NCBI GenBank assembly: GCA_018969485.1
Contig: JAGWYG010000006.1
Span: forward strand, 1-64,000
DNA length: 64,000 bases
From: Chloroflexota bacterium
GTDB lineage: Bacteria; Chloroflexota; Chloroflexia; Chloroflexales; Roseiflexaceae
Reading direction: 5' to 3'
Within the stretch, counting starts at the first letter, position 1, and every line of letters starts with the position of its first letter. Positions 1-64,000 of the stretch are shown piece by piece. The notes under the pieces are model-generated. The model was not told the origin of the DNA, searched no databases, and saw nothing but the letters and a program-made list of their open reading frames with translations. The translations under genes and the position numbers were made by a program.

Positions 1-10
1 TTGGGACGGC

Positions 11-88
11 GCGGCGCGCCTGGCGCCCGAGTCCTGGCTGGACGTCCCGCAACGTCCGGGCGTGCGCTGGCCGCATCCGCCGGCGCGC
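11..88 (+). repeat. Dispersed repeat, copy A, in the gene-free left end (1-331)
   Basis: This stretch resembles two other places in the window: 20943-21086 (minus orientation) and 33811-33950. The shared core reads roughly CCTGG-C-GGAC, then CCCGC, then a GGACGTGCGCTTGCC-like block. No gene could be supported in bases 1-331. The open frame at 1-267 has no recognisable product and lies over the repeat. A perfect 7-bp hairpin (136-142 with 147-153, loop GACG) lies downstream and could end a transcript entering from the left. Identity was judged by eye. Confidence 0.55.
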
Positions 89-317
89 TCCGATGCCCTG
101 CTGGACGAGCCTACCCCGACATGGGGATCATCCCAGGCACCCGACGGGGTGCCCCTGCGGGATTGCCCGCACGTCGTGACGACCGCACGCACGGGTCGCC
201 GCGGGTAGCATCCCGGGCGACCACGTCAAAACCTACCCCGAAAGCACCCCGCCGGAGGTGGCGTTGACCGAGCCCCAGGACGTCACCCGGCGTGCGTCGA
301 CGCCATCAATCATCGGG

Positions 318-323
318 TATACT
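318..323 (+). promoter_or_regulatory. Probable -10 box (TATACT) for the BTAD regulator
   Basis: TATACT preceded by GGG is identical to the box in front of argS (11250-11255). No convincing -35 lies 16-18 bp upstream. Transcription would begin near base 330. That gives either a nearly leaderless GTG at 332 or a leader of about 140 nt to the better-supported GTG at 470. Confidence 0.45.
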
Positions 324-469
324 GGACGTGCGTGACTATATCGTTGCAGCGTCCGCCAACGGCGGCTGCACCCTGTGATGTCGCGCCCGGCGTGCCCGCC
401 GCGCTCGCGGGTAGCGTAAATGAGAGGCTGCTCCGATGCCATGCGCCGCATCGCAGCCGAGGAGTCGCC

Positions 470-3400
470 GTGTCGGATCCCACGTTTGGGCTGCTGCTGC
501 TCGGCACATTCCACGCGACGCTCAACGGCAGCGTCGTCCACGAGTTCCAGTCCAACAGCGTCCGTGGCCTGCTCGCCTATCTCGCCGTCGAATCCGACCG
601 GACCCATGAGCGATCCTATCTCGCCGAGCTCTTCTGGCCGGACGATCCGACTGATCGCGGGCTGACCAACCTGCGGCAGGCGCTGCATCGGCTGACCAAT
701 GCGCTCGAGGCGACCGCCAGCGAGCTCGATCCGGCCATCGGCCCCGAGGTCGTCGGCAAGCTCCTCCATGTGCAGCGCAACTCCATCCGCCTGAACCCGC
801 AGTTTGCCACCAGCACGGATGTCCGTCAACTCATCGACGCGCTCGAGCGCGTCGAACATCACCCGCATCGACGCAACGCCCTGTGTGCCGCATGCCGCGA
901 GCGGCTGACCATCGCGATCGAGCTGTATCGGGGCGAATTCCTGAGCGGATTCAGCGGTCGGCTGAGCGCCTCGTTCGATCAATGGCTGCGCCTCTGGCGC
1001 GACCGTACCCGTGCGCTGGTCGTTCGCGCAGTCTCGTTGCTGGTCACCTATCACGAGGTACGCGGCGATCTGCTCGAGACAATCCGCCTCAGCCGACGTT
1101 GGATCGAGCTGGAACCGTGGAACGAAGAGGCGTCCCAGCGTCTGATCGACGCGCTGGCGCAGAGCGGCCAGCGATCTGCAGCACTGGCACAGTACGAGCG
1201 TTGCCGCCAGACGCTGGCCATCGAATTCAACACCACACCCTCGATCGAGACGATGGCCCTGGTCGGCCGAATCCAGCGCGGCCGGCTGGTTCCACCGCAT
1301 GTTCCGCCGTTCGACGTCCCATCGATCAGCGACAGCCTCGTCGGCCGCGGGCGCGAACTGACACAGATCGACACCTTCCTCGCCGAGGCCGAAGGTCGGC
1401 TGCTCACCATCGTCGGCGCTGGTGGCAGCGGCAAGACGCGTCTCGCCATCGGGGCGGCGCATCAGCAACGAGGGGCATTCGTCGACGGCATCATCTTCGT
1501 CGCGCTGGAAGGCGTGGGCGACGTCGCCTCGTTGCGCCGTGAGCTGTTCTTCCGTCTGGGCGCCGCACGCAGCGACGCCATCGTGGAGCATGAGCACCAT
1601 CGGTTGGGGCGCGTGCTGGCGCAGCGGCAGGTTCTGCTGATCCTCGATGGCTGCGAACTCCTGCCGCCCATCACCGAGTTCCTCGCCGAGCTGTTGACTG
1701 GTACGACCGAGGTGACGGTCATCGCGACGTCGCGCCGGCCACTCCGGCTGATGGCCGAGCGACTCCTGGTGCTCGACGGACTGACCGTCGACTCGGGCGT
1801 CGATCACGCAGCGGAGCTGTCGCCGGCCGCACAGCTCTTCGTCGAGCAGGCGCGTCGCACACATCCGTCGTTCGAGGCGACGCCCGACGACCTCGCCATC
1901 ATCGGCACCATCTGCAGCTATGTCGAAGGGCTCCCGCTGGCGATCATCCTGGCCGCGGGCCAGCTCGACCGCTGGAGCGTCCGGCAGCTCTGGGCGATGC
2001 TCCAGCGCGATTCCGACGTCCTGAGCGCCGACCAGGCCGACGTGCCGCCGCGTCACCGTAGCGTGCGGGCATTGTTCTCCAGCGCGTGGCAGGCACTTCA
2101 TCCGCCCGAGCAACGCGCAATGGCGGCATTGACGGTCTTTTCCACCAGCTATGCGACGGCCGCAGCATCATTGGTCATCACGGCTGCCGATCCGACCGTC
2201 GGACGCGTCGAACTGCTGCTCTCGGGGCTCATCGAGAAGACGATGCTCCAGCGACACGATGCTGACCGGCTTCAGATGCATGCGCTGGTACGCCAATTTG
2301 TCGACGAACTGGTGCCGCGTGTGCTCGATGACGCTGCGCTGCGGCGTGCCAGCGATGCTCACAGCCGGTACTACATTGACCGCGTCGAGGGCTGGTATCG
2401 GTCGTTCAGCCGGGGGGAAGCGACTGACGGCGTGCCCCCCCCGGCCGACGAGTTGACCGAGATCATCCGGGCCTGGCATCGTACCGTCGCCAACCACGAC
2501 TGGCAGCGACTGTCTGCCGTTGCCGCCGCCATACGCGAACTCACGTTCCGCATCGGCGCGAATGATGTCGCCCGCGACGCGCTCACTGCGGCCATCGACG
2601 GGAACGCCCGCTGGGATGACGCGGCGCCACGCCGCGACGCGCGTGCACGGTTGCTGCTCGCATTGGCAGCGGTGTACTACAACCTCAGCGACTACGGTGG
2701 CGTCGTCCGATGCGTTGATGATGCGATGCAGCAGGCTCCCGACGCACCACTCGTGCGGGCGACCGCGCTGCTGCATGCCGGCAAGGCGCTCTGGCGCCGT
2801 GGCGATCTTCATGCTGCCGTGGCGACGCTCGGCGACGCTGGGGCCGCGCTTGACGACGATGCCCGCGGCGAGTCGCGCGAACGCGCCATCATCATGAGCG
2901 AGGTGCTGCACTACCAGTCGCTGGCCCGATTTGGCTTGGGCGAGGCCAGGGCAGCGCGCAGCCTCATCGCCCGGGCGACTCACATCACACGCACGGCAGC
3001 GCTGATGCACCGTCTCAGCGACCGGCTGTCAGCCCTGGGGCTGTATTGTTACACCCAGGGCGAATTCAGCGAGGCACGGTCGGTGATCGAAGAATCGCTC
3101 CGCCTCACGCGGAGCATTGATCGCGTGACCGGGCAGGGGATCGCGCTGCTGCACCTGGGGACGCTCTGTGCCATCGATGGCGATGATCTCGCGGGGCATG
3201 AATACCTGACCGAGTCCATCCGTCTGTTCCAGCGCGCCGGCGACATTCAGAATCTGAGTACGGCGTATTTTCTGCTGGGAGCCGGCATGGCACGCCTCGG
3301 CGACCTCACGGCGGCATCGCGTGCGCTCGACGAGGGGTTGGCGCTGTGCCGGCAGGTCGATCATGCGGTCGGCATGACGCTCGGTATGGCTTATCGCGCC

Positions 3401-3997
3401 TGGGTGCTGCTGCTCCAGCAGCGGCACGATGAGGCGCTGATCCAGGTCGAGCAGACATTGCTGATGAGCGCCCGTTCATCCGACACGTTCTACCGGCCAT
3501 TCGGCATGATGGTTCAGGGGCAGGCCCTGGCCAAACTCGGCCGCACGACCGAGGCGGCGCTCTGGCTGACCGAGGCGATCGTGCAGTGGGATGTGGTGGG
3601 CAGCCCGCACCTGACGATCGAGGCGCTCATCGCCCGCGCCGAGCTTGCGGCCGGCCTGGCGGATCATGCGCGGGCCGATCACGATGTCGCGCGGGCGACC
3701 GAACTGCTGGAGCGGTACCCGCTGGGAGTGCTCGAGCAGCCGGCGCGTGCGATCAGCGCCCTGCTCGCCTTGCTCGAGGCGCGCGACGCTGCCCGCGCAA
3801 CCTCGCTGCGCGCCCGGGCGACGGAGTGGTTCACGTGGCGCAGCCAGCAGTTGGCCGTCTCGCGCTGGCGCGACAGTTTCGCCAGCATCCCGGCGGTCGG
3901 GCAGTTCATCGCAGCAGCCGGCGACGCCGCCGCGTGGCCACTTGCGGAGCGCCTGCCCCGGCGGATGACGCCACAGCCACAGGAGCATGATCAATGA
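470..3997 (+). CDS. SARP/BTAD-family transcriptional regulator with NTPase and TPR domains
   Basis: Large signal-integrating transcriptional regulator of about 1175 residues. The N-terminus carries an OmpR-type winged helix followed by a bacterial transcriptional activator domain (about residues 1-265). Next is a STAND/NB-ARC-like NTPase with Walker A GAGGSGKT near residue 316 and a Walker B-like LLILDG. The C-terminal half is rich in Ala/Leu helical repeats of TPR type. Such proteins use the NTPase/TPR part to gate DNA binding, but the ligand is unknown. The GTG at 470 is preferred because GAGGAG lies 9 bp upstream. An in-frame GTG at 332 would add 46 residues without family resemblance. Its stop overlaps the next gene by 4 bp (ATGA), so the pair is probably co-transcribed. 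Confidence 0.85.
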   Translation: MSDPTFGLLLLGTFHATLNGSVVHEFQSNSVRGLLAYLAVESDRTHERSYLAELFWPDDPTDRGLTNLRQALHRLTNALEATASELDPAIGPEVVGKLLHVQRNSIRLNPQFATSTDVRQLIDALERVEHHPHRRNALCAACRERLTIAIELYRGEFLSGFSGRLSASFDQWLRLWRDRTRALVVRAVSLLVTYHEVRGDLLETIRLSRRWIELEPWNEEASQRLIDALAQSGQRSAALAQYERCRQTLAIEFNTTPSIETMALVGRIQRGRLVPPHVPPFDVPSISDSLVGRGRELTQIDTFLAEAEGRLLTIVGAGGSGKTRLAIGAAHQQRGAFVDGIIFVALEGVGDVASLRRELFFRLGAARSDAIVEHEHHRLGRVLAQRQVLLILDGCELLPPITEFLAELLTGTTEVTVIATSRRPLRLMAERLLVLDGLTVDSGVDHAAELSPAAQLFVEQARRTHPSFEATPDDLAIIGTICSYVEGLPLAIILAAGQLDRWSVRQLWAMLQRDSDVLSADQADVPPRHRSVRALFSSAWQALHPPEQRAMAALTVFSTSYATAAASLVITAADPTVGRVELLLSGLIEKTMLQRHDADRLQMHALVRQFVDELVPRVLDDAALRRASDAHSRYYIDRVEGWYRSFSRGEATDGVPPPADELTEIIRAWHRTVANHDWQRLSAVAAAIRELTFRIGANDVARDALTAAIDGNARWDDAAPRRDARARLLLALAAVYYNLSDYGGVVRCVDDAMQQAPDAPLVRATALLHAGKALWRRGDLHAAVATLGDAGAALDDDARGESRERAIIMSEVLHYQSLARFGLGEARAARSLIARATHITRTAALMHRLSDRLSALGLYCYTQGEFSEARSVIEESLRLTRSIDRVTGQGIALLHLGTLCAIDGDDLAGHEYLTESIRLFQRAGDIQNLSTAYFLLGAGMARLGDLTAASRALDEGLALCRQVDHAVGMTLGMAYRAWVLLLQQRHDEALIQVEQTLLMSARSSDTFYRPFGMMVQGQALAKLGRTTEAALWLTEAIVQWDVVGSPHLTIEALIARAELAAGLADHARADHDVARATELLERYPLGVLEQPARAISALLALLEARDAARATSLRARATEWFTWRSQQLAVSRWRDSFASIPAVGQFIAAAGDAAAWPLAERLPRRMTPQPQEHDQ

Positions 3998-4905
3998 CTG
4001 CGCATGCCGCTGCGCCGGCCGTCTGTACCACGCTGTTTGTTCCCGGCATCCGCTGGTCGATGCTGGAGCGGGCGGCGCGTTCGACAGCTGATGCCGTCTG
4101 CCTCGACCTCGAGGATTCCGTTCCAGCCGGGCAGCGCGACGAGGCACGGGCACAGGTCGTCCGTGCGCTGCAGTCGCTCGACTTCGCCGGCAAGCGGCGG
4201 CTGGTCAGGGTGAATGCTGTCGCGAGCCACGAGACCTACCGTGATCTCATCGCGATCGCAGATGCTGCTGGTGCGCCATTCGATGGCGTGATGCTTCCCA
4301 AGGTCGAACATCCGGGCGATATCATGTTCGTCGACCGCCTGCTCGCTCAGATCGAGGGACAGCATGGCAGTGGGCGATACGCGCTCGAGGTACAGATCGA
4401 GAGTGCAGCCGGCTGGCTCGATGTCGCCGCAATCGCACGGGCATCATCGCGAATCGCTGCGCTGATCTTCGGCCCGGGCGACTTTGCCGCATCGCTGGGG
4501 GCGCCGCTGGCGAACATCGGCGAGCCAGACGCTGCCGATGCTGACTATCCCGGCCACCGCTGGCACGCGGCGATGCTGACGATCGTCGCGGCAGCGCGCG
4601 CCGTGGGCGCCGCGTGCTATGATGGGCCGTATGCGGCATTCCGCGACGAGGCAGGCCTGATCCGCTCGGCGCGCACGGCGCGGGCGCTCGGGTTCGATGG
4701 CAAGCAGTGCATCCATCCCGGGCAGCTCGCCGCCGTTGCAGGGGTGTTTGTGCCGACCGAGCATGATGTGCGCTGGGCGCAGCGCGTCATCGATGCGCTG
4801 CAGCAGGCCACGGCGGCAAGGCGCGGGGCGGTGGCGCTCGACGGACGAATGCTCGATGCTGCGAGCATCCGCCTGGCGCGACAGGTGCTGGCGCGGCAGC
4901 GCTGA
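3994..4905 (+). CDS. HpcH/HpaI-CitE family lyase (CoA-ester lyase-like)
   Basis: A 303-residue TIM-barrel protein of the citrate lyase beta-subunit/malyl-CoA lyase family. These enzymes use Mg2+ to cleave or condense CoA esters such as malyl-CoA or citramalyl-CoA. Visible family signatures are LFVPG at the N-terminus, the acidic block CLDLEDSVP near residue 35, an IES motif near residue 133 and the C-terminal GFDGKQCIHPGQL. Length fits the single-domain CitE-like group. It overlaps the BTAD regulator by 4 bp, which suggests translational coupling and possibly control by that regulator. No other CoA-lyase subunit gene is nearby, so the substrate cannot be assigned. Confidence 0.85.
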   Translation: MTAHAAAPAVCTTLFVPGIRWSMLERAARSTADAVCLDLEDSVPAGQRDEARAQVVRALQSLDFAGKRRLVRVNAVASHETYRDLIAIADAAGAPFDGVMLPKVEHPGDIMFVDRLLAQIEGQHGSGRYALEVQIESAAGWLDVAAIARASSRIAALIFGPGDFAASLGAPLANIGEPDAADADYPGHRWHAAMLTIVAAARAVGAACYDGPYAAFRDEAGLIRSARTARALGFDGKQCIHPGQLAAVAGVFVPTEHDVRWAQRVIDALQQATAARRGAVALDGRMLDAASIRLARQVLARQR

Positions 4906-4974
4906 CGGTTCCGGCGCGGGGCGCCGTGGCGCACATCGGTTGCTCATCGAACCCTATCGGGGCACGAGGCTGGC

Positions 4975-6666
4975 ATGTCATCACGTCACTGGTATCGGGG
5001 ATGCGCGGCGCTGCTCTGCATCCTGGTGATCGCGGGTTGCTCGCTCGATCCGATCGACCGCCCCGGACGGCCGACGGCCGTCGTCTCGCCGACGCCGCGG
5101 ATCAGTGGCGGAACGCTGACGGTCCGCATCGCCGCCGACATCACGACCCTGCGACCATGGCAGCCGCGCAATCGCGGTGAGGAGCAGCTGATCAGCCTGC
5201 TGTACGCCAGCCTCATCCGCCTCGACGAGCGCTTGCGGCCCGAGGCAGATCTCGCGACCTCGTGGATCGTCTCGGGCGATGGGCGCACCATCACCCTGGC
5301 GCTGCGCAAGGACGTCGTGTGGCACGATGGGCGCGCCTTCAGCGCCGATGACGTCGCCTACACCATCCGCGCACTCCAGGCGCTGCCGGCGGCGACGGCC
5401 CTGCTCCAGGACATCCGGCGTATCACGGCGATCGAGTCGCCCGATCCAAACACCATCGTCCTGTCGCTCGACGAACCGTACGCGCCGATCCTGAGCGCGC
5501 TGGCGGTGCCGATCCTGCCGATGCATCTGCTGAGCGGCATCAACCTCGACACCCACGATTTCTGGAGCACGCCGGTGGGCTGTGGCCCATTCCGCTTCGA
5601 GAGCCGCACGCCCGATGTCTCAATCTCGCTGCTGTCAAACGCGCGCTACCATCGCGGTGCACCGCTGCTCGAGCGCGTCGCGCTGATCGTCGCCCCCGAT
5701 CCGGCCGTCGCCGCGGCGGCATTTCGCGAGCAGCGCCTGCTCGTCGCCGAACTGCCGTGGTCCGCATTGCCCGATGTCGGCGTCGGCGCGGCTGAGGTAC
5801 GCCAGGGCGCCTACCCGGAGAACAGCTACTACTTCCTGGCGTTCAACCTGCGCGAGAGCCGCCTCTTCGCCGATCTGCGGGTGCGCCAGGCGCTGGCGCG
5901 CGCCATCGACGTCCCCACCATCGTCGCCACCGTCACCGACCGCCGCGGCGTTGTGATCACCGGTGGCGCAGCGCCGCGCAGCTGGGCCGACGTCTCGCCA
6001 GTCGGGCCGCCGGCGGTCGATCTGGAGGCAGCGCGCCAGCTCCTCGATGCGGCGGGCTGGCTTGCACCGACGCCCGATGCCGTCCGCGAGCGCGATGGCG
6101 TGCCGCTCGGCGCCCGGCTATTCGTCCGCGGCGATGATCCGGCGCGCGTCCGTGCCGCCGAACTGATCGCGACGGCAGCGCGCCAGGTGGGGTTCGCGAT
6201 CGAGGTCGAGCGCGCCGACTTTGCGACGACGATCCGTGGCCTGCTGGTCCCACCGTATGATTTTGATCTGTTGCTCGGCAACTGGAGCAATGGCATGGGT
6301 GATCCGGCGTTCAGCGACTACCAGTACTATGACCCTGATGACTATCTGTTGTTTCACTCCAGCCAGGCTGATCCGTCACCGGCATCCGGATTGGTCTCGC
6401 TGAACATCGCAGGGTTTCGCGATCGTGAATATGACACCTTCGCCACGACGGCGCGCCGCGCATATAACACCGCCGAGCGCATTCAGGCGCTTGCAGTGAC
6501 CCAGCGTCGCATCCGCGAGCAGCTCCCGTACCTGTATCTCTGGGCCGACCGCATCCCGGTCGTGCTGAACCGGCGCGTCACCTCACTCGACGGGCCGCCG
6601 GTGGTGCAGTCGCCCCAGTATTTTCGTAACGTCGAGCGCTGGTACATCGATACCCCGCAGCCGTGA
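4975..6666 (+). CDS. Family 5 extracellular solute-binding lipoprotein (peptide/nickel type)
   Basis: A 563-residue binding protein of the SBP_bac_5 (OppA/DppA-like) family. The signal peptide ends in a lipobox, VIAGC, with the modified Cys at residue 22, so it should be a membrane-anchored exported lipoprotein. Family signatures include GGTLTVRI near the mature N-terminus, WHDGRAFSADDV and NLRESRLFADLRVRQAL. The ATG at 4975 has GAGG six bases upstream. No permease or ATPase genes follow; the next gene is convergent. It therefore either feeds a transporter encoded elsewhere or acts as a stand-alone sensor-type binding protein. Ligand unknown, probably oligopeptide or a similar small solute. 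Confidence 0.87.
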   Translation: MSSRHWYRGCAALLCILVIAGCSLDPIDRPGRPTAVVSPTPRISGGTLTVRIAADITTLRPWQPRNRGEEQLISLLYASLIRLDERLRPEADLATSWIVSGDGRTITLALRKDVVWHDGRAFSADDVAYTIRALQALPAATALLQDIRRITAIESPDPNTIVLSLDEPYAPILSALAVPILPMHLLSGINLDTHDFWSTPVGCGPFRFESRTPDVSISLLSNARYHRGAPLLERVALIVAPDPAVAAAAFREQRLLVAELPWSALPDVGVGAAEVRQGAYPENSYYFLAFNLRESRLFADLRVRQALARAIDVPTIVATVTDRRGVVITGGAAPRSWADVSPVGPPAVDLEAARQLLDAAGWLAPTPDAVRERDGVPLGARLFVRGDDPARVRAAELIATAARQVGFAIEVERADFATTIRGLLVPPYDFDLLLGNWSNGMGDPAFSDYQYYDPDDYLLFHSSQADPSPASGLVSLNIAGFRDREYDTFATTARRAYNTAERIQALAVTQRRIREQLPYLYLWADRIPVVLNRRVTSLDGPPVVQSPQYFRNVERWYIDTPQP

Positions 6667-6927
6667 TGCCGGGGTGATGCGTCGTGCCTCGGGATGCCAC
6701 TGCGCAGGCATCTGACGTGCGCCTCGCGCGCGCCGCGTTGCGGGGGGCGCTCCACGCCGCAGCGCAGCCCTCACCCCGCGGCCGCGCTGCATGGTTCCAT
6801 GCGCCGGACAGCGAAGCGCGCCGCATCGGGACGAGTTCAGCGCAGCGCCCACTGAGGACGACACGGTGCGCTGCACGCAGCATGACCGGCAGCAGCGCAC
6901 GGATGCCCGATGAAGCACGCCAGACCG

Positions 6928-9159
6928 CTATGCGTCCGGTTCCCAGTCGAAGCGTAGCTCGATCGGCGGCACCGGTCGCACCGCGTCGGTCTCGCGGCGA
7001 TGCAGCAGCGCCGTCTTGACGATCAGGCGTAGCCGTGCCCAGTTATCGACGGTGACCGGCACCGGCTGTGGCGTCAGGCCACGCGCGTAGCCCGCCGCAT
7101 TCCGGCCGATCGCCGTGTAGCTCTCCAGCGTGAGCGCCGGTGATTGCGAAAAGAGCTCGAGGTTGTGCAGCCGCGGCAGATCGCGGCGGTGGATCACCGT
7201 CGTGCCACGCGACTGGATGCCGATCGACACCCCCGAACCGCTCAGCTGTGCGGCAGCATAGCCGATGGCGGCGCAGTCCGAGGTGTGGCAGACGCGCACG
7301 ATGCGCGCCATCACTCCCTGACGCGCGATGCCGTTCAGCAGTGCCATCAGCACATCCTCGTGCTCGAGGCCATTGATCGTCCGCGTGAGGCTCACGCCGA
7401 ACGCCGGCCCGACGCCGATGACCACCTCGCACTGGCTCCCGCGCCGCGCCGGGGCATACTCGGCCAGGCGTGGCGCGGGAGGGCCGATCTGCTCCTCGAT
7501 GAACGCCTGCGGCGCCTGCTGCTGTGGGATCCGGCAGACCTCGGCGAGCCGTGTGCCGCTCAGCCGATAGCCAGTTCCGGGCCCGGCATAGTCGTTGGCA
7601 TCATTGATCGCGCTGCGCACCTGAAAGCCGGCATCGAAGATCGCCGCAGGCTGGAGATAATCGCCCACCACGCGCTGGCGGCCCATCATCATCAGGCGCT
7701 CAGCGACGTCGGCGAATCCGGCCCGCGACACAACGTCGACGACGTCGATGATCGAGCGCTGATCGCGCATGAACGCATCGGCTGCTGCCAGATCGGCGGT
7801 CAGATCGCGCTCCGGCAGATCGTCGGCCGAGTAGGCGGTCACCGCAGCCGCAACTTCGGCATCGCTGATCGGCGGAAATCCGAGGCCGGCATAGGTGGCC
7901 TGGATCGCCGCGGCAGCACGTTGGCGCACGGCTACCACATCCGGCTCGGGCACCGAGCGTACCCCGCCATCGATGAGCATGTCGCGCTGCAGCACCGCGT
8001 AGTCATCCAGATCATCGACATCGAAGTTCCCGCCGCCGAACAGATTGTCGCGGCGCGGCACCGCGCTGTATCCCGAGAAGATGAAATCGGTGCCGGGGAT
8101 GAATTGCAGCATCAGCTTGGCGGACTTGCGGATCGCCGAATGTGACGCCAGGGCATCATTGCCCGAGGCGACTTCGAGGCCCAGCAGCGCCGCCAGCGCA
8201 TTCTCGGCCAGGACGGTGCGCACACCACCGGGCAACGACTCAGGCAGCGCGATGCACGAGATCGAGCCATTCTGGACCCCCTGGCTGCCGGCGCCACGGG
8301 TGACCAGCAGGCACCGCGCCTCGAGGTACAGCATCGAGCAGCCCTCGGCATGCCCCATCAGCGCCTCGGAGCCAGTACCGCTGGTGAAGCGCACCTTGAC
8401 CCCACGTGAAGCGTACGCCGCAGCCAGAAACGCTTTCGACCACGGCGTGTCGTCACCATCGATGAAACTGCCTTCGGTGCCATACACCGAGAGCGTCTCG
8501 GCATAGCTGGTCAGGCCCTTGATCGCCAGCCGCAAGCCTTGCGACTCCTCGATCGAGCACTGCGTGAGCACCCCGCCGCGCCCGGTCTGGGCACCGACCA
8601 GAATGGCCAGGGCATTGAGCGGCGCCGCGCGTGCCACCCCCACCGTCGTCTCGACTTCGGCGAAGCCGCGCAGCGCGGCTTCGGCAGCATCGGCGGCGAG
8701 CAGGGCCGGGTGCTCGCGGCGATTGGTGACATGCGCCTGGTTCGCCGGCGTGCGACGAATCCGAAACCGGGCCAGGACCATCATCAGTTCGAGCACGCTC
8801 ATCGTGTTGACGATCTCGACCAGCCGGGCCGGCGTGCATCCGCCGATCAGGCGCCGTACCTCGGCCACGGGCACATCGATGGCGACGGCAGAGCGTGCGA
8901 GCGTGAGCGCCGGCAGTGCCATCGCCTCGGCTGCGACGCGCCGATCGATGGCGTGGTCGGCGATGAAGTGGTCGATGAGATCGAAGGCGTCACGTGGCCG
9001 GCCATCCAGCTCGACGATGTGCCCATCGACCATGCGCAGCCCCGGCTGCGGATCCGCCGGGCTGTGGTCGACCGTCAATCCGGCCTCGGGCCACGGCTCG
9101 ACGAACGTCTCGCGATTGATGTCGCGCGCCGCACGCGCGCGGGCCCGGCTGGTCGTCAT
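6928..9159 (-). CDS. B12-dependent diol/glycerol dehydratase, large and medium subunits fused
   Basis: A 743-residue protein combining the diol/glycerol dehydratase large subunit (about residues 1-540) with the medium subunit (about 570-743). The enzyme dehydrates 1,2-propanediol or glycerol to an aldehyde using adenosylcobalamin. Residue numbering coincides with the Klebsiella large subunit: Gln141, His143, Glu170, Glu205, Glu221, Gln296, Asp335 and Ser362 are all present, so the active site looks intact. The medium-subunit part shows VGPAFGVSLT and the cobalamin-side block SGSGVSIGIQSRGTTVIH. Start ATG has GAGGAG upstream. Neither the small subunit nor a reactivating factor is encoded nearby; the flanks are a convergent lipoprotein gene and a DUF4129 protein. 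Function needs those partners from another locus. Confidence 0.93.
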   Translation of the reverse strand: MTTSRARARAARDINRETFVEPWPEAGLTVDHSPADPQPGLRMVDGHIVELDGRPRDAFDLIDHFIADHAIDRRVAAEAMALPALTLARSAVAIDVPVAEVRRLIGGCTPARLVEIVNTMSVLELMMVLARFRIRRTPANQAHVTNRREHPALLAADAAEAALRGFAEVETTVGVARAAPLNALAILVGAQTGRGGVLTQCSIEESQGLRLAIKGLTSYAETLSVYGTEGSFIDGDDTPWSKAFLAAAYASRGVKVRFTSGTGSEALMGHAEGCSMLYLEARCLLVTRGAGSQGVQNGSISCIALPESLPGGVRTVLAENALAALLGLEVASGNDALASHSAIRKSAKLMLQFIPGTDFIFSGYSAVPRRDNLFGGGNFDVDDLDDYAVLQRDMLIDGGVRSVPEPDVVAVRQRAAAAIQATYAGLGFPPISDAEVAAAVTAYSADDLPERDLTADLAAADAFMRDQRSIIDVVDVVSRAGFADVAERLMMMGRQRVVGDYLQPAAIFDAGFQVRSAINDANDYAGPGTGYRLSGTRLAEVCRIPQQQAPQAFIEEQIGPPAPRLAEYAPARRGSQCEVVIGVGPAFGVSLTRTINGLEHEDVLMALLNGIARQGVMARIVRVCHTSDCAAIGYAAAQLSGSGVSIGIQSRGTTVIHRRDLPRLHNLELFSQSPALTLESYTAIGRNAAGYARGLTPQPVPVTVDNWARLRLIVKTALLHRRETDAVRPVPPIELRFDWEPDA

Positions 9160-9212
9160 GGCAGCTCCTCGTCAGTGCACGGCTGCTCGGCGGAAGCGCT
9201 CCGGCGGCCAGA

Positions 9213-10778
9213 TCACGGCGCGGGCGGCCCGGCAGGTGGCGTGTCGGCGCCACGGCGCAGCGCCCGCCGCACCCGCAGCCACTGCCCCAGGGCGCGCCGG
9301 ACGTCGCCGATGCCCAGTGGGCGCCGGCTGTACCGGGCGATGATGAACGCCTCGGTGAGGGCGACGAGCGGCTGCCGCGCCGCCGGCCGCGCATCGCCGA
9401 TCGCCGTCGCGTACTCGGTCGGCGTCTGGGCGGGCCGCCGCAGCATGCCCAGGCGCTCGGCGTACCCCAGCGCGGCGAGGTAGACGCCGCGGATGCGCTC
9501 GCGCGGCAGCCCGGCCGACGGATGGTGTGGTCGCTCGGGAGCGACGGCATCCGCCGCCACCGGCAGCAGACGTTCGGCGCCCAGCGCCAGCCAGCGCGCC
9601 GTCGCGCCCCAGCCGCCGCTGAGCCAGCGACGCAGGATCTGGAGCCAGCCGCGCAGGGGGATGCGCGCCAGCAGCGCCGGATGGCGCTGCACGATGATGC
9701 GCACCGCGTGGGCCACCAGCAGCGCGACACACGCCCAGAAGACCAGCGCTGGCCACAGGTGCGGGGTGTAGACCGCGTCGTCGAGCGGCGGTGGCGCCGG
9801 CGGCGGCGGTTGCTCGGCCATCATCGGCACATCGCCCGGTGTAAGCAGGGCGAGCAGCCAGGCCGGGATCGACACCAGCATGCTGACGCCCCAGAGCAGC
9901 ACATACCCGATCATCGCCAGCACGTACCCGACCCAGCCGAGCAGCATGCGCAGGGCATCGAGGATGCCACCGCCGTAGGAGCGCGGCAGGGCCGCCGCCA
10001 CCACAACGCTGCCGAGCGTCAGCCACAGGCTGCTCCATGTCCAGCGCGCCGCGACACCATCGGCGATTCGCGCGCCATCCTGCCGCCAGCGGGTCTGCAA
10101 TGACAGCAGGCGCGCCTGGCTGTAGACCAGAAACCCCGTCACCAGGTAGGCGATGGTGGCGACGGCCACCGCGGTGACCATCGGAGACGATCTGTCTGCC
10201 GAGCGCATGCGCTCGGCCGTCAGCGCCACCAGCACCAAGAGGCCGCCGAATGCCAGGCGCCGGCCCAGCGCACCAACCGCCGCATCGCGCTCGGTCGAGC
10301 GTACGGCGGCAAACGCACGGTGGCCGTCATCGCGCAGCGCTTCGATCTCGCCCGGACGGGGCAGGACATTCGCGATGTCGCGCAGCGTCAGGTGCGCCCA
10401 CGCCGCGATCACCACGGCAAAGCCGTACTGGCCGATGAAGAGTCCGTCGAGCATGCTCGCCGGGTCGCTGATCCAGCCGCCCAGCAGCCGGTCGCGCTCC
10501 GCGTCCGTCACACCCCACAGACTGCTGGCCCGCACCACGATCGCCAGGATGAACAACTCGGGCACCAGGTAGCGCAGCACTTCGCCACGGTCGAGGCGCT
10601 CACCACGGGCGACACCATGCACCACGGCGGTTTCGCTGGCGACGAGCGCGCCGATCACGATGAGCGGCGCGCTGCGCCAGCCGGGAAACAGCCATTCGAA
10701 CGGTGCCACCACCACGACGACCAGTGCGATGATCATCGCGAGCACCAGACCAGTGATGCGCCATGCGATCGATCCCAT
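9213..10778 (-). CDS. DUF4129-domain integral membrane protein
   Basis: A 521-residue membrane protein. The N-terminal two thirds contains about eight hydrophobic helices, including a first one near residues 8-28 and a pair near 265-315. A Pro-rich loop (QPPPPAPPP) and one further helix near residues 345-365 follow. The cytosolic C-terminus matches DUF4129: RERIRGVYLAALGYAER, then a TPTEYA block and an ARYSRRPL block. DUF4129 proteins commonly accompany transglutaminase-like proteins and MoxR ATPases in envelope or peptidase systems, but neither partner is adjacent here. It lies 53 bp upstream of the diol dehydratase on the same strand, possibly by chance. Exact role unknown. Confidence 0.8.
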   Translation of the reverse strand: MGSIAWRITGLVLAMIIALVVVVVAPFEWLFPGWRSAPLIVIGALVASETAVVHGVARGERLDRGEVLRYLVPELFILAIVVRASSLWGVTDAERDRLLGGWISDPASMLDGLFIGQYGFAVVIAAWAHLTLRDIANVLPRPGEIEALRDDGHRAFAAVRSTERDAAVGALGRRLAFGGLLVLVALTAERMRSADRSSPMVTAVAVATIAYLVTGFLVYSQARLLSLQTRWRQDGARIADGVAARWTWSSLWLTLGSVVVAAALPRSYGGGILDALRMLLGWVGYVLAMIGYVLLWGVSMLVSIPAWLLALLTPGDVPMMAEQPPPPAPPPLDDAVYTPHLWPALVFWACVALLVAHAVRIIVQRHPALLARIPLRGWLQILRRWLSGGWGATARWLALGAERLLPVAADAVAPERPHHPSAGLPRERIRGVYLAALGYAERLGMLRRPAQTPTEYATAIGDARPAARQPLVALTEAFIIARYSRRPLGIGDVRRALGQWLRVRRALRRGADTPPAGPPAP

Positions 10779-10819
10779 GGGGACGCTCCTCAGCCGCGGC
10801 TGGTACCATCAGCGCCGGA

Positions 10820-10990
10820 TCATGGTGCCGGCGCCTGCAGCCCGTCGTTCACTTGGCTGAACACCGCGGTCAGGCGATCCCCCAGCAGCGTCAGTACGCC
10901 GATCACCACAATGGCGATCAGCACCAGGATGAGCGCGTATTCGACCAGACCCTGACCTTCCTTGCGCGTGAAGAGGCTCCACATATCCAT
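10820..10990 (-). CDS. Flp/Fap-type IVb pilin component (small)
   Basis: A 56-residue protein that short-gene filters easily miss. It starts MDMWSLFTRK and continues with EGQGLVEYALILVLIAIVVI. That is the class III (Flp/Tad) prepilin signature: a short basic leader, a Glu at mature position 5 and a hydrophobic polymerisation helix. An amphipathic tail, LGDRLTAVFSQVNDGL, follows. Prepilin peptidase would cut just before or after the Gly-rich junction. A -10 box lies at 11032-11037. No tad/cpa assembly genes are in the window, so it is an orphan pilin gene. It precedes the DUF4129 gene on the same strand. Confidence 0.85.
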   Translation of the reverse strand: MDMWSLFTRKEGQGLVEYALILVLIAIVVIGVLTLLGDRLTAVFSQVNDGLQAPAP

Positions 10991-11031
10991 TCACCATGAT
11001 GCGCTGCGAGCAGCCGATCACCGATGGACGC

Positions 11032-11037
11032 AGTATA
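11032..11037 (-). promoter_or_regulatory. Extended -10 (TGC-TATACT) for the Flp pilin gene
   Basis: On the minus strand the sequence reads ATGC-TATACT, an extended -10 identical to that of infC and of the operon at 33430. The -35 region is weak. Predicted leader to the pilin start is about 35 nt. Confidence 0.5.
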
Positions 11038-11249
11038 GCATGCGGCGCTGTGCTTCGCCCTGGTACGCCGGGAGGAGCGCGCACATCCCGGGCGGGATAC
11101 GCGTCCCAGTACCGACGGTCGCAGGATCGCTGCGGCACTCCGCGGCAGAGCTCCGATGTCCAGCCCCACGCACAGCATCCGGCGGTCGACCGATCCCGGA
11201 ACCGCGCCCGTGCCGACCGACCGGGTTGCACCGCCCGGCGCATGCGGGG

Positions 11250-11255
11250 TATACT
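11250..11255 (+). promoter_or_regulatory. Probable -10 box (TATACT) for argS
   Basis: GGGG-TATACT lies 44 bp before the argS ATG. A weak TTGCAC at 11226-11231 (18-bp spacer) could be the -35. The leader holds a small inverted repeat, GACCGC-GA-GCGGTC, of unknown meaning. It is too short for a T-box. Confidence 0.5.
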
Positions 11256-11299
11256 GGATCCCGTGACCGCGAGCGGTCGCCACGGCGCACGAGGAGAGC

Positions 11300-13132
11300 A
11301 TGCACTACAGCCTCGACCGATTCGAAGCCCACATCCGCGATGGATTGCTCGCCGCAGGCGTTCCTGCGGAGCTCATCGAGATCGTCGCGCCCAAGCCGAA
11401 CATTCCGGCAGATCTGGCATTCCCCACCTTCCGTGCGGCGCGTGCGCTGGGCGTCGCACCACCGGCGCTGGCACAGCGCCTCGCCGATGGCTTCGTCGTC
11501 GGTGGCGGGTCACTCATCGGAGCGGTTCACGCCGCCGGGCCATTTCTCAACTTCAGCCTCGACCAGGCGCGCCTGACTGCCACCGTGCTGGACGAAGTGA
11601 CACGGCTCGGCGGCACCTACGGCCACGACGACGCCGGTGCCGGCGAGGTGATCGTGGTGGATTACTCGGCGCCCAACATTGCCAAGCGCATGCACGTCGG
11701 CCACATCCGCTCGACGATCATCGGCCAGAGCGTCGTGAACATCCTGCGCGCCTACGGTTGCCGTGTGATCGGCGACAACCACCTGGGCGACTGGGGCAAG
11801 CAGTTCGGGGCGATCATCGCCGCCGTGATGCACTACGGCGAGCCAGCAGAGCATGGCGAAGCCGCGCTGGCCGCGTTCGAGGAGCTGTACACCCGCTACA
11901 GCGCACTGATCAAGCATGATCGCGAGCTTCGCGACGAAGCCGAGCGCTGGCGCAGGCGCCTCGAGGAAGGCGACGCCGAAGCGCTCGAGCGGCGCGACTG
12001 GATCAGCGCGCTGGTGGCGCAGGCCGCCGAACCCAACCACGACGACCAGGCGCGCGCCTGGTCGCTGCGGCTTGAGCGTGGCGATCCCCAGGCGCGTGCG
12101 CTCTGGCAGCGCACCATCGATCTGACCATCGAGGTCAATGATCGGCTGTACCGGCGGCTCGGCGTCAGGATCGACCACGCCTATGGCGAGAGCTTCTACG
12201 AGCCGATGCTCGCCGCAGTCATCGACGAGGCGCTGGCGAAGGGTGTCGCCTACCGCGACGACGCCGGCGCGGTGGTGGTCGATGAGCTTGAGCCCAATCT
12301 GCCGACGTTCCTGCTCCAGCGCTCGGACGGCGGCACGCTGTACATGACCCGCGACGTCGCGACGATCCAGTTTCGCGTGCGTCAGATGCAGCCGACGCGC
12401 ATCGTCTACGTGCTGGGCATTCCCCAGGAGCTGCACCTGCGGCAATTGTTCGCGCTGGTACGTGCGGTGGGGTATGCGACCGACATCGAACTGGTGCATG
12501 TCAAGTTCGGCACCGTGTTCGACCAGCATGGCCAGGCGCTCTCGACGCGCCGCGGCAACATGGTCTATCTCGAACCGTTGCTCGACGAGGCGCACGCGCG
12601 GGCGCTGGCGGTGGTGCGTCAGAGCAGCGGCGAGCTCGATCCGGCCGAACAGGAGGAGATCGCCGAAGCCGTCGGCATCGGCGCGGTGATCTACAACGAT
12701 CTCTACCAGGACCCCCGGCGCGACATCCGGCTCGACTGGGATCGCATGCTGGCGCTCGATGGCAACAGCGCACCGTACATCCAGTACATGGTGGCGCGCT
12801 GCCGCTCGATCGTGCGCCGCGCCGCCGCTGAGCCCGGCGCAGTGGCCGACATCAGCCAACTGACCCACCCGAGCGAACTGGCGGTGATCAAGCAGCTGGC
12901 ACGCCTGCCGCGGGCCGTCCGCGAGGCAGCCCAGCGCTACGCGCCGTTCGTGATCGCCGAGTGGTGCTACGATACGGCGCGGGCGCTGTCGGCGCTGTAT
13001 CGCGATTGTCCGGTCCTGCGCGCCGAGCAGCCCGAGCTGCGGAGCGCCCGGCTCCAACTCGTCGCTGCGACGGCCCAGGCGCTGACGAATGGCCTGGCGT
13101 TGCTCTGCATCCGTGCGCCACAGCGGATGTGA
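11300..13132 (+). CDS. argS: Arginyl-tRNA synthetase
   Basis: Class I aminoacyl-tRNA synthetase that charges tRNA-Arg; 610 residues. The N-terminal Add-1-type domain is followed by the catalytic signature DYSAPNIAKRMHVGHIRST, with the HIGH-equivalent HVGH at residues 132-135. The KMSKS position is degenerate (LSTRRGNM), which is normal in many ArgRS. The C-terminal DALR domain with ANATIQ-like helices ends at CIRAPQRM. The ATG has GAGGAG eight bases upstream. Followed after 44 bp by a HAD phosphatase and then serA on the same strand; no functional link among them is obvious. Confidence 0.96.
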   Translation: MHYSLDRFEAHIRDGLLAAGVPAELIEIVAPKPNIPADLAFPTFRAARALGVAPPALAQRLADGFVVGGGSLIGAVHAAGPFLNFSLDQARLTATVLDEVTRLGGTYGHDDAGAGEVIVVDYSAPNIAKRMHVGHIRSTIIGQSVVNILRAYGCRVIGDNHLGDWGKQFGAIIAAVMHYGEPAEHGEAALAAFEELYTRYSALIKHDRELRDEAERWRRRLEEGDAEALERRDWISALVAQAAEPNHDDQARAWSLRLERGDPQARALWQRTIDLTIEVNDRLYRRLGVRIDHAYGESFYEPMLAAVIDEALAKGVAYRDDAGAVVVDELEPNLPTFLLQRSDGGTLYMTRDVATIQFRVRQMQPTRIVYVLGIPQELHLRQLFALVRAVGYATDIELVHVKFGTVFDQHGQALSTRRGNMVYLEPLLDEAHARALAVVRQSSGELDPAEQEEIAEAVGIGAVIYNDLYQDPRRDIRLDWDRMLALDGNSAPYIQYMVARCRSIVRRAAAEPGAVADISQLTHPSELAVIKQLARLPRAVREAAQRYAPFVIAEWCYDTARALSALYRDCPVLRAEQPELRSARLQLVAATAQALTNGLALLCIRAPQRM

Positions 13133-13176
13133 TGTCGCCCGCGGCATCGCCACCGACACGTACAGAAAGGCTGATT

Positions 13177-13971
13177 GTGCTCGATTTGCGTCACTACCGC
13201 GCCGTCCTGCTCGACATGGACGGCGTCCTGTATCGTGGGAAGCAGCCGCTTCCCGGCGTCGCCGAACTGCTCGCGGTCTTCGATGCGCGTGGCATCGCCT
13301 ATGCCTGCGTCACGAACAATGCGACGCTCACCGCACACCAGTTCAGCGACAAACTGGCGGGCATGGGGATCAGCATGCCGCCACAGCGCATCGTCACCTC
13401 GCCGCTCGGCACGCGTCGTTACCTCGAGGGGCAGGCGCCACGCGGCACCGGAATCTTCTGTGTCGGCATGGAAGGCTTGCGCAGCGCGCTGTTCGGCGAC
13501 GGCTACTTCATCGAGGATGACCAGCACCCGACATTCGTCGTGGTCGGCATGGACTTCGAGGTAACCTATCGCACGTTGCGCCGCGCCTGCCTGCACATCC
13601 GCGCCGGGGCACGGTTCATCGGCACCAACCCCGACACCACATTCCCCGCCGAGGATGGCATCGTGCCGGGGTGTGGTGCGTTGCTCGCGCTGCTGCGCGC
13701 CGGCAGCGACCAGGAGCCATACGTCATCGGCAAACCCGGCCCGGCGTTGTTCCACGCGGCGATTGGCCTGCTCGGCGCCGATCCGGCGCAGACGCTCACC
13801 ATCGGCGATCGCCTCGACACCGACATTGCCGGTGCGCGCGCTGCCGGCCTGCCGAGCCTGCTGGTGCTCACCGGGGTGACGACGGCAGCGATGCTGGACG
13901 CCAGCCCGCTCCAGCCCGATGACGTCTACGACGATCTGCTGGCGGTCGCTGCTGCATTCTGGGCCGCCTGA
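13177..13971 (+). CDS. HAD-superfamily (NagD/PGP-like) sugar phosphatase
   Basis: A 264-residue phosphatase of HAD subfamily IIA. Motif I is LLDMDGVLYRG near residue 12, motif II the TNNAT block near residue 48, motif III the Lys of GKPGPALFH, and motif IV GDRLDTDIAGARAAG. The C2-type cap between motifs II and III fits NagD, p-nitrophenyl phosphatase and phosphoglycolate/pyridoxal phosphatases, so substrate is open. The GTG at 13177 is chosen because AAAGG sits 8 bases upstream and the first residues lead directly into the beta-strand of motif I. An in-frame ATG at 13132, overlapping the argS stop, would add 15 unconserved residues. Confidence 0.85.
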   Translation: MLDLRHYRAVLLDMDGVLYRGKQPLPGVAELLAVFDARGIAYACVTNNATLTAHQFSDKLAGMGISMPPQRIVTSPLGTRRYLEGQAPRGTGIFCVGMEGLRSALFGDGYFIEDDQHPTFVVVGMDFEVTYRTLRRACLHIRAGARFIGTNPDTTFPAEDGIVPGCGALLALLRAGSDQEPYVIGKPGPALFHAAIGLLGADPAQTLTIGDRLDTDIAGARAAGLPSLLVLTGVTTAAMLDASPLQPDDVYDDLLAVAAAFWAA

Positions 13972-14115
13972 GCATCGGCCACCGCTGGATCCAGCGACGA
14001 TCGGGGCACGCTGCCGCGCCGGGCGATCCGGCCGGCCTCACGGATCGGTCATGCCGCCGTCGATGTTCATGCCGTCATGCGGCGCACATCACTGCCGGAG
14101 AAGGGGCAATCGTTC

Positions 14116-15690
14116 ATGGATCGCATTCTCGTCGCCGAGCCGATCGCCGAGGCAGGGCTGGCGCGGCTCCGCGAGGTGGCCGATGTCGACCTCCGCACCG
14201 GCCTCGACCGGGCGGCGCTGCTGGCCATCCTGCCAGACTACGACGCGCTGATCGTGCGTAGCGCCACCCGCGTCACGGATGAGCTCCTGGCCGCCGGGAC
14301 GCGGCTGCGGGTGGTCGGGCGGGCAGGCACCGGCGTCGACAACATCGAGCTCGAGGCAGCGACGCGCCGGGGCATTCTGGTGGTCAATGCCCCGGCCTCG
14401 AACAGCGTCGCCGTCGCCGAGCTGACGATCGGGCTGATCCTGGCGCTGGCGCGGCAGCTGCCGCAGGCGCATGCCTCGGCCGCCACCGGCCGCTGGGAGC
14501 GACAGCGCTACATGGGCTTCGAGGTACGCGGCAAACTGCTGGGCCTGGTCGGCCTCGGCCGCATTGGCGCCGAGGTCGCCCGCCGTGCGCGCGGCCTGGA
14601 GATGCAGGTCGTGGCATACGACCCGATCGTCTCGACCGAGCGGGCGGCGCAGCTGGGAGTGACGCTCGCGTCGCTCGATGATGTCCTGGCCACCAGCGAC
14701 ATCATCTCGCTGCATGTGCCGCTGGTCGACGCGACGCGCAATCTGATCGACGCGACGCGCCTGGCGCAGATGAAGCGCGGGGCGTACCTGATCAACGCGG
14801 CGCGTGGCGGCATCATCGACGAGGTGGCGCTGGCGCAGGCGCTCGACGCCGGGCATCTGGCGGGCGCGGCGCTCGATACCTTCGCCGTCGAGCCGCCGAC
14901 GGGCAACCCTCTGATCGGGCATCCGGGCGTCGTGACGACCCCCCATCTGGGGGCGTCGACCCGTGAGGCCCAGCAGCTCACCGGCGTCGATGTCGCTGAG
15001 GGGGTGCTCACCGCGCTGGCGGGTGGATCGCCGACCTACGCGGTGAATGCGCCGTACGTCGCACCGGAGCAGCAGGGCGTCATCGGGCCGTACCTACAGC
15101 TGGCGCGACGGCTCGGCGCGCTGTGCACCGGGCTGGTCCAGGATCCGGTGCGCCACTACGAGATCGAGTATCGTGGCGAGCTCGCGGCCGTCGATACGGC
15201 GGCGGTGCGGCTGGCAGTGTTGCAGGGACTGCTGGCCGGCACGCGCGAGGAGCGGGTGACGGCGGTGAATGCACCGCTGCTGGCGCGCGAGCGCGGCCTA
15301 CGCTACCGCGAGCTGACCACCGATGACGCCGAGGCGTATGCCGGCATGCTGGTGGTACGGGCGCACACCGCCGATGGCCCGCGGCCCTTCGTGGGCACGA
15401 TCATCCACGGCGTGCCGCATATCGTCGAGGCCGACGGCTATCGCGTCACGTTCGAGCCGGCCGGGCCGCTGCTCTTCACCTACCATCGCGACCGGCCGGG
15501 CCTCATCGGGCGCGTCGGCACGCTGCTCGGCGCGGCCGACGTCAACATCGCCAGCATGGATGTCGGCCGCCTGGCGCCGCGCGAACAGGCGATGATGGTG
15601 CTGCGCTGTGACGACCCCGTGCCGCCGGCGATCCTGGCGGTGCTGGTCCGCGAGCCTGGCATCGAGCGCGCGGTGACGCTGGTCATCTGA
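14116..15690 (+). CDS. serA: D-3-phosphoglycerate dehydrogenase
   Basis: First enzyme of serine biosynthesis; oxidises 3-phosphoglycerate with NAD+. The product is 524 residues, the long type. Substrate domain: VAEPIAEAGLARL and RAGTGVDNIE. Nucleotide domain: GLVGLGRIGAEVARRA near residue 145, with the catalytic His in PHLGASTREAQ. Then comes the allosteric substrate-binding insert, and a C-terminal ACT domain that starts at HRDRPGLIGRVG and binds serine in homologues. The ATG at 14116 follows GAGAAGGGG. An in-frame GTG-like start at 14077 would add 13 residues with no family support. It is the last gene before a convergent MFS gene. Confidence 0.95.
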   Translation: MDRILVAEPIAEAGLARLREVADVDLRTGLDRAALLAILPDYDALIVRSATRVTDELLAAGTRLRVVGRAGTGVDNIELEAATRRGILVVNAPASNSVAVAELTIGLILALARQLPQAHASAATGRWERQRYMGFEVRGKLLGLVGLGRIGAEVARRARGLEMQVVAYDPIVSTERAAQLGVTLASLDDVLATSDIISLHVPLVDATRNLIDATRLAQMKRGAYLINAARGGIIDEVALAQALDAGHLAGAALDTFAVEPPTGNPLIGHPGVVTTPHLGASTREAQQLTGVDVAEGVLTALAGGSPTYAVNAPYVAPEQQGVIGPYLQLARRLGALCTGLVQDPVRHYEIEYRGELAAVDTAAVRLAVLQGLLAGTREERVTAVNAPLLARERGLRYRELTTDDAEAYAGMLVVRAHTADGPRPFVGTIIHGVPHIVEADGYRVTFEPAGPLLFTYHRDRPGLIGRVGTLLGAADVNIASMDVGRLAPREQAMMVLRCDDPVPPAILAVLVREPGIERAVTLVI

Positions 15691-15738
15691 GCCGCGCCAC
15701 CGGCCGACGCTGGCGGATGGCGCGCCGCCGCCGTGTCG

Positions 15739-17208
15739 TCAGCCGGCCTCGGCGGGTGGTGCATCGGGCCGCCGCAACGCGCTGACGCGGCCACCGGGCG
15801 CAACCAGCGTGGCGAGCAGCGCCAGCACGGCGGCGATCCAGGCGATGACAAACACGATGACGATCGCCTCGCCGATCAATGCGCCGCTCGCCGCTGCCCC
15901 GGCGGTCGCCGGCTCGAGCGCGGCGTCGAGGTCGATCGATCCCGGAGCGAGGCCGCGCTCGCGCAGCAGGCTGTCGAGCTGCGCCGCCAGCGCCACGCCC
16001 ATCACGCTCACCCCCAACGCGCCACCGATGCTGCGGGTGAACTGGATCGCCGACGTCGCGCTGCCCATGTCGCTGCGCGCCACGCTGCTCTGCACCGCGA
16101 TCAGGAACGACGGGATCGCCTGGCCCATGCCGATGCCCATGCAGGCCAGCGCGGCCACCAGCAGCGGCTGCGGCGCGCCTGCCCCCAGGAGCGCCAGCAC
16201 TGCGCTGCCGAGCACCAGCAACACCATGCCGCCGATCGCCAGCGTACGGAACGCGAAGCGCATCATCAGCCGGCCGGCGACGATCGCCGAGCAGACCCAG
16301 CCCAGCATCATCGGCATCAGCAGCACGCCCGCGCCCGTCGCATCGCTGCCGAGGACTGCCCTGGCATACAGCGGAACGAACGAGATGCAGCCGAACATGG
16401 CGAAGCCTGCGGCCAACCCCTGGCCACAGGCGGCGGCAAAGGTGCGCTGGCCGAACAGCCGTATCGGAAAGATCGGATCGACAGCGCGGCGCTCGATCCA
16501 CACCAGCGCGATGGCGCTGAGCGCCGCGCCACCGAGCAATGGCAGGCCGGCCGGCTCGCCGAGATCGAACAGGCCGAGCAGGACCAGCACGATGCTGCCG
16601 CTCAGCAACACGGCCCCGGCGATGTCGACCGGCGGCCGCACCACGCTCCGCGGCTGATCACGATACGACCACCAGATGATCGCGGCGGCGATGATCCCCG
16701 GCGGGACATTGACGTAGAAGATCCAGTGCCACGACAGTTGGTCGACGAAGAAGCCGCCCAGCAACGGCCCGACGATCGACGATACGCCCCATACGCCCGA
16801 GAAGACCCCCTGCATGCGGGCGCGCTGCTCGAGCGAGAAGCTGTCGCCGATGATTGTGAAGACCAGCGGCAATAGCCCGCCAGCCCCCAGCCCCTGCACG
16901 ACCCGGGCGACGACCAGCGCGGGCATTGTCGTCGCCGCGCCGCACAACACCGAGCCGGCCAGGAACAGGATCATCGCCAGCGCGTAGGTCGGCCGGCGGC
17001 CGATCCGGTCGGCCATCTTGCCGAAGAGCGGCACGGTCACCGTCGAGGCGACCATGTACGCGGCGAAGACCCAACTGTAGTGCTCGAGGCCGCCGAGATC
17101 GGCGATGATCGTCGGCATCGCCGTCGCGATGATGGTGGACTCGAGCGATGCCAGCAGCAGGCTGGTCATCAGACCGATGGTGATGGCGATGGTTCGTGGT
17201 CGACTCAT
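15739..17208 (-). CDS. MFS drug transporter, DHA2 (EmrB/QacA) type, 14 helices
   Basis: A 489-residue inner-membrane proton-coupled exporter. The N-terminus MSRPRTIAITIGLMTSLLLA leads into ESTIIATAMPTI, the DHA2 motif D1 (LDxTIVNVALP equivalent). GKMADRIGRRPTY is the MFS motif A, and VQGLGAGGLLPLVFT is motif C of antiporters. Fourteen hydrophobic segments are visible. The start ATG overlaps the stop of the upstream MFS gene as ATGA, so the two transporters are translationally coupled. Substrate unknown. A longer in-frame reading upstream of 17208 runs through the neighbour and is not real. Confidence 0.9.
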   Translation of the reverse strand: MSRPRTIAITIGLMTSLLLASLESTIIATAMPTIIADLGGLEHYSWVFAAYMVASTVTVPLFGKMADRIGRRPTYALAMILFLAGSVLCGAATTMPALVVARVVQGLGAGGLLPLVFTIIGDSFSLEQRARMQGVFSGVWGVSSIVGPLLGGFFVDQLSWHWIFYVNVPPGIIAAAIIWWSYRDQPRSVVRPPVDIAGAVLLSGSIVLVLLGLFDLGEPAGLPLLGGAALSAIALVWIERRAVDPIFPIRLFGQRTFAAACGQGLAAGFAMFGCISFVPLYARAVLGSDATGAGVLLMPMMLGWVCSAIVAGRLMMRFAFRTLAIGGMVLLVLGSAVLALLGAGAPQPLLVAALACMGIGMGQAIPSFLIAVQSSVARSDMGSATSAIQFTRSIGGALGVSVMGVALAAQLDSLLRERGLAPGSIDLDAALEPATAGAAASGALIGEAIVIVFVIAWIAAVLALLATLVAPGGRVSALRRPDAPPAEAG

Positions 17209-18467
17209 GCGACATCCTTGTTGTGCTGCGGTTCGGCGTCGGCGGGAATGCCGAACGACGGCGCGCGGTAGGTGTAGATCGTCAGCCCCGAGAGCACGAA
17301 CGCGATACAACTGGCAATGATCGCCGGCGTGAACCCGACCGCGTCCTGGGTCATTCCGCTGACTGCGGCGCTCGTCGCCCAGCCCAGCGACCACAGGATG
17401 CTCGTGACGCTCATCATCGCGCCACGCTGCTGCGATGGGGTCATCTGCATCACCAGGGCATCGTTGATCGGATAGCTGCTCGCCACGAAAAAGCCGCGCA
17501 CCAGGAACCCGATGAGCGCGAATGGCAAGGCCGGGATGATCATCAGCGCCATCGCGGGCGCCGCCAGCGTGCGCAACGACCATGCCGCACGCTTCAGGCC
17601 GAGCCGGTGCGCCAGGGCGCCGCTGAAGGCTGCGCCGAGCCCCATCACCAGCGATGTGACGGCGAGGACCAGGCCGACTTGCGCATCGTCGAGGGCGAAC
17701 TCCTGGCGGAAGTACAGATTCTGGAATGGCAGCAGCGCACCGCCCGCGATGCCGAGCAGAAACGCTGGCAGCGCATAGCGCAGGATCAGCCACACCGGCA
17801 GCTGATCGGTGGTGGCGCGGCGGCTGTGGACGCCCGGCTCGTCGCGCGAGCGCTGCGGCAGTCCGCGGGTGATCGGAATGATCGCGAGCACGCTCAGCGC
17901 CACGACCGACGTCAGCGCCAGCCGATATGCCTCGGTCGCCTGTGGGCCGACCATCAGCACTTCGCCGGCGAGCGCCGGCAGGATGCCGGCCACGGCGCTG
18001 CCGAGCAAGCCGACGATCAGGCCGGCCGAGGCGTTGAACCCGAAGATCGCCGCCCGCCGATCGGCGCTGACCACCAGCGAGAGTAGCGGTACGGTTGCCG
18101 TGACCGTCATCATGTGGCAGGCGCCGACGACGAATTGTGCCGCCAGCATGATCGGCAGGGCCGGCACGGCGATCAACACCGCCCAGCCGGTGGTGTACAG
18201 GCTGGCGCCCAGCAGGATGGCGTTGCGCGGCCCGAGCCGGTCGATCGCCAGCCCGATCGGCAGGCCGGCGATCACGCCGGCGAGCCGCATCAGCGTCGCG
18301 AAGATGCCGACGGTGTCGTTGCCGTACCCCAGGCTCACCAGGTAAAAATTGAACAGCAGGTCGGCGATGCTGACGCCCAATCCCCAGAACCCACTATGGA
18401 GCAGAACGCGACGTGCCGGTGGTGGGATGCGGGCGGCGCTGTCGCGCAGCCGCTGCAGGACGAACAT
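17205..18467 (-). CDS. MFS transporter
   Basis: A 420-residue, 12-helix major facilitator protein. The motif A region reads LPIGLAIDRLGPRNAI near residue 75, and a second loop gives SGALAHRLGLKRAA in the C-terminal half. It belongs to the broad MFS_1 group; no substrate-specific signature is recognised. It starts 15 bp after the glycosyltransferase gene ends and overlaps the DHA2 exporter at its own 3' end. The three minus-strand genes (glycosyltransferase, this, DHA2) therefore form one likely operon read from the promoter near 19640. Confidence 0.85.
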   Translation of the reverse strand: MFVLQRLRDSAARIPPPARRVLLHSGFWGLGVSIADLLFNFYLVSLGYGNDTVGIFATLMRLAGVIAGLPIGLAIDRLGPRNAILLGASLYTTGWAVLIAVPALPIMLAAQFVVGACHMMTVTATVPLLSLVVSADRRAAIFGFNASAGLIVGLLGSAVAGILPALAGEVLMVGPQATEAYRLALTSVVALSVLAIIPITRGLPQRSRDEPGVHSRRATTDQLPVWLILRYALPAFLLGIAGGALLPFQNLYFRQEFALDDAQVGLVLAVTSLVMGLGAAFSGALAHRLGLKRAAWSLRTLAAPAMALMIIPALPFALIGFLVRGFFVASSYPINDALVMQMTPSQQRGAMMSVTSILWSLGWATSAAVSGMTQDAVGFTPAIIASCIAFVLSGLTIYTYRAPSFGIPADAEPQHNKDVA

Positions 18468-18482
18468 GGCGTGTAGCCTTCC

Positions 18483-19589
18483 TCAGTGTGCGGCAACCTG
18501 TCGCAGGATGGTCAGGGTGTGCTGTGCACAGCGCTCCCAGCTGAATGTCGCGGCGCGTTGCCGCCCGGCGACGCTCAGGCGCTGGCGCAGCGCGGTGTCG
18601 TGGCTGATCTGGCTGAGCCCTGCGGCAATCGCGGCGACATCGCCGGGATCGATCAGGAGCGCGGCGTCACCGGCGACTTCGGGGAGCGCCGATGTGTTGG
18701 CGGTGAGCACCGGCGTTCCGGCGGCCATTGCCTCGAGAACCGGCATGCCGAATCCCTCGTAGAGCGATGGAAAGACGAACGCTGTTGCGCCGGCATACAG
18801 CGCCGGCAGGTCGCGATCGTCGAGGTAGCCGGTGAAGCGCACGCGCCCGGCGATGCCGAGCGCGGCGGCGCGGCGCTCGATCGGCTCGGCCAGCCAGCCA
18901 CGACGCCCGGCGATGACCAGCCGCGGCGCGTCGGGGGCTGCGGCGAGCGCATCGATCAGGCGCAGGAGATTCTTGCGCGGCTGGACGGTGCCGATGCACA
19001 GCAGGTAGGGTGCTGTGCCGAGCAGCGCGGTGATGCGGCCGCGCGCGGCTGCGTCGGGGGGCTGGGCGAAGCGCGGCGCGACACCGTGATGCACCACGCT
19101 GATCCGTGCCGGATCGACGCGCAGGTGTCGGATCAACGCATCGCGCGTGGCGGCCGAGATGGCGATCACATGCTGGGCGACGCGTACGCTCCAGCGTGTG
19201 CTGAGCGACAGGGCGATCCGCTGCGCTCGGGTGTGGTGCTCGGGGAACGCCAGATACCCCAGATCGTGGATGGTCACGACGCCACGGGTGCGCCGCGCCA
19301 GCGGCAACGCCAGCGGCAGCACGTGCGCGGGCACGAACAGCACCTCGGGTGGTGCGCGCAGAATCTCCGCCGAGAGCCGCACGTGGGTCCACAGCCGTCG
19401 CGCCGGCATCACGCGCAGCGCGAAGTTGCCGCCGAGCGGCGGCAGGCTCGCCGGCATGGCTCCGGCGTAGAGCCGGAAGGCATGGTGGGCCTCGATGCGC
19501 GCGATGGCGGCCAGCAGTTCGTAGGTGTACTGCTCGGTGCCCGTGCGTGTGCTGGTTGCGAGGCGGCTGATGTCGATCCCGATGGGCAT
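18483..19589 (-). CDS. GT4-family glycosyltransferase (group 1)
   Basis: A 368-residue retaining glycosyltransferase of GT-B fold. The donor-binding C-terminal domain has the GT4 signature EGFGMPVLEAMAAGTPVL followed by ALPEVAGDAALLIDP. The N-terminal acceptor domain starts MPIGIDISRLATSTRTGTEQ and includes TIHDLGYLAFPEHHT, common in mannosyl- or rhamnosyltransferases of the WbpY/MtfB group. It probably builds a surface glycan or glycolipid in the cytosol. The ATG at 19589 is preferred because upstream in-frame residues are Arg-rich and cover the promoter. It heads a run of three co-directional genes. Confidence 0.88.
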   Translation of the reverse strand: MPIGIDISRLATSTRTGTEQYTYELLAAIARIEAHHAFRLYAGAMPASLPPLGGNFALRVMPARRLWTHVRLSAEILRAPPEVLFVPAHVLPLALPLARRTRGVVTIHDLGYLAFPEHHTRAQRIALSLSTRWSVRVAQHVIAISAATRDALIRHLRVDPARISVVHHGVAPRFAQPPDAAARGRITALLGTAPYLLCIGTVQPRKNLLRLIDALAAAPDAPRLVIAGRRGWLAEPIERRAAALGIAGRVRFTGYLDDRDLPALYAGATAFVFPSLYEGFGMPVLEAMAAGTPVLTANTSALPEVAGDAALLIDPGDVAAIAAGLSQISHDTALRQRLSVAGRQRAATFSWERCAQHTLTILRQVAAH

Positions 19590-19638
19590 GTCGCTGCCGA
19601 TGCTCCGCTGGCGGCCGGCGAACCACACCGGACGCTGA

Positions 19639-19644
19639 ATCATA
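19639..19644 (-). promoter_or_regulatory. Extended -10 (TGG-TATGAT) for the glycosyltransferase-MFS operon
   Basis: Minus strand reads GTGG-TATGAT, 50 bp upstream of the glycosyltransferase ATG. The same TGG-TATGAT occurs in front of rarA (49164-49169). No good -35. Confidence 0.45.
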
Positions 19645-20415
19645 CCACGCCGCGCGCTGCCCGGAGTGCCGTCGTCGCGACGGCGGGGGCGGGCGCGGCG
19701 TCCCGCTGCACGGCGCTGGCGCCGGCGGGGCCATGACATCACCGGCCCGCCGCGCTGTGGCTCACGGCATGTTCATCCTCGCGCTCGGCACCATCGCCGG
19801 GCCATCGAGCGTCGCGACGCGCCTCCAGACCAATGGCGCGCACGCGCTGAGCATCATCACGGGCACACGCTGGCCAGCGCTGCGGCATGCCGCCGGGACA
19901 GCGACGCGCTGAGTGCCCCGCTGCCGTAGCACCCATACACTGATAATCCCGGCCCGGCATCGCCCCGTGGACTATCACCTGGTGCCAGGAGGTCGCAGCA
20001 TAGCCGATCTCGCTGCGCGAGCGCAGGCCTCGGCGAGGCCGTGGCACACGTGTTCGTGCGATGGGGTGGGCTCCGTGGGCTGCGTGTGATCCGACAGCGC
20101 CAGCGGCGTACGATGGCTGTTGATGGTGGGCTGATTCGGCGGTCACCCGATCGCTACGTCGCACGAGCATGCTGTTCCCGGATGCCGAGGTTGACGCAGT
20201 CTCACGCGAAGCGGCACGTGCCCAGATGCGCGAGGTCCTCACGGCGCGTCGTCGTGCTGGCGCCGAGATCGTCCAGCCAACCATCGAGAGCGTCAGCGCC
20301 GCACTTCAAACGGCATGGCCACGCCATGCCGGCTCCATTCCCGACGACGACGCATACCGCTCGATGCGTGCCGAAGGAGAGCGTCGGCGCCGTGAGCCTG
20401 ACGAGGATCCGAGGC
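19645..20415. other. Gene-poor, decayed stretch upstream of the vapC relic
   Basis: No intact gene could be supported here. Fragments of plausible coding sequence appear in changing plus-strand frames. One is a stretch near 19970-20010 reading like PGGRSIADLAARAQA, followed after a frame change by EAVAHVFVRWGGLRGLRVI near 20038-20090. Another is a frame starting ATG at 20169, MLFPDAEVDAVSREAARAQM, which runs into the toxin relic and ends unnaturally inside it. The latter sits where a VapB-type antitoxin would be expected, but no antitoxin family is recognised. The stretch is best read as eroded coding DNA. Confidence 0.4.
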
Positions 20416-20817
20416 GTGACGCTTCTCCTCGACGCCGACCACGTCAGCCTGGATCAGCGTGGCCGCCCGATCGTCCGCGCACGAGTTCAAGCTGCCGGAT
20501 CTGCACAGGTCGCAGCAGGCATCATCACGGCTGAGGAGTCACTGTGTGGGTGAATCGCTGCGATCCGTGCTGCAGCCACGCCTGGGGCTCGTGCAGCTGC
20601 GTATCGGCGGCTGAATACTTCACGGGGTTTGCTGTGGCCGATGCCACTGTCCAGGCGGAAGCGCTGGTGAGCGATCTGCGTACTCAAGATATCCGCATTG
20701 GAACGCAGGATCTGCGCATTGCTGCAATGGCGGTGGTGCACGATGCTCGTGACCTGCAACGCACGAGTCGTTGCCCAGGCGCCTGGCCTGGTGATCGAGA
20801 ATTGGTCGGCTCTGTAG
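20416..20817 (+). pseudogene. Broken VapC-type PIN-domain toxin
   Basis: Pieces of one PIN-domain ribonuclease toxin appear in order but in different frames. Piece 1 (20416-20550, frame 1) has LLLDADHVSLDQRGRPIV and GIITAEESLCG. It hits a TGA at 20551-20553 where relatives usually have Trp, then continues in the same frame as IAAIRAAATPGARAAAYRRL to about 20611. Piece 2 (frame 3) is YFTGFAVADATVQAEALV and RTQDIRIGTQDLRIAAMAVV. Near 20740 the frame returns for TMLVTCNARVVAQAPG and LVIENW, with stop at 20815-20817. One nonsense codon plus two opposite frameshifts means the toxin is dead unless these are sequencing errors. Confidence 0.75.
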
Positions 20818-20942
20818 GCCGCTCGCAGGTGAACGCGAACGTATCGCCCTGGGAATACGCCGGCACGAAGCGTGCCTGCGCTCCCTCGATCCGCCCCCCG
20901 CCCGTATCGTTCATCCATCTCGTCCATCCCCGCGAAGCTGGG

Positions 20943-21086
20943 GCGCCGACTCGCTCCCGTTCGGCGGCAGGTTTGTCGGGCGAGGCAGAAGATACGGCCT
21001 TCTGATGCGGCAAGCGCACGTCCAGGCGCTGCGGGATGTCCGGCCAGGGCCCGGGCGTCAGGCGCCGCGGGTGGCCAGGCGCGCCG
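20943..21086 (-). repeat. Dispersed repeat, copy B, in the intergenic stretch 20818-21346
   Basis: Read on the minus strand from 21086, this stretch aligns with 33811-33950 over about 130 bp and, less completely, with 11-88. The best block is CCCTGGCCGGACA followed by CCCGC and CCTGGACGTGCGCTTGCC. A shared downstream part then runs from CATCAGA through AAACCT to a GGCGCC. The rest of 20818-21346 holds no supported gene; a weak -10 (TAGGAT at 21316) lies before the next gene. Confidence 0.6.
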
Positions 21087-21346
21087 CGTCATTCCAGCCC
21101 CCGAACGGCCGTGCGTGGCGGCGGCGCACAGATGCGGGCAGATTCGCAGACCGGGCCGGCCCGGCGATGTGAGCCGGGCGCGCCCCCGCGCAGGTCACGG
21201 CGGCGTGCCGTGACGGCCAGCCCCGCAGGAGCGCATGCCAGCGGGAATCCCGGCACGCCTGGCGCGCGCGCGGCGCCCGGCGCGATCGCCGCATCACCCC
21301 GAAGGCTGTTCGTGCTAGGATGCTGACGCGAGACAAGGAGGCCACC

Positions 21347-22345
21347 ATGACGCCGGTCCTGCTGATCTTCATCACCGCGCTGGTCGGTGCCATGCTCGGC
21401 ACGCCGCTGGCACGGCGCCTGGCATTACGCAGCGGCATGGTCGACGCGCCAGCCGCGCGCAAACTGCATGCTGCCCCCGTCCCGTTGCTCGGCGGGCTGG
21501 CAATCTACGCCGCCTTCATCCTGGCGCTCATCGTGGCAGGAGATCGGGCGACCATCCGCGAAGCCATCGGCATCATCCTCGGTGCGACCATCGTCTCGCT
21601 GACCGGGCTGGCCGACGATCGCTGGCAGCTCGGCGCTCCCGCCAAGCTGGCTGCACAGGTGGCTGCCGCTGCTGTCGCCATCGTCGCCGGAGTGCGTATC
21701 CAGCTGCTCGGCCAGCCGTGGCTCGATGCCGCGCTGGCGCTGTGCTGGTTCGTCGGCATCACCAACGCCCTCAATCTGCTCGACAACATGGATGGCCTCT
21801 CCGGCGGGGTGACGACCGTTGCAGCGGCGTTCTTTCTGCTGCTGGCGGCAATGAGCGGTCAGTACCTCGTCGGAGCGCTGGCCGCAGCGCTCATCGGCGC
21901 CTGCCTCGGATTCCTGCGCTACAACCTGAACCCGGCACGGATCTTCATGGGCGACGCCGGCGCGTTGTTCCTTGGCTTCGTGCTGGCCGCGCTCGCCATC
22001 AAGCTCAGGTTTCCGGCAAATACGCCGCAGGTGACCTGGCTGGTACCCGTCTGCGTTCTGGCGCTGCCGATCTTCGACACGACCCTGGTGACCATCTCGC
22101 GGCTGCGTCGTGGGCTCAATCCGCTCACCACACCGGGGCGCGATCATCTGTCGCATCGCCTGACGGCGCTCGGGCTCACGCGCCGCGAGGCGGTGCTGGT
22201 GTGCTATCTGCTGACCGGCATCGGTGGCATGGTCGGGGTATACATCGCCCAGGCGACGCTGGCCGACGCCTGGGCTGCGGTGGGGCTACTCGGTGCGGCG
22301 ATGCTCGCCGGCATCATCTGGCTCGAGCGGTCATCGGTGCCCTGA
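21347..22345 (+). CDS. WecA/TagO-like undecaprenyl-phosphate phospho-sugar transferase
   Basis: A 332-residue polytopic enzyme of the MraY/WecA/RgpG family. It moves a UDP-linked HexNAc-1-phosphate onto a polyprenyl phosphate to start glycan or teichoic-type polymer synthesis. About ten hydrophobic helices are visible. Family motifs are [24 protein letters not shown] (DDxx(D/N) motif), [15 protein letters not shown], the metal-binding [19 protein letters not shown] and the His-rich cytosolic loop GRDHLSHRL. The loop composition suits WecA/TagO rather than MraY. The ATG at 21347 follows AAGGAGG. It stands alone on its strand and converges with a binding-protein gene 35 bp away. Confidence 0.88.
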
Positions 22346-22380
22346 CCCCTCGCCACACAGCGCGCCGCCGGCATGCGCGA

Positions 22381-24060
22381 TCATCGGATCGTTCCGGCGA
22401 TCTCGCGCGAGCTGCTCAGATACCAGCGCGACACCTCGGCAAACCGCCCCTCGCGACCATACTGCAGCGGCGTCGTCGGGATCACGGGCAGATCACCCGA
22501 CGCCACCGCATCAAGCCCGCCGAGCTGATCGGTCGCCAGGTAGATGAACAACGGCTGGTACAGCGTGATGCTCGGCGTCAATTCGACCCAGCGCCGCTGG
22601 AATGCGATGTAGGAGCTGACGCGGCGCTCGATGTCGGGCGTCCGCCGGGCCTCATCGAGCAGTTCATCGATCTGCTCGTCGACCAGGCCGGCATAATTCA
22701 GCCCGGCGTCGGCCTGGCTGCCGTGCCACAGCTCATAGACATCCGGATCAGCGCCGAGCCGCTGCCAGCCGTGGATTGCGGCGCTAAACCGGTGCTCGGC
22801 GAGCCGTGCCTGCAGCGACTCGCTATCGACCTGCTCGATCGTCACCGCCACGCCGACGGCACCCCATTGCCGCGCGATCTCCTGGGCCACCGCGACGCGC
22901 TCGGGCAGGCCATCGATCAGAATGGTGACCTGGAGCGGCGTACCGTCACGGGCGCGCATGCCGTCGGCGCCGGCCACGTACCCGAGCCCCGTGAGCGCCT
23001 CGGCCGCCGCTGCCGGGTCGGGGGCCGGCCACAGCGGCTCGGGCGTCGCCGCCCACCAGCCCGGCAGGATTGGCGTATCGAGGCGGACTGCCTGCCCCGA
23101 CAGCGCCGCGGTGATCAGGGCGTCTTTGTCGAGCGCCAACGCCAGCGCCCGCCGCATGACCGGATCGGCAAACAGCGGCTCGCGAAGGTTGAACGTCAGC
23201 GTCGTATAGCTGTCGACTGGCGTCTTGCGCACGACGAAGCCGCGCGGCGGATTGATCTGCGCCAGGCTGCTGGTGCCGACGAACCCGGTACCCATCACCT
23301 CGCCCCGCGTGAGCGCCGTCAGAATGGTCTGATCGTTGGGCAGGTAGCGCAATTCGATGCTGTCGAGAAATGGCCGCCCGAGACGATATGACGGATTGGC
23401 GCTGAGGAGCGCGTGCTCGCTGGTGAGCTCCGTGAGGCGATACGGTCCGGTGCCGACCGGCGCCAGGCCGAAGGGGTGTGCAGCCCATTCCGCCGGCGGC
23501 ACCGCCGCCAGAATGTGGGCCGGCAGGATGGGAAACGTCGTAGCCCGCAGAAACGCGGCATACGGCGCCTCGAGCCGGCAGCGGACCTCGCGCTCGCCGA
23601 CCTGCTCGACGACGACGCTGCGCCACACGGTCGCGATGCTCGGATCGCCGGCGAAGGCTGGCCCCTGCACGGCGCGCAGCGTGAACATGACATCATCGAC
23701 CGTGACGGGCGTGCCATCGTGCCACGTGACGTCGGTGCGCAGCGTGAACGTGTAGACCGTCCCGCTCGCGTCGACTTCCCATGCCTGGGCCAGCGCCGGC
23801 GCGGGAAAACCATCGACGCCAGTGCGCGTCAGGCCGTCATAGATCAGCGACTGAATGTCGGCCGCGCCCGGATCGCGCAGCAGGTCGCGCACCAGCGGAT
23901 TCAACTGCTGCGGCGGCGCGCTCGCCGCTTCGATGTACTCGCCGCCGGCGAGCGGCCGCGCGACGGATGCCAGCGTCACGGCCAGATAGCCCATCAATCC
24001 CAGGATGACGAGCGAGCTTGCGGCAGCGATGAGGAGTTGCCAGCGGATGCGTCGTGCCAT
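22381..24060 (-). CDS. Family 5 extracellular solute-binding protein (peptide type)
   Basis: A 559-residue SBP_bac_5 protein. It has an uncleaved-looking N-terminal anchor (hydrophobic residues about 9-30, no Cys lipobox), so it is probably tethered to the membrane by that helix. Signatures: VYTFTLRTDVTWHDGTPVTV, GTGPYRLTE and FNLREPLFADPVMRRALA. It begins 6 bp after the secG stop, so it is almost certainly expressed with secG. No permease or ATPase gene follows. The protein is a paralogue of the lipoprotein at 4975-6666, sharing the domain order but differing in membrane attachment. Confidence 0.86.
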   Translation of the reverse strand: MARRIRWQLLIAAASSLVILGLMGYLAVTLASVARPLAGGEYIEAASAPPQQLNPLVRDLLRDPGAADIQSLIYDGLTRTGVDGFPAPALAQAWEVDASGTVYTFTLRTDVTWHDGTPVTVDDVMFTLRAVQGPAFAGDPSIATVWRSVVVEQVGEREVRCRLEAPYAAFLRATTFPILPAHILAAVPPAEWAAHPFGLAPVGTGPYRLTELTSEHALLSANPSYRLGRPFLDSIELRYLPNDQTILTALTRGEVMGTGFVGTSSLAQINPPRGFVVRKTPVDSYTTLTFNLREPLFADPVMRRALALALDKDALITAALSGQAVRLDTPILPGWWAATPEPLWPAPDPAAAAEALTGLGYVAGADGMRARDGTPLQVTILIDGLPERVAVAQEIARQWGAVGVAVTIEQVDSESLQARLAEHRFSAAIHGWQRLGADPDVYELWHGSQADAGLNYAGLVDEQIDELLDEARRTPDIERRVSSYIAFQRRWVELTPSITLYQPLFIYLATDQLGGLDAVASGDLPVIPTTPLQYGREGRFAEVSRWYLSSSREIAGTIR

Positions 24061-24066
24061 CGTCGG

Positions 24067-24342
24067 TCACGCAAATGCGATCAGCGGCAACACCGAGCCG
24101 GTGGGCTCTGCCGTGCCGAAGATTGGCAGGCTGGCGATGAGCGAGACGACGAGGAAGATGATGCCAAGCACGATCGTGGCCTGGTGGATCGTCTTCTCAA
24201 GGCCGCGCTTGGTGCGGTAGACCGAACTCGTGTCGCGTGACTGCATACCAGCGGTGCGGCCCTGGACGACGACCAGGAAGATGAGCACCGAGCTCAACAG
24301 AATGAGCGCGATGAAGAGCGAGGTCTGGATGGCTGACTGCAC
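24067..24342 (-). CDS. secG: Protein translocase subunit SecG
   Basis: A 91-residue membrane protein with two helices (about residues 8-26 and 56-76) separated by a polar loop. The first helix ends in LIFLVVVQGR, and the loop has the SSVYRTKRGLEKTIHQAT pattern typical of SecG. SecG stimulates SecYEA-driven export by cycling its topology. The GTG start has GGAGG five bases upstream. A well-formed promoter lies directly upstream. The gene is followed after 6 bp by an exported binding protein. Identification is by pattern and topology, as SecG is poorly conserved. Confidence 0.85.
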   Translation of the reverse strand: MQSAIQTSLFIALILLSSVLIFLVVVQGRTAGMQSRDTSSVYRTKRGLEKTIHQATIVLGIIFLVVSLIASLPIFGTAEPTGSVLPLIAFA

Positions 24343-24381
24343 ATGCGCCTCCGCCGATCGTCAGAATCTGATGCTGGCGCA

Positions 24382-24410
24382 ATTATAGCATCGGAATCGA
24401 GTGGTCGCAA
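24382..24410 (-). promoter_or_regulatory. Sigma70-type promoter of secG
   Basis: On the minus strand, TTGCGA (24405-24410) and TATAAT (24382-24387) are separated by 17 bp. An extended TGC precedes the -10. The predicted leader to the secG GTG is about 33 nt. Confidence 0.75.
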
Positions 24411-24529
24411 TGGACATGGCAGTGGCCCACGAACGCGGATCGACCACGACGTCGCGCTGCTGGCTGCTTCTTCCCGAGAGAGGCGAGGGGTGAGAGACGA
24501 GAGGCAATGGCAATATGTGACCTCACTTC

Positions 24530-24685
24530 CATCCCTTCGTGCGCCCCCGCTCTTGTCCCCCGCCTCCCGCCCCTTCGTGTCTTCGTGTCTTCGTGTGAGT
24601 CCGCGTCTTCGCGTGAGCCGGTCTCCCGCCCCTTCGTGTCTTCGTGCCTTCGTGTGAGTCCGTCTCCTCGTGCCCTCGTGAGAAC
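24530..24685. repeat. Irregular tandem repeat of CTTCGTG units
   Basis: About 150 bp built of variations on CCCTTCGTGTCTTCGTGT and GAGTCCGTCTCC, with two longer imperfect copies (around 24569-24608 and 24630-24665). Base composition and periodicity (about 9-10 bp) differ from flanking coding DNA. Similar CACGAAGACACGAAG runs are common between genes in large bacterial genomes. It fills most of the gap between secG and the GntR operon (24343-24765) and is not CRISPR-like. Confidence 0.75.
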
Positions 24686-24696
24686 CCCGTGCCCGC

Positions 24697-24726
24697 TTGA
24701 CACCGGCTGCGGCGCATGCCTATAAT
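24697..24726 (+). promoter_or_regulatory. Near-consensus sigma70 promoter of the GntR operon
   Basis: TTGACA (24697-24702) and TATAAT (24721-24726) both match consensus, with an 18-bp spacer. Transcription should start near 24733, inside the palindrome at 24730-24743. It is the strongest promoter in the window. Confidence 0.85.
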
Positions 24727-24729
24727 TCG

Positions 24730-24743
24730 CTGGTCCGTACCAG
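24730..24743. promoter_or_regulatory. Candidate operator for the GntR/HutC regulator
   Basis: CTGGT-CCGT-ACCAG is a 5-bp-arm palindrome at the predicted transcription start. Its half-sites TGGT/ACCA with a 4-bp centre match the layout of the DasR/NagR site (TGGTCTAGACCA) known for HutC-subfamily regulators of amino-sugar use. Binding there would block the operon promoter, so autoregulation by the adjacent gntR product is likely. Inference from position and symmetry. Confidence 0.6.
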
Positions 24744-24765
24744 TGAACCGGGTGGTGTCATCACA

Positions 24766-25548
24766 ATGCTGGCAAACGCCCTGCAGCCGCTCGACCCACA
24801 GCACATGCTACCGCTTCACGCGCAGCTCGCCGAGGTGCTGCGCGAGCAGTTGCGTGCAGGCATCTGGGCATCCGGAGCGTTGCTGCCATCCGAGCGGCAT
24901 CTCGTCGAGCAGTACCACGTCAGCCGTGCGACAGTCCGGCAGGCGCTCGACGCGCTGGTGCGCGACGGACTGGTGCGGCGGGTGCAAGGGCGAGGCACAA
25001 TCGTCGAGGCGCCACCATACGAGCAGGCGCTGCATGCGCCCTACAGCTTCTTCGCCCAGGTGGCACGGCTCGGGTTGCGGCTCGAAGACCAGCAGATCCA
25101 GCAGCGCGAGGTCGCAGCGAGCGACGCACAGGCGCGGGCGCTCGGCGTCGCGCCAGGCAGTGGATTGATTCACATCCAGCGCGTACGATCGCTCGACGGC
25201 ATACCGTTCACGCTCGACAACTGCTACCTGGTCGCGCGGCTCTGCCCCGAGCTGCGGCACGCGCCCTTGCGCGGCTCGCTGTATCAATGGCTCAGCGAGG
25301 CGTGCGACCTGCCGATCGTGCGCTGCACCGACACGCTGGCCGCCACCATCGCCGACCGGGCGGTGGCGGCCTTTCTGGATGTCGCACCGGGCGCACCGCT
25401 GATGCGCATCGACCGGATCGCCTACACGCGTGGCGATTTGCCGCTGCACCTGGCGGTGAACAGCGTCCGCGGCGATCGTTGCCGTTTCCGGGTTGCGCTG
25501 GCCGGGGCACCAGCGCATCTCGAAGTTGCCGGAGCACGTGAGCCGTGA
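24766..25548 (+). CDS. GntR-family transcriptional regulator, HutC/UTRA subfamily
   Basis: A 260-residue repressor. The N-terminal winged helix reads PLHAQLAEVLREQLRAGIW, then LLPSERHLVEQYHVSRATVR and GLVRRVQGRGT (residues about 16-75). The C-terminal UTRA effector domain has the usual SGLIHIQRVRSLDGIPFTLD and a LMRIDRIAYTRGDLPL block. UTRA domains bind small sugars or acids, e.g. GlcNAc-6-P in NagR. The ATG at 24766 is favoured. The in-frame codons upstream cover the promoter and operator. It is the first gene of the operon and probably controls it through the palindrome at 24730. Confidence 0.9.
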   Translation: MLANALQPLDPQHMLPLHAQLAEVLREQLRAGIWASGALLPSERHLVEQYHVSRATVRQALDALVRDGLVRRVQGRGTIVEAPPYEQALHAPYSFFAQVARLGLRLEDQQIQQREVAASDAQARALGVAPGSGLIHIQRVRSLDGIPFTLDNCYLVARLCPELRHAPLRGSLYQWLSEACDLPIVRCTDTLAATIADRAVAAFLDVAPGAPLMRIDRIAYTRGDLPLHLAVNSVRGDRCRFRVALAGAPAHLEVAGAREP

Positions 25549-25564
25549 AGGGAGGTACAACACG

Positions 25565-26680
25565 ATGAGCGAGGCCGAAACCGACAGCTATGGGCTGTCG
25601 AACGTCGTCAGCGGCGCCGAGGTCGCGGCGCCAACATTGCCATATCTGCCGCGCGAGCCCCAGCACTATCGCCCGGCGATCGGTCTCGTCGGATGTGGTG
25701 GCATCGCCGCACAGCACCTGGCAGCCTACCGTGCCGCCGGTTACCGCGTCGTCGCCTTGTGCGACCGCAATCTGCACAAAGTTCAGGAACGTGTCGCGAC
25801 CTACTTTCCCGATGCGGCGGCCTACACCGATGTGGCGCAGCTGCTCGCGCGCGACGACATCGAGGTCGTCGACCTGACGCCACACCCGCACGACCGGGCC
25901 GACATGATCGCCGCCGCGCTGGACGCCGGCAAGCACGTCCTCAGCCAGAAGCCATTCGTCCTCGACCTCGACGTCGGCGAGCGGCTGGTCGAACTGGCCG
26001 ACCGGCGCGGGCTGAGGCTGGCCGTCAACCAGAACGGGCGCTGGGCGCCACACTTCGCGTATCTGCGCGCCATGATCCAGGCCGGGCTGCTCGGCGATCT
26101 CACCAGCGTCCGGTGCAGCGCCGGATTCGATCACTCATGGACCATCGAGACGCCGTTCAATCGGGTGCGTGACCTGGTGCTGTTCGATTTCGCCATCCAC
26201 TGGTTCGACATCATCACCGCGTTCTTTGGCGAGCGCGCGCCGCAACGGGTGTTCGCGACCAGTGCCCATGCGATCGGCCAGCGCGCCTGGCCACCCTTTC
26301 TGGCCCATGCCACCATCGACTACGGCGATGCGCTGGCGGCGATCGCCTTCAACGCCACGGTGGTGTACGGCCAGCACGATCGCACGACGATCTGCGGCAC
26401 GCTCGGCACGGCGGTGAGCCAGGGGCCGAGCCTGTCGGAGCAGCAGGTGACGATCGATACCGCCGCCGGCACCAGCCGCCCGGCGCTGACGGGCACCTGG
26501 TTCCGCGAGGGATTTCATGGCACGATGGCCGAGCTGCTATGCGCGATTGAAGAGCGCCGTGAGCCCGCCAACGGCGCCCGCGAGAACCTGCGCAGCCTGG
26601 CGCTGGCGTTCGCCGCCGTCGCCAGCGAGCGCACCGGCGCCGCAGCCGTGCCGGGCAGCATCCGTCGCCTGCCTGCGTGA
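25565..26680 (+). CDS. Gfo/Idh/MocA-family oxidoreductase
   Basis: A 371-residue NAD(P)-dependent dehydrogenase. The Rossmann domain opens with IGLVGCGGIAAQHLAAY near residue 38 and the substrate side has the Lys of HVLSQKPFVLDL (EKP-equivalent, here QKP). The C-terminal domain shows FDFAIHWFDI, carrying the His seen in sugar-oxidising members. An unusual 37-residue N-terminal extension precedes the nucleotide fold. Family members oxidise or epimerise sugars, inositols and sugar amines. The ATG follows GGGAGGT after a 16-bp gap from gntR. Expressed with the second paralogue downstream. Confidence 0.88.
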   Translation: MSEAETDSYGLSNVVSGAEVAAPTLPYLPREPQHYRPAIGLVGCGGIAAQHLAAYRAAGYRVVALCDRNLHKVQERVATYFPDAAAYTDVAQLLARDDIEVVDLTPHPHDRADMIAAALDAGKHVLSQKPFVLDLDVGERLVELADRRGLRLAVNQNGRWAPHFAYLRAMIQAGLLGDLTSVRCSAGFDHSWTIETPFNRVRDLVLFDFAIHWFDIITAFFGERAPQRVFATSAHAIGQRAWPPFLAHATIDYGDALAAIAFNATVVYGQHDRTTICGTLGTAVSQGPSLSEQQVTIDTAAGTSRPALTGTWFREGFHGTMAELLCAIEERREPANGARENLRSLALAFAAVASERTGAAAVPGSIRRLPA

Positions 26681-26700
26681 ATCAGGAGAGGAGCAGTACC

Positions 26701-27771
26701 ATGGCCCCGATTCGTGTCGCCGGGATCAACTTCGAGCACTTCCACATGGGCGACCTGTTGCGCATGGTCCATGAGCATCCGGGCGCCGAGCTGGTGGGCA
26801 TCTGCGATGAGCAGCCCGAGCGCATGCAGGCCGCCGCCGCCAACTTCGCCATTCCCGCCTCGCGCGTCTTCACCGATCCCCACGCCTGTCTGACCGCCAC
26901 CACTCCCGACCTGGTCATCCTGTGTCCGGCGGCGGCGCGTCACGGCGAATTCGTCGAACTGGTCGCGCCCTATGGCGTCCACATCATCGTCGAGAAGCCG
27001 ATGGCCGCCACGCTCGCCGAAGCCGACCGCATGCTCGCGGCGATGGCGGCGGGCGGCAAGCAACTGGCGATCAACTGGCCGCTGGCCTGGTATCCGCCAC
27101 ACGTGACCAGCAAGCGGCTGATCGATGCCGGCGTGATCGGCGACGTCATCGAGGTGCATTACTACGATGGCAACCGTGGGCCGCTCTGGCACACCGCCGA
27201 CAAGCTCGAGCAGACGCCGACCACCGCGATGAAGGCGGCGAGCTGGTTCTACCGCGCCGCCCAGGGTGGCGGCTCGCTGCTCGACTATCTGGGGTACGGC
27301 ACCACCCTGGGCACCTGGTTCATGGACGGTCGCGCACCGCTCGAGGTTACCGCCGTCGTCGACTCGACCGCCGGGCTGGAGGTCGACGAGCACAGCATCA
27401 CCATCGCGCGCTATGCGCATGGGCTGTCGAAGTTCGAGACGCGCTGGGGTACCTTCACCGATCCATGGACGCTGCAGCCACAGCCAAAGTGTGGCTTCGT
27501 CATCGTCGGCAGCGAGGGCACGATCAGCTCCTACGATTACGAGCCGACCATCCGGGTCCAGACGCGCGCCAACCCGGCCGGCGAGGTGCTGCCAGTCGAT
27601 GAACTGGCGCCGCCTCACCAGAACCCGATCCAGTACATGATCGACCGGATCGTCAGCGGCCGGCCCGTCACAGGGCCGTTGTCGCCGGCGATCTGCCGCA
27701 TCGGCCAGCAGATCGTCGACAGCGCGGTGCTCAGCGCCCGCGAGCGTCGCACCGTCGCGCTGGTCTCGTGA
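26701..27771 (+). CDS. Gfo/Idh/MocA-family oxidoreductase (second paralogue)
   Basis: A 356-residue dehydrogenase of the same superfamily but clearly divergent from the preceding one. The N-terminus lacks the classical GxGxxG (VAGINFEHFHMGDLLRMV), so cofactor binding may be altered. The catalytic-Lys motif is intact as HIIVEKPMAATLAEAD near residue 97. The substrate domain has SLLDYLGYGTTLGTWFM. The ATG at 26701 follows AGGAGAGG. Two Gfo/Idh/MocA proteins in tandem often carry out sequential oxidation and reduction steps, as in inositol or levoglucosan routes. Which sugar is acted on here is unknown. Confidence 0.85.
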   Translation: MAPIRVAGINFEHFHMGDLLRMVHEHPGAELVGICDEQPERMQAAAANFAIPASRVFTDPHACLTATTPDLVILCPAAARHGEFVELVAPYGVHIIVEKPMAATLAEADRMLAAMAAGGKQLAINWPLAWYPPHVTSKRLIDAGVIGDVIEVHYYDGNRGPLWHTADKLEQTPTTAMKAASWFYRAAQGGGSLLDYLGYGTTLGTWFMDGRAPLEVTAVVDSTAGLEVDEHSITIARYAHGLSKFETRWGTFTDPWTLQPQPKCGFVIVGSEGTISSYDYEPTIRVQTRANPAGEVLPVDELAPPHQNPIQYMIDRIVSGRPVTGPLSPAICRIGQQIVDSAVLSARERRTVALVS

Positions 27772-27781
27772 GTGCATGGCT

Positions 27782-27806
27782 GGCCGCACCTGTCCGGGGT
27801 GCGGCC
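27782..27806 (+). other. Intercistronic hairpin before the SIS gene
   Basis: GGCCGCACC (27782-27790) pairs perfectly with GGTGCGGCC (27798-27806) around a 7-nt loop. It lies in the only sizeable gap inside the operon. No U-run follows, so it is more likely an RNA processing or stability element, or an attenuator, than a terminator. Confidence 0.55.
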
Positions 27807-27825
27807 GCCAGATGAAGGGGGGCCT

Positions 27826-28608
27826 GTGACCATCGATCCTGCTGCCGCGCTCGCCTATCTCGACGAAGCGCACGCGATCGTCGAGCGCATCCGTGCCACG
27901 CAGCTCGGCCCGCTCGGCGATGCTGCACGCATCTGCAGCGACAGCATCGCCGCCGGCGGCCTGGTGCACCTGTTTGGCACCGGGCACTCACGCATTCCGG
28001 TCGAGGAGATCTTCCCGCGCCATGGCAGCTTTCCGGGTTTCCACCCGATCGTCGAGCTATCGCTGACCCATCACACGCAGGTCGTCGGCGCGAACGGGCA
28101 GCGTCAGGCGATGCACATCGAGAAGCTCGAAGGCTTCGGCGAGGTCATCCTGCGCAACTTTGTGTTCGGCCCACACGATAGCTTCATCATCTTCTCGAAC
28201 GGCGGCGTGAATGGCGTGGTGATCGACGTGGCGCTCGGCGCGCGCGCCCGCGGCATGCCGGTGATCGCCTGTGTCTCGCTGGCGCATTGCCAGGCCTCGA
28301 CGGCGCGGCACCGCTCGGGTCAGCGGCTGATCGACATCGCCGATGTCGTGCTGGACAACTGCAGCCCGGCCGGCGATGCGATGGTGGCGATCGACGGGCT
28401 GGAGTACCCAGTCGGGCCGGGATCGACGATCGGCTACGCGACGCTGGTCAACGCGCTGAAATGCCTGGTGGCCGGCGAACTGACGCGACGTGGCCAGCCG
28501 CCGCTGGTGCTCACCAGTGGCGTCCTGATCGGCGCGGAGCGCTCGGCGCAGCTGTTCGATGCCACCTACGATGACTACCGCGCGCGGGTGCGCCAGGTGT
28601 ACGGGTGA
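27826..28608 (+). CDS. SIS-domain sugar isomerase-like protein (UPF0309 type)
   Basis: A 260-residue protein with one sugar-isomerase fold. The phosphosugar-binding pocket reads GGLVHLFGTGHSRIPVEEIF near residue 45, then FIIFSNGGVNGVVID near residue 125 (the SxxGxx loop has S and N-G-G). It resembles the UPF0309 group, implicated in handling N-acetyl-amino-sugar phosphates. It probably isomerises, or cleaves an ether from, a phosphorylated sugar in the cytosol. The GTG start follows GAAGGGGGG. Its stop overlaps the SDR start as GTGA. SIS proteins under HutC-type regulators support an amino-sugar-related pathway, though no deaminase or deacetylase is present. Confidence 0.82.
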   Translation: MTIDPAAALAYLDEAHAIVERIRATQLGPLGDAARICSDSIAAGGLVHLFGTGHSRIPVEEIFPRHGSFPGFHPIVELSLTHHTQVVGANGQRQAMHIEKLEGFGEVILRNFVFGPHDSFIIFSNGGVNGVVIDVALGARARGMPVIACVSLAHCQASTARHRSGQRLIDIADVVLDNCSPAGDAMVAIDGLEYPVGPGSTIGYATLVNALKCLVAGELTRRGQPPLVLTSGVLIGAERSAQLFDATYDDYRARVRQVYG

Positions 28609-29384
28609 GCGCCGCGAGCCCGCACGGGCGCGTCGCCGTGGTGACTGGCGCGGCCAGCGGTATCGGCCGGGCGGTGGCCGGGCGATTTGCTGCCGGGGGC
28701 GCCAGCGTCGTCGGCATCGACGTCGACACCGCCGGGCTGGCGACGCTGGTCGATGAGCTCGGACGAGCAGGTGGCCGGGCTACCGCATACACCTGTGACG
28801 TCGCCGACCCGGTGGCGGTCGCCACGACCATCGATGCCGTGGTGCGGCAGCATGGTGGCATCGACGTGCTCTTCAACGGCGTCGGCGTCAGCGGCCGGCG
28901 CTGGGGCGATGGCCCGGTCGATCGATGCAGCCTCGAGGCGTGGCAGCGGGTGCTGGAGCTCAACCTCACCAGCATGTTTCTGGTCTGCCGCCATGCGATG
29001 CCGTCGATCTGCGCGCGGCGCGGCGCCGTCATCAACCTCGCGTCGGTGCTGGGCATCGTGGGTGGCGACGAGGACTTCGCGACCCATGCGTATGCTGCCA
29101 GCAAGGGGGGCATCATCGCGCTCTCGCGGGCGATGGCCAGCTACTATGCCCCACAGGGCGTGCGCGTCAATGTCATCGCTCCGGGGCTGATCGCCACGCC
29201 GATGAGCGCCCGGGCCCAGCAGAATCCGCAGATCGTCGCGCGGCTGGCCACGCTGCAGCCGCTCACTGGCACCTTCGGCCAGCCCGACGATGTCGCCGCC
29301 GCCGCATGGTACCTGGCATCCGATGATGCGCGCTTCGTCACCGGGATCGTGCTGCCTGTCGATGGTGGCTGGACCGTTCGTTGA
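28605..29384 (+). CDS. Short-chain dehydrogenase/reductase (classical SDR)
   Basis: A 259-residue NAD(P)-dependent oxidoreductase. Motifs: TGAASGIG cofactor loop at about residue 15, an acidic residue after the second strand (GIDVD) suggesting NAD preference, NGVGVSG in place of NNAG, catalytic Ser in NLASVLG, and YAASK giving the YxxxK dyad. The C-terminal ends with the usual GIVLPVDGGWT. The GTG start overlaps the SIS stop by 4 bp. In this operon it likely oxidises a hydroxyl of a sugar acid or polyol intermediate. Substrate unknown. Confidence 0.9.
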   Translation: MSAASPHGRVAVVTGAASGIGRAVAGRFAAGGASVVGIDVDTAGLATLVDELGRAGGRATAYTCDVADPVAVATTIDAVVRQHGGIDVLFNGVGVSGRRWGDGPVDRCSLEAWQRVLELNLTSMFLVCRHAMPSICARRGAVINLASVLGIVGGDEDFATHAYAASKGGIIALSRAMASYYAPQGVRVNVIAPGLIATPMSARAQQNPQIVARLATLQPLTGTFGQPDDVAAAAWYLASDDARFVTGIVLPVDGGWTVR

Positions 29385-29411
29385 CCCTGGCGTTGAATGA
29401 GAGAGAGACCC

Positions 29412-30446
29412 ATGACGACATCTTTGCCGCTGCTGCCCACCAGCGTGATTGGCTCGTACGCCTGGCCGGCGTGGTTGCACTCGGCGCTCGCCGCCGCCGA
29501 GCGCGGCGACTACGGCGTCGATGACATGCGCGAGGCCCAGGACGACGCCGTCGACCTGGCACTGCGCGATCAGGCCGACGCCGGCGTCGACATCGTGACC
29601 GACGGCGAGATGCGCCGCGCCGGATTCTTCACCGCGGCGTTCTACGGCCACCTGACCGGGCTGCGCGAGCTCGCGCCACGCCGCAAGGTCGGCGTCGCCG
29701 GTCATGACCAGCGCGAGAGCTACGAGGCGGTCGAGGCGCTGCAGGCTCCGGGCGGCCTGGGATTGGTGGACGAGTACCGTTATGTGCGTCAGCGTACCGA
29801 TCGGCTGATCAAGATGCCCTGTGCCGGCGCCTACACGCTCGCCGGCCGCATCAAGCCGGGTGCGGTGTACCGTGATCGTATGGCAGTAGCGCAGGCGTTG
29901 GCCGTGATCATCAACACCGAGCTCAAGGCGCTGGTGGCCGATGGTGCGACGTTCATCCAGATCGATGAGCCATCATACGCCGTGCACCCCGATGCGCCGC
30001 GCGAGTTCGTCGAGCTGTTCAACGCGACGGTCGCCGGGGTCGAGGCGAAGATCGGCCTGCATCTCTGCTTTGGCAACTATGTCGGCCGGCCGGTGGCCCG
30101 CCGCAGCTACCGGCCGCTGTTCCCCCACATCCTCGACGTCCACGCGCACCAGTTTGCCCTCGAGTTCGCCAACCGCGAGCTGGCCGAACTGGCGCTCTGG
30201 CAGGAGTTCCCCAACGATCGCGAGCTGGCTGCCGGGCTGATCGATGTGAAGAACTATCACGTCGAGACGCCGGAGGAGGTCGCGCAGAACATCCGCGAGG
30301 CGCTGCGCTTCATCGCCCCGGAGCAGTTGAGCGTGGTGCCCGACTGCGGCTTCAGCCAGACGGCGCGCTGGGCGTCGCGCGCCAAGCTGCGCGCCATGGT
30401 GGCGGGAACCCGGATCGTGCGCCGTGAGCTGACCGGCGAGGCGTGA
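29412..30446 (+). CDS. Short MetE-like (cobalamin-independent methionine synthase family) protein
   Basis: A 344-residue protein matching only the C-terminal, catalytic barrel of MetE. The N-terminal start is PTSVIGSYAWPAWL. Zinc-site residues are visible: His and Cys in LHLCFGNY, the Glu in LIDVKNYHVETPEEV, and Cys in VPDCGFSQTARW. Relatives of this size include core-MetE enzymes, which take methyl from a corrinoid protein, and zinc enzymes that alkylate other thiols, such as epoxyalkane:CoM transferase. Full-length MetE is about 750 residues, so this is not a standard methionine synthase. As last gene of the GntR operon it may remove a methyl or process a thiol adduct. Function unproven. 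Confidence 0.82.
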   Translation: MTTSLPLLPTSVIGSYAWPAWLHSALAAAERGDYGVDDMREAQDDAVDLALRDQADAGVDIVTDGEMRRAGFFTAAFYGHLTGLRELAPRRKVGVAGHDQRESYEAVEALQAPGGLGLVDEYRYVRQRTDRLIKMPCAGAYTLAGRIKPGAVYRDRMAVAQALAVIINTELKALVADGATFIQIDEPSYAVHPDAPREFVELFNATVAGVEAKIGLHLCFGNYVGRPVARRSYRPLFPHILDVHAHQFALEFANRELAELALWQEFPNDRELAAGLIDVKNYHVETPEEVAQNIREALRFIAPEQLSVVPDCGFSQTARWASRAKLRAMVAGTRIVRRELTGEA

Positions 30447-30494
30447 GCGGCTCGGCTCCATGAGCGGGGCTCTCCGGCCGTGCGGTGATCATGC

Positions 30495-30530
30495 ATCTGC
30501 GCCGCGTGGGGTTACCCACGCGGCGCAGAT
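30495..30530. terminator. Perfect 16-bp hairpin ending the GntR operon
   Basis: ATCTGCGCCGCGTGGG (30495-30510) pairs without mismatch with 30515-30530 around a GTTA loop. It stands 48 bp after the MetE-like stop and between convergent genes, so it may act in both directions. Only a short T-containing tail follows. Confidence 0.8.
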
Positions 30531-30653
30531 CTGGTTTCGGCACGATGAGGAGCATCGTGCGCACGATGCGATGTCCTGCGGCGGCGCCCGCCGCATGCCA
30601 GGGCGAGCCAGGCCGGCCACGCCGCCACGGCGGACGGCGGCCCGTCCGAGTGA

Positions 30654-31034
30654 TCAGGTGCGCGGGCGCAATGTACGCATCAGCGCCATGCCGCCGAGCA
30701 TCATCGCCGCAGCCAGCGCCAGCCAGATCACCCGCAGATCGTCGGCGCCACCCGACTCAGGCATCTGCGCCGGCACCGGCGTCGCCGTCGGCGGTGCCAC
30801 CGTCGGCACGACCGTCGGCGCGGTCGTCGCCGTCGGTGCACGTGTCGCGGTCGGCGGTATCGCGCTGGCCGTCAGCTGCGCCTGAACCGTGGCCAGCGGC
30901 AACTGCGTCGGTGCCAGCGTCGGCCTGGTTCCCTGCGCGCGCCCGGGCGCCGCATCGACCACAGTCGTCAGCGTCAGTGCGATCAGCGCGATCGCCAATG
31001 CCCAGACATAGGTTCGCATCGTCGTCCCCATCAT
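30654..31034 (-). CDS. Secreted Pro/Thr-rich protein with C-terminal anchor-like segment
   Basis: A 126-residue protein of unrecognised family. A signal peptide (TYVWALAIALIALTLTTVVDA, cleavage near residue 28) is followed by a low-complexity PTATRAPTATTAPT linker. At the C-terminus, MPESGG precedes a hydrophobic stretch (VIWLALAAAMMLGGMALM) and a basic tail, RTLRPRT. That order mimics an LPxTG sorting signal, but the motif is MPESG rather than LPxTG, and no sortase is nearby. A plain C-terminal membrane anchor is the safer reading. The ATG overlaps the stop of the upstream gene (ATGA). It is the third gene of the operon that starts at 33430. Confidence 0.7.
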   Translation of the reverse strand: MMGTTMRTYVWALAIALIALTLTTVVDAAPGRAQGTRPTLAPTQLPLATVQAQLTASAIPPTATRAPTATTAPTVVPTVAPPTATPVPAQMPESGGADDLRVIWLALAAAMMLGGMALMRTLRPRT

Positions 31035-32230
31035 TTCACCACGACATTGATCGGGCTTTCGACCACGCCGCCACTCGAATCGACGTCACCGAAGGCCTCA
31101 TTATAGGTGTCACCCAGCACATACACCCGATACGAACCGGGCTGGGCGAAGCCGACGAAGTTCGAGCGATCGGCATCAGCGGCGAACGAGCTCAATGTGA
31201 TCGTCTCGCCAGGCTGCAGCACCTCGACGCGCCATGTCGAGCCAGAATCGGCGATGTCACTCCAGGGCAGCAGCGGCGCCGGCTCGCGGCGCGGCGCGAT
31301 GTACAGATCGACCCAGAACGGCTGCGTCGGACGATCGGTGATGTTGGTGACGCTCACCAGGATCTCGACCGGATCACCGACGGTCGGCTGCGCCGGACGC
31401 ACGTCCTGGATCACCGTCACCAGCAACGGCCCAGCAGGCAACGGCGTGGCGGTCGGCGGCGGTGTGGCCGTCGGCGGCGGCGGCGTGGCCGTCGGCGGCG
31501 GCGGTGTGGCCGTCGGCGGCACAATCTCCACTGTCGGCGGCGCGGTCGGCGTCACGGGCAGCGCCGCGGGCTGGCCAAAGCTATTGATGACCAGCACCAG
31601 GCCGATGATCACCGCAAGGCCCAGCACCGCAGTGCCCGCGAACCACAGATACTGCCCGGAGCGCTCGGGTGGCGCCTCGGCCGCCGGTGCCGCCGCCGGT
31701 GCTGCCACCGGCGTATCATTTGAGCGCACCGCAATCCGGGGCAGCGGGTTGGTCTCTGACGAACTCGGTGGGCTGGGCACGATTACCGGCGCGACCGGTG
31801 GTGCGGCGCTGGGCGGCGGCGTGATGATCGGCGCTGGCACGACCGGTTCGGCGGGAGCGAGCAGCGGCCGCGGCAGCCGCTGGCGCAGAATCGATGCCAA
31901 GGCTGTCGGCCCGTACGGGCCAGGATGCGCGACATCGAACCCGACCGCAAGCATCGCACCCTCGCGGCCGATCGTCACCAGCGCCGGACGCTGTCGCAGC
32001 AGCCGATAGGCGGCGAGGATGGCCGTGTCGCCGCCAGTGCGGCCGCACAGCGCCACCGACGCACGCTGCGCCTCGGGCGTGTTCTCCAGTTCGCGGGCGT
32101 CGCGTACGACGATGAAGTCGTAGCCAGCCTCGGAGATCGCCCGCCCCAGCGGCTGCAGATCAGTGTAGGCCACCCCGATCGCGATCGCGAGGGTCGGATC
32201 GACGTCCTGCTCGGGTGTCGTCTCGTCCAT
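31031..32230 (-). CDS. Single-pass membrane protein: receiver-like domain, Pro/Thr linker, CARDB-like domain
   Basis: A 399-residue protein with unusual architecture. Residues about 12-115 look like a response-regulator fold (LAIAIGVAYTDLQPLGRAIS, ending ASILRQRL) but without a clear phospho-accepting Asp. A Pro/Ala/Ser-rich cytosolic linker follows, then one transmembrane helix (about 193-217). Outside the membrane come four TATPPPP-type repeats and a C-terminal CARDB/Ig-like beta domain: VGDPVEILVSVTNI, LQPGETITL and a PGSYRVYVLGD block. It could relay or anchor across the membrane. The gene lies 9 bp downstream of the coiled-coil gene and overlaps the anchor-like gene by 4 bp. Confidence 0.72.
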   Translation of the reverse strand: MDETTPEQDVDPTLAIAIGVAYTDLQPLGRAISEAGYDFIVVRDARELENTPEAQRASVALCGRTGGDTAILAAYRLLRQRPALVTIGREGAMLAVGFDVAHPGPYGPTALASILRQRLPRPLLAPAEPVVPAPIITPPPSAAPPVAPVIVPSPPSSSETNPLPRIAVRSNDTPVAAPAAAPAAEAPPERSGQYLWFAGTAVLGLAVIIGLVLVINSFGQPAALPVTPTAPPTVEIVPPTATPPPPTATPPPPTATPPPTATPLPAGPLLVTVIQDVRPAQPTVGDPVEILVSVTNITDRPTQPFWVDLYIAPRREPAPLLPWSDIADSGSTWRVEVLQPGETITLSSFAADADRSNFVGFAQPGSYRVYVLGDTYNEAFGDVDSSGGVVESPINVVVK

Positions 32231-32239
32231 AGCTTCCGT

Positions 32240-33430
32240 CTAACTGACGTACGCGAAACGCAACGTCCGACCGGAGGCCTCGCCAGGGCGCAACGTATCA
32301 GCCATGTCGACGCGCAGAACCTGTGCGAGCGCGGCGACGTCGTCGGCAGTGATGTTGAGTTCGAGCAGCCGCTGCTCGTAGCGCAACAGTTGGACATTCC
32401 GGATGCCGTTCGCCCGGCTGATCTGGTCGATGAGCTCGGATGCGATCACGAAGTTGCGCACGTCGCTGACTTCGACGTGGAACCGGTTGGCGGCAGTCTC
32501 GCCTTCGGCCTGCGCGGCGTCGGGTGGCGTGACTTGGCGCGTCTCGGCGCGCGGCGGCACGGCGGGTGGCGGTGGCGCTACCGGCGGTGGCACGACGGGC
32601 GGCGGCGACACAACCGGCGGTGGCACGACGGGTGGCTTGGCTGCTGGCGTTTCGCTGCGCGGCGCCGGCGGGACGGGCGTGCTACCGACCGGCCGCACCG
32701 GCTGAGGCGGCGGTGCTACCGGTGGAGTGGCGCGCGGCGCGGGCGGCGGCGGCGGCGTAGGGCGTGGCGCGGGCGGCACGACTCGCGGCCGCTCGGCAGG
32801 TGGCTCGGCGGCGCCAGCGGGGTTTACGGCGCCGGTGATCTGGAAGAGATCGGCCAGAGAGCGCTGCAGGCCCGCGAGACGGTCGCTGAGTGAGCGCGTC
32901 TCGGTGCGCAGCCGATCGCGCTCCTCGTAGGCATCCTGCAGCATCTGCGCAACTTCGGTCTCCGCCTGCTGGCGCATCGCATTCAGGTCGGCTTCGGCCT
33001 GTTGCAGGTCGTGGGTGATCCGGCTCTGCGCCTCGGCTTCGCGCCGCGCCAACTCGGCTTCGGTGTGCTGGCGTAGCTGCTGCATCTCGGCCTGCGCCTG
33101 GATGCGCATCTGGTTGATCTCGGCAGTGGCGGCCGCACGCTCCTGCGCACTCTGGGCGCGAAGATCGGCGATCTCCTTCACCAGCAGATCGCGGGCATTC
33201 TGCTGCTCGAGACGCATCTCGCGATACCGGCCGAGCAAGAGCTCAGCTTCCTGCTCCATCTGGCGCGTGAGCGTGCTGGCGAACTGGACGGCTTGCTCAA
33301 TGCGCGCCTGGATTTGCTGATCGACGGTCTGATAGAGGCTCAGACGCTTGTGGGCCCACTCGCTGAACCGCTGCTCGTCTTCAAACGCAGCAGACTGACC
33401 GCCGGGAGTGCCTCCTGGATTTGTGTCCAT
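32240..33430 (-). CDS. Coiled-coil protein with Pro-rich linker and conserved C-terminal domain
   Basis: A 396-residue protein, family not recognised. Residues about 15-190 form a long Gln/Glu/Arg-rich coiled coil (e.g. QQIQARIEQAVQFASTL, AEAQSRITHDLQQAEADL). Residues about 205-315 are Pro-rich (PPPVVSPPPVVPP). The final 80 residues make a compact domain, FHVEVSDVRNFVIASELIDQ to LRVDMADTLRPGEA. No signal peptide or membrane helix is visible, so it is probably cytosolic, perhaps a scaffold beneath the membrane protein encoded next. The ATG at 33430 is chosen for GAGAGAGG upstream. An earlier in-frame start at 33493 lacks a binding site. Confidence 0.75.
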   Translation of the reverse strand: MDTNPGGTPGGQSAAFEDEQRFSEWAHKRLSLYQTVDQQIQARIEQAVQFASTLTRQMEQEAELLLGRYREMRLEQQNARDLLVKEIADLRAQSAQERAAATAEINQMRIQAQAEMQQLRQHTEAELARREAEAQSRITHDLQQAEADLNAMRQQAETEVAQMLQDAYEERDRLRTETRSLSDRLAGLQRSLADLFQITGAVNPAGAAEPPAERPRVVPPAPRPTPPPPPAPRATPPVAPPPQPVRPVGSTPVPPAPRSETPAAKPPVVPPPVVSPPPVVPPPVAPPPPAVPPRAETRQVTPPDAAQAEGETAANRFHVEVSDVRNFVIASELIDQISRANGIRNVQLLRYEQRLLELNITADDVAALAQVLRVDMADTLRPGEASGRTLRFAYVS

Positions 33431-33618
33431 CGCGGAACCTCTCTCGCCAGTTGCGCTTCGCCGTTCAGGAGCACGTCGCCGGGCAGTGAACAATCGCCGT
33501 CCGGGCTGTGCGCCACGCTCGACGGGTATGCCTCACAGGCGCACCGGACAAACAACCCCGCAGTTCCGACAGCTTGCTGTGCCGAACTGACCGCGCTGGG
33601 TGCCCTGTTTCCGGAGCG

Positions 33619-33647
33619 AGTATAGCATAGTGACTTGTGAGCGTCAA
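33619..33647 (-). promoter_or_regulatory. Sigma70 promoter of the coiled-coil operon
   Basis: On the minus strand TTGACG (33642-33647) and TATACT (33619-33624) are 17 bp apart and the -10 is extended by TGC. It shares every one of these features with the infC promoter. Predicted leader is about 175 nt. The -35 lies only 5 bp from the insertion element beginning at 33653. Confidence 0.82.
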
Positions 33648-33652
33648 GCATC

Positions 33653-34236
33653 GGATGTGACGTAACATCTTGTATGGGGGATGACGATGCGCCATCCAGT
33701 TCGCGCTGACGGCGTACGCTTCAGGGGATACCGCATCGCAGCGAGCACAGTCGCGACAGCACTGCGGCGTGGCGGCTTGTCCGCGGACGCCGCACCACAC
33801 GGTTGTGCCGCGGCGAGCCTGGCCACCTGCAGCGCCCGCGCCCTGGCCGGACAGCCCGCGCCACCTGGACGTGCGCTTGCCACATCAGACGTCCGTACCC
33901 TATGTCTCTCCAGAGAAACCTCCCCCGCACGGGGGAAACCCCTCGGCGCCATCGCGGCGCAACCCGGCTGCGCGGGCGATGGTGGCAGGCCGCGTCGGCG
34001 GCTTTGACCCTGGGAGCCGCGCCCCTTCAGGGCGCCGGCACCCCGTCGGGGCGCGCCGTCGCCGAGCCCTGCGACGGCGCGCCGTCGGGGGAGTGTTGGC
34101 AGCGCCTGTACCCGTTCGTGCGGCTGCGGTACGGTCACCGCCTTCGAAAGGCCGCTCGCCCGCGCTTCTTCGCGGCGAGGAAATCGCGATCGCTCGCCGT
34201 ATGCTCCTGCGCACTGCAAAACGCCATGTCACACCC
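33653..34236. mobile_element. Probable non-autonomous element (MITE-like) with imperfect inverted ends
   Basis: The left end reads GGATGTGACGTAACATCTTG. The right end, read inward on the minus strand, is GGGTGTGACATGGCGTTTTG. Both resemble the termini of the adjoining ISKra4-like element (34263-35027). The 584-bp interior holds no supported gene; open frames there lack recognisable products. It contains dispersed-repeat copy C. With flanks it accounts for the gene-free stretch 33648-34262. Boundaries are estimated by eye. Confidence 0.5.
33811..33950 (+). repeat. Dispersed repeat, copy C
   Basis: Closest partner is copy B (20943-21086, opposite orientation); copy A lies at 11-88. The shared core is CCCTGGCCGGACAGCCCGCG followed by CCTGGACGTGCGCTTGCC. 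Copies B and C also agree across a further 50 bp beyond the core. It sits inside the MITE-like element. Confidence 0.6.
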
Positions 34237-34262
34237 ATGTGACGGGCGTGAACGCGTGACGT

Positions 34263-35027
34263 GGGTGTGACGTAACGTTTCGGGAGGTGGTAGACGAGGT
34301 GCAGCGGAGCCATATCACCCCCGGAGGATGCCGATGAGCCGCCCGATCACGACCACCCGTTGGCAGCAGTTGACCCAGGACGTCACGACGGAGATGCGGG
34401 CCTGGCGGCTCGCCCATCCGAAGACAACGCTTCGCGCGATTGAGGTGGCGTTGGATGCGCGCTTGAACCAGATGCGGGCGCGCATGATCGAGGATCGCGC
34501 CCTGGCGGGCAGTGCCGCCGACTGGGCCGCAACCCCTGCTGCGGCGGTTCCCCGGTGCCCGGCGTGCGACCACCCGCTGGAGGAGCGCGGGGCCAACTCC
34601 CGCACGCTCCAGACCCACGGCGGTCAAGCGCGCACCATGGAGCGCACCTACGGGGTCTGCCCGGCCTGTGCGGCCGGGCAGACCCCCTCGATGAGGAATT
34701 GGGTCTGCTGCCCGGCCAGTTCACCCCCCGGCTGCACGAAACGCTGGTGTGCCTGAGCACCACTCACCCCTCCGTTGCCAAGGCCAGTGCCGAACTGGCC
34801 TGGCATACCGGCACCCACGTCCATGCCGATACGGCCCGGCGGCAGGCCCGGCATCCCGTCCCGGCGCCCACCCCGCCACCACCACTCGCCCTCGCCCCAC
34901 CCGCCACACCGCCTACCCCCGGGGCACCCGCCACGAAGCCCCCACATCCCTGGCGGCGCCCTTGGAGCATGCGCCGCCAACGCAGCCTGGTGGGCGCCGC
35001 CTAAGCCCGAAACTGTACGTCACACCC
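34263..35027 (+). mobile_element. Defective ISKra4-like insertion sequence with 22-bp terminal inverted repeats
   Basis: The left end (34263-34284) and right end (35006-35027, inverted) agree at 20 of 22 positions: both start GGGTGTGACGTA and finish TTTCGGG. The 765-bp element carries only the N-terminal part of a transposase with a frameshift. It therefore cannot move by itself. It lies 17 bp upstream of the infC -35 box. Family assignment rests on the transposase fragment. Confidence 0.78.
34328..34930 (+). pseudogene. Frameshifted, truncated ISKra4-like transposase fragment
   Basis: The first frame (34328 to about 34680) encodes a helical N-terminus and a zinc-ribbon-like CPACDHPLEERG, then SRTLQTHGGQARTMERTYGV and CPACAAG. 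At about 34680 coding shifts by one frame to continue PLDEELGLLPGQFTPRLHE, LVCLSTTHPSVAKASAELA and HVHADTARR, the usual order in this family. Matching sequence fades after about residue 200. The catalytic half is missing and replaced by Pro-rich noise, probably by internal deletion. Start codon 34328 has CCGGAGG upstream. Confidence 0.75.
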
Positions 35028-35043
35028 TCGCCTTTCGGGTGCA

Positions 35044-35072
35044 TTGACGTTTCGTTGCCGCGATGCTATACT
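35044..35072 (+). promoter_or_regulatory. Sigma70 promoter of the infC-rpmI-rplT operon
   Basis: TTGACG (35044-35049) and TATACT (35067-35072) are 17 bp apart, with TGC extending the -10. The start should be near 35079, giving a leader of about 63 nt. No ribosomal-protein leader structure is recognised. Confidence 0.85.
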
Positions 35073-35141
35073 AGGGGCAACGCCAGCTCGTTCTGGGCGC
35101 GGCTTCGTGTCGTCCGTCATTCAGTCGCGAGGAGTGCTGAG

Positions 35142-35786
35142 ATCAGAGATCGTCTTCGCATCAACAATCGTATCCGAGCGCGCGACGTCCGTCTCATCGA
35201 CGAGAGTGGCAGCCAGCTCGGCATCATCACGCTGCGTGAGGCGCTCACGATGGCTGAGGAGCGGGGGCTTGACCTCGTCGAGGTTGCGCCGAATGCGGTG
35301 CCGCCGGTCTGTCGTATCATGGACTACGGCCGGTTCCGATACGAGCAGACCAAGAAAGAGCGTGAAGCGCGCAAGAATCAGAAGCAGATTGAGATCAAGG
35401 AAGTCCGTCTCAAGCCGAAGACCGACGACCACGATCTCGATGTGAAATCCAAGAGTGCGCGCAAATTTCTGCTCGCTGGCGACAAGGTCAAGTTCACCGT
35501 CCGGTTCCGGGGCCGCGAGATCTTTCACCCCGACATCGGCATGGCGATGCTCGAGCAGCTTGCCGAGGAGTTACGCGACATCTCGACCATCGAGCAGCGC
35601 CCATTGATGGAGGGCCGGTCGCTGTCGTTGCTGCTCGCGCCGAGCGGAAAAGCGCGACAGGCCGTGGCACGTGCCGAGCGTACGGTGCCAGCGCGTACGG
35701 ATGCAGGGACCCGTGGTGATGAAACTGCCGAACCGGGGCAGAATGATGATGAGGATGACGGCGATGCCGAAAATGAAAACCCATAA
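35142..35786 (+). CDS. infC: Translation initiation factor IF-3
   Basis: IF-3 binds the 30S subunit and proofreads start-codon/initiator-tRNA pairing; 214 residues. N-domain: IRDRLRINNRIRARDVRLID then VAPNAVPPVCRIMDYGRFRY. C-domain: KEVRLKPKTDDHDLDVKSKS, the RFRGREIFHPDIGMAML block, and PLMEGRSLSLLLAP. A 35-residue acidic tail (NDDEDDGDAENE) extends beyond the usual 180 residues. No ATG, GTG or TTG fits the start. ATC at 35142-35144 lies 7 bp after a GAGGAG and exactly where IF-3 begins. A non-AUG start is the basis of infC autoregulation in other bacteria. Operon with rpmI and rplT. Confidence 0.95.
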   Translation: MRDRLRINNRIRARDVRLIDESGSQLGIITLREALTMAEERGLDLVEVAPNAVPPVCRIMDYGRFRYEQTKKEREARKNQKQIEIKEVRLKPKTDDHDLDVKSKSARKFLLAGDKVKFTVRFRGREIFHPDIGMAMLEQLAEELRDISTIEQRPLMEGRSLSLLLAPSGKARQAVARAERTVPARTDAGTRGDETAEPGQNDDEDDGDAENENP

Positions 35787-35976
35787 GGGAGCAGCGAAGC
35801 GGTTCACCTTCACCGGCTCGGGCAAGCCGATCCAGGCCCAGGGCCGGCGTGGTCATTTCCGCCGCCGCAAGGCCATCAGGCTGTTGCAGCAGCTGGACCG
35901 CTCGCAGCCAGTTCACTCGGCGAACGAGCGCATGGTGCGCACGGCGCTGCCGTACGGCGTGAAGCACGCGCGGTAG
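35764..35976 (+). CDS. rpmI: 50S ribosomal protein L35
   Basis: A 70-residue basic protein, starting MPKMKTHKGAAKRFTFTGSG, the L35 signature, then GHFRRRKAIRLLQQLDRS. It binds 23S rRNA in the large subunit. It begins inside infC, overlapping its last 23 bases in another frame. Translation is therefore probably coupled to IF-3. GAGG about ten bases upstream is the likely ribosome site. An ATG at 35773 is a possible alternative start. Order infC-rpmI-rplT is the conserved bacterial arrangement. Confidence 0.93.
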   Translation: MPKMKTHKGAAKRFTFTGSGKPIQAQGRRGHFRRRKAIRLLQQLDRSQPVHSANERMVRTALPYGVKHAR

Positions 35977-36015
35977 TCGCGCGCCGGCTCAGATCAGAAA
36001 GTGCAGGGGTAGACG

Positions 36016-36369
36016 ATGGCCCGGGTGAAACGTGGCGTGATGGCGCGCAAGCGCCACACCAAATTACTGTTGCAGGCCAAGGGATATCAGGGAAGCCGCA
36101 GCCGGCGCTACGCAGTCGCACGGCAGACCGTGCTCAAAGCGCTGTCGTACGCATATCGTGACCGACGCAACCGGAAGCGTGACTTCCGTCGCCTGTGGAT
36201 CACACGTATCAATGCTGCGGCGCGGCAGGCTGGCATATCGTACAACCGGCTGATGCACGGGCTGAAAGTTGCTGGCATTGATCTCGATCGGAAGATGCTG
36301 GCGGATATGGCGGTGCGCGATCCCGCCGGCTTCCGTAGCGTCGTCGAACAGGTGCAGCGCGCCGGTTGA
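36016..36369 (+). CDS. rplT: 50S ribosomal protein L20
   Basis: A 117-residue, strongly basic early-assembly protein of the large subunit. It opens with [20 protein letters not shown] and continues [20 protein letters not shown] and the [20 protein letters not shown] block, all canonical. L20 represses the operon in several bacteria, but no target structure was recognised here. AGGGGT precedes the ATG. Its stop overlaps the TTG start of the methyltransferase gene. Confidence 0.96.
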
Positions 36370-37169
36370 TTGAGAGCACGGCACACCCGCTGATTCGGCG
36401 CATGCGCGCCGTGGCCGCAGATCGTCGGCTGCGGCGCGCTGAGCGTCTGATGTTGCTCGAAGGCGTCCGCCTGGTTGCTGATGGGCTCGCCAGCGGTCTC
36501 GCCTTCGAGGCGATCGTGTATGACGAAGCGACGCTTGAGGCAACTGCTGCCGGTCGCGCGCTGTATCGCCTGTTGCTGCGCGACCCGTGCGCGCTTCCAG
36601 CCAGCCCGCGCGCAGTCGGCCATGCTGCCGATACTGTCCAGCCTCAAGGGGTGGTCGGTCTGGCGCGCTGGCCTGCCCCGCCGCCTGGCACCGCCGGCGT
36701 GACGCTCGTTCTCGATGAACTGCAGGACCCTGGTAATGCCGGCACGCTGCTGCGGAGCGCCGAGGCGGCTGGTGCCGTCCAGGTGCTGGCGACGCGCGGG
36801 AGCGTCGATCTCTACGCCCCCAAGGTCGTGCGCGCGGCAATGGGAGCGCATGCACGGTTGGCGCTGGCACAGGATCTGACCTGGTCAGACATCGTGGATC
36901 GCCTGCTGGGCGTGCCGCTGCTGGTGGCCGACGCGCTCGCGGCGACGCCCTACTATGCGGTGAGCTGGCTTGCGGCGCCGGCGCTGATCATCGGTAACGA
37001 AGCGCGTGGCATCAGCGCCGCGGCCCGGCGACATGCGACAGGCACCGTGATGATCCCCATGCTGGGCGGCGAGTCGCTCAATGCTGCGGTGGCTGGCAGC
37101 GTGATGCTGTTCGAGGCAGCACGCCAGCGGGCGGTATCGGCCGGCGCCGGCTCGGAACGCACGCCCTGA
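36366..37169 (+). CDS. TrmH/SpoU-family RNA 2'-O-methyltransferase
   Basis: A 267-residue SPOUT (knotted) methyltransferase that uses AdoMet to 2'-O-methylate rRNA or tRNA. The N-terminal substrate-binding part has [20 protein letters not shown]. The knot has [20 protein letters not shown] (motif 1), [11 protein letters not shown] (motif 2) and [20 protein letters not shown] (motif 3). It resembles the RlmB/TsnR-like group often placed near rplT. The TTG start overlaps the rplT stop (TTGA), so it belongs to the infC operon. Its last 87 bp are duplicated directly downstream. Confidence 0.9.
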
Positions 37170-37429
37170 GCGTACGCTGCCCGGGGCCGATGGTGGGCAA
37201 AAACGCGATGGCGCACCAGCCGCATGACCGCCATGCTCCCATGCGTGGTGACGTGCATTGCTGCGGTGGCTGGCAGCGTGATGCTGTTCGAGGCAGCACG
37301 CCAGCGGGCGGTATCGGCCAGCGCCGGCCCGGAACGCACGCCCTGAGCGTACGCTGACCGGGGCCGACGGTGGGCAAAAACGCGATGGCGCACCGCCGCA
37401 TGGCCGCCGTGCTCCCATGCGTGGTGACG
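37083..37429 (+). repeat. Tandem duplication, 177-bp period, of the methyltransferase 3' end
   Basis: Unit 1 (37083-37259) contains the last 29 codons of the TrmH-type gene including its stop, plus 90 bp of downstream DNA. Unit 2 (37260-37429) repeats this with a handful of substitutions and a 1-bp deletion, including a second in-frame-looking gene tail with its own TGA. The duplication fills most of the convergent gap 37170-37535; nothing else was identified in it. Confidence 0.92.
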
Positions 37430-37535
37430 GCCATCCTGCACCGTTCCGATGCCGCCCAGCCAGTACAGCACCATCACGCCGGGCGGGTATGGCCGGTGGG
37501 CACAACGCGCCCCATCAGCCCATCACACCAGGCCG

Positions 37536-38897
37536 TCACGTCAGCCGCGCGGCCGGCAGACGCAGTTCGATGGTTGTGCCGGCCCCGACGTTGCTCGTCG
37601 CGCTGATCTGCCCATGATGCAGATCGACGATCGCACGAGCGATCGCCAGCCCGAGCCCTGAGCCATCGGTGCTGCGTGCGCTGTCGCCCCGGTACAGTCG
37701 ATCAAAGATATGAGGCAGCGCGCCCGGCGTGATCCCATCGCCGGTATCCTGCACCTGCAGCCGAACCTGAGATCCGGTCATCGCCGCCGACAGGTCGATG
37801 CGACCGCCGGTGGGCGTGTGCTGGAGCGCGTTGTTGACCAGATTGGTCAGGACCTGCTGGAGCCGCGCGGGATCGCCATCGATCGGAGCGATCCCGGCTT
37901 CGCACGTGCTATGCAATGTGATGCCGCGCGTCTCGGCCTGCTGGGCAAAGGCGCTGACCGTCGCCTGAAGCAGCCAGGCGGCATCGACTGACTCGCGGGT
38001 CAGCGTCAGGTCGCCGGCGTCGGCCATCGAGAGCAGCCGCAGATCGCCGATCAAGCCCTGCAGGCGGCGCGCCTCATGATGCATCGTGCCGAATCGTGCC
38101 GGTGTCGGCGGCAAGACGCCGTCGCGCATGCTCTCGAGGTAGCCGCCGATGATGGTGAGCGGCGTATTGAGCTCGTGGGCGATATCGGCGGTCATCTGCT
38201 GGCGCGCACGATTCGAGCGATCCAGCTCGGCGCTCAGATCATTGAATGCATGGACCAGCATGCCGATCTCGTCGTTGGCACTGGTTGCGACCGGTGGTGG
38301 TTTCTCGCCGCGCCGCATCGCGCTGATCGCCGCGGTGAGCGCGACTACTGGCTGTGCCAGGCGTCGTGCCAGCACGATGCCAAACGTCGTCGCGAGCAGC
38401 GCACCACCGATCGAGGCGAAAATGATCGAACTGGTGAACCGTGCGAGGAACTCGCGATCTCGCTGCGAGGGCAACCCCGACTGCGTGAAGAACACGAGTG
38501 TCCCCACGCGCTGACCATTGACGACGATCTCACGGCCATTTTCGGTCAGCCGTGTCGTCATGCGCATGCCTTTGCGCTGTGGTGCCTGCGGCGAGACCAG
38601 AATGCCATCGACATCGACGATGCCGAACGGCAGCGGCCGACGCGGATCAAACAGCGGTGGCTGATCACCGCGTGGCGCGATGACCTCACGATCCCAGCGA
38701 AACCCATCCCAGCTCCCGGTTTGGGTGTAGTACGCTGCTGCTGATTCGATCAGCGTGTCGCCGAGGCGTTCGCGCACGAGGCGATCGAAGTCGGCGCCGG
38801 CGAGCAATCGTGCGAAGACGCCTACCAGGGCGACGCTGGCGAGCCCGGTGAGCAAAAATGCGGCTGCCAGCCGCAGCGTGAGTGATGGTGCGATCAC
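37536..38897 (-). CDS. Sensor histidine kinase (BaeS/HAMP type)
   Basis: A 453-residue membrane kinase. Helix 1 (about 10-32), an extracytoplasmic sensor of about 120 residues, helix 2 (about 155-177), HAMP, then HisKA with the phospho-acceptor His241 in DIAHELNTPLTI. The ATPase part shows the N box LTNLVNNALQHTP, G1 QDTGDGI, F box IFDRLYRGD and G2 GSGLGLAIARAIVDLH. All residues needed for activity are present. The GTG start overlaps the stop of the upstream regulator gene (GTGA). Stimulus unknown. The adjacent DUF5666 exported protein lies upstream on the same strand and may belong to its regulon. Confidence 0.93.
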   Translation of the reverse strand: MIAPSLTLRLAAAFLLTGLASVALVGVFARLLAGADFDRLVRERLGDTLIESAAAYYTQTGSWDGFRWDREVIAPRGDQPPLFDPRRPLPFGIVDVDGILVSPQAPQRKGMRMTTRLTENGREIVVNGQRVGTLVFFTQSGLPSQRDREFLARFTSSIIFASIGGALLATTFGIVLARRLAQPVVALTAAISAMRRGEKPPPVATSANDEIGMLVHAFNDLSAELDRSNRARQQMTADIAHELNTPLTIIGGYLESMRDGVLPPTPARFGTMHHEARRLQGLIGDLRLLSMADAGDLTLTRESVDAAWLLQATVSAFAQQAETRGITLHSTCEAGIAPIDGDPARLQQVLTNLVNNALQHTPTGGRIDLSAAMTGSQVRLQVQDTGDGITPGALPHIFDRLYRGDSARSTDGSGLGLAIARAIVDLHHGQISATSNVGAGTTIELRLPAARLT

Positions 38898-39598
38898 GAT
38901 GGTGCCTCAGGTTCGACCGGGCCAAAACGATATCCGACGCCGAAGACCGTCTGGATGTACCGCGGATGTGCCGGATCACGCTCGATCTTGCTGCGCAGAT
39001 TGCGGATGTGCACGTCGATCGTTCGCTCAATGCGTTCGCTATCTTCGCCCTGCAATTGCAGCAGCAGCTCGGACCGTGAGCGCACGCGGCCCGGGGCGGA
39101 CGCAAGGATGGTCAGGAGCTCAAACTCCGATGGTGTCAGATCGACGTGACGCGGGCCAACGCGGACGCTGCGGGTGTCACGGTCGACGACGATGTCGGCG
39201 GCCCGGATGACGCTCTGTTCGTGCACGGATTCGCCGCGACCGCGCCGCAGCACGGCACGCACGCGTGCGAGCAGTTCGGCCATACCGAACGGCTTCGTGA
39301 TGTAGTCATCTGCGCCGAGATCCAGTCCATGAACCTTATCCGATTCTTCGAGACGCGCGGTCAGCAGGATGATCGGCGTGGTGCGCTGGCGCCGCAATCG
39401 GCGGACGACCTCGTACCCGTCAATTTCCGGCATCATGATATCGAGCAGCACCAGATCGGGGGCCTGGGTTTGAGCGAGCATCAGCGCCTCGCGTCCGTTA
39501 GACGCCGTGATGACCTGATAGTCGTGTGCTTCAAGATATTCGCGCACGAGCATGCGTACACTGGGATTGTCATCGACGACGAGGACGAGTCGCGTCAT
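38894..39598 (-). CDS. OmpR/PhoB-family response regulator
   Basis: A 234-residue transcription factor. Receiver domain: acidic pair DD at 9-10, phospho-acceptor Asp53 in LVLLDIMMPEIDG, Thr in ILLTAR, and the invariant Lys in YITKPFG. The winged-helix effector has VDLTPSEFELLTILA, RTIDVHIRNLRSKI and the final VFGVGYRF. It is the partner of the kinase with which it overlaps by 4 bp. The ATG at 39598 follows GGAGG. A longer reading through 40033 is an artefact. A -10 box lies at 39631. Confidence 0.95.
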   Translation of the reverse strand: MTRLVLVVDDNPSVRMLVREYLEAHDYQVITASNGREALMLAQTQAPDLVLLDIMMPEIDGYEVVRRLRRQRTTPIILLTARLEESDKVHGLDLGADDYITKPFGMAELLARVRAVLRRGRGESVHEQSVIRAADIVVDRDTRSVRVGPRHVDLTPSEFELLTILASAPGRVRSRSELLLQLQGEDSERIERTIDVHIRNLRSKIERDPAHPRYIQTVFGVGYRFGPVEPEAPS

Positions 39599-39630
39599 GC
39601 CGAACCTCCGCGGGTGAATGGCTGCGCCCC

Positions 39631-39636
39631 AGTGTA
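39631..39636 (-). promoter_or_regulatory. Extended -10 (TGG-TACACT) for the two-component operon
   Basis: Minus strand reads GTGG-TACACT, 33 bp before the regulator ATG. The -35 region is poor. Position and the TGG extension match other boxes in the window. Confidence 0.45.
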
Positions 39637-39698
39637 CCACGATGCAGCGGCGGGAGCAGGGTGGCAGCGAGCTGGCGTGCTGCCACCGCCTGCGATGT

Positions 39699-40076
39699 TC
39701 AGCGGCCAGCGCCGGGCATGATGTGCCACGCTCCCCGACCGCTGGGCAGGCTGGTGCTGGCGTCGATCTGGCTGGCGGTGAACGTGCCGGCCGCGTCGCT
39801 GGCGCCGTGGGCGTGGACGTACTGCCCCGCCGCCAGCAGATCGCGGGTGATGCTGGTGCCGTCGAGCTGGTAGCGGGTGTCGGCGGTGGTGCGCAGCGTG
39901 CGGCGCTCGCCCTGCGGCGTGGTGATGGTGAGCCCGTCGGCGGCGACGTCCGCGATCTGGCCCAGCGCGTGGTGCCCGCGCATGCCATCGCGCCCGTGCG
40001 CCAGCGCGATACCACCACTGACCAGCACGGCACCAGCGCCCGCCAGCACGCCGAGCACAGCCTGTCGTCGATTCAT
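39699..40076 (-). CDS. Exported DUF5666-like protein
   Basis: A 125-residue small exported protein. A signal peptide (MNRRQAVLGVLAGAGAVLVS, cleavage after ALA near residue 26; twin Arg at 3-4 suggests possible Tat export) precedes one small beta domain. That domain reads GQIADVAADGLTITTPQGER, then VHAHGASDAAGTFTASQI, the pattern of DUF5666/OB-like domains. Role unknown. GAGGAG stands before the ATG. It is 100 bp upstream of the response-regulator gene on the same strand. Confidence 0.75.
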   Translation of the reverse strand: MNRRQAVLGVLAGAGAVLVSGGIALAHGRDGMRGHHALGQIADVAADGLTITTPQGERRTLRTTADTRYQLDGTSITRDLLAAGQYVHAHGASDAAGTFTASQIDASTSLPSGRGAWHIMPGAGR

Positions 40077-40314
40077 GGAAGACTCCTCGTCGGTATATCG
40101 TGATGCTTCCCGGTCGGGCGGCCATCACAGCGATCACCCGATGGATTCACGATACCGCCACGATGTTCAGAGCATGTTCAGCCAGGATGAGGCAGCGGTG
40201 AATCCCAGGCAATCGCCCGGGCGGGCGACTGGCGGCGGTCGCTGGCGTCTCCGGATCACGCGTCGCGCACCCGGCATCCCGCCGCGCCGGCGTCGTGCGC
40301 CGCAGAGGCTCACC

Positions 40315-40344
40315 TTGCCGGCAAAGGCAGTGCTCAGCTACACT
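40315..40344 (+). promoter_or_regulatory. Promoter of the VOC gene within the gap 40077-40507
   Basis: TTGCCG (40315-40320) and TACACT (40339-40344) are 18 bp apart. The leader to the ATG would be about 155 nt. The rest of the gap 40077-40507 shows no gene, only GC-rich short inverted repeats such as those near 40215-40225. Confidence 0.5.
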
Positions 40345-40507
40345 GAGGCCGCCACACCCGACGCGCGCATCACCGGGTCGTGTCCGCCGCCGCGCGGCAG
40401 TCGGCGCCGGAGGCGCCGGCCGCCCGGAGCGCTGCACAGGTCCCGTGCGTTGGGGAGCAGGAACCAGCAGCCGTGGCGCTGCGCCTGATGAGCGAGGAGG
40501 CAGTGTG

Positions 40508-40873
40508 ATGACGATGCGGGGGATGATCAGCTTCGTACCGACCAGCGATCTGGCGCGCAGCATCGCGTTCTATCGCGACCACCTCGCCGCCCGGGTGCGG
40601 GTCACGCAACCGGGCGCCGTGATCCTGCAGATCAGCGCCGCCGCGTACCTCGGCCTGGTGCAGCATCCCGCACCGGTCGCCGCCGAACGGCGCATCATCA
40701 TCGCGTTCGTCGTCGATGACGTCGACGCCATCCACCGACGCATGACCGCTGCCGGGGTCGTGGTCGATGGTGCGCCACGAATCAGCGAGCGCTACCAGAT
40801 TCACCACTTTTTTGCCGACGACCCCGATGGTCATCGCATCGAGATTCAGCGCTTTCTGCATGCGTTCGACTGA
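40508..40873 (+). CDS. VOC/glyoxalase-fold protein
   Basis: A 121-residue single VOC domain. It shows the paired beta-alpha-beta-beta-beta modules: ISFVPTSDLARSIAFYRDHL in the first, and FVVDDVDAIHRRMTAAGV with FFADDPDGHRIEIQRF in the second. The Glu in the last block is a typical metal ligand. Members range from glyoxalase I and dioxygenases to drug-binding resistance proteins, so the role cannot be assigned. A methylglyoxal synthase gene lies 9 kb away, but a glyoxalase role is only a guess. ATG preceded by GAGGAGG. Confidence 0.83.
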   Translation: MTMRGMISFVPTSDLARSIAFYRDHLAARVRVTQPGAVILQISAAAYLGLVQHPAPVAAERRIIIAFVVDDVDAIHRRMTAAGVVVDGAPRISERYQIHHFFADDPDGHRIEIQRFLHAFD

Positions 40874-41038
40874 CGCCGGCCCGATGGCATGCATCATGCC
40901 CCGGATCGCCGATCGCGCTGTGACACGCGCCGCGGCCACCGGTCCGGCCAGCGGCGTCCGGAGCAGCACATACGACGACGCGGCCCGATGCCCCCACATC
41001 ATGACCGCGTCGATGCCAGACCCCTGGGTGCCAGCCAC

Positions 41039-43414
41039 TCACACGCGCGTAGCCACCGGCTCAGCGCGCGCAGCGAGCGCGATCGTCAGCACTTCGTCCA
41101 TCGACGCCACCGGAATCAGCTGGAGTTCATCGCGCACCTTCTTCGGCAGCTCAGCGATGTCCTTGGCGTTGTCCTTGGGCAGGATGAAGGTGCGGATGCC
41201 CGCCCGATGTGCCGCCAGCGTCTTTTCTTTCAGACCGCCGATCGGCAGGACCTTGCCACGCAGCGTCACCTCGCCGGTCATCGCCACATCGCGGCGCACC
41301 GGCCGGCCGGTCATCGCCGAGATCAGCGCGGTTGTCAGCGTGATCCCGGCCGACGGCCCATCCTTCGGCACGGCACCCTCGGGCACGTGGATATGGATGT
41401 TGTGCTCGTCGAAATAGTTCGGATCGACGCCGAACTGCTCGGCGCGCGACCGGGCATACGACAGTGCGGTCTGGGCAGATTCCTTCATCACCTGACCGAG
41501 ATGCCCGGTGATCTGCAGCGCGCCCTTGCCGCGCACCGGCAGCACCTCGATCGCCAGTGTATCGCCGCCCGTCGGCGTCCAGGCGACGCCCGTCGCCACG
41601 CCGACCTCGTCGTGTTCCTCAGCCAGCCCGATGCTGAAGCGGGGCGCGCCGAGATACCCGGCGACATCGCTCGCATCGATGACGGCTGCCGGTGGCGGCG
41701 TCGCCGCCTCCGCCGACGCGACCCGCCGGGCGGTCTTGCGGCACAGGCTGGCGATCTCGCGCTCGAGATTGCGCACCCCGGCCTCGCGCGTGTAGCTACG
41801 GATCAGGCACAGGATCGCTTCGTCGGTGATCATCAACTGCTCGGCGGTGAGACCATGGAACTCGCGCTGCTTGCGCACCAGGAACTCCCGCGCGATGCCG
41901 AGCTTCTCGTCTTCGGTGTAGCCACCGATCTCGATCAACTCCATGCGGTCGCGCAGCGGCCCGGGGATCGGATCGAGTTGATTGGCCGTGGCGATGAAGA
42001 CGACCTGCGACAGATCGTACGCGATCTCGAGGTAGTGATCCGAGAACGCACTGTTCTGCTCAGGATCGAGCACCTCGAGCAATGCCGACGTCGGGTCACC
42101 ACGAAAATCCTGCCCGACCTTGTCGATCTCATCGAGGACGTAGACGGGATAGCGCGAACGCGCCGTCTTCATGCCCTGGATGACCCGACCCGGCATTGCG
42201 CCGATGTAGGTGCGCCGATGCCCACGGATCTCGGCCTCGTCGCGGATGCCACCCAGGCTGATGCGCACGAACGAGCGGCCGAGCGCACGGGCGATCGAGC
42301 GGCCGAGCGACGTCTTGCCGACGCCGGGCGGGCCGACGAAGCACAGGATCGGCGAGCGCATGCGTGTGCCCGCCAGCTTGCGCACCGCCAGGTACTCGAG
42401 AATGCGCTCCTTGACCCGCTCGAGGCCGAAGTGGTCCTCATCGAGGACGCGCTGCGCCTCGTGCAGGCTGATCTCCGGCAGGTGTTCCTCGCCCCACGGC
42501 AGGTTCAGAATCCAGTCGAGATACGTCCGGATGACCCCTGCTTCGGGGTTGTTCATCCCCTGCTGCGCCAGGCGCTTGAGCTCGTGCGCCGCCTGTTCGC
42601 GCACATAGTCCGGCGCGACGAGCGCGGCGATCTTGCGCCGGAGCTCGTCGATCGGATCCTCGGTGTCATCATCCTCGCCGAGCTCGCGGCGGATGATGCG
42701 CATCTGTTCGCGGAGGAAGTATTCGCGCTGACCCTGGTCGAGCACTTCCTTGGTGTCCTGCTGGATCTTCTGGCGCAGCTTCATCAGCTCGAGCTGTCGC
42801 GCCAGCAGCAGGTGTGCACGGCGCAGCCGCGCCATCGGATCGATCTCGTTCAGGATCTCGAGGCGCTCGCGAAACTCGAAGGCGGGCGCATAGGTCACGA
42901 TATCCGCGAGATGACCGGGATGCTCGATGCGATGCACGAACGCCACGGCATCCTGCGGCACCTCGCCAAGTTGGTCGACGAATGCGTCGACCTGCTGCTT
43001 GACCGTGTCCATCAGCGCCTCGACGTCCATGCCATCTGGCTCGGCGTCGACCAGCACCGTACACCGCACGCGATAGAACGGCTCGCGCTGCAGCACGCCG
43101 CCGACGGCGGCACGCCCCAACCCCTCGAGGATGACGCGCGCGGTCCCATCGGGAAGCTTCATGAACTCCTCGAGCCGACCGACCACCCCGATGGGCGGTA
43201 GCCGGGTCGATTGACCCGTCTTGTAGGCCTCGATCTCGTCCTCGGCGACGAAGATCAGCAGGACTTCGCGGCCTTCATCCCACGCCTGTTCCATGGCACG
43301 AAAGGACTTGCCCTGACCAACCTGCAGTGGGACGGTCATGTGCGGCATGATGACCATCTCGCCGAGGACGACGAGCGGAAGATCGCGTTCGGCAGGCTCG
43401 CCAGTATTCCCCAT
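41039..43414 (-). CDS. lon: ATP-dependent protease Lon
   Basis: A 791-residue LonA-type protease that degrades misfolded and regulatory proteins. N-terminal substrate domain: LPLVVLGEMVIMPHMTVPLQ. The AAA+ module has Walker A FVGPPGVGKTSLGR, pore region GGIRDEAEIRGHRRTYIGAM, and Walker B VYVLDEIDKVG. The protease domain has catalytic Ser in PKDGPSAGITL and Lys in PIGGLKEKTLAAHRAG. All essential residues are intact. The ATG at 43414 follows GAGGT; 14 further in-frame residues upstream lack support. Monocistronic, with a 189-bp gap to tpiA. No CIRCE heat-shock operator was seen. Confidence 0.97.
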   Translation of the reverse strand: MGNTGEPAERDLPLVVLGEMVIMPHMTVPLQVGQGKSFRAMEQAWDEGREVLLIFVAEDEIEAYKTGQSTRLPPIGVVGRLEEFMKLPDGTARVILEGLGRAAVGGVLQREPFYRVRCTVLVDAEPDGMDVEALMDTVKQQVDAFVDQLGEVPQDAVAFVHRIEHPGHLADIVTYAPAFEFRERLEILNEIDPMARLRRAHLLLARQLELMKLRQKIQQDTKEVLDQGQREYFLREQMRIIRRELGEDDDTEDPIDELRRKIAALVAPDYVREQAAHELKRLAQQGMNNPEAGVIRTYLDWILNLPWGEEHLPEISLHEAQRVLDEDHFGLERVKERILEYLAVRKLAGTRMRSPILCFVGPPGVGKTSLGRSIARALGRSFVRISLGGIRDEAEIRGHRRTYIGAMPGRVIQGMKTARSRYPVYVLDEIDKVGQDFRGDPTSALLEVLDPEQNSAFSDHYLEIAYDLSQVVFIATANQLDPIPGPLRDRMELIEIGGYTEDEKLGIAREFLVRKQREFHGLTAEQLMITDEAILCLIRSYTREAGVRNLEREIASLCRKTARRVASAEAATPPPAAVIDASDVAGYLGAPRFSIGLAEEHDEVGVATGVAWTPTGGDTLAIEVLPVRGKGALQITGHLGQVMKESAQTALSYARSRAEQFGVDPNYFDEHNIHIHVPEGAVPKDGPSAGITLTTALISAMTGRPVRRDVAMTGEVTLRGKVLPIGGLKEKTLAAHRAGIRTFILPKDNAKDIAELPKKVRDELQLIPVASMDEVLTIALAARAEPVATRV

Positions 43415-43603
43415 AGGATGACCTCGTCTCTGTGGCCGGTGCACGAGCTGGATCACAGGCGTGAACCGACCGGTGATGGGTGAATGTTCCCAGGTGTGCG
43501 CTCACGCGCACGCCGGTGTCGAGCCAACACCCGAATGTCCATGGTACCACATTTCGCCCGTCGATCGGCAGTGGCGCATGGTTGAGCGATGGGCGCCGCA
43601 CGC

Positions 43604-44350
43604 TCAACGATACTGCACGATCCGGGCAAAGCCCTCGGGCTGCAGCGAGGCGCCGCCGACGAGCGCACCATCGACGTCGGGGCATGCCATGAGCTCATCG
43701 ATGGTATCGGGCTTGACGCTGCCGCCGTACAGGAGGCGGATACGCGCTGCGTCGCCAGCGGTGCCCCACTCGGCGAGGACCGCGCGGATAGCCGCATGCA
43801 TCTGCTGCGCATCGCTGGGCGTCGCCGTCACGCCCGTACCGATGGCCCACACTGGCTCATATGCGATGACCAGCGCGTCGGTGGTCGCGATGTCGGCCAG
43901 GCCAGCGCGCACCTGGCCGACGACGACCGATGCCGCATCGCCAGCTTCGCGCTGCGTGATGGTCTCGCCGACGCACAGGATGGGGCGCATGCCGGCGGCG
44001 AGCACCGCGCGCACCTTCCGGTTGATCGCGGCATCGTCTTCGCCGAAGATCTGGCGGCGCTCGCTGTGCCCGACGATGACGTAGCGGCACCCGACGTCGC
44101 GCAGCATGCCGGGAGCGATGGCGCCGGTGTATGCGCCCTTCGCCTCGTGGTGGACGTCCTGTGCACCGAGCATCAGCCCGCTGCCGCGCAGCCGTTCGCC
44201 GACGGCATGCAGCGCGGTGAAGGGCGGACACACGAGAACCTCGCGGTCGTCGGAGAGCGTGATGCGTCCGAGAACGCCGTCGACCAGGGTCAGCGCCTCA
44301 CTGACCGTCGTGTGCATCTTCCAGTTACCGGCGATGAGAGCCGTACGCAT
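43604..44350 (-). CDS. tpiA: Triosephosphate isomerase
   Basis: Interconverts dihydroxyacetone phosphate and glyceraldehyde-3-phosphate; 248 residues. Signatures: LIAGNWKMH with catalytic Lys, catalytic His in YVIVGHSERRQIFGE, catalytic Glu in VIAYEPVWAIGTG, phosphate loop LYGGSVKPD and the C-terminal GALVGGASL. Three candidate starts are adjacent (GTG-ATG-ATG from 44356). The ATG at 44350 has the best spacing to GAGGAG. It is isolated from other glycolytic genes and lies downstream of the site-2-type protease gene, with 67 bp between. Confidence 0.97.
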   Translation of the reverse strand: MRTALIAGNWKMHTTVSEALTLVDGVLGRITLSDDREVLVCPPFTALHAVGERLRGSGLMLGAQDVHHEAKGAYTGAIAPGMLRDVGCRYVIVGHSERRQIFGEDDAAINRKVRAVLAAGMRPILCVGETITQREAGDAASVVVGQVRAGLADIATTDALVIAYEPVWAIGTGVTATPSDAQQMHAAIRAVLAEWGTAGDAARIRLLYGGSVKPDTIDELMACPDVDGALVGGASLQPEGFARIVQYR

Positions 44351-44417
44351 CATCACTCCTCAATGTCGTTGTCGTGTGCGGGGGCGTGTCTGGATATCCC
44401 GGGATGTGCCGCGGTGC

Positions 44418-45089
44418 TCAACCGGCGAGCATCGCGCCCCAGAGCGTGGTGAGTGTCTGCTGCGTGCCGACGACGAACGTCAGCAGAAAGCCGACGGCGA
44501 CGGTCACGCCGAATGCGGCCGGATTCCAGGCCAGGACGCGGGCGCCATCGAACGGGCCGGCCGGGATCATGTTGAAGAGCCCCAGCCAGGCGTTGAGCGA
44601 CACACCGGTGAGACACAGGATGACGACCCAGTCGTCGTGCAGGCCGGCCAGCCACAGCACGGGAAAGGCGATGATGAACGCCAGCGCCAGCCCCAGGTTG
44701 GCGAGCGGGCCGGCGAGCGCGATCAGGCCGCCCTGGGCCGCCGTCAGCCGGCCGCGATGCCATACGGCGCCCGGCGCCGCGATGAAGAAGCCGACGAACG
44801 CGATGGCAACCGAGATCAGCAGCCAGCGATCATCGGCGACGAAGTGCGCGCTGGCGCCGAAGCGCCGCGCGACGATGCGATGCGCCAGCTCGTGCAGCAC
44901 GAAGCCTAGCCCGCAGACGACGGCGGCGATCGCCAACTCCTGCAGGAAGCGTGCGATGTCGCCGAGCAGGCTGGCCGCGCCGGCGCGATAGATCGCGTAG
45001 GCCAGGCTGGTGCCGGCCCAGGCCTTGAGGAGCTCAACATTGTCGCGGGCCCCGCCGCGAAACAGATCATCGCCCGGTGTCGAGAACAT
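44418..45089 (-). CDS. M50/site-2-protease-like membrane metalloprotease
   Basis: About 223 residues, six hydrophobic segments. The zinc motif HELAH lies in LGFVLHELAHRIVARRFGA, and the third ligand region is NMIPAGPFDGARVLAWN, the usual order for intramembrane M50 proteases of the short, PDZ-less class. Substrates of such enzymes include anti-sigma factors and signal-peptide remnants; here the target is unknown. The ATG at 45089 is one choice; a GTG at 45098 is equally possible. It is divergent from an ECF sigma gene 177 bp away, a suggestive pairing. Confidence 0.85.
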   Translation of the reverse strand: MFSTPGDDLFRGGARDNVELLKAWAGTSLAYAIYRAGAASLLGDIARFLQELAIAAVVCGLGFVLHELAHRIVARRFGASAHFVADDRWLLISVAIAFVGFFIAAPGAVWHRGRLTAAQGGLIALAGPLANLGLALAFIIAFPVLWLAGLHDDWVVILCLTGVSLNAWLGLFNMIPAGPFDGARVLAWNPAAFGVTVAVGFLLTFVVGTQQTLTTLWGAMLAG

Positions 45090-45155
45090 CGTCGGCACAT
45101 CCCCCCTGCGACCGGTGCATGCCCGCCTGATGCGGTGCGCCGGCACGCATCATGC

Positions 45156-45161
45156 ATTATA
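45156..45161 (-). promoter_or_regulatory. -10 box (TATAAT) for the M50 protease gene
   Basis: A consensus TATAAT on the minus strand, about 65 bp before the start. The -35 is weak. A plus-strand TGG-TACAAC at 45208-45213 could serve the divergent sigma gene. Confidence 0.5.
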
Positions 45162-45266
45162 CCGCCGGAACGCCGCAGGTGGTGATGCAGCGGTGCCAAA
45201 AATCTGGTACAACAGAAGGGTGTTCTCGCGCACGCTTCCGGCGCAGGCGCGCACCCCGAGACGACC

Positions 45267-45818
45267 GTGATCGACGATCCCCCCCCGACCCTGGCGGAGG
45301 CTGCCCTGGTCGCGCGTGCGCGCGCCGGCGATGGCGCCGCGATCACCGCGCTGTACCTGCGCTACGCTCCGATGATCTACCGCTACGCGTATCAGCGCAC
45401 CGGCGAACGCACGCTGGCCGAGGACATCCAGTCCGAGGTGTTTGCGCGCATGCTCGAGGCGCTGCCGGGCTACGAGGAGCGTGGCCGACCATTCGCGGCC
45501 TGGCTGTTTCGTATCGCCCACGCGCGGGTGATCGACAGCTACCGCCGGCAGGCGCGCTACCCGGCCGCCGTCTCGCCGGAATCGCTCGCAACCCCCGGAC
45601 CCGAGGCGCTGGTCGAGGCGGCTGATGCCCGTGCCGCGCTGTACCGGGCGTTCGCCCGGCTGACCCCGCTGCAGCGGCGCGTGGTGTGGCTGCACTATCA
45701 CGAGCATGTGCCGTTGTCCCACATCGCCGTCGATCTCGCCAGCAGCCCCGACAGCGTTCGCGCGGTGCACCTGCGCGCGCTGCGCCGGATGGCCCGGGTG
45801 CTGGCGCCGATGGTATAA
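45267..45818 (+). CDS. ECF RNA polymerase sigma factor
   Basis: A 183-residue sigma-70 of the extracytoplasmic-function type. Region 2 reads ITALYLRYAPMIYRYAYQRT, then AEDIQSEVFARMLEALPGYE and PFAAWLFRIAHARVIDSYRR. Region 4 reads LTPLQRRVVWLHYHEHVPLS and DSVRAVHLRALRRMA. The GTG start lies in a C-rich context with weak binding-site match. There is no anti-sigma factor gene next to it. The neighbour on one side is an M50 protease and on the other is plsY. What releases or activates this factor is not evident. Confidence 0.9.
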   Translation: MIDDPPPTLAEAALVARARAGDGAAITALYLRYAPMIYRYAYQRTGERTLAEDIQSEVFARMLEALPGYEERGRPFAAWLFRIAHARVIDSYRRQARYPAAVSPESLATPGPEALVEAADARAALYRAFARLTPLQRRVVWLHYHEHVPLSHIAVDLASSPDSVRAVHLRALRRMARVLAPMV

Positions 45819-45819
45819 T
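45814..45819 (+). promoter_or_regulatory. Extended -10 (TGG-TATAAT) for plsY
   Basis: The box overlaps the sigma-factor stop codon and lies 40 bp before the plsY ATG. It suggests plsY has its own promoter in addition to any read-through. Confidence 0.55.
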
Positions 45820-45858
45820 CTGCCGACAGGTGCCCGGCTGGGCTGGCGAGGTGCGGTG

Positions 45859-46458
45859 ATGGAACTTCCCCGTGCAGTGAGCATGATGCTGCTGGCCTAT
45901 CTGCTGGGCTCAATCCCGTTCAGCTTCCTGGTGGCACGGCTGCGTGGCATCGATCTTCGCGTGGCCGGCAGCGGCAACATCGGCGCGGCCAACGTGTGGC
46001 GCACATGCGGTCCGCTGGCCGGATTGGCCGCGTTCACCGGCGATCTGCTGAAAGGCGCGCTGCCGGTGGCGCTGGCCGACGGCCTGGGACTCCCCGACCC
46101 GCTACTGGTCCTGGTGGGCGGCGGAGCGGTGCTGGGGCACGTGCGTCCGCTGTTTCTGCGGTTTCGTGGCGGCAAGGCGGTGGCGACCGCCGGCGGCGTG
46201 CTGCTGGTGCTGAGCCCGCCGCTGGCGCTGGCTGGGGTGGCGGCCTGGGCGCTGGTGTTTGCCGTGAGCCGGATCGCCGCAGTGGCGTCGTTGAGCGTCG
46301 CGGTGCTGGTGCCGCTGGCAGCCGTAGCCGGCGCCAGCGCCGGGCTGGTGCGCCCGGCAGCGCTGCTGGCGGCGCTGGTCGCCGCGCCGGTGATCATCCT
46401 GCTGCACCGCGGCAACATCGCCCGCCTGCGCCGTGGCGACGAGCATCGCTTTCGCTGA
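45859..46458 (+). CDS. plsY: Glycerol-3-phosphate acyltransferase PlsY
   Basis: A 199-residue integral membrane enzyme that acylates sn-glycerol-3-phosphate from acyl-phosphate, the first step of phospholipid synthesis. Motifs: LLGSIPFSFLVARLRGIDLR with GSGNIGAANVWR directly after, and GHVRPLFLRFRGGKAVATAG; these form the active site and phosphate-binding loops. Six or so hydrophobic segments. The ATG follows GAGGTGCGGTG. It converges with an oxidoreductase gene 8 bp away. No plsX or plsC is in the window. Confidence 0.95.
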   Translation: MELPRAVSMMLLAYLLGSIPFSFLVARLRGIDLRVAGSGNIGAANVWRTCGPLAGLAAFTGDLLKGALPVALADGLGLPDPLLVLVGGGAVLGHVRPLFLRFRGGKAVATAGGVLLVLSPPLALAGVAAWALVFAVSRIAAVASLSVAVLVPLAAVAGASAGLVRPAALLAALVAAPVIILLHRGNIARLRRGDEHRFR

Positions 46459-46466
46459 GGCAGCAG

Positions 46467-47621
46467 TCACACGATGTGTGACTCGTCGCCGCCACCATGC
46501 GCAAAGCGCGTGATGCGCAGCGGATCGATGTCGATGGTGTGCGCACGCCCGTCGAGGATCTCCTCGGCGATCAGCATGCCAGCAGCCGGCGCATGCGAGA
46601 TGCCGTGGCCGCTGAAGCCACTGGCGTCGAGGTAGCCGGCGAGCAGCGGGTGCCGCCCGAGGATCGGGTTGTGATCCGGTGTGATCTCATACGACCCGGC
46701 CCAGCAGCGGTCGTCGTGGAGCCGGGCGCGCTCGAGTGGCGGAAAGCGCGCCAGGCCGGCGTCGAGCACGCTGGCGAGCCAGTCCCAGTCGACCTGGACG
46801 GCATGGCTCGCTGGCTCGGCGTGGTTCGACATGCCGAAGATCAGCTGTGCGCCTTCGGGCCGCAGATAGAAGCCGCTGGCGACGTCGATGGTCAACGGCA
46901 GGCGACCGCTCAACTCGGCCGGCGGATCGGCCACGTAGATGCAGCGGCGGAATGGCCGCACCGGCACATCGATGCCTGCCAGCGCGGCGACCTCGCCCGA
47001 CCACGAGCCGGCGGCGTTGACCACGATGTCGCACGCGATCGTGCCGGCGGGCGTATGGACGGCGTGCACGGCACCGCCAGCGATGCCAAAGCCGGTCGCC
47101 GGCGTGGCGCGCTGCAGCCGCGCGCCGCGCTCGCGGGCGCGCGTCAGGTAGCCCAGCGCGATGCTGTGCGGATCACAGTGGCCGTCGGCAGCGCAGTAGG
47201 TTGCGCCGATCAGGCCATCGGTGGCGACGCCGGGGATCAGCCGGGCGACATCGGCGGGATCGAGCAACTCGGTGGGCACGCCGAGGCGCCGCTGCAGGGC
47301 GGCAGCACGCTGATACGCTGCCCAGCCGGCCGGGTCCGACACCAGGAAGCAATAGCCGATCGGCTGGAAGCCGGAGTCGACGCCGACCTCGGCGGCGAAG
47401 TTGCGGATACGCGCCACGCCATACTGCGACAGGCGGATGTTGACGTCGGTCGAGAACTGGTGGCGCACGCCGGCGGCCGAGCGCGCCGTGCTGCCGGTGA
47501 TCTCGGTCTCGGCCTGCTCGAGCACGATGATGTCGCGGCAGCCGCGTTCCGTCAGATGATAGGCGACCGAGGCGCCGATGATGCCGGCGCCGATGATGAC
47601 GACGCTCGCCCGCTGGTTCAT
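46467..47621 (-). CDS. FAD-dependent oxidoreductase, DAO (sarcosine oxidase beta-like) family
   Basis: A 384-residue flavoenzyme. The FAD-binding fold opens with VVIIGAGIIGASVAYHLTER near residue 7, then STARSAAGVRHQFST. The C-terminal FAD-contact block is PDHNPILGRHP followed by LDASGFSGHGISHAPAAGML. This pattern fits sarcosine/dimethylglycine/proline dehydrogenase relatives, which oxidise secondary or tertiary amines. Substrate not assignable. The ATG overlaps the rarA stop (ATGA), so it is co-expressed with a DNA-repair ATPase, which is probably only an accident of gene packing. Confidence 0.87.
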   Translation of the reverse strand: MNQRASVVIIGAGIIGASVAYHLTERGCRDIIVLEQAETEITGSTARSAAGVRHQFSTDVNIRLSQYGVARIRNFAAEVGVDSGFQPIGYCFLVSDPAGWAAYQRAAALQRRLGVPTELLDPADVARLIPGVATDGLIGATYCAADGHCDPHSIALGYLTRARERGARLQRATPATGFGIAGGAVHAVHTPAGTIACDIVVNAAGSWSGEVAALAGIDVPVRPFRRCIYVADPPAELSGRLPLTIDVASGFYLRPEGAQLIFGMSNHAEPASHAVQVDWDWLASVLDAGLARFPPLERARLHDDRCWAGSYEITPDHNPILGRHPLLAGYLDASGFSGHGISHAPAAGMLIAEEILDGRAHTIDIDPLRITRFAHGGGDESHIV

Positions 47622-49129
47622 CGCCCCCTCCGGCGCGTCGGCGCCTCGCGCCGGCGCGGCGCGGGCGGCGGCGCATCGTCGGCGAGCTGCGCCTCCTCGC
47701 CGGCCTCCGCGACGATCTGGGATTCCTCGCCGGCGCGGGCCTGTGGATCGGCCGGCGCGGCGGGGGCGGCAGGAGCATCCGGCCTGGGCGGCGGCGGCAG
47801 CGCATCGCGCCAGCGCAAGCGCGCACGCACCTCGGCCTCGAACCCGCGATCGGTCGGCTGGTAGTAGCGGCGGCCGATCAGGTTGTCGGGGAAGTGCTGC
47901 TGGTCGACGCGGGCATCGGCGGCATCGTGGGCATACCGGTAACCGCGGCCGTAACCCAGCCCGCGCATCAGCGCGGTCGGGGCGTTGCGCAGATGCAGTG
48001 GCACCGGATCGTGACGCGTCTCGGCGACATCGGCCAGCGCTGCGCCGTATGCGGCGTAGACCGCATTGCTACGCGGGGCCTGGCACAGGTAGATCACCGC
48101 ATTGGCCAGCGCCAGATCGCCTTCGGGCTGGCCGAGCAGATGGACGGCCTGCTGCACGGCGATCATCTGCGGCAGTGCCTGCGGATCAGCCATGCCGATG
48201 TCTTCGATGGCGATGCGCACCAGCCGACGGGCGACGTACATTGGATCCTCGCCGCCGTCGAGCATGCGCCCGAGCCAGTAGAGCGACGCGTCGGGATCAC
48301 CGTCGCGGATGCTCTTGTGCAGCGCCGAGATCGCATCGTAGTGCAGTTCGCCGGTGCGGTCGTAGTGCGTCGCACGCGCCTGGAGCGCCTCGCGGATGTC
48401 GTCGATGGTGATCAGCCGCCGACCGCCGGGGCCGGGAACCTTGGCCACCACCGCGGCCTCGAGCGCGTTCAGCGCGGCGCGGGCATCGCCGTTGGCCAGG
48501 TTCACCAGATAGCCGCGCGCATCGGCGGCGAGCAGCGCCTGCGATGCTCCCAGGCCGCGCTCGTCATCGCGCAAGGCACGATCGACCAGCGCACCGAGAT
48601 GCTCGTCGCCGAGCGCCTCGAGAACGAAGGTGCGGGCGCGCGAGCGCAGCGCCGGGTTGACCTCGAAGGATGGGTTCTCGGTGGTTGCGCCGATCAGGAC
48701 GATGGTGCCATCCTCGACGTGCGGCAGCACCGCATCCTGCTGCGCCCGATTGAATCGATGAATCTCGTCGATGAAGACGACGGTGCGCTGCTGGAACATG
48801 CCGCTGCGCTCCTGCGCCTCGCCCACGACGCGGCGCAGGTCGGCGACGCCGGCGGTCACCGCCGAGAGCGGCTCGAAGTGCGCCCGTGTGGTGCTGGCGA
48901 TGATGCGGGCCAGCGTGGTCTTGCCGCTGCCGGGGGGACCCCACAGGATCATCGAGAACAACGCGTCGGCATCGATCGCGCGACGTAGCAGGCGGCCGGG
49001 GCCGAGGATCTGTTCCTGGCCGATGAATTCGTCGAGCGTGCGCGGCCGCATGCGCGCCGCCAGCGGCGCCTGCCGCTGCAATGCTTCCCGACGCTGCGCG
49101 TCGAAGAGACTCTTCTGTGGTCGGGCCAT
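47618..49129 (-). CDS. rarA: Replication-associated recombination ATPase RarA (MgsA)
   Basis: A 503-residue AAA+ ATPase that acts at stalled replication forks. Signatures: [20 protein letters not shown], Walker [14 protein letters not shown], Walker [17 protein letters not shown] and the sensor block [20 protein letters not shown]-terminal tetramerisation domain: [19 protein letters not shown] to [16 protein letters not shown] Pro/Ala-rich tail of about 70 residues follows the usual end. The ATG at 49129 follows GAGAGG; the longer reading to 49192 lacks a site. Distinct from methylglyoxal synthase, also named mgsA, encoded just upstream. Confidence 0.94.
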
Positions 49130-49163
49130 GTGGTACCTCTCGCCGCGTCGTGCCGGCAGCAGC

Positions 49164-49169
49164 ATCATA
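49164..49169 (-). promoter_or_regulatory. Extended -10 (TGG-TATGAT) for rarA
   Basis: Minus strand CATGG-TATGAT, 35 bp before the rarA ATG. It is the same box as in front of the glycosyltransferase gene. Confidence 0.45.
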
Positions 49170-49222
49170 CCATGAGCGATGCCGTGCCGCACCTGCCGGG
49201 CGCGTCCGCGCGTCCGTCCATG

Positions 49223-49933
49223 TCAGGGTGCGACCAGCACCCAGGTGGGGCTGAGCGCGCGATAGCCGAGGCGCGCGTAGACCCCAGCCGCGCCGGGGGC
49301 AGCCTGCAGCACGCTCCAGCGTGCGCCACGCTGCGCCTCGTCGTGGAGCATGCCACGCATCAGGGCATCGGCCAGGCCGCGCCGGCGCAACGCCGGTGCA
49401 GTGGCGACCGAGGTCACGAAGCCGGCGTCGGGGGTGAGGCGCGTGATCCGGCCGCGGCTGGCCGGCAGGCCGTCGACGCGCAACACCGCATGGCGCAGCG
49501 TCGCATCGGCCGTCGCCAGCGGCGCGATCCAGCGCTCGCCCAGGGGATCGTGTGCGCCACACCATGCCGCGACATCCGGATCAGTCACCCACTCGATGGG
49601 CAACGCCGGTGGCGCCGGCAGCGGCAGCGCCAGATCGCGAACCATCAGGGTCTCGACGGCGTCGAGGCGATATCCGGCGGCGGCCCAGCCCGCCTGGTCG
49701 ATCGCGTCGGCGAGGATGGTCACATACCGCGTGACTGGCCAGCCCGGCAGCGCGGCGGCGATTGTGCCACGCGCGTCGGTGGTGAAATAGTCGGCGAATG
49801 CCGACTGGTCATCGAGCCCGACGAAGTGCGCACCAGGTGGCTCGGCGTGGCGCGCGACCAGCCTGCGCGTGCCATGGGGTGTCGCCAGCACACCATCGAC
49901 CAGCACCTGCCAGGCGCGCCAGCGATCCATCAT
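49223..49933 (-). CDS. GNAT-family N-acetyltransferase
   Basis: A 236-residue protein whose C-terminal 90 residues form a GNAT acetyl-CoA-binding domain: FVTSVATAPALRRRGLADAL (motif A, RxxGxA) and VYARLGYRALS (motif B). The N-terminal 130 residues are a degenerate, GNAT-like module without a clear cofactor motif, as in other tandem-GNAT proteins. Substrate unknown. It starts as ATGA overlapping the mgsA stop and so is the third gene of the glmS operon. An amine- or amino-sugar-type acceptor is conceivable from this position. Confidence 0.85.
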   Translation of the reverse strand: MMDRWRAWQVLVDGVLATPHGTRRLVARHAEPPGAHFVGLDDQSAFADYFTTDARGTIAAALPGWPVTRYVTILADAIDQAGWAAAGYRLDAVETLMVRDLALPLPAPPALPIEWVTDPDVAAWCGAHDPLGERWIAPLATADATLRHAVLRVDGLPASRGRITRLTPDAGFVTSVATAPALRRRGLADALMRGMLHDEAQRGARWSVLQAAPGAAGVYARLGYRALSPTWVLVAP

Positions 49934-50301
49934 GACCGTGCCAGCGCGCCGAGCACCAGCTGCGCCGTGCTGAGGTTGGTCGCCAGCGGGACGTCGTACA
50001 GGTTGCACACGCGCAGCAGGCCCTGGATGTCTGGCTCATGCGGGTGGGCATACAGCGGATCGACCAGAAACACCACGGCGGCCACCTCGCGCTGCGCGAC
50101 GCGCGCGGCGATCTGGGCATCGCCGCCGAGCGGCCCCGACAGCAGACACTCGACAGACAGGCCGGTGGCACCCGCAACCTGACTGCCCGTCGTGCCGGTG
50201 GCGATCAGGTCGCAGCGGGCCAATGCCTCGCGGTGCTGCCGCACCAGCGCGACCATCGTCGCTTTCTTGCGGTCATGCGCGATCAGCGCGATCGTCGGCA
50301 T
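49930..50301 (-). CDS. mgsA: Methylglyoxal synthase
   Basis: A 123-residue enzyme that eliminates phosphate from dihydroxyacetone phosphate to give methylglyoxal, a bypass used when phosphorylated sugars accumulate. Motifs: IALIAHDRKK, ATGTTGSQVAGATGL, the catalytic Asp in LLSGPLGGDAQIAARV, and His/Asp in YAHPHEPDIQGLLR. Length is slightly below the usual 130-150. It begins 3 bp after glmS stops and overlaps the GNAT gene, so all three must be co-transcribed. A glmS-mgsA pairing is unusual. Confidence 0.92.
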   Translation of the reverse strand: MPTIALIAHDRKKATMVALVRQHREALARCDLIATGTTGSQVAGATGLSVECLLSGPLGGDAQIAARVAQREVAAVVFLVDPLYAHPHEPDIQGLLRVCNLYDVPLATNLSTAQLVLGALARS

Positions 50302-50304
50302 GGC

Positions 50305-52149
50305 TCACTCCACCGTCACGCTCTTGGCCAGGTTGCGGGGCTGGTCGACGTCGGCGCCGCGACGCACCGCGATGGCATACGCCAGCAGCTGCATCGGGAT
50401 GCTGGCGAGCACCGGCGTCAGCAGCGGCAGCGTCTCGGGCAGTTCGATCACATGCTCGACCGTCCGGCGCAGATGGTCATCGCCAGCCGTCGCGATGGCG
50501 ATCACATGACCGCCGCGCGCCTGCACCTGCTCGATGTTCGAGAGCATCTTCTCGTATACCGCATCACGCACCGCGATGCACACCACCGGCACGTTGCGGT
50601 CGATCAATGCGATCGGGCCGTGTTTCAGCTCGCCGGCCGGATACCCCTCGGCATGGATGTAGCTGATCTCTTTCAGCTTGAGCGCTCCCTCCAGCGCGAT
50701 CGGGTAGTTCACCTGCCGGCCGAGAAACAGCGCACTGGCGACGGTGTGGTAGCGTTCGGCCAGATCCAGATAGATCTGTGGTGTCTCGAGCAGCCGCGCG
50801 ACGTGGCCGGGGAGCTCGATCAGCGCCTGGATATGCTGCCGCATCGCGATGTCGCCGATCGTGCCGCGCACCGCCGCCAGCCGCAGCGCCAGCAGATACG
50901 CAGCCACCAGCATCGTCGTGAAGGCCTTGGTGGACGCCACGCCGATCTCGGGGCCAGCGTGCAGATAGATCGCCCCGGCATCGGCCAGCCGGGCCGCCTG
51001 GCTGCCGACGGCGTTCACCAGCGCCGCGCTCGGCACCCCCGCGGCGCGCGCCGCCTCCATCGCCGCCAGCGTATCGACGGTCTCGCCACTCTGGGTGATC
51101 ACCAGCATCAGCGTATCCGCGCCGAGCAATGCCTCGCGATAGCGGAACTCCGAGCCGTATTCGACATCGACGCGCACGCGCGCGAGCGCCTCGATGACGT
51201 AGCGGGCGACCAGCCCGGCATGCCACGCCGTGCCACAGCCGACGATGCACACCCGTTCGATGCGCCGCAGGGCATCGTCATCGAGCGTCAGTTCGTCGAG
51301 CACGATCCGGCCGCCATCAATGTCGATGCGGCCGCGCAGGACGTCGGTCAACGCGCGCGGCTGCTCGAAGATCTCCTTCTGCATGAAATGCTTGAAGTCG
51401 CCGCGCTCGGCCGACACCGGATCCCATGGGATGCTCATCGGCTGCCGCGTGACGGGCGCGCCCTCGATGGTGGTGAGCCGTGCACCAGCGGCCTCGATCA
51501 CTGCCAGTTCACGATCTTCGAGAAACATGACGCGGCGCGTGTGATCGAGGATGGCCGGGACATCGGACGCGACAAACATCTCGCCGGCGCCGACGCCGAT
51601 CACGACCCCGCCGGCATTGCCCAGGCGCGCGGCGACGATGCGCCCGGGTTCGCGGCGTGCCATCACCACGACGGCGTTGCCGCCGCGCAGCTGGGTCAGC
51701 GCCTGGCGCACCGCGCCTTCGAGCGTGCCGGTCTGTTCGTACGCCTCACCGACCAGCCGCGCGATGACCTCGGTATCGGTCTGCGAGCTGAAGACGTGTC
51801 CACGTGATTGCAGCCCGGCTTTCAGGGCAAGGTAGTTCTCGACGATGCCGTTCTGGATCACCACGATCTCGCCACGGGCATCGAGATGCGGATGCGCGTT
51901 AGCCTCGGTGACGCCGCCGTGCGTCGCCCAGCGGGTGTGGCCGATGCCGCTGGTGCCGGCAAGTGGCTGCCGGTGCACCAGCGCCGTCAGGTTGGCGAGT
52001 TTGCCGACGCTGCGGCGGACGTCGATCCGTGTGGCATCGGCGACCGCGATGCCGGCCGAGTCATATCCACGATACTCCAGGCGGCTCAGCCCACCGAGGA
52101 CAACCTCGGCAGCCTGCTGCGGCCCGACATAGCCAACAATACCACACAT
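50305..52149 (-). CDS. glmS: Glutamine-fructose-6-phosphate aminotransferase (isomerising)
   Basis: Makes glucosamine-6-phosphate from fructose-6-phosphate and glutamine, committing carbon to cell-wall amino sugars; 614 residues. The N-terminal Ntn glutaminase has the nucleophile Cys immediately after Met (MCGIVGYVG) and GIGHTRWATHGGVT. Two SIS domains follow, with VGCGTAWHAG, VITQSGETVDTLAAM and AEGYPAGELKHGPIALID. It ends in the conserved NLAKSVTVE. The ATG at 52149 is fixed by the Cys. No glmS ribozyme was recognised in the roughly 105-nt leader. First gene of glmS-mgsA-GNAT. Confidence 0.96.
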   Translation of the reverse strand: MCGIVGYVGPQQAAEVVLGGLSRLEYRGYDSAGIAVADATRIDVRRSVGKLANLTALVHRQPLAGTSGIGHTRWATHGGVTEANAHPHLDARGEIVVIQNGIVENYLALKAGLQSRGHVFSSQTDTEVIARLVGEAYEQTGTLEGAVRQALTQLRGGNAVVVMARREPGRIVAARLGNAGGVVIGVGAGEMFVASDVPAILDHTRRVMFLEDRELAVIEAAGARLTTIEGAPVTRQPMSIPWDPVSAERGDFKHFMQKEIFEQPRALTDVLRGRIDIDGGRIVLDELTLDDDALRRIERVCIVGCGTAWHAGLVARYVIEALARVRVDVEYGSEFRYREALLGADTLMLVITQSGETVDTLAAMEAARAAGVPSAALVNAVGSQAARLADAGAIYLHAGPEIGVASTKAFTTMLVAAYLLALRLAAVRGTIGDIAMRQHIQALIELPGHVARLLETPQIYLDLAERYHTVASALFLGRQVNYPIALEGALKLKEISYIHAEGYPAGELKHGPIALIDRNVPVVCIAVRDAVYEKMLSNIEQVQARGGHVIAIATAGDDHLRRTVEHVIELPETLPLLTPVLASIPMQLLAYAIAVRRGADVDQPRNLAKSVTVE

Positions 52150-52262
52150 GGCCCCATCCCTGTCCTGCGCCGGCAGATGCCATTCCCGGTGGGAGAGGCG
52201 CAGCCGTGCGTGCCCGACACGCCACGACCCGCGCGCCGCTGCGCTGTCGATGGCCCACGGGC

Positions 52263-52292
52263 ATCCTACCACTGAATCGGCACCGGTGTCAC
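52263..52292 (-). promoter_or_regulatory. Promoter of the glmS operon
   Basis: Minus strand GTGACA (52287-52292) and TGG-TAGGAT (-10 at 52263-52268) with an 18-bp spacer. It directs transcription leftward about 105 nt before the glmS ATG. Confidence 0.6.
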
Positions 52293-52362
52293 AGCGCTGT
52301 CGCGTGCAGCGCGAGGCGCTGCGCGCTGCGCCCTCGATCGCACTCGCACGCCGCAGCTGTGC

Positions 52363-52368
52363 TACACT
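52363..52368 (+). promoter_or_regulatory. Extended -10 (TGC-TACACT) for the MFS gene at 52400
   Basis: TGTGC-TACACT lies 31 bp before the ATG. No clear -35. It is divergent from the glmS promoter, about 70 bp away. Confidence 0.45.
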
Positions 52369-52399
52369 GGCGCGGTCAGACCAGACCGGGGAGCACAGC

Positions 52400-53608
52400 A
52401 TGGAAGCGACCGCCGATCCGCCTGCCGCTGCAGCGACGATGAATGCCGCGCAGCAGCGTACCCTCACCACCCTGGCCCTGGGGCATTTCGCCGTCGATTC
52501 GTACGTCGGTGCCCTGCCGATCCTGTTCCCCTTGCTGATGACGCGCTTCGCCCTCGATCTGAAGACGGTCGGGCTGGTGCTGCTGGCATACTCGGGGTGT
52601 GCCGCGCTGTCGCAACCACTGTTTGGCTGGCTCGCCGACCGGATCGGTACGCGCTATGTCGGCATCGCGCTGATCTGGTCGGCCGTCGTCTTCGCGCTGA
52701 TCGGATTTGCTCCCAGCTTTCCGCTCGTGATCGCCATCGCTGCCGCAGCCGGGCTGGGGTCTGGTGCATATCACCCGTTCGGTGCATTGAGCGCCCACCG
52801 GCTCATCCCGCCGGCGCAGCGCAATCGTGCCATGTCGCTGTACGTCACCGGAGGCACGCTCGGCGTCGCCGTCGGGCCGCTGATCTGCATCGCGCTGGTG
52901 GGCCAGTTTGGCCTCGCCGGCACAGCGGGATTGTGCGTGCTGGGCATCCTCACTGGCCCGTGGTTGCTGTGGGAGCTGCGCAGGCTGCCGACGACCCCGC
53001 TGCGGCGTGCGGTGACGCCACGTGCCCTGCCGCCGATTCCCTGGCGCCCACTGGCGACGACCGTCGGCGTGATGATGGCGATCAACGGTGTGCTCTACAG
53101 CATCGAAGCCTTCGTCCCCACCTGGTACGACCAGCAGGGCTATCTCCCGACATTCTACGGGCCGCTCGCCACCGTGCTGCTGCTCGCCCATGCCGCCGGC
53201 GCCGTCGCCGCCGGCTGGCTGGCCGACCGCTTCGGCCGGCGTCAGATTGCCATCGCCTCGCTGGCAGCGCTGGCACCGGCGCTGTGGCTCTTCACCAGTT
53301 TCAGCGGCCCGATCGCCTTCATCACGATCGCGCTCGTCGGTCTGAGCGTCGCCGCCGCCGGGCCGCTGCTCCTGCTCACGGCACAGCAGATGATGGCGGA
53401 GCGTGCCGGCATGGCGTCGGGCATGATCATGGGCGTGGGATTCATCACCGGCGCCATCGGTGTCCCGATCACCGGCGCGCTGGGCGATACCTTCGGCCTG
53501 CAGACGGCACTGCGCCTGCTGGTGCTGGTCATCATCGCCGGCATCGTTCTCGCCTGGTTCCTCCCCGATGAGCGCGTCAGCATGATGCGCGGGGGGCGTG
53601 CATCGTAA
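52400..53608 (+). CDS. MFS exporter, Fsr (fosmidomycin-resistance)-like
   Basis: A 402-residue, 12-helix transporter. The N-terminus LALGHFAVDSYVGALPILFP and the motif A loop GWLADRIGTRYVG are seen in Fsr-type exporters, as is GAYHPFGALSAHRL, where Fsr proteins have a His-Pro motif in the fourth helix. A second motif A-like loop, GWLADRFGRRQIA, opens the C-terminal half. It likely exports a small anionic compound, perhaps a phosphonate-like toxicant; the substrate is not known. The ATG follows GGGGAG. Start upstream of 52400 would read into the promoter. Confidence 0.85.
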   Translation: MEATADPPAAAATMNAAQQRTLTTLALGHFAVDSYVGALPILFPLLMTRFALDLKTVGLVLLAYSGCAALSQPLFGWLADRIGTRYVGIALIWSAVVFALIGFAPSFPLVIAIAAAAGLGSGAYHPFGALSAHRLIPPAQRNRAMSLYVTGGTLGVAVGPLICIALVGQFGLAGTAGLCVLGILTGPWLLWELRRLPTTPLRRAVTPRALPPIPWRPLATTVGVMMAINGVLYSIEAFVPTWYDQQGYLPTFYGPLATVLLLAHAAGAVAAGWLADRFGRRQIAIASLAALAPALWLFTSFSGPIAFITIALVGLSVAAAGPLLLLTAQQMMAERAGMASGMIMGVGFITGAIGVPITGALGDTFGLQTALRLLVLVIIAGIVLAWFLPDERVSMMRGGRAS

Positions 53609-53645
53609 TCATGCGATGCTCAGTGTCCGGAAGGAATGCATCATC

Positions 53646-55172
53646 ATGCCTCAGCATTCGTCATCGGTCCACACGCTGGTGGATCTGCTCGCGCCGCATG
53701 AGCCGGCAGCGATCGCGCTGCGCGCGCCTGAACAGCGCGATATCAGCTATGGCGCATTGCGCGACCGGGTGAGCGAACTCGCCGGGTGCCTCGCTGCCTG
53801 GGGCGTGCGCCGTGGCGAGCGCATCGCCATCGCCATGGCCAATGGCCCGGCGATGGTCGTGAGCTTTCTCGCTGCCGCCACCGCCGCCACCGCCGCACCG
53901 CTCAATCCCAGGTACCGCGCCGAAGAGTTCGCCTTCTCGTACGAGGACACCGGCGCCGTGGCGCTGCTGGTACAGCCGGCGAGCGTCGCCGCAGCGCTGG
54001 CGGCAGCGCCGGCCGACATGCGCCTGATCGAAGTGGTGGATGACGCCGATGGCGTGCCAACGTTTCGCCTGATTCGTGGTGCGACGGCGGCACAGCCCTT
54101 CACGCCGGCCGGTGCCGATGACATCGCGATGATCCTGCACACCAGCGGCACGACCAGCCGGCCCAAGCGCGTGCCCATCCGGCACCGCAATCTGGTCGCA
54201 TCGGCCGGCAACATCGCCGCGACCTACGGGCTCTCCGCGACGGACACCACGCTGTGCGTCATGCCGCTATTCCACATTCACGGCATTGCGGCATCGCTGC
54301 TGGCCAGCCTCGCGACGGGCGGCACGGTGGTATGTCCGGCTGGCTTCGATGCGCTGCGCTTCTTCGGCTGGATGCAGACCTATCGCCCCAGTTGGTATTC
54401 GGCAGTGCCGACGATGCACCAACTCATCCTGTCGCGCGCCGAACGCAACCAGGCGGTCATCCGCGACCATCCGCTGCGCTTCATCCGTTCGAGCAGCGCG
54501 CCGCTGCCGCCGGTGATCATGGAGCGCATCGAGGCGACATTCGGTGCGCCAGTGCTCGAGGCCTATGGCATGACCGAGGCCAGCCACCAGATGACGTCGA
54601 ACCGGCTGCCACCCGGCATCCGTCGCCCCGGATCCGTCGGCGTCGGCGTCGGCGTCGACGTGGCGATCATGGACGAGCGCGGCGCGCTGCTGCCGGTCGG
54701 CACACGCGGCGAGGTCGTCGTCCGTGGGCCAAATGTGATCGACGGCTACGAAAACAATCCCGAGGCCAATGCCGGCGCCTTCGTCGATGGCTGGTTCCGC
54801 ACCGGTGATCAGGGCATGCTCGACGAGGCTGGTCAACTGACGCTCACCGGGCGGCTCAAGGAGCTCATCAATCGTGGCGGCGAGAAGATCTCCCCGCTGG
54901 AGATCGACGACGTGCTGCTGCGCCATCCGGCCGTCGCCGAGGCGCTGGCGTTCGCCGTGCCACACCCGGCGCTCGGCGAGGATGTCCACGCGGCAGTCGT
55001 GCTGCGCGAGGCCGCGACCGAGCGCGAGCTGCGCGAGCACTGCGCTGCATCGCTGGCCGATTTCAAGGTGCCGCGCAGCATTCATCTGCTCGAGGCGCTG
55101 CCACGCGGCGACACCGGCAAACTCCAGCGCATGGCGATGGCGCGCCTGCTACATCTCAGCAGCCAGCCATGA
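53646..55172 (+). CDS. Acyl-CoA synthetase (AMP-forming), oxalyl-CoA synthetase-like
   Basis: A 508-residue ANL-family ligase that activates a carboxylate with ATP and loads it on CoA. Core motifs: [20 protein letters not shown] (P-loop), [46 protein letters not shown] and the C-terminal catalytic Lys in RGDTGKLQR. The overall form suits the plant/bacterial AAE3 oxalyl-CoA synthetase or short-chain group; the exact acid is uncertain. The ATG at 53646 follows GGAAGGAA. The stop overlaps coaA (ATGA), coupling CoA use with CoA synthesis. Confidence 0.88.
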
Positions 55173-56116
55173 GCCCCTATCATCCGCGGTTCTCGCCGTT
55201 CCTCAGCTTCTCGCGCGCCGAATGGGCCCGGCTGCGCGATGGGCTGCCGCTGCTGCTCGCCGAAGCCGAACTGGCGCGCCTGCGCGGCCTCAACGACGAT
55301 GCATCGCTGGGAGATGTCGCCGACATCTACCTGCCGCTGGCGCGCCTGCTCCAGCTGCATATCGCTGCCGCCCAGCAGCTGGCCCAAGTCATCGACACCT
55401 TCGTCGGCACGCCCATGCACCGCGTGCCATACGTCATCGCCATCGCCGGCAGCGTCGCCGTCGGCAAGAGCACGACGGCGCGTATCCTGCAGGAGCTCCT
55501 GCGGCGCGCCGCCGACCTGCGCGTCGATCTGGTGACGACTGATGGCTTTCTGCTGCCGAACCGTGAGCTCGAAGCACGCGGCCTGATGCAGCGCAAGGGC
55601 TTCCCCGAGAGCTACGACCGGCGTGCGCTGCTGCAGTTTGTCGCCGATGTCAAATCTGGTCGTCCGGCACTTCAGGTGCCGGTCTATTCGCATCTCACCT
55701 ATGACATTGTGCCAGACCAGCAGCAGCTCGTTGATCGGCCGGATGTCATGATCATCGAGGGGCTGAATGTGCTGCAGCGCGGACCTGAGTCGGGCGAAGG
55801 GGCATCACGCGTCTTCGTGTCGGACTATTTCGACTTCTCGATCTATGTTGATGCACCGATCGAGCAGCTCGAGACCTGGTACGTCGAGCGCTTCCTGCGG
55901 CTGCGCGAGACGGCATTCCGCGATGAGGCATCGTACTTCCATCGCTACGCGACCTTGACGACGACCGAGGCGATTGCGACGGCGCAACGCATCTGGCGTG
56001 CGATCAACGAGGTCAATCTGCGGCAGAACATTCTGCCGACGCGCGGACGGGCGCGGCTGATCCTCGAGAAAGGCGCGAGCCATTCGCTGCAGCGGGTACG
56101 GCTGCGTAAGCTCTAG
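55169..56116 (+). CDS. coaA: Pantothenate kinase, type I
   Basis: A 315-residue kinase that phosphorylates pantothenate, the committed and feedback-controlled step of CoA synthesis. Signatures: [20 protein letters not shown] at the start, P-loop [14 protein letters not shown] near residue 95, [32 protein letters not shown], and IIEGLNVLQ. CoA-binding residues for feedback are in the [16 protein letters not shown] region. It overlaps the acyl-CoA ligase and is followed by panE after a 52-bp gap with a hairpin. Confidence 0.96.
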
Positions 56117-56124
56117 GTCAGAGG

Positions 56125-56149
56125 ATCGACCACGCCTGTCGTGGTCGAT
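56125..56149 (+). other. Intercistronic hairpin between coaA and panE
   Basis: ATCGACCACG (56125-56134) pairs perfectly with CGTGGTCGAT (56140-56149) around CCTGT. No U-tract follows. It could be an attenuator, a processing site, or a weak terminator splitting panE expression from coaA. Confidence 0.6.
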
Positions 56150-56168
56150 GATCCACAGGAGGACGTGC

Positions 56169-57146
56169 ATGCGTATCTGTGTCATCGGTGCCGGCGCGAT
56201 CGGTGGCTACCTGGCCGCGCGGCTGCTCGCCGCCGGCGCGAACGTCACGGTGATCGCCCGTGGCGCGGCGTTGCAGGCGATCGACGCCGCCGGGCTGTGC
56301 CTGCGCGAGGCGGGGCGTGAGCAATGGCTGCGACCGACGCGGCTCACCGCTGACACGACTGCGGCCGGCGCCCACGACGTGGTGATCCTCGGCGTCAAGG
56401 CGCATCAGCTGGCCGCGCTCGCGCCGATGCTCCCCGCGCTGTACCATGACGACACCGTCGTCGTGCCGGCGCAGAACGGTATCCCGTGGTGGTACTTCCA
56501 GCGTCATGGCGGGCCACACGAGGGCTGTCCGATCCGCGCCGTCGATCCCGATGGTACCATCGCTGCCGCCATCCCGATCGAGCGCATCATCGGCTGCGTC
56601 GTCTATCCGGCCACCGAACTGGTCGCGCCGGGCGTGATCCAGCACGTCGAGGGCGACCGGTTTGTGCTCGGCGAGCCCGACGGCACGCGCAGCCCACGCA
56701 TCCAGGCGCTCGCCGGCGCGCTCATCGCCGCCGACCTGCGTGCACCGATCCGCCCACGCATCCGGGCCGAACTCTGGGTCAAGCTGTGGGGGAACCTGGC
56801 ATTCAATCCGATCAGCGCGCTCACCCGCGCGACTCTCGATGTCATCTGCGCCACGCCGGCGACGCGCGCGCTGGCAGCGGCGATGATGGCCGAGGCCCAG
56901 GCCGTCGCCGAGGGGCTCGGCATCGCGGTGCCGGTGTCGATCGCACAGCGCATCGACGGCGCCGCACGGGTCGGCGCTCACAAGACCTCGATGCTGCAGG
57001 ACATCGAGGCCGGCCGCGCCACCGAAGTCGATGCGCTGGTGGGTGCCGTCGCCGAGCTCGGGCGCCTCACCGGCGTGCCGACACCGCACATCGATGCGAT
57101 CTATGCCGCCACCGCGCTGCTCGACACCACCACCCGGCGACCCTGA
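56169..57146 (+). CDS. panE: 2-Dehydropantoate 2-reductase (ketopantoate reductase)
   Basis: A 325-residue NADPH-dependent enzyme that makes pantoate for vitamin B5 and hence CoA. Rossmann signature: ICVIGAGAIGGYLAARLLAA. Catalytic Lys in RAELWVKLWGNLAFNPISA and the substrate Glu/Ser region KTSMLQDIEAGRATEVDALV. It ends in VPTPHIDAIYAATALLD. The ATG follows AGGAGG. Placed after coaA it forms a mini CoA module; panB and panC are not present. It converges with an MFS gene only 3 bp away. Confidence 0.92.
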   Translation: MRICVIGAGAIGGYLAARLLAAGANVTVIARGAALQAIDAAGLCLREAGREQWLRPTRLTADTTAAGAHDVVILGVKAHQLAALAPMLPALYHDDTVVVPAQNGIPWWYFQRHGGPHEGCPIRAVDPDGTIAAAIPIERIIGCVVYPATELVAPGVIQHVEGDRFVLGEPDGTRSPRIQALAGALIAADLRAPIRPRIRAELWVKLWGNLAFNPISALTRATLDVICATPATRALAAAMMAEAQAVAEGLGIAVPVSIAQRIDGAARVGAHKTSMLQDIEAGRATEVDALVGAVAELGRLTGVPTPHIDAIYAATALLDTTTRRP

Positions 57147-57149
57147 GCC

Positions 57150-58406
57150 TCAGCGCGCGCTGCGGTCGGTCGCGGCGCCGAGCGATGCCACGCCGACCGG
57201 GTTGAGGCGGAACATCGCGGCACCGATCAGCCGCAGCACGCCGAGCGCGACGACCAGCGCATACGGGTTCACCAGATCCAGCAGCGGCGCCGCCGCGAGT
57301 GCGGCGCAGAAGAACCCGGCATTCATGATGGCGACGAAGATGCTGAGCATCAGCGTGCGACGCGCCGGATCACAGAGCTCGAGCAGCGTGCTGAAGTGGC
57401 TGATATCGACGCCCGGGCTGACCATGCCGAACAGGAACGCGAACACCAGGATCAGCGTCAGGTTCGGCACCAGGCCGATCGCGATGTAGTACAGCGCGCT
57501 CAGCGTCGCCGCCAGCGACAGCACCCACACAAAACCACGGCGTTCGATCAGGCGCGGCCAGAACAGGTTGCCGACGATCGCACCGCCGCTGATCAGCCCG
57601 ATCCACAGACCGAGCCAGCCTTCGGTCGCACCCAGTTCGCGCACAAAGTAGATCGGCTGCAGCGGTGTCCCCATCCAGAATGCGATGTTGAACACCAGCG
57701 TGTTCACCGTCATGTTGGTGAAGGGCCGATTCGTCCGCATGATCAGCCCGATGTCGCCGAGCGCCAGCGGCGCCGCCGCCGTGCCGGGCTCCTCGGGCAA
57801 GCGAAGCCGCGCGACGAAGATCGTACTCAACGTCCCTGTGATCAGTGCCACCACGAACATCAGTTGGTAGTTGAGCGGAAACCAGTCGCTCGCGGCGTCG
57901 AGCCACAGGCCGGCGCCAAACGTCGCCAGCATCACCGTCACGTTGAGCGTCATGTTGCGTGCCGAAAACAAGCGTGCGCGCCGCGCCAGCGGCACCACCA
58001 CACCGAAGATCGGCAGCCAGCCGACATTGAACAAGGCCAGCGGCAGATTGATCACCAGCAGCAGCACCACGATCGCCTCGGGCTGCCACGCCGGCAGCCA
58101 CGGGATCGCGATCAGGCCGACATGCAGCGAGCGCATCACCCACAGGCTCGCGATCGTCCAGCGCCAGCGATCCGGGCGGCGCTGCAGCCACAGCGCGAAC
58201 GGAATCGAGCATACGGCGTTGACCAGCGCACCCGCCGACGTGAGCAGGCTGACCTGCAGATTGGTGCCGCCGAGGCGCAGCAGATAGGCCGATGCGAACG
58301 AATAGCCGCCGATGGCGATCGCTGCCCAGAAAATCTCGATCACCAGCATGCGCACGTTGTGATCGGTCGTGCGCCATGAGTCCGCTGCCGGTTCTGCGGT
58401 CGTCAT
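57150..58406 (-). CDS. MFS transporter (unassigned subgroup)
   Basis: A 418-residue, 12-helix MFS protein. The first helix FWAAIAIGGYSFASAYLLRL and an incomplete motif A (FALWLQRRPDRWR) place it in the MFS_1 group without a substrate. The C-terminal part includes NLFWPRLIERRGFVW and GMVSPGVDISHFSTL. The gene is 12 bp downstream of a DHA2-type exporter on the same strand, so the two are likely co-transcribed. The start ATG at 58406 is uncertain by a few residues. Confidence 0.82.
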   Translation of the reverse strand: MTTAEPAADSWRTTDHNVRMLVIEIFWAAIAIGGYSFASAYLLRLGGTNLQVSLLTSAGALVNAVCSIPFALWLQRRPDRWRWTIASLWVMRSLHVGLIAIPWLPAWQPEAIVVLLLVINLPLALFNVGWLPIFGVVVPLARRARLFSARNMTLNVTVMLATFGAGLWLDAASDWFPLNYQLMFVVALITGTLSTIFVARLRLPEEPGTAAAPLALGDIGLIMRTNRPFTNMTVNTLVFNIAFWMGTPLQPIYFVRELGATEGWLGLWIGLISGGAIVGNLFWPRLIERRGFVWVLSLAATLSALYYIAIGLVPNLTLILVFAFLFGMVSPGVDISHFSTLLELCDPARRTLMLSIFVAIMNAGFFCAALAAAPLLDLVNPYALVVALGVLRLIGAAMFRLNPVGVASLGAATDRSAR

Positions 58407-58418
58407 CGATGGTCCTCT

Positions 58419-59858
58419 TCAGCTGCGGGCAGGCGTCGGGGCAGTCGTGATCGCGCCGCGGACGAGCGTCGGGATGATCGCCAGCGCGGCCAGGGTTGCG
58501 GCGACCAGCAGCGTGGTATGCATCCCCGCGACCAGCGCTTCGGCCGGCGCGGCGGTGATCGGCTCGTAGACCCGACCCGCGGCCGCGGTGACCTGCGCCG
58601 CCCACAGCGCGCCAGCTACGGCGATGCCGACCGTCTGGCCCAGCGTGCGCATCACGGCCAGCAGGCCCCCGGCGACGCCGAGCGCGTGTCGCGGCACGCT
58701 CCCCATGACCATGCTGTTGTTGGGAGACTGGAAGATGCCGAAGCCGAGACCGATCAGGATCATGCGCAGGACGACGTCGATCTGCTGGCTCTCGGTGGTG
58801 AGCGTCGAGAAGCTGAAGAGCGCCGTCGCGATGATTGCCAGGCCGATGATGCCCAGCCAGCGCGAGCCGAGCCGGTCTGAGAGGCGGCCGCTCAACGGAG
58901 CGACGAGTGACAGCACGATCGGCGAGGCGATCAGCGTCAATCCGGTGCGCTGCGGATCAAAGCCCAGGACGTTCTGCATGTAGAACGGCAGCAGCAGGAA
59001 GTTGAATGCCCCGGCGAGAAAGGACATGAAGCTGGCGGTGAGGCTCAGACTGAAGACCGGATTGCGGAACAGGCTCAGATTGATCATCGGATCGGTGATG
59101 CGCAGCTCCCAGCCGATGAACAGCCCGAGCAATGCCAGGCCCGCGATGATCAGCCCGACCGTCGGCGGCGCGCCCAGCCCCCAGATCTGGCCTTCGGTGA
59201 GTGCGACGAGCAGGCTCAGCAGCGCCCCGCCGAGCAGCAGCGCGCCGGGAACATCGAAGCGCTGTGCCACGCGGCCCCGGTCGTCGGGGATGACGCGGCT
59301 GACCAGGACGACCGCGACGATGCCGATCGGGATGTTGACGAAGAAGATCGACTGCCAGCCGATCTGCAGCAACACGCCGCCCAGCACCGGGCCGGCGAGG
59401 ATGCCGGCTGCGACGCTGGTGCCGACGTAGCCGAGCGCCTGGCCGCGCTCACTGGTGGGGAATGCCTCGACCAGCAGCGCCGAACCGACGCCCTGGATCA
59501 TGGCTGCGCCGATCGCCTGCAGCACACGAAAGCCGATCAGGGCTTCGATGCTCCACGCCAGGCCACACAGTGCCGAGCCGAGGGTGAAGATCACGAAGCC
59601 GGCCATGTAGACGGATCGCTTGCCGATCATGTCGCCGAGCCGACCGCTGATCGGCAGCAGGCAGACCAGCGCCAGCAGGTAGGCCAGCACCACCCACTCG
59701 ACGGTGTGCAGCCCGACGCCAAAATCATCCTGCAGCGTCTTGAGCGCGATGTTGACGATGCTGCCGTCGATCGTCGACATGAAGACCCCGGTGGCGACGG
59801 CGACGAGCGCCCACCATTTGTTGGCGTACGGATCCGGCTGGTGTGATTCCACGGTCAT
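58419..59858 (-). CDS. MFS drug transporter, DHA2 (EmrB/QacA) type
   Basis: A 479-residue, 14-helix antiporter. Motifs: ATGVFMSTIDGSIVNIAL (D1), GRLGDMIGKRSVYM (motif A) and LGYVGTSVAAGILAGPVLGG (motif C). It resembles the exporter at 15739-17208 in architecture. The ATG at 59858 follows GGGGGAC; an in-frame ATG at 59870 is an alternative, while the reading beyond is noise. Substrate unknown. It starts a minus-strand pair with the MFS gene at 57150. Confidence 0.88.
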   Translation of the reverse strand: MTVESHQPDPYANKWWALVAVATGVFMSTIDGSIVNIALKTLQDDFGVGLHTVEWVVLAYLLALVCLLPISGRLGDMIGKRSVYMAGFVIFTLGSALCGLAWSIEALIGFRVLQAIGAAMIQGVGSALLVEAFPTSERGQALGYVGTSVAAGILAGPVLGGVLLQIGWQSIFFVNIPIGIVAVVLVSRVIPDDRGRVAQRFDVPGALLLGGALLSLLVALTEGQIWGLGAPPTVGLIIAGLALLGLFIGWELRITDPMINLSLFRNPVFSLSLTASFMSFLAGAFNFLLLPFYMQNVLGFDPQRTGLTLIASPIVLSLVAPLSGRLSDRLGSRWLGIIGLAIIATALFSFSTLTTESQQIDVVLRMILIGLGFGIFQSPNNSMVMGSVPRHALGVAGGLLAVMRTLGQTVGIAVAGALWAAQVTAAAGRVYEPITAAPAEALVAGMHTTLLVAATLAALAIIPTLVRGAITTAPTPARS

Positions 59859-60327
59859 GACGTCCCCCATCTGGCGCACCGCGGCAGTCAGGCGGCCCGG
59901 TGCGATCCGCTTCCAGTGCCAGCGACCGTGACGCAGACCCGGGTCGGTGGCGAGCGCTGGCTCGCATGCGGCCGAGGGAGTGACGAGAACGCGATCGGGC
60001 AGAATCATTCCGCCACCAGCGGCCTGGCGACAGACACGACAGTGTACCACGGACGCTGGCCCCTGGGCTGGGCGCGGCGTGGGCGCCTGCAGGGCTGATG
60101 TGGCGCTGGATGCGCACCACGCCCGGTGGAACCAGCCCGCAGGGCTGGCGATCCCGCTGTGCGGCGTCCGCGCGTGACGCATCCCGGCAGCGCCTGCGGG
60201 ATCGAGCGGCACGACCGGCTGCCCGACGCATCCAGTTCGGGTGATCGCTGGTATAGTTCACCGTATCGCGCCGAACATGAGCGACCACCACTGATCGGTG
60301 ACGCAGGCATACCGCAGGAGCATTTGC
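59859..60327. other. Intergenic stretch between divergent transporter operons
   Basis: No gene is supported in these 469 bases. It contains a 7-bp perfect hairpin (CCAGCCC 60132-60138 with GGGCTGG 60142-60148) and ATCCCG/CGGGAT inverted repeats near 60181-60203. An extended -10, TGG-TATAGT (60252-60257), lies about 70 bp before the first ABC gene and has no clear -35. Confidence 0.55.
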
Positions 60328-62130
60328 ATGGGCCTGGCTCGCGCACTTTCCCCGTTCGTCCGACGTTACTGGGGACACTTCCTCGTCGGCGTCATCTGTG
60401 CCATCTTCTCGACCGCCGCTACGGCGGCGATTCCGCAGATCCTCGGCGCAGTCGTCGATGAGCTCAACGTCCGTGGCGTGATCTTCGACGACCTGCTGCG
60501 CTACGCCGGGCTGCTGCTCGCTGCGGCGGTCTTCGATGGCATGATGCGCTATGGACTGCGCCGTTCGATCGGTGGCGCCTCGTACCTCATCGAGACTGAT
60601 ATGCGCGAGGCGATGTTTCGCCGGCTGCTGACGCTCGAGCAAGCGTTCTACAGCGAGAACCACACCGGCGACCTGATGGCCCGCGTCACCAACGATCTCT
60701 CGGCGGTGCGAACCTTCCTCGGCCCCGGCCTGTTCTCGCTCGTCGGCGCCGTGCTGCTGATCGTCGCTTCGGCGGCCCTGATGCTGGCGCGCAATGCCCT
60801 GCTCGCCGGGCTGGTGCTGCTGCTCCTGCCGGTGACGGCGGTGCTGTTCGTGGTCATCGGCGGTCGCATGCGCGCCATCTACCGGACCGTGCAGGATCAG
60901 TTCGGCGAGATTTCGACGCGCGCGCAGGAGAATTTCAGCGGCATTCGCACGATCAAGGCATATGCGCAGGAAGCTGCCGAGGTCCGTGAGTTTCGTGCTG
61001 CCAACGAGCGGTATCGCGCCAGCAACGTGCGCTACGTCCTGCTGAGCGGCCTGCTGTGGCCGCTGATCTCGGTCGTGCTCGGCGCCGTCGGTGCGATGGT
61101 ACTGCTGGTTGGCGGGCGCTTCGTCGCCGAGGGCACGATGACCGTCGGCGATCTGGTGCTGTTCAACGTCTACCTGGCGCAGCTAGGCTGGCCGATGATC
61201 GCGCTCGGCTGGACGGTTGATCTGTACCAGCAGGCCAGCGCGTCGATGGTGCGGATCAGCGAACTGCTGCAGCGCCGCCCGGCGATCGCCGACCCACCCG
61301 ACCCGCCGCCGCCGGTGCCGATCACCGGCACCATCGAGTTTCGCGACGTGGGCATCCGCTTCCAGCGCAGCCTGGCGCATGCCGCCGCTGGCGCCGCGAC
61401 CGCCCATGACGATCGTGATTGGGTGCTGCGCCACGTCTCGTTCAGTATTCCGCGCGGTGCATCGCTGGCGATCGTCGGCGCGACCGGCATCGGCAAGACG
61501 ACGCTGGTCAATTTGCTGGCACGGGTGCGCGATCCTGACGAAGGCCAGGTGTTCGTCGATGGCCGCGATGTGCGCGAGTGGCCGCTGGCCGAGTTGCGTC
61601 GCGCCATCGGCTATGTGCCGCAGGATACCTTCCTGTTCAGCGTCCCGCTCAAGGAAAATGTGACGTTCGGGCGACCTGATGCCGAAATGGCCGCAGTCGA
61701 GCGTGCGCTGCACATCTCGCGCCTCAGCAACGATCTGGTCCAGTTCCCCGATGGGATTGAGACGCTGATCGGCGAGCGGGGTGTGACGCTGTCGGGCGGC
61801 CAGAAACAACGTACTGCCATCGCGCGTGCGGTGTTGCGCGATCCGGCCATCCTGGTGCTCGATGATGCGCTCTCGAGCGTCGATGCGCATACCGCTGCCG
61901 AGATTCTCGCCGGATTGCGCGAAGTGATGCGCGATCGCACCAGTCTCATCATCGCTCAGCGCATTGCAACTGTGAAAGATGCTGATCAAATCATTGTGCT
62001 GCATGCTGGCGGCATTGCCGAGCAGGGCAGCCATCGCGACCTTCTACGTGCTGATGGGTTGTATGCGGCAATGTATCGCCGAGAGTTGATCCAGTCCGAG
62101 TTTGAAGGCGAAGTTGGCGCGTCACACTGA
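60328..62130 (+). CDS. ABC exporter half-transporter, degenerate-site subunit
   Basis: A 600-residue protein with a six-helix exporter domain (about 1-315) and an ATPase domain. Walker A is GATGIGKTT and the signature is canonical LSGGQKQR. The Walker B glutamate is replaced by Asp (LVLDDALSSVD) and the switch His is Gln (LIIAQRIA). This is the hallmark of the non-hydrolysing subunit in heterodimeric exporters such as BmrC or TM287. A 20-residue Ala-rich insert precedes the ATPase beta-strand. The ATG follows AGGAG. It pairs with the gene starting 39 bp downstream; substrate likely lipid or drug. Confidence 0.93.
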   Translation: MGLARALSPFVRRYWGHFLVGVICAIFSTAATAAIPQILGAVVDELNVRGVIFDDLLRYAGLLLAAAVFDGMMRYGLRRSIGGASYLIETDMREAMFRRLLTLEQAFYSENHTGDLMARVTNDLSAVRTFLGPGLFSLVGAVLLIVASAALMLARNALLAGLVLLLLPVTAVLFVVIGGRMRAIYRTVQDQFGEISTRAQENFSGIRTIKAYAQEAAEVREFRAANERYRASNVRYVLLSGLLWPLISVVLGAVGAMVLLVGGRFVAEGTMTVGDLVLFNVYLAQLGWPMIALGWTVDLYQQASASMVRISELLQRRPAIADPPDPPPPVPITGTIEFRDVGIRFQRSLAHAAAGAATAHDDRDWVLRHVSFSIPRGASLAIVGATGIGKTTLVNLLARVRDPDEGQVFVDGRDVREWPLAELRRAIGYVPQDTFLFSVPLKENVTFGRPDAEMAAVERALHISRLSNDLVQFPDGIETLIGERGVTLSGGQKQRTAIARAVLRDPAILVLDDALSSVDAHTAAEILAGLREVMRDRTSLIIAQRIATVKDADQIIVLHAGGIAEQGSHRDLLRADGLYAAMYRRELIQSEFEGEVGASH

Positions 62131-62169
62131 TGAATACCCACGTGGAGTGCTGAGGCAGAGGGATTGCAA

Positions 62170-63966
62170 ATGACCCACGATGATGAAATTCTCGGCCGAG
62201 CGTACGACTCGCGCCTGATGCGGCGTCTTGGCGTCTTTGTCGCACCGTACTGGCGCCCAATCGCTCTCACGCTGCTGTTGATGACGCTTGGCGCGCTGAT
62301 CGAGCTTGCGCCACCATTTCTGGTGAAACAGGCGATCGATGGCCCTATCGCCGCGCGTGATGTCGATGGCATCATCCCGATCTTCGCCTGGTACGTACTG
62401 GCACTGCTGGGATCGTTCGTCCTGCGCTACATTCAGACATCGATCATTCAATCGACCAGCCAGCACATCATGGTCGACATCCGCATGCGACTGTTCGACC
62501 ACATCCAGCAGATGAGCCTGGCGTTCTTCGATCGCAATCCGGTTGGGCGCCTGATCACCCGCATCACCAACGACGTCAACACGTTGAATGAGTTCATGAC
62601 CCAGGGAACGGTCGCATTGCTCGGCGACGTCGTGCGGTTCGTCTTCGTCGTCGTGACCATGTTCATACTCAACTGGCGCCTGGCGCTGATCGTTGCGCTG
62701 ATCTTTCCGGTGCTCATCGTGACCACCGCGGTCTTTCAGCGCGTGATGCGTCGGATCTTCCGCGAGGTGCGGCGCACGCTGGCGCAGGTGAATGCCTTTC
62801 TGAACGAACAGATCACTGGCGTGCTGGTGACGCAGCTGTTCAACCGCGAGCAGCAGAGTCGCACGCGCTTCGGTGCCCTGAGCAATGCCTATCAAGACGC
62901 ACAGTTCCGCTCACTGATCGCCTATGCGGTCTTCTTTCCGGTCGTCGGATTCCTCTCGGCAGCCTCGACGGCCATGCTGCTCAACCTGGGCGGGCTGGTC
63001 GTTCTCGACGACCTGGCGACCATTGGCATGCTGATCGCATTTCTGCAGTACGCCGATCAGGCCTTCCAGCCGATCCGCCAGATCGCCGAGCGCTACAACA
63101 CGCTGCAGAGCGCGATGGCCTCGTCGGAGCGCATCTTCGGCATTCTCGACACCCCGGCCGATGTACAGGATGCGCCACAGACCGTCCCGCTGGCGCAGCC
63201 GGTGCGCGGCGAGATCGAGTTTCGCGATGTCGTCTTCGGGTACAACCCGAGCGAACCCGTACTGCGTGGGGTCTCGTTCCGCATTCCCGCCGGGCAGTCG
63301 GTGGCAGTCGTGGGAGCGACCGGTGCTGGCAAAACCTCGCTGGTGAGCCTGATGGCGCGGTTTTACGACATCCAGCAGGGTTCGATCACGCTCGACGGCG
63401 TCGATATTCGCCAGATTGCCCAGGCGGAGTTGCGGCGGCACATTGGCGCCGTGCCACAGGACCCCACGTGCTTCAGTGGCACGATCGCGAGCAATATCCG
63501 GATGCACGATCTGACGATCAGCGACGAGCAGGTGCGGCGCGCTGCAGCGATCGCGAACGCCGCACCGTTCATCGAGCGGCTTCCGGGTGGCTACGACTAC
63601 GACGTGCGCGAGCGTGGCGCGAATCTGTCGGTCGGGCAGCGTCAGTTGCTGGCGTTCGCGCGGGCGATCGCCTTCAATCCCGAGGTGCTGCTGATCCTCG
63701 ATGAAGCGACATCGAGCGTCGACACCGCGACGGAGGCGCTGATGCAGGCGGCGCTCGTGCGGCTGCTGCATGGTCGCACATCGATCGTCATCGCTCACCG
63801 CCTGTCGACGATCCGTCATGTCGATCGCATTCTGGTGCTACATCGGGGCCTGCTCGTCGAGGATGGCAGCCACGAGGCGCTGCTGGCGCAGCGCGGCCGG
63901 TACTATCGGTTGTATCAGCAGCAGTTCGCCGAGCAGGCGACGTCGTCGCCGCCATCGGCCGTCTGA
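62170..63966 (+). CDS. ABC exporter half-transporter, catalytic-site subunit
   Basis: A 598-residue partner. Exporter domain with six helices, then ATPase: Walker A GATGAGKTSLV, Walker B with intact Glu (LLILDEATSSVD), switch His (IVIAHRLSTI), but a signature reading LSVGQRQL rather than LSGGQ. The two signatures and the two catalytic sites are thus complementary to those of the upstream subunit. Together they form one competent and one degenerate ATP site. The ATG at 62170 follows AGAGGGA. The last 34 bases of the window hold nothing further. Confidence 0.93.
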   Translation: MTHDDEILGRAYDSRLMRRLGVFVAPYWRPIALTLLLMTLGALIELAPPFLVKQAIDGPIAARDVDGIIPIFAWYVLALLGSFVLRYIQTSIIQSTSQHIMVDIRMRLFDHIQQMSLAFFDRNPVGRLITRITNDVNTLNEFMTQGTVALLGDVVRFVFVVVTMFILNWRLALIVALIFPVLIVTTAVFQRVMRRIFREVRRTLAQVNAFLNEQITGVLVTQLFNREQQSRTRFGALSNAYQDAQFRSLIAYAVFFPVVGFLSAASTAMLLNLGGLVVLDDLATIGMLIAFLQYADQAFQPIRQIAERYNTLQSAMASSERIFGILDTPADVQDAPQTVPLAQPVRGEIEFRDVVFGYNPSEPVLRGVSFRIPAGQSVAVVGATGAGKTSLVSLMARFYDIQQGSITLDGVDIRQIAQAELRRHIGAVPQDPTCFSGTIASNIRMHDLTISDEQVRRAAAIANAAPFIERLPGGYDYDVRERGANLSVGQRQLLAFARAIAFNPEVLLILDEATSSVDTATEALMQAALVRLLHGRTSIVIAHRLSTIRHVDRILVLHRGLLVEDGSHEALLAQRGRYYRLYQQQFAEQATSSPPSAV

Positions 63967-64000
63967 ACGGCCGGTTGTGGCGCAGTCAGCGGAGGCACGA

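Follow-up and report, generated by a model that had tools for sequence, protein, structure and literature searches.

The window analysed here is a 64,000-nucleotide stretch of DNA from a member of the Chloroflexales, and three genes on its minus strand, designated A, B, and C, follow one another in that order behind one sigma-70-type promoter. The features of the locus and of the encoded proteins are as follows.

33619..33647, minus strand: operon promoter, TTGACG, 17 nt, TATACT, with an extended -10 (TGC)
32240..33430, minus strand: gene A, 396 aa, presumed cytosolic coiled-coil protein with a conserved N-terminal helical region, a Pro-rich linker, and a C-terminal domain
32816..33382, minus strand: A residues 17-205, conserved, presumed coiled-coil helical region with an EQRFSEW..KRL..Y signature at its start
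32243..32479, minus strand: A residues 318-396, predicted ferredoxin-like (beta-alpha-beta-beta-alpha-beta) C-terminal domain
31031..32230, minus strand: gene B, 399 aa, predicted single-pass membrane protein
31871..32200, minus strand: B residues 11-120, aspartate-less receiver (pseudo-receiver), predicted cytosolic
31586..31642, minus strand: B residues 197-215, predicted transmembrane helix (hydropathy 2.73; model helix 192-217)
31034..31432, minus strand: B residues 267-399, CARDB/Ig-like ectodomain
30654..31034, minus strand: gene C, 126 aa, predicted secreted Pro/Thr-rich protein
30951..31007, minus strand: C residues 10-28, signal-peptide-like hydrophobic segment, from hydropathy
30867..30926, minus strand: post-signal motif RPTLxPTxxPL of C, then a (Q/E)LTA stretch, invariant columns in five homologues
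30657..30764, minus strand: tail of C, MPESGG, hydrophobic segment, and basic end, a sorting-signal-like anchor

All the elements named in a preliminary description of this DNA lie where it had placed them. Genes A and B are spaced by 9 bp, and B and C overlap by the 4 bp that it had noted (ATGA, 31031-31034); C is probably translationally coupled to B. Its single promoter ahead of the three genes also stands: a scan of 4 kb found one site, on the minus strand, with 10/12 matches (0.3 expected from shuffles), and seven other genomes (G001, G031, G052, G056, G057, G061, and G078) have the same -35/-10 pair ahead of A. At codon positions 1/2/3, the window and its congener G001 differ by 19/16/132 nucleotides in A, 30/17/158 in B, and 13/7/33 in C. 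The excess at third positions shows that A, B, and C are real genes, and all three, like the gene D described below, are under purifying selection.

In G031, G078, and G061, the spacer between the -35 and -10 elements of the trio promoter contains a run of 8, 9, or 10 G (L032:7092, L079:9452, and L080:1515). It is the sole G/C run of at least 8 in the DNA fetched for G031 and G061, and one of two in that for G078; the trio promoter of the window has no such run. This tract suggests that slipped-strand phase variation may occur at these three Oscillochloris-type loci. Between the trio promoter and infC, the window also holds an element of ~770 bp (34260-35030) with 25-nt inverted repeats at its ends (88% complementary) and a short ORF that resembles a transposase remnant, with no Pfam family above the cut-off. 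Directly upstream of the promoter, 40 nt (33653-33692) are 70% identical to one arm of this element.

The product of gene A shows a helical periodicity of ~3.6 over residues 16-205, the presumed coiled coil. Its C-terminal domain, which had been described as a conserved domain, is predicted with confidence by AlphaFold2 (pLDDT 88), and we are confident that the model is a ferredoxin-like fold with generic neighbours only. The structure matches are generic ferredoxin-like proteins (best Z 6.8), Foldseek returned no match at E <= 0.001, and a sequence search of solved structures with the profile of this domain returned none. The top Foldseek rows, which are RRM, HMA, and ribosomal ferredoxin-like proteins, represent generic folds, so no function was drawn from them for A.

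The N-terminal domain of B had been described as receiver-like and apparently non-phosphorylatable, and the acceptor column agrees: it is occupied by C, F, V, or I, and an aspartate is found in 0/9 B homologues. In the structural comparison, residues 11-120 match the BaeR receiver with Z 9.4 over 97 residues and rmsd 3.0, from a B model that is weak overall (mean pLDDT 56, with the receiver part mostly at ~60-70). At the sequence level, support for this receiver is modest. A PDB profile search with B finds response regulators at E 0.045-0.5, and the B profile weakly matches proteins in other Chloroflexota genomes, two of which (G081 and G184, E ~4e-6) were examined and are ordinary receivers with the aspartate. 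Aligning B or D by hhalign with a thin profile of five ordinary receivers gave nothing significant.

The ectodomain of B, which had been called CARDB-like, matches the CARDB domain of PF1109 (PDB 3idu) with Z 10.0 over 105 residues at 24% identity; other Ig-like domains score similarly, so the assignment holds at the level of the fold. Pfam CARDB (PF07705) is detected at E <= 1 in 5/9 B homologues (best 0.0012), the B of the window not being among them. Glycoside-hydrolase Ig-like domains in the Foldseek list were discounted as an effect of the common fold. Sequences distantly related to the ectodomain also occur in many very long ORFs of other Chloroflexales (up to ~2900 aa; e.g., L007-L030), which probably encode surface proteins.

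The tail of C has the reported order of MPESGG, hydrophobic segment, and basic end, and in the relatives the motif has drifted so that only x-P-x-x-G remains (VPHAG, VPHVG, and IPAAG). The RPTLxPTxxPL motif is present in G076 too. A sortase (PF04203) is encoded in the genome of the window, and the tail of C may possibly be anchored by sortase; sortase genes occur in 22/22 genomes tested, whether trio-positive or trio-negative. When A, B, and C were scanned against Pfam, NCBIfam, and PADLOC, nothing exceeded the cut-offs, which bears out the earlier remark that no known system with this make-up could be recognized.

Besides the window, eight other Chloroflexales genomes from two families carry the trio, among them three species of 'Candidatus Chloroploca', Oscillochloris metagenome-assembled genomes (MAGs), and a LaPlata Chloroflexi MAG. 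A first search of 60 relatives with B found full-length homologues in G001, G031, G052, G056, and G057, and separate searches with the C-terminal domain of A and the N-terminal domain of B led to adjacent places in the same genomes. Several of the genomes are fragmented MAGs. The three genes are contiguous in the window and in G001, G031, G052, G056, G057, and G078; in G076 their order is B-C-A, and in G061 A and B are adjacent at a contig end, with C beyond it. The profile searches proposed earlier thus find the trio kept beyond its first genome, in nine genomes of two families and with changed flanks. The order is conserved except in G076. The module is confined to a minority of the Chloroflexales and is not general in the Chloroflexota. 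Most members of the order, gliding and filamentous ones included, are without it. No relatives were found in viral contigs.

These observations bear on an alternative in which three unrelated genes are neighbours by accident. Low-complexity Pro/Thr-rich regions do inflate similarity, and many matches to the linker and the CARDB-like domain fall in unrelated ORFs. Against this, the neighbourhood is kept in eight further genomes with different flanks, and the permuted order in G076, the conserved promoter, the gene overlap, and the exact co-occurrence speak in the same sense. The conserved linkage refutes this reading, to which we give practically no credence.

The system is not limited to three genes. 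A fourth component, D, is a soluble receiver-like protein related to the receiver of B and present in 1-4 copies per genome. The description as a three-gene system was therefore right in that the trio is conserved, and incomplete in that D, which is often unlinked, co-occurs with it exactly. D adjoins the trio in G031, G052, G056, G076, and G078. The genome of the window (G000) has four D copies and G001 has one, all on other contigs than the trio; the four copies in G000 are divergent (on C82, C183 (two), and C31; L097-L100), and one lies 3' of ileS. The relation between D and the receiver of B (hhalign P 2.7e-5, probability 74%) rests on 14% identity. D has a conserved core, LRLFxQLxxxGRxCVxV and GRGYRW followed by GLxxLLxWG, and its acceptor column contains P, A, or S, with an aspartate in 0/16 sequences. 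Several NCBIfam response-regulator models match D below the cut-off (best E 8.9e-4). Among 400 genomes sampled over the phylum, strong D matches occur only in trio-positive genomes; weak ones in G184 and G374 (E ~6e-4) are presumably chance matches or ordinary receivers.

Three separate profile searches over 82 genomes of the order, with the receiver of B, with D, and with the N-terminal region of A, each detected their targets in the same nine genomes. The chance of such agreement is ~3e-12 for nine of 82 genomes and ~4e-6 for five of 34 genera, shared ancestry not being allowed for in either figure. Even within genera that are divided (2/6 members of g12 and 1/3 of g22), the same members carry A, B, and D. 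Because D lies elsewhere in G000 than the trio, this co-occurrence is not mere linkage.

Could the distribution reflect the way of life of the carriers? One such explanation makes the module accessory to gas vesicles or to planktonic buoyancy. Chloroploca and Oscillochloris possess gas vesicles (PMC6180586), and gvpA is present in 7/7 trio-positive genomes of family f4. However, gvpA is absent from G000, which is 95.6% complete, and from its congener G001, and several gvpA genomes are without the trio. G000 and G001 largely refute the linkage, and we regard this explanation as very improbable. Phototrophy was also considered and dismissed as an explanation, since reaction-centre genes are found in 64/82 genomes of the order and do not discriminate.

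The flanks of the trio differ between genera. In the window and in G078, a member of another family, the trio adjoins infC-rplT-trmH, and G000 and G031 each have a D copy close to ileS. These shared contexts suggest an ancestral module that was kept or lost as a set. They favour retention in few lineages over recent transfer; transfer of linked segments would be a less likely, yet possible, history.

The main rival to the reading we prefer is a sensory role, and it arises because a hybrid kinase adjoins one D copy in two genera. In such a pathway, the CARDB domain of B would sense a surface ligand and signal through the pseudo-receiver to D and from there to gene expression or a histidine kinase, with A localising the receptor. 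D is indeed small, soluble, and receiver-like, with its 1-4 copies, and in three Chloroploca species and G031 one copy is located just 3' of a kinase with HisKA_3, HATPase, REC, and LuxR-type HTH domains (L101:10779-13925 and L102:10423-13608). Against this reading, the acceptor aspartate occurs in no B or D, no recognisable output domain was found in D, and the kinase neighbourhood is limited to those two genera. We consider a sensory pathway unlikely.

The composition of the module is most consistent with a device that couples the cell interior to the surface without phosphorylation. The earlier suggestion that the parts link a cytosolic scaffold to the cell surface can be extended as follows. 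Beneath the membrane, the helices of A would assemble it into oligomers, and the ferredoxin-like domain at its C terminus would dock on the cytosolic, non-phosphorylatable receiver of B; B would span the membrane and display its CARDB domain outside. After export, C would be retained at the outer face through its C-terminal anchor, possibly with the help of sortase, as a Pro/Thr-rich surface partner. D, made from separate loci, may bind the same surface of A (or the receiver of B) and so switch or tune the coupling without phosphorylation. The gene order, the conservation, the shared distribution of A, B, and D, the domain composition, and the missing acceptor aspartate are directly observed; the topology, the contacts, the modulation by D, and a surface role of a structural or adhesive kind are inferred. 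This lineage-restricted, four-component trans-envelope scaffold, with A docking on the pseudo-receiver of B and D as modulator, is the reading we put first, at slightly less than even confidence. A more specific version, in which tethered and free aspartate-less receivers compete for one coiled-coil scaffold and thereby couple or release surface proteins without phosphorylation, phase-variably in some species, we offer tentatively, as something that is possible and rather doubtful.

The way in which pseudo-receivers function in the absence of phosphorylation is still an open question (PMC12632262), and the module provides a natural pair of them, one tethered and one free, in the same genomes. 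Bacteria of this kind form multicellular filaments with septal channels, near-septal pili, and complex envelopes, the genes for which are largely unknown (PMC7332563). Enrichment cultures of 'Ca. Chloroploca' are available (PMC6180586), and the small size of the proteins would allow their interactions and structures to be studied in laboratory hosts. The four-part system has no description in the literature and family libraries searched; searches combining pseudo-receiver with Chloroflexi, or CARDB with Chloroflexus, found no paper.

Among known systems, Myxococcus FrzS appears to be the nearest mechanistic analogue. By its described architecture, FrzS of M. xanthus likewise combines a receiver fold without the aspartate, used for protein contacts, with a long coiled coil, and it demonstrates that protein contacts alone can be enough for such a receiver to function (PMC1974792; PMC12632262). 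The likeness raises the possibility that the module is a regulator of motility or pilus polarity, in which the pseudo-receivers and the coiled coil would place a surface machine at septa or poles; the Chloroflexales do glide, with pili anchored near septa (PMC7332563). However, FrzS carries both parts in one polypeptide and has no surface part, whereas in the module the presumed coiled coil is in A and the receivers are in B and D, the former as part of a membrane protein that has an ectodomain, the latter as a soluble relative. Since the module is missing from most of the order, including members that glide, we judge a motility role to be quite unlikely.

Every B and D resembles the atypical response regulators (PMC12632262) in having a receiver-like fold without the acceptor aspartate. 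Unlike them, B continues into a transmembrane helix and a CARDB-like ectodomain in place of the usual output domain, D stands alone, and the same genomes hold both. With the CARDB proteins (PF07705; PF1109, PDB 3idu), the ectodomain of B shares the Ig-like fold at the Z of 10.0 given above, although Pfam recognises the family in five of the nine homologues and not in the B of the window. C is similar to LPXTG-type sortase substrates in its signal peptide, Pro/Thr-rich stalk, x-P-x-x-G, hydrophobic segment, and basic tail, and in the presence of a sortase in the genome; it differs in that its motif is not LPXTG (MPESG, VPHAG, VPHVG, or IPAAG) and drifts among homologues, and its cleavage is putative. 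In other words, the module is not FrzS-like in architecture, not an LPXTG member by its motif, and not a gas-vesicle accessory, and we file it among the proteins in which aspartate-less receivers serve as interaction modules.
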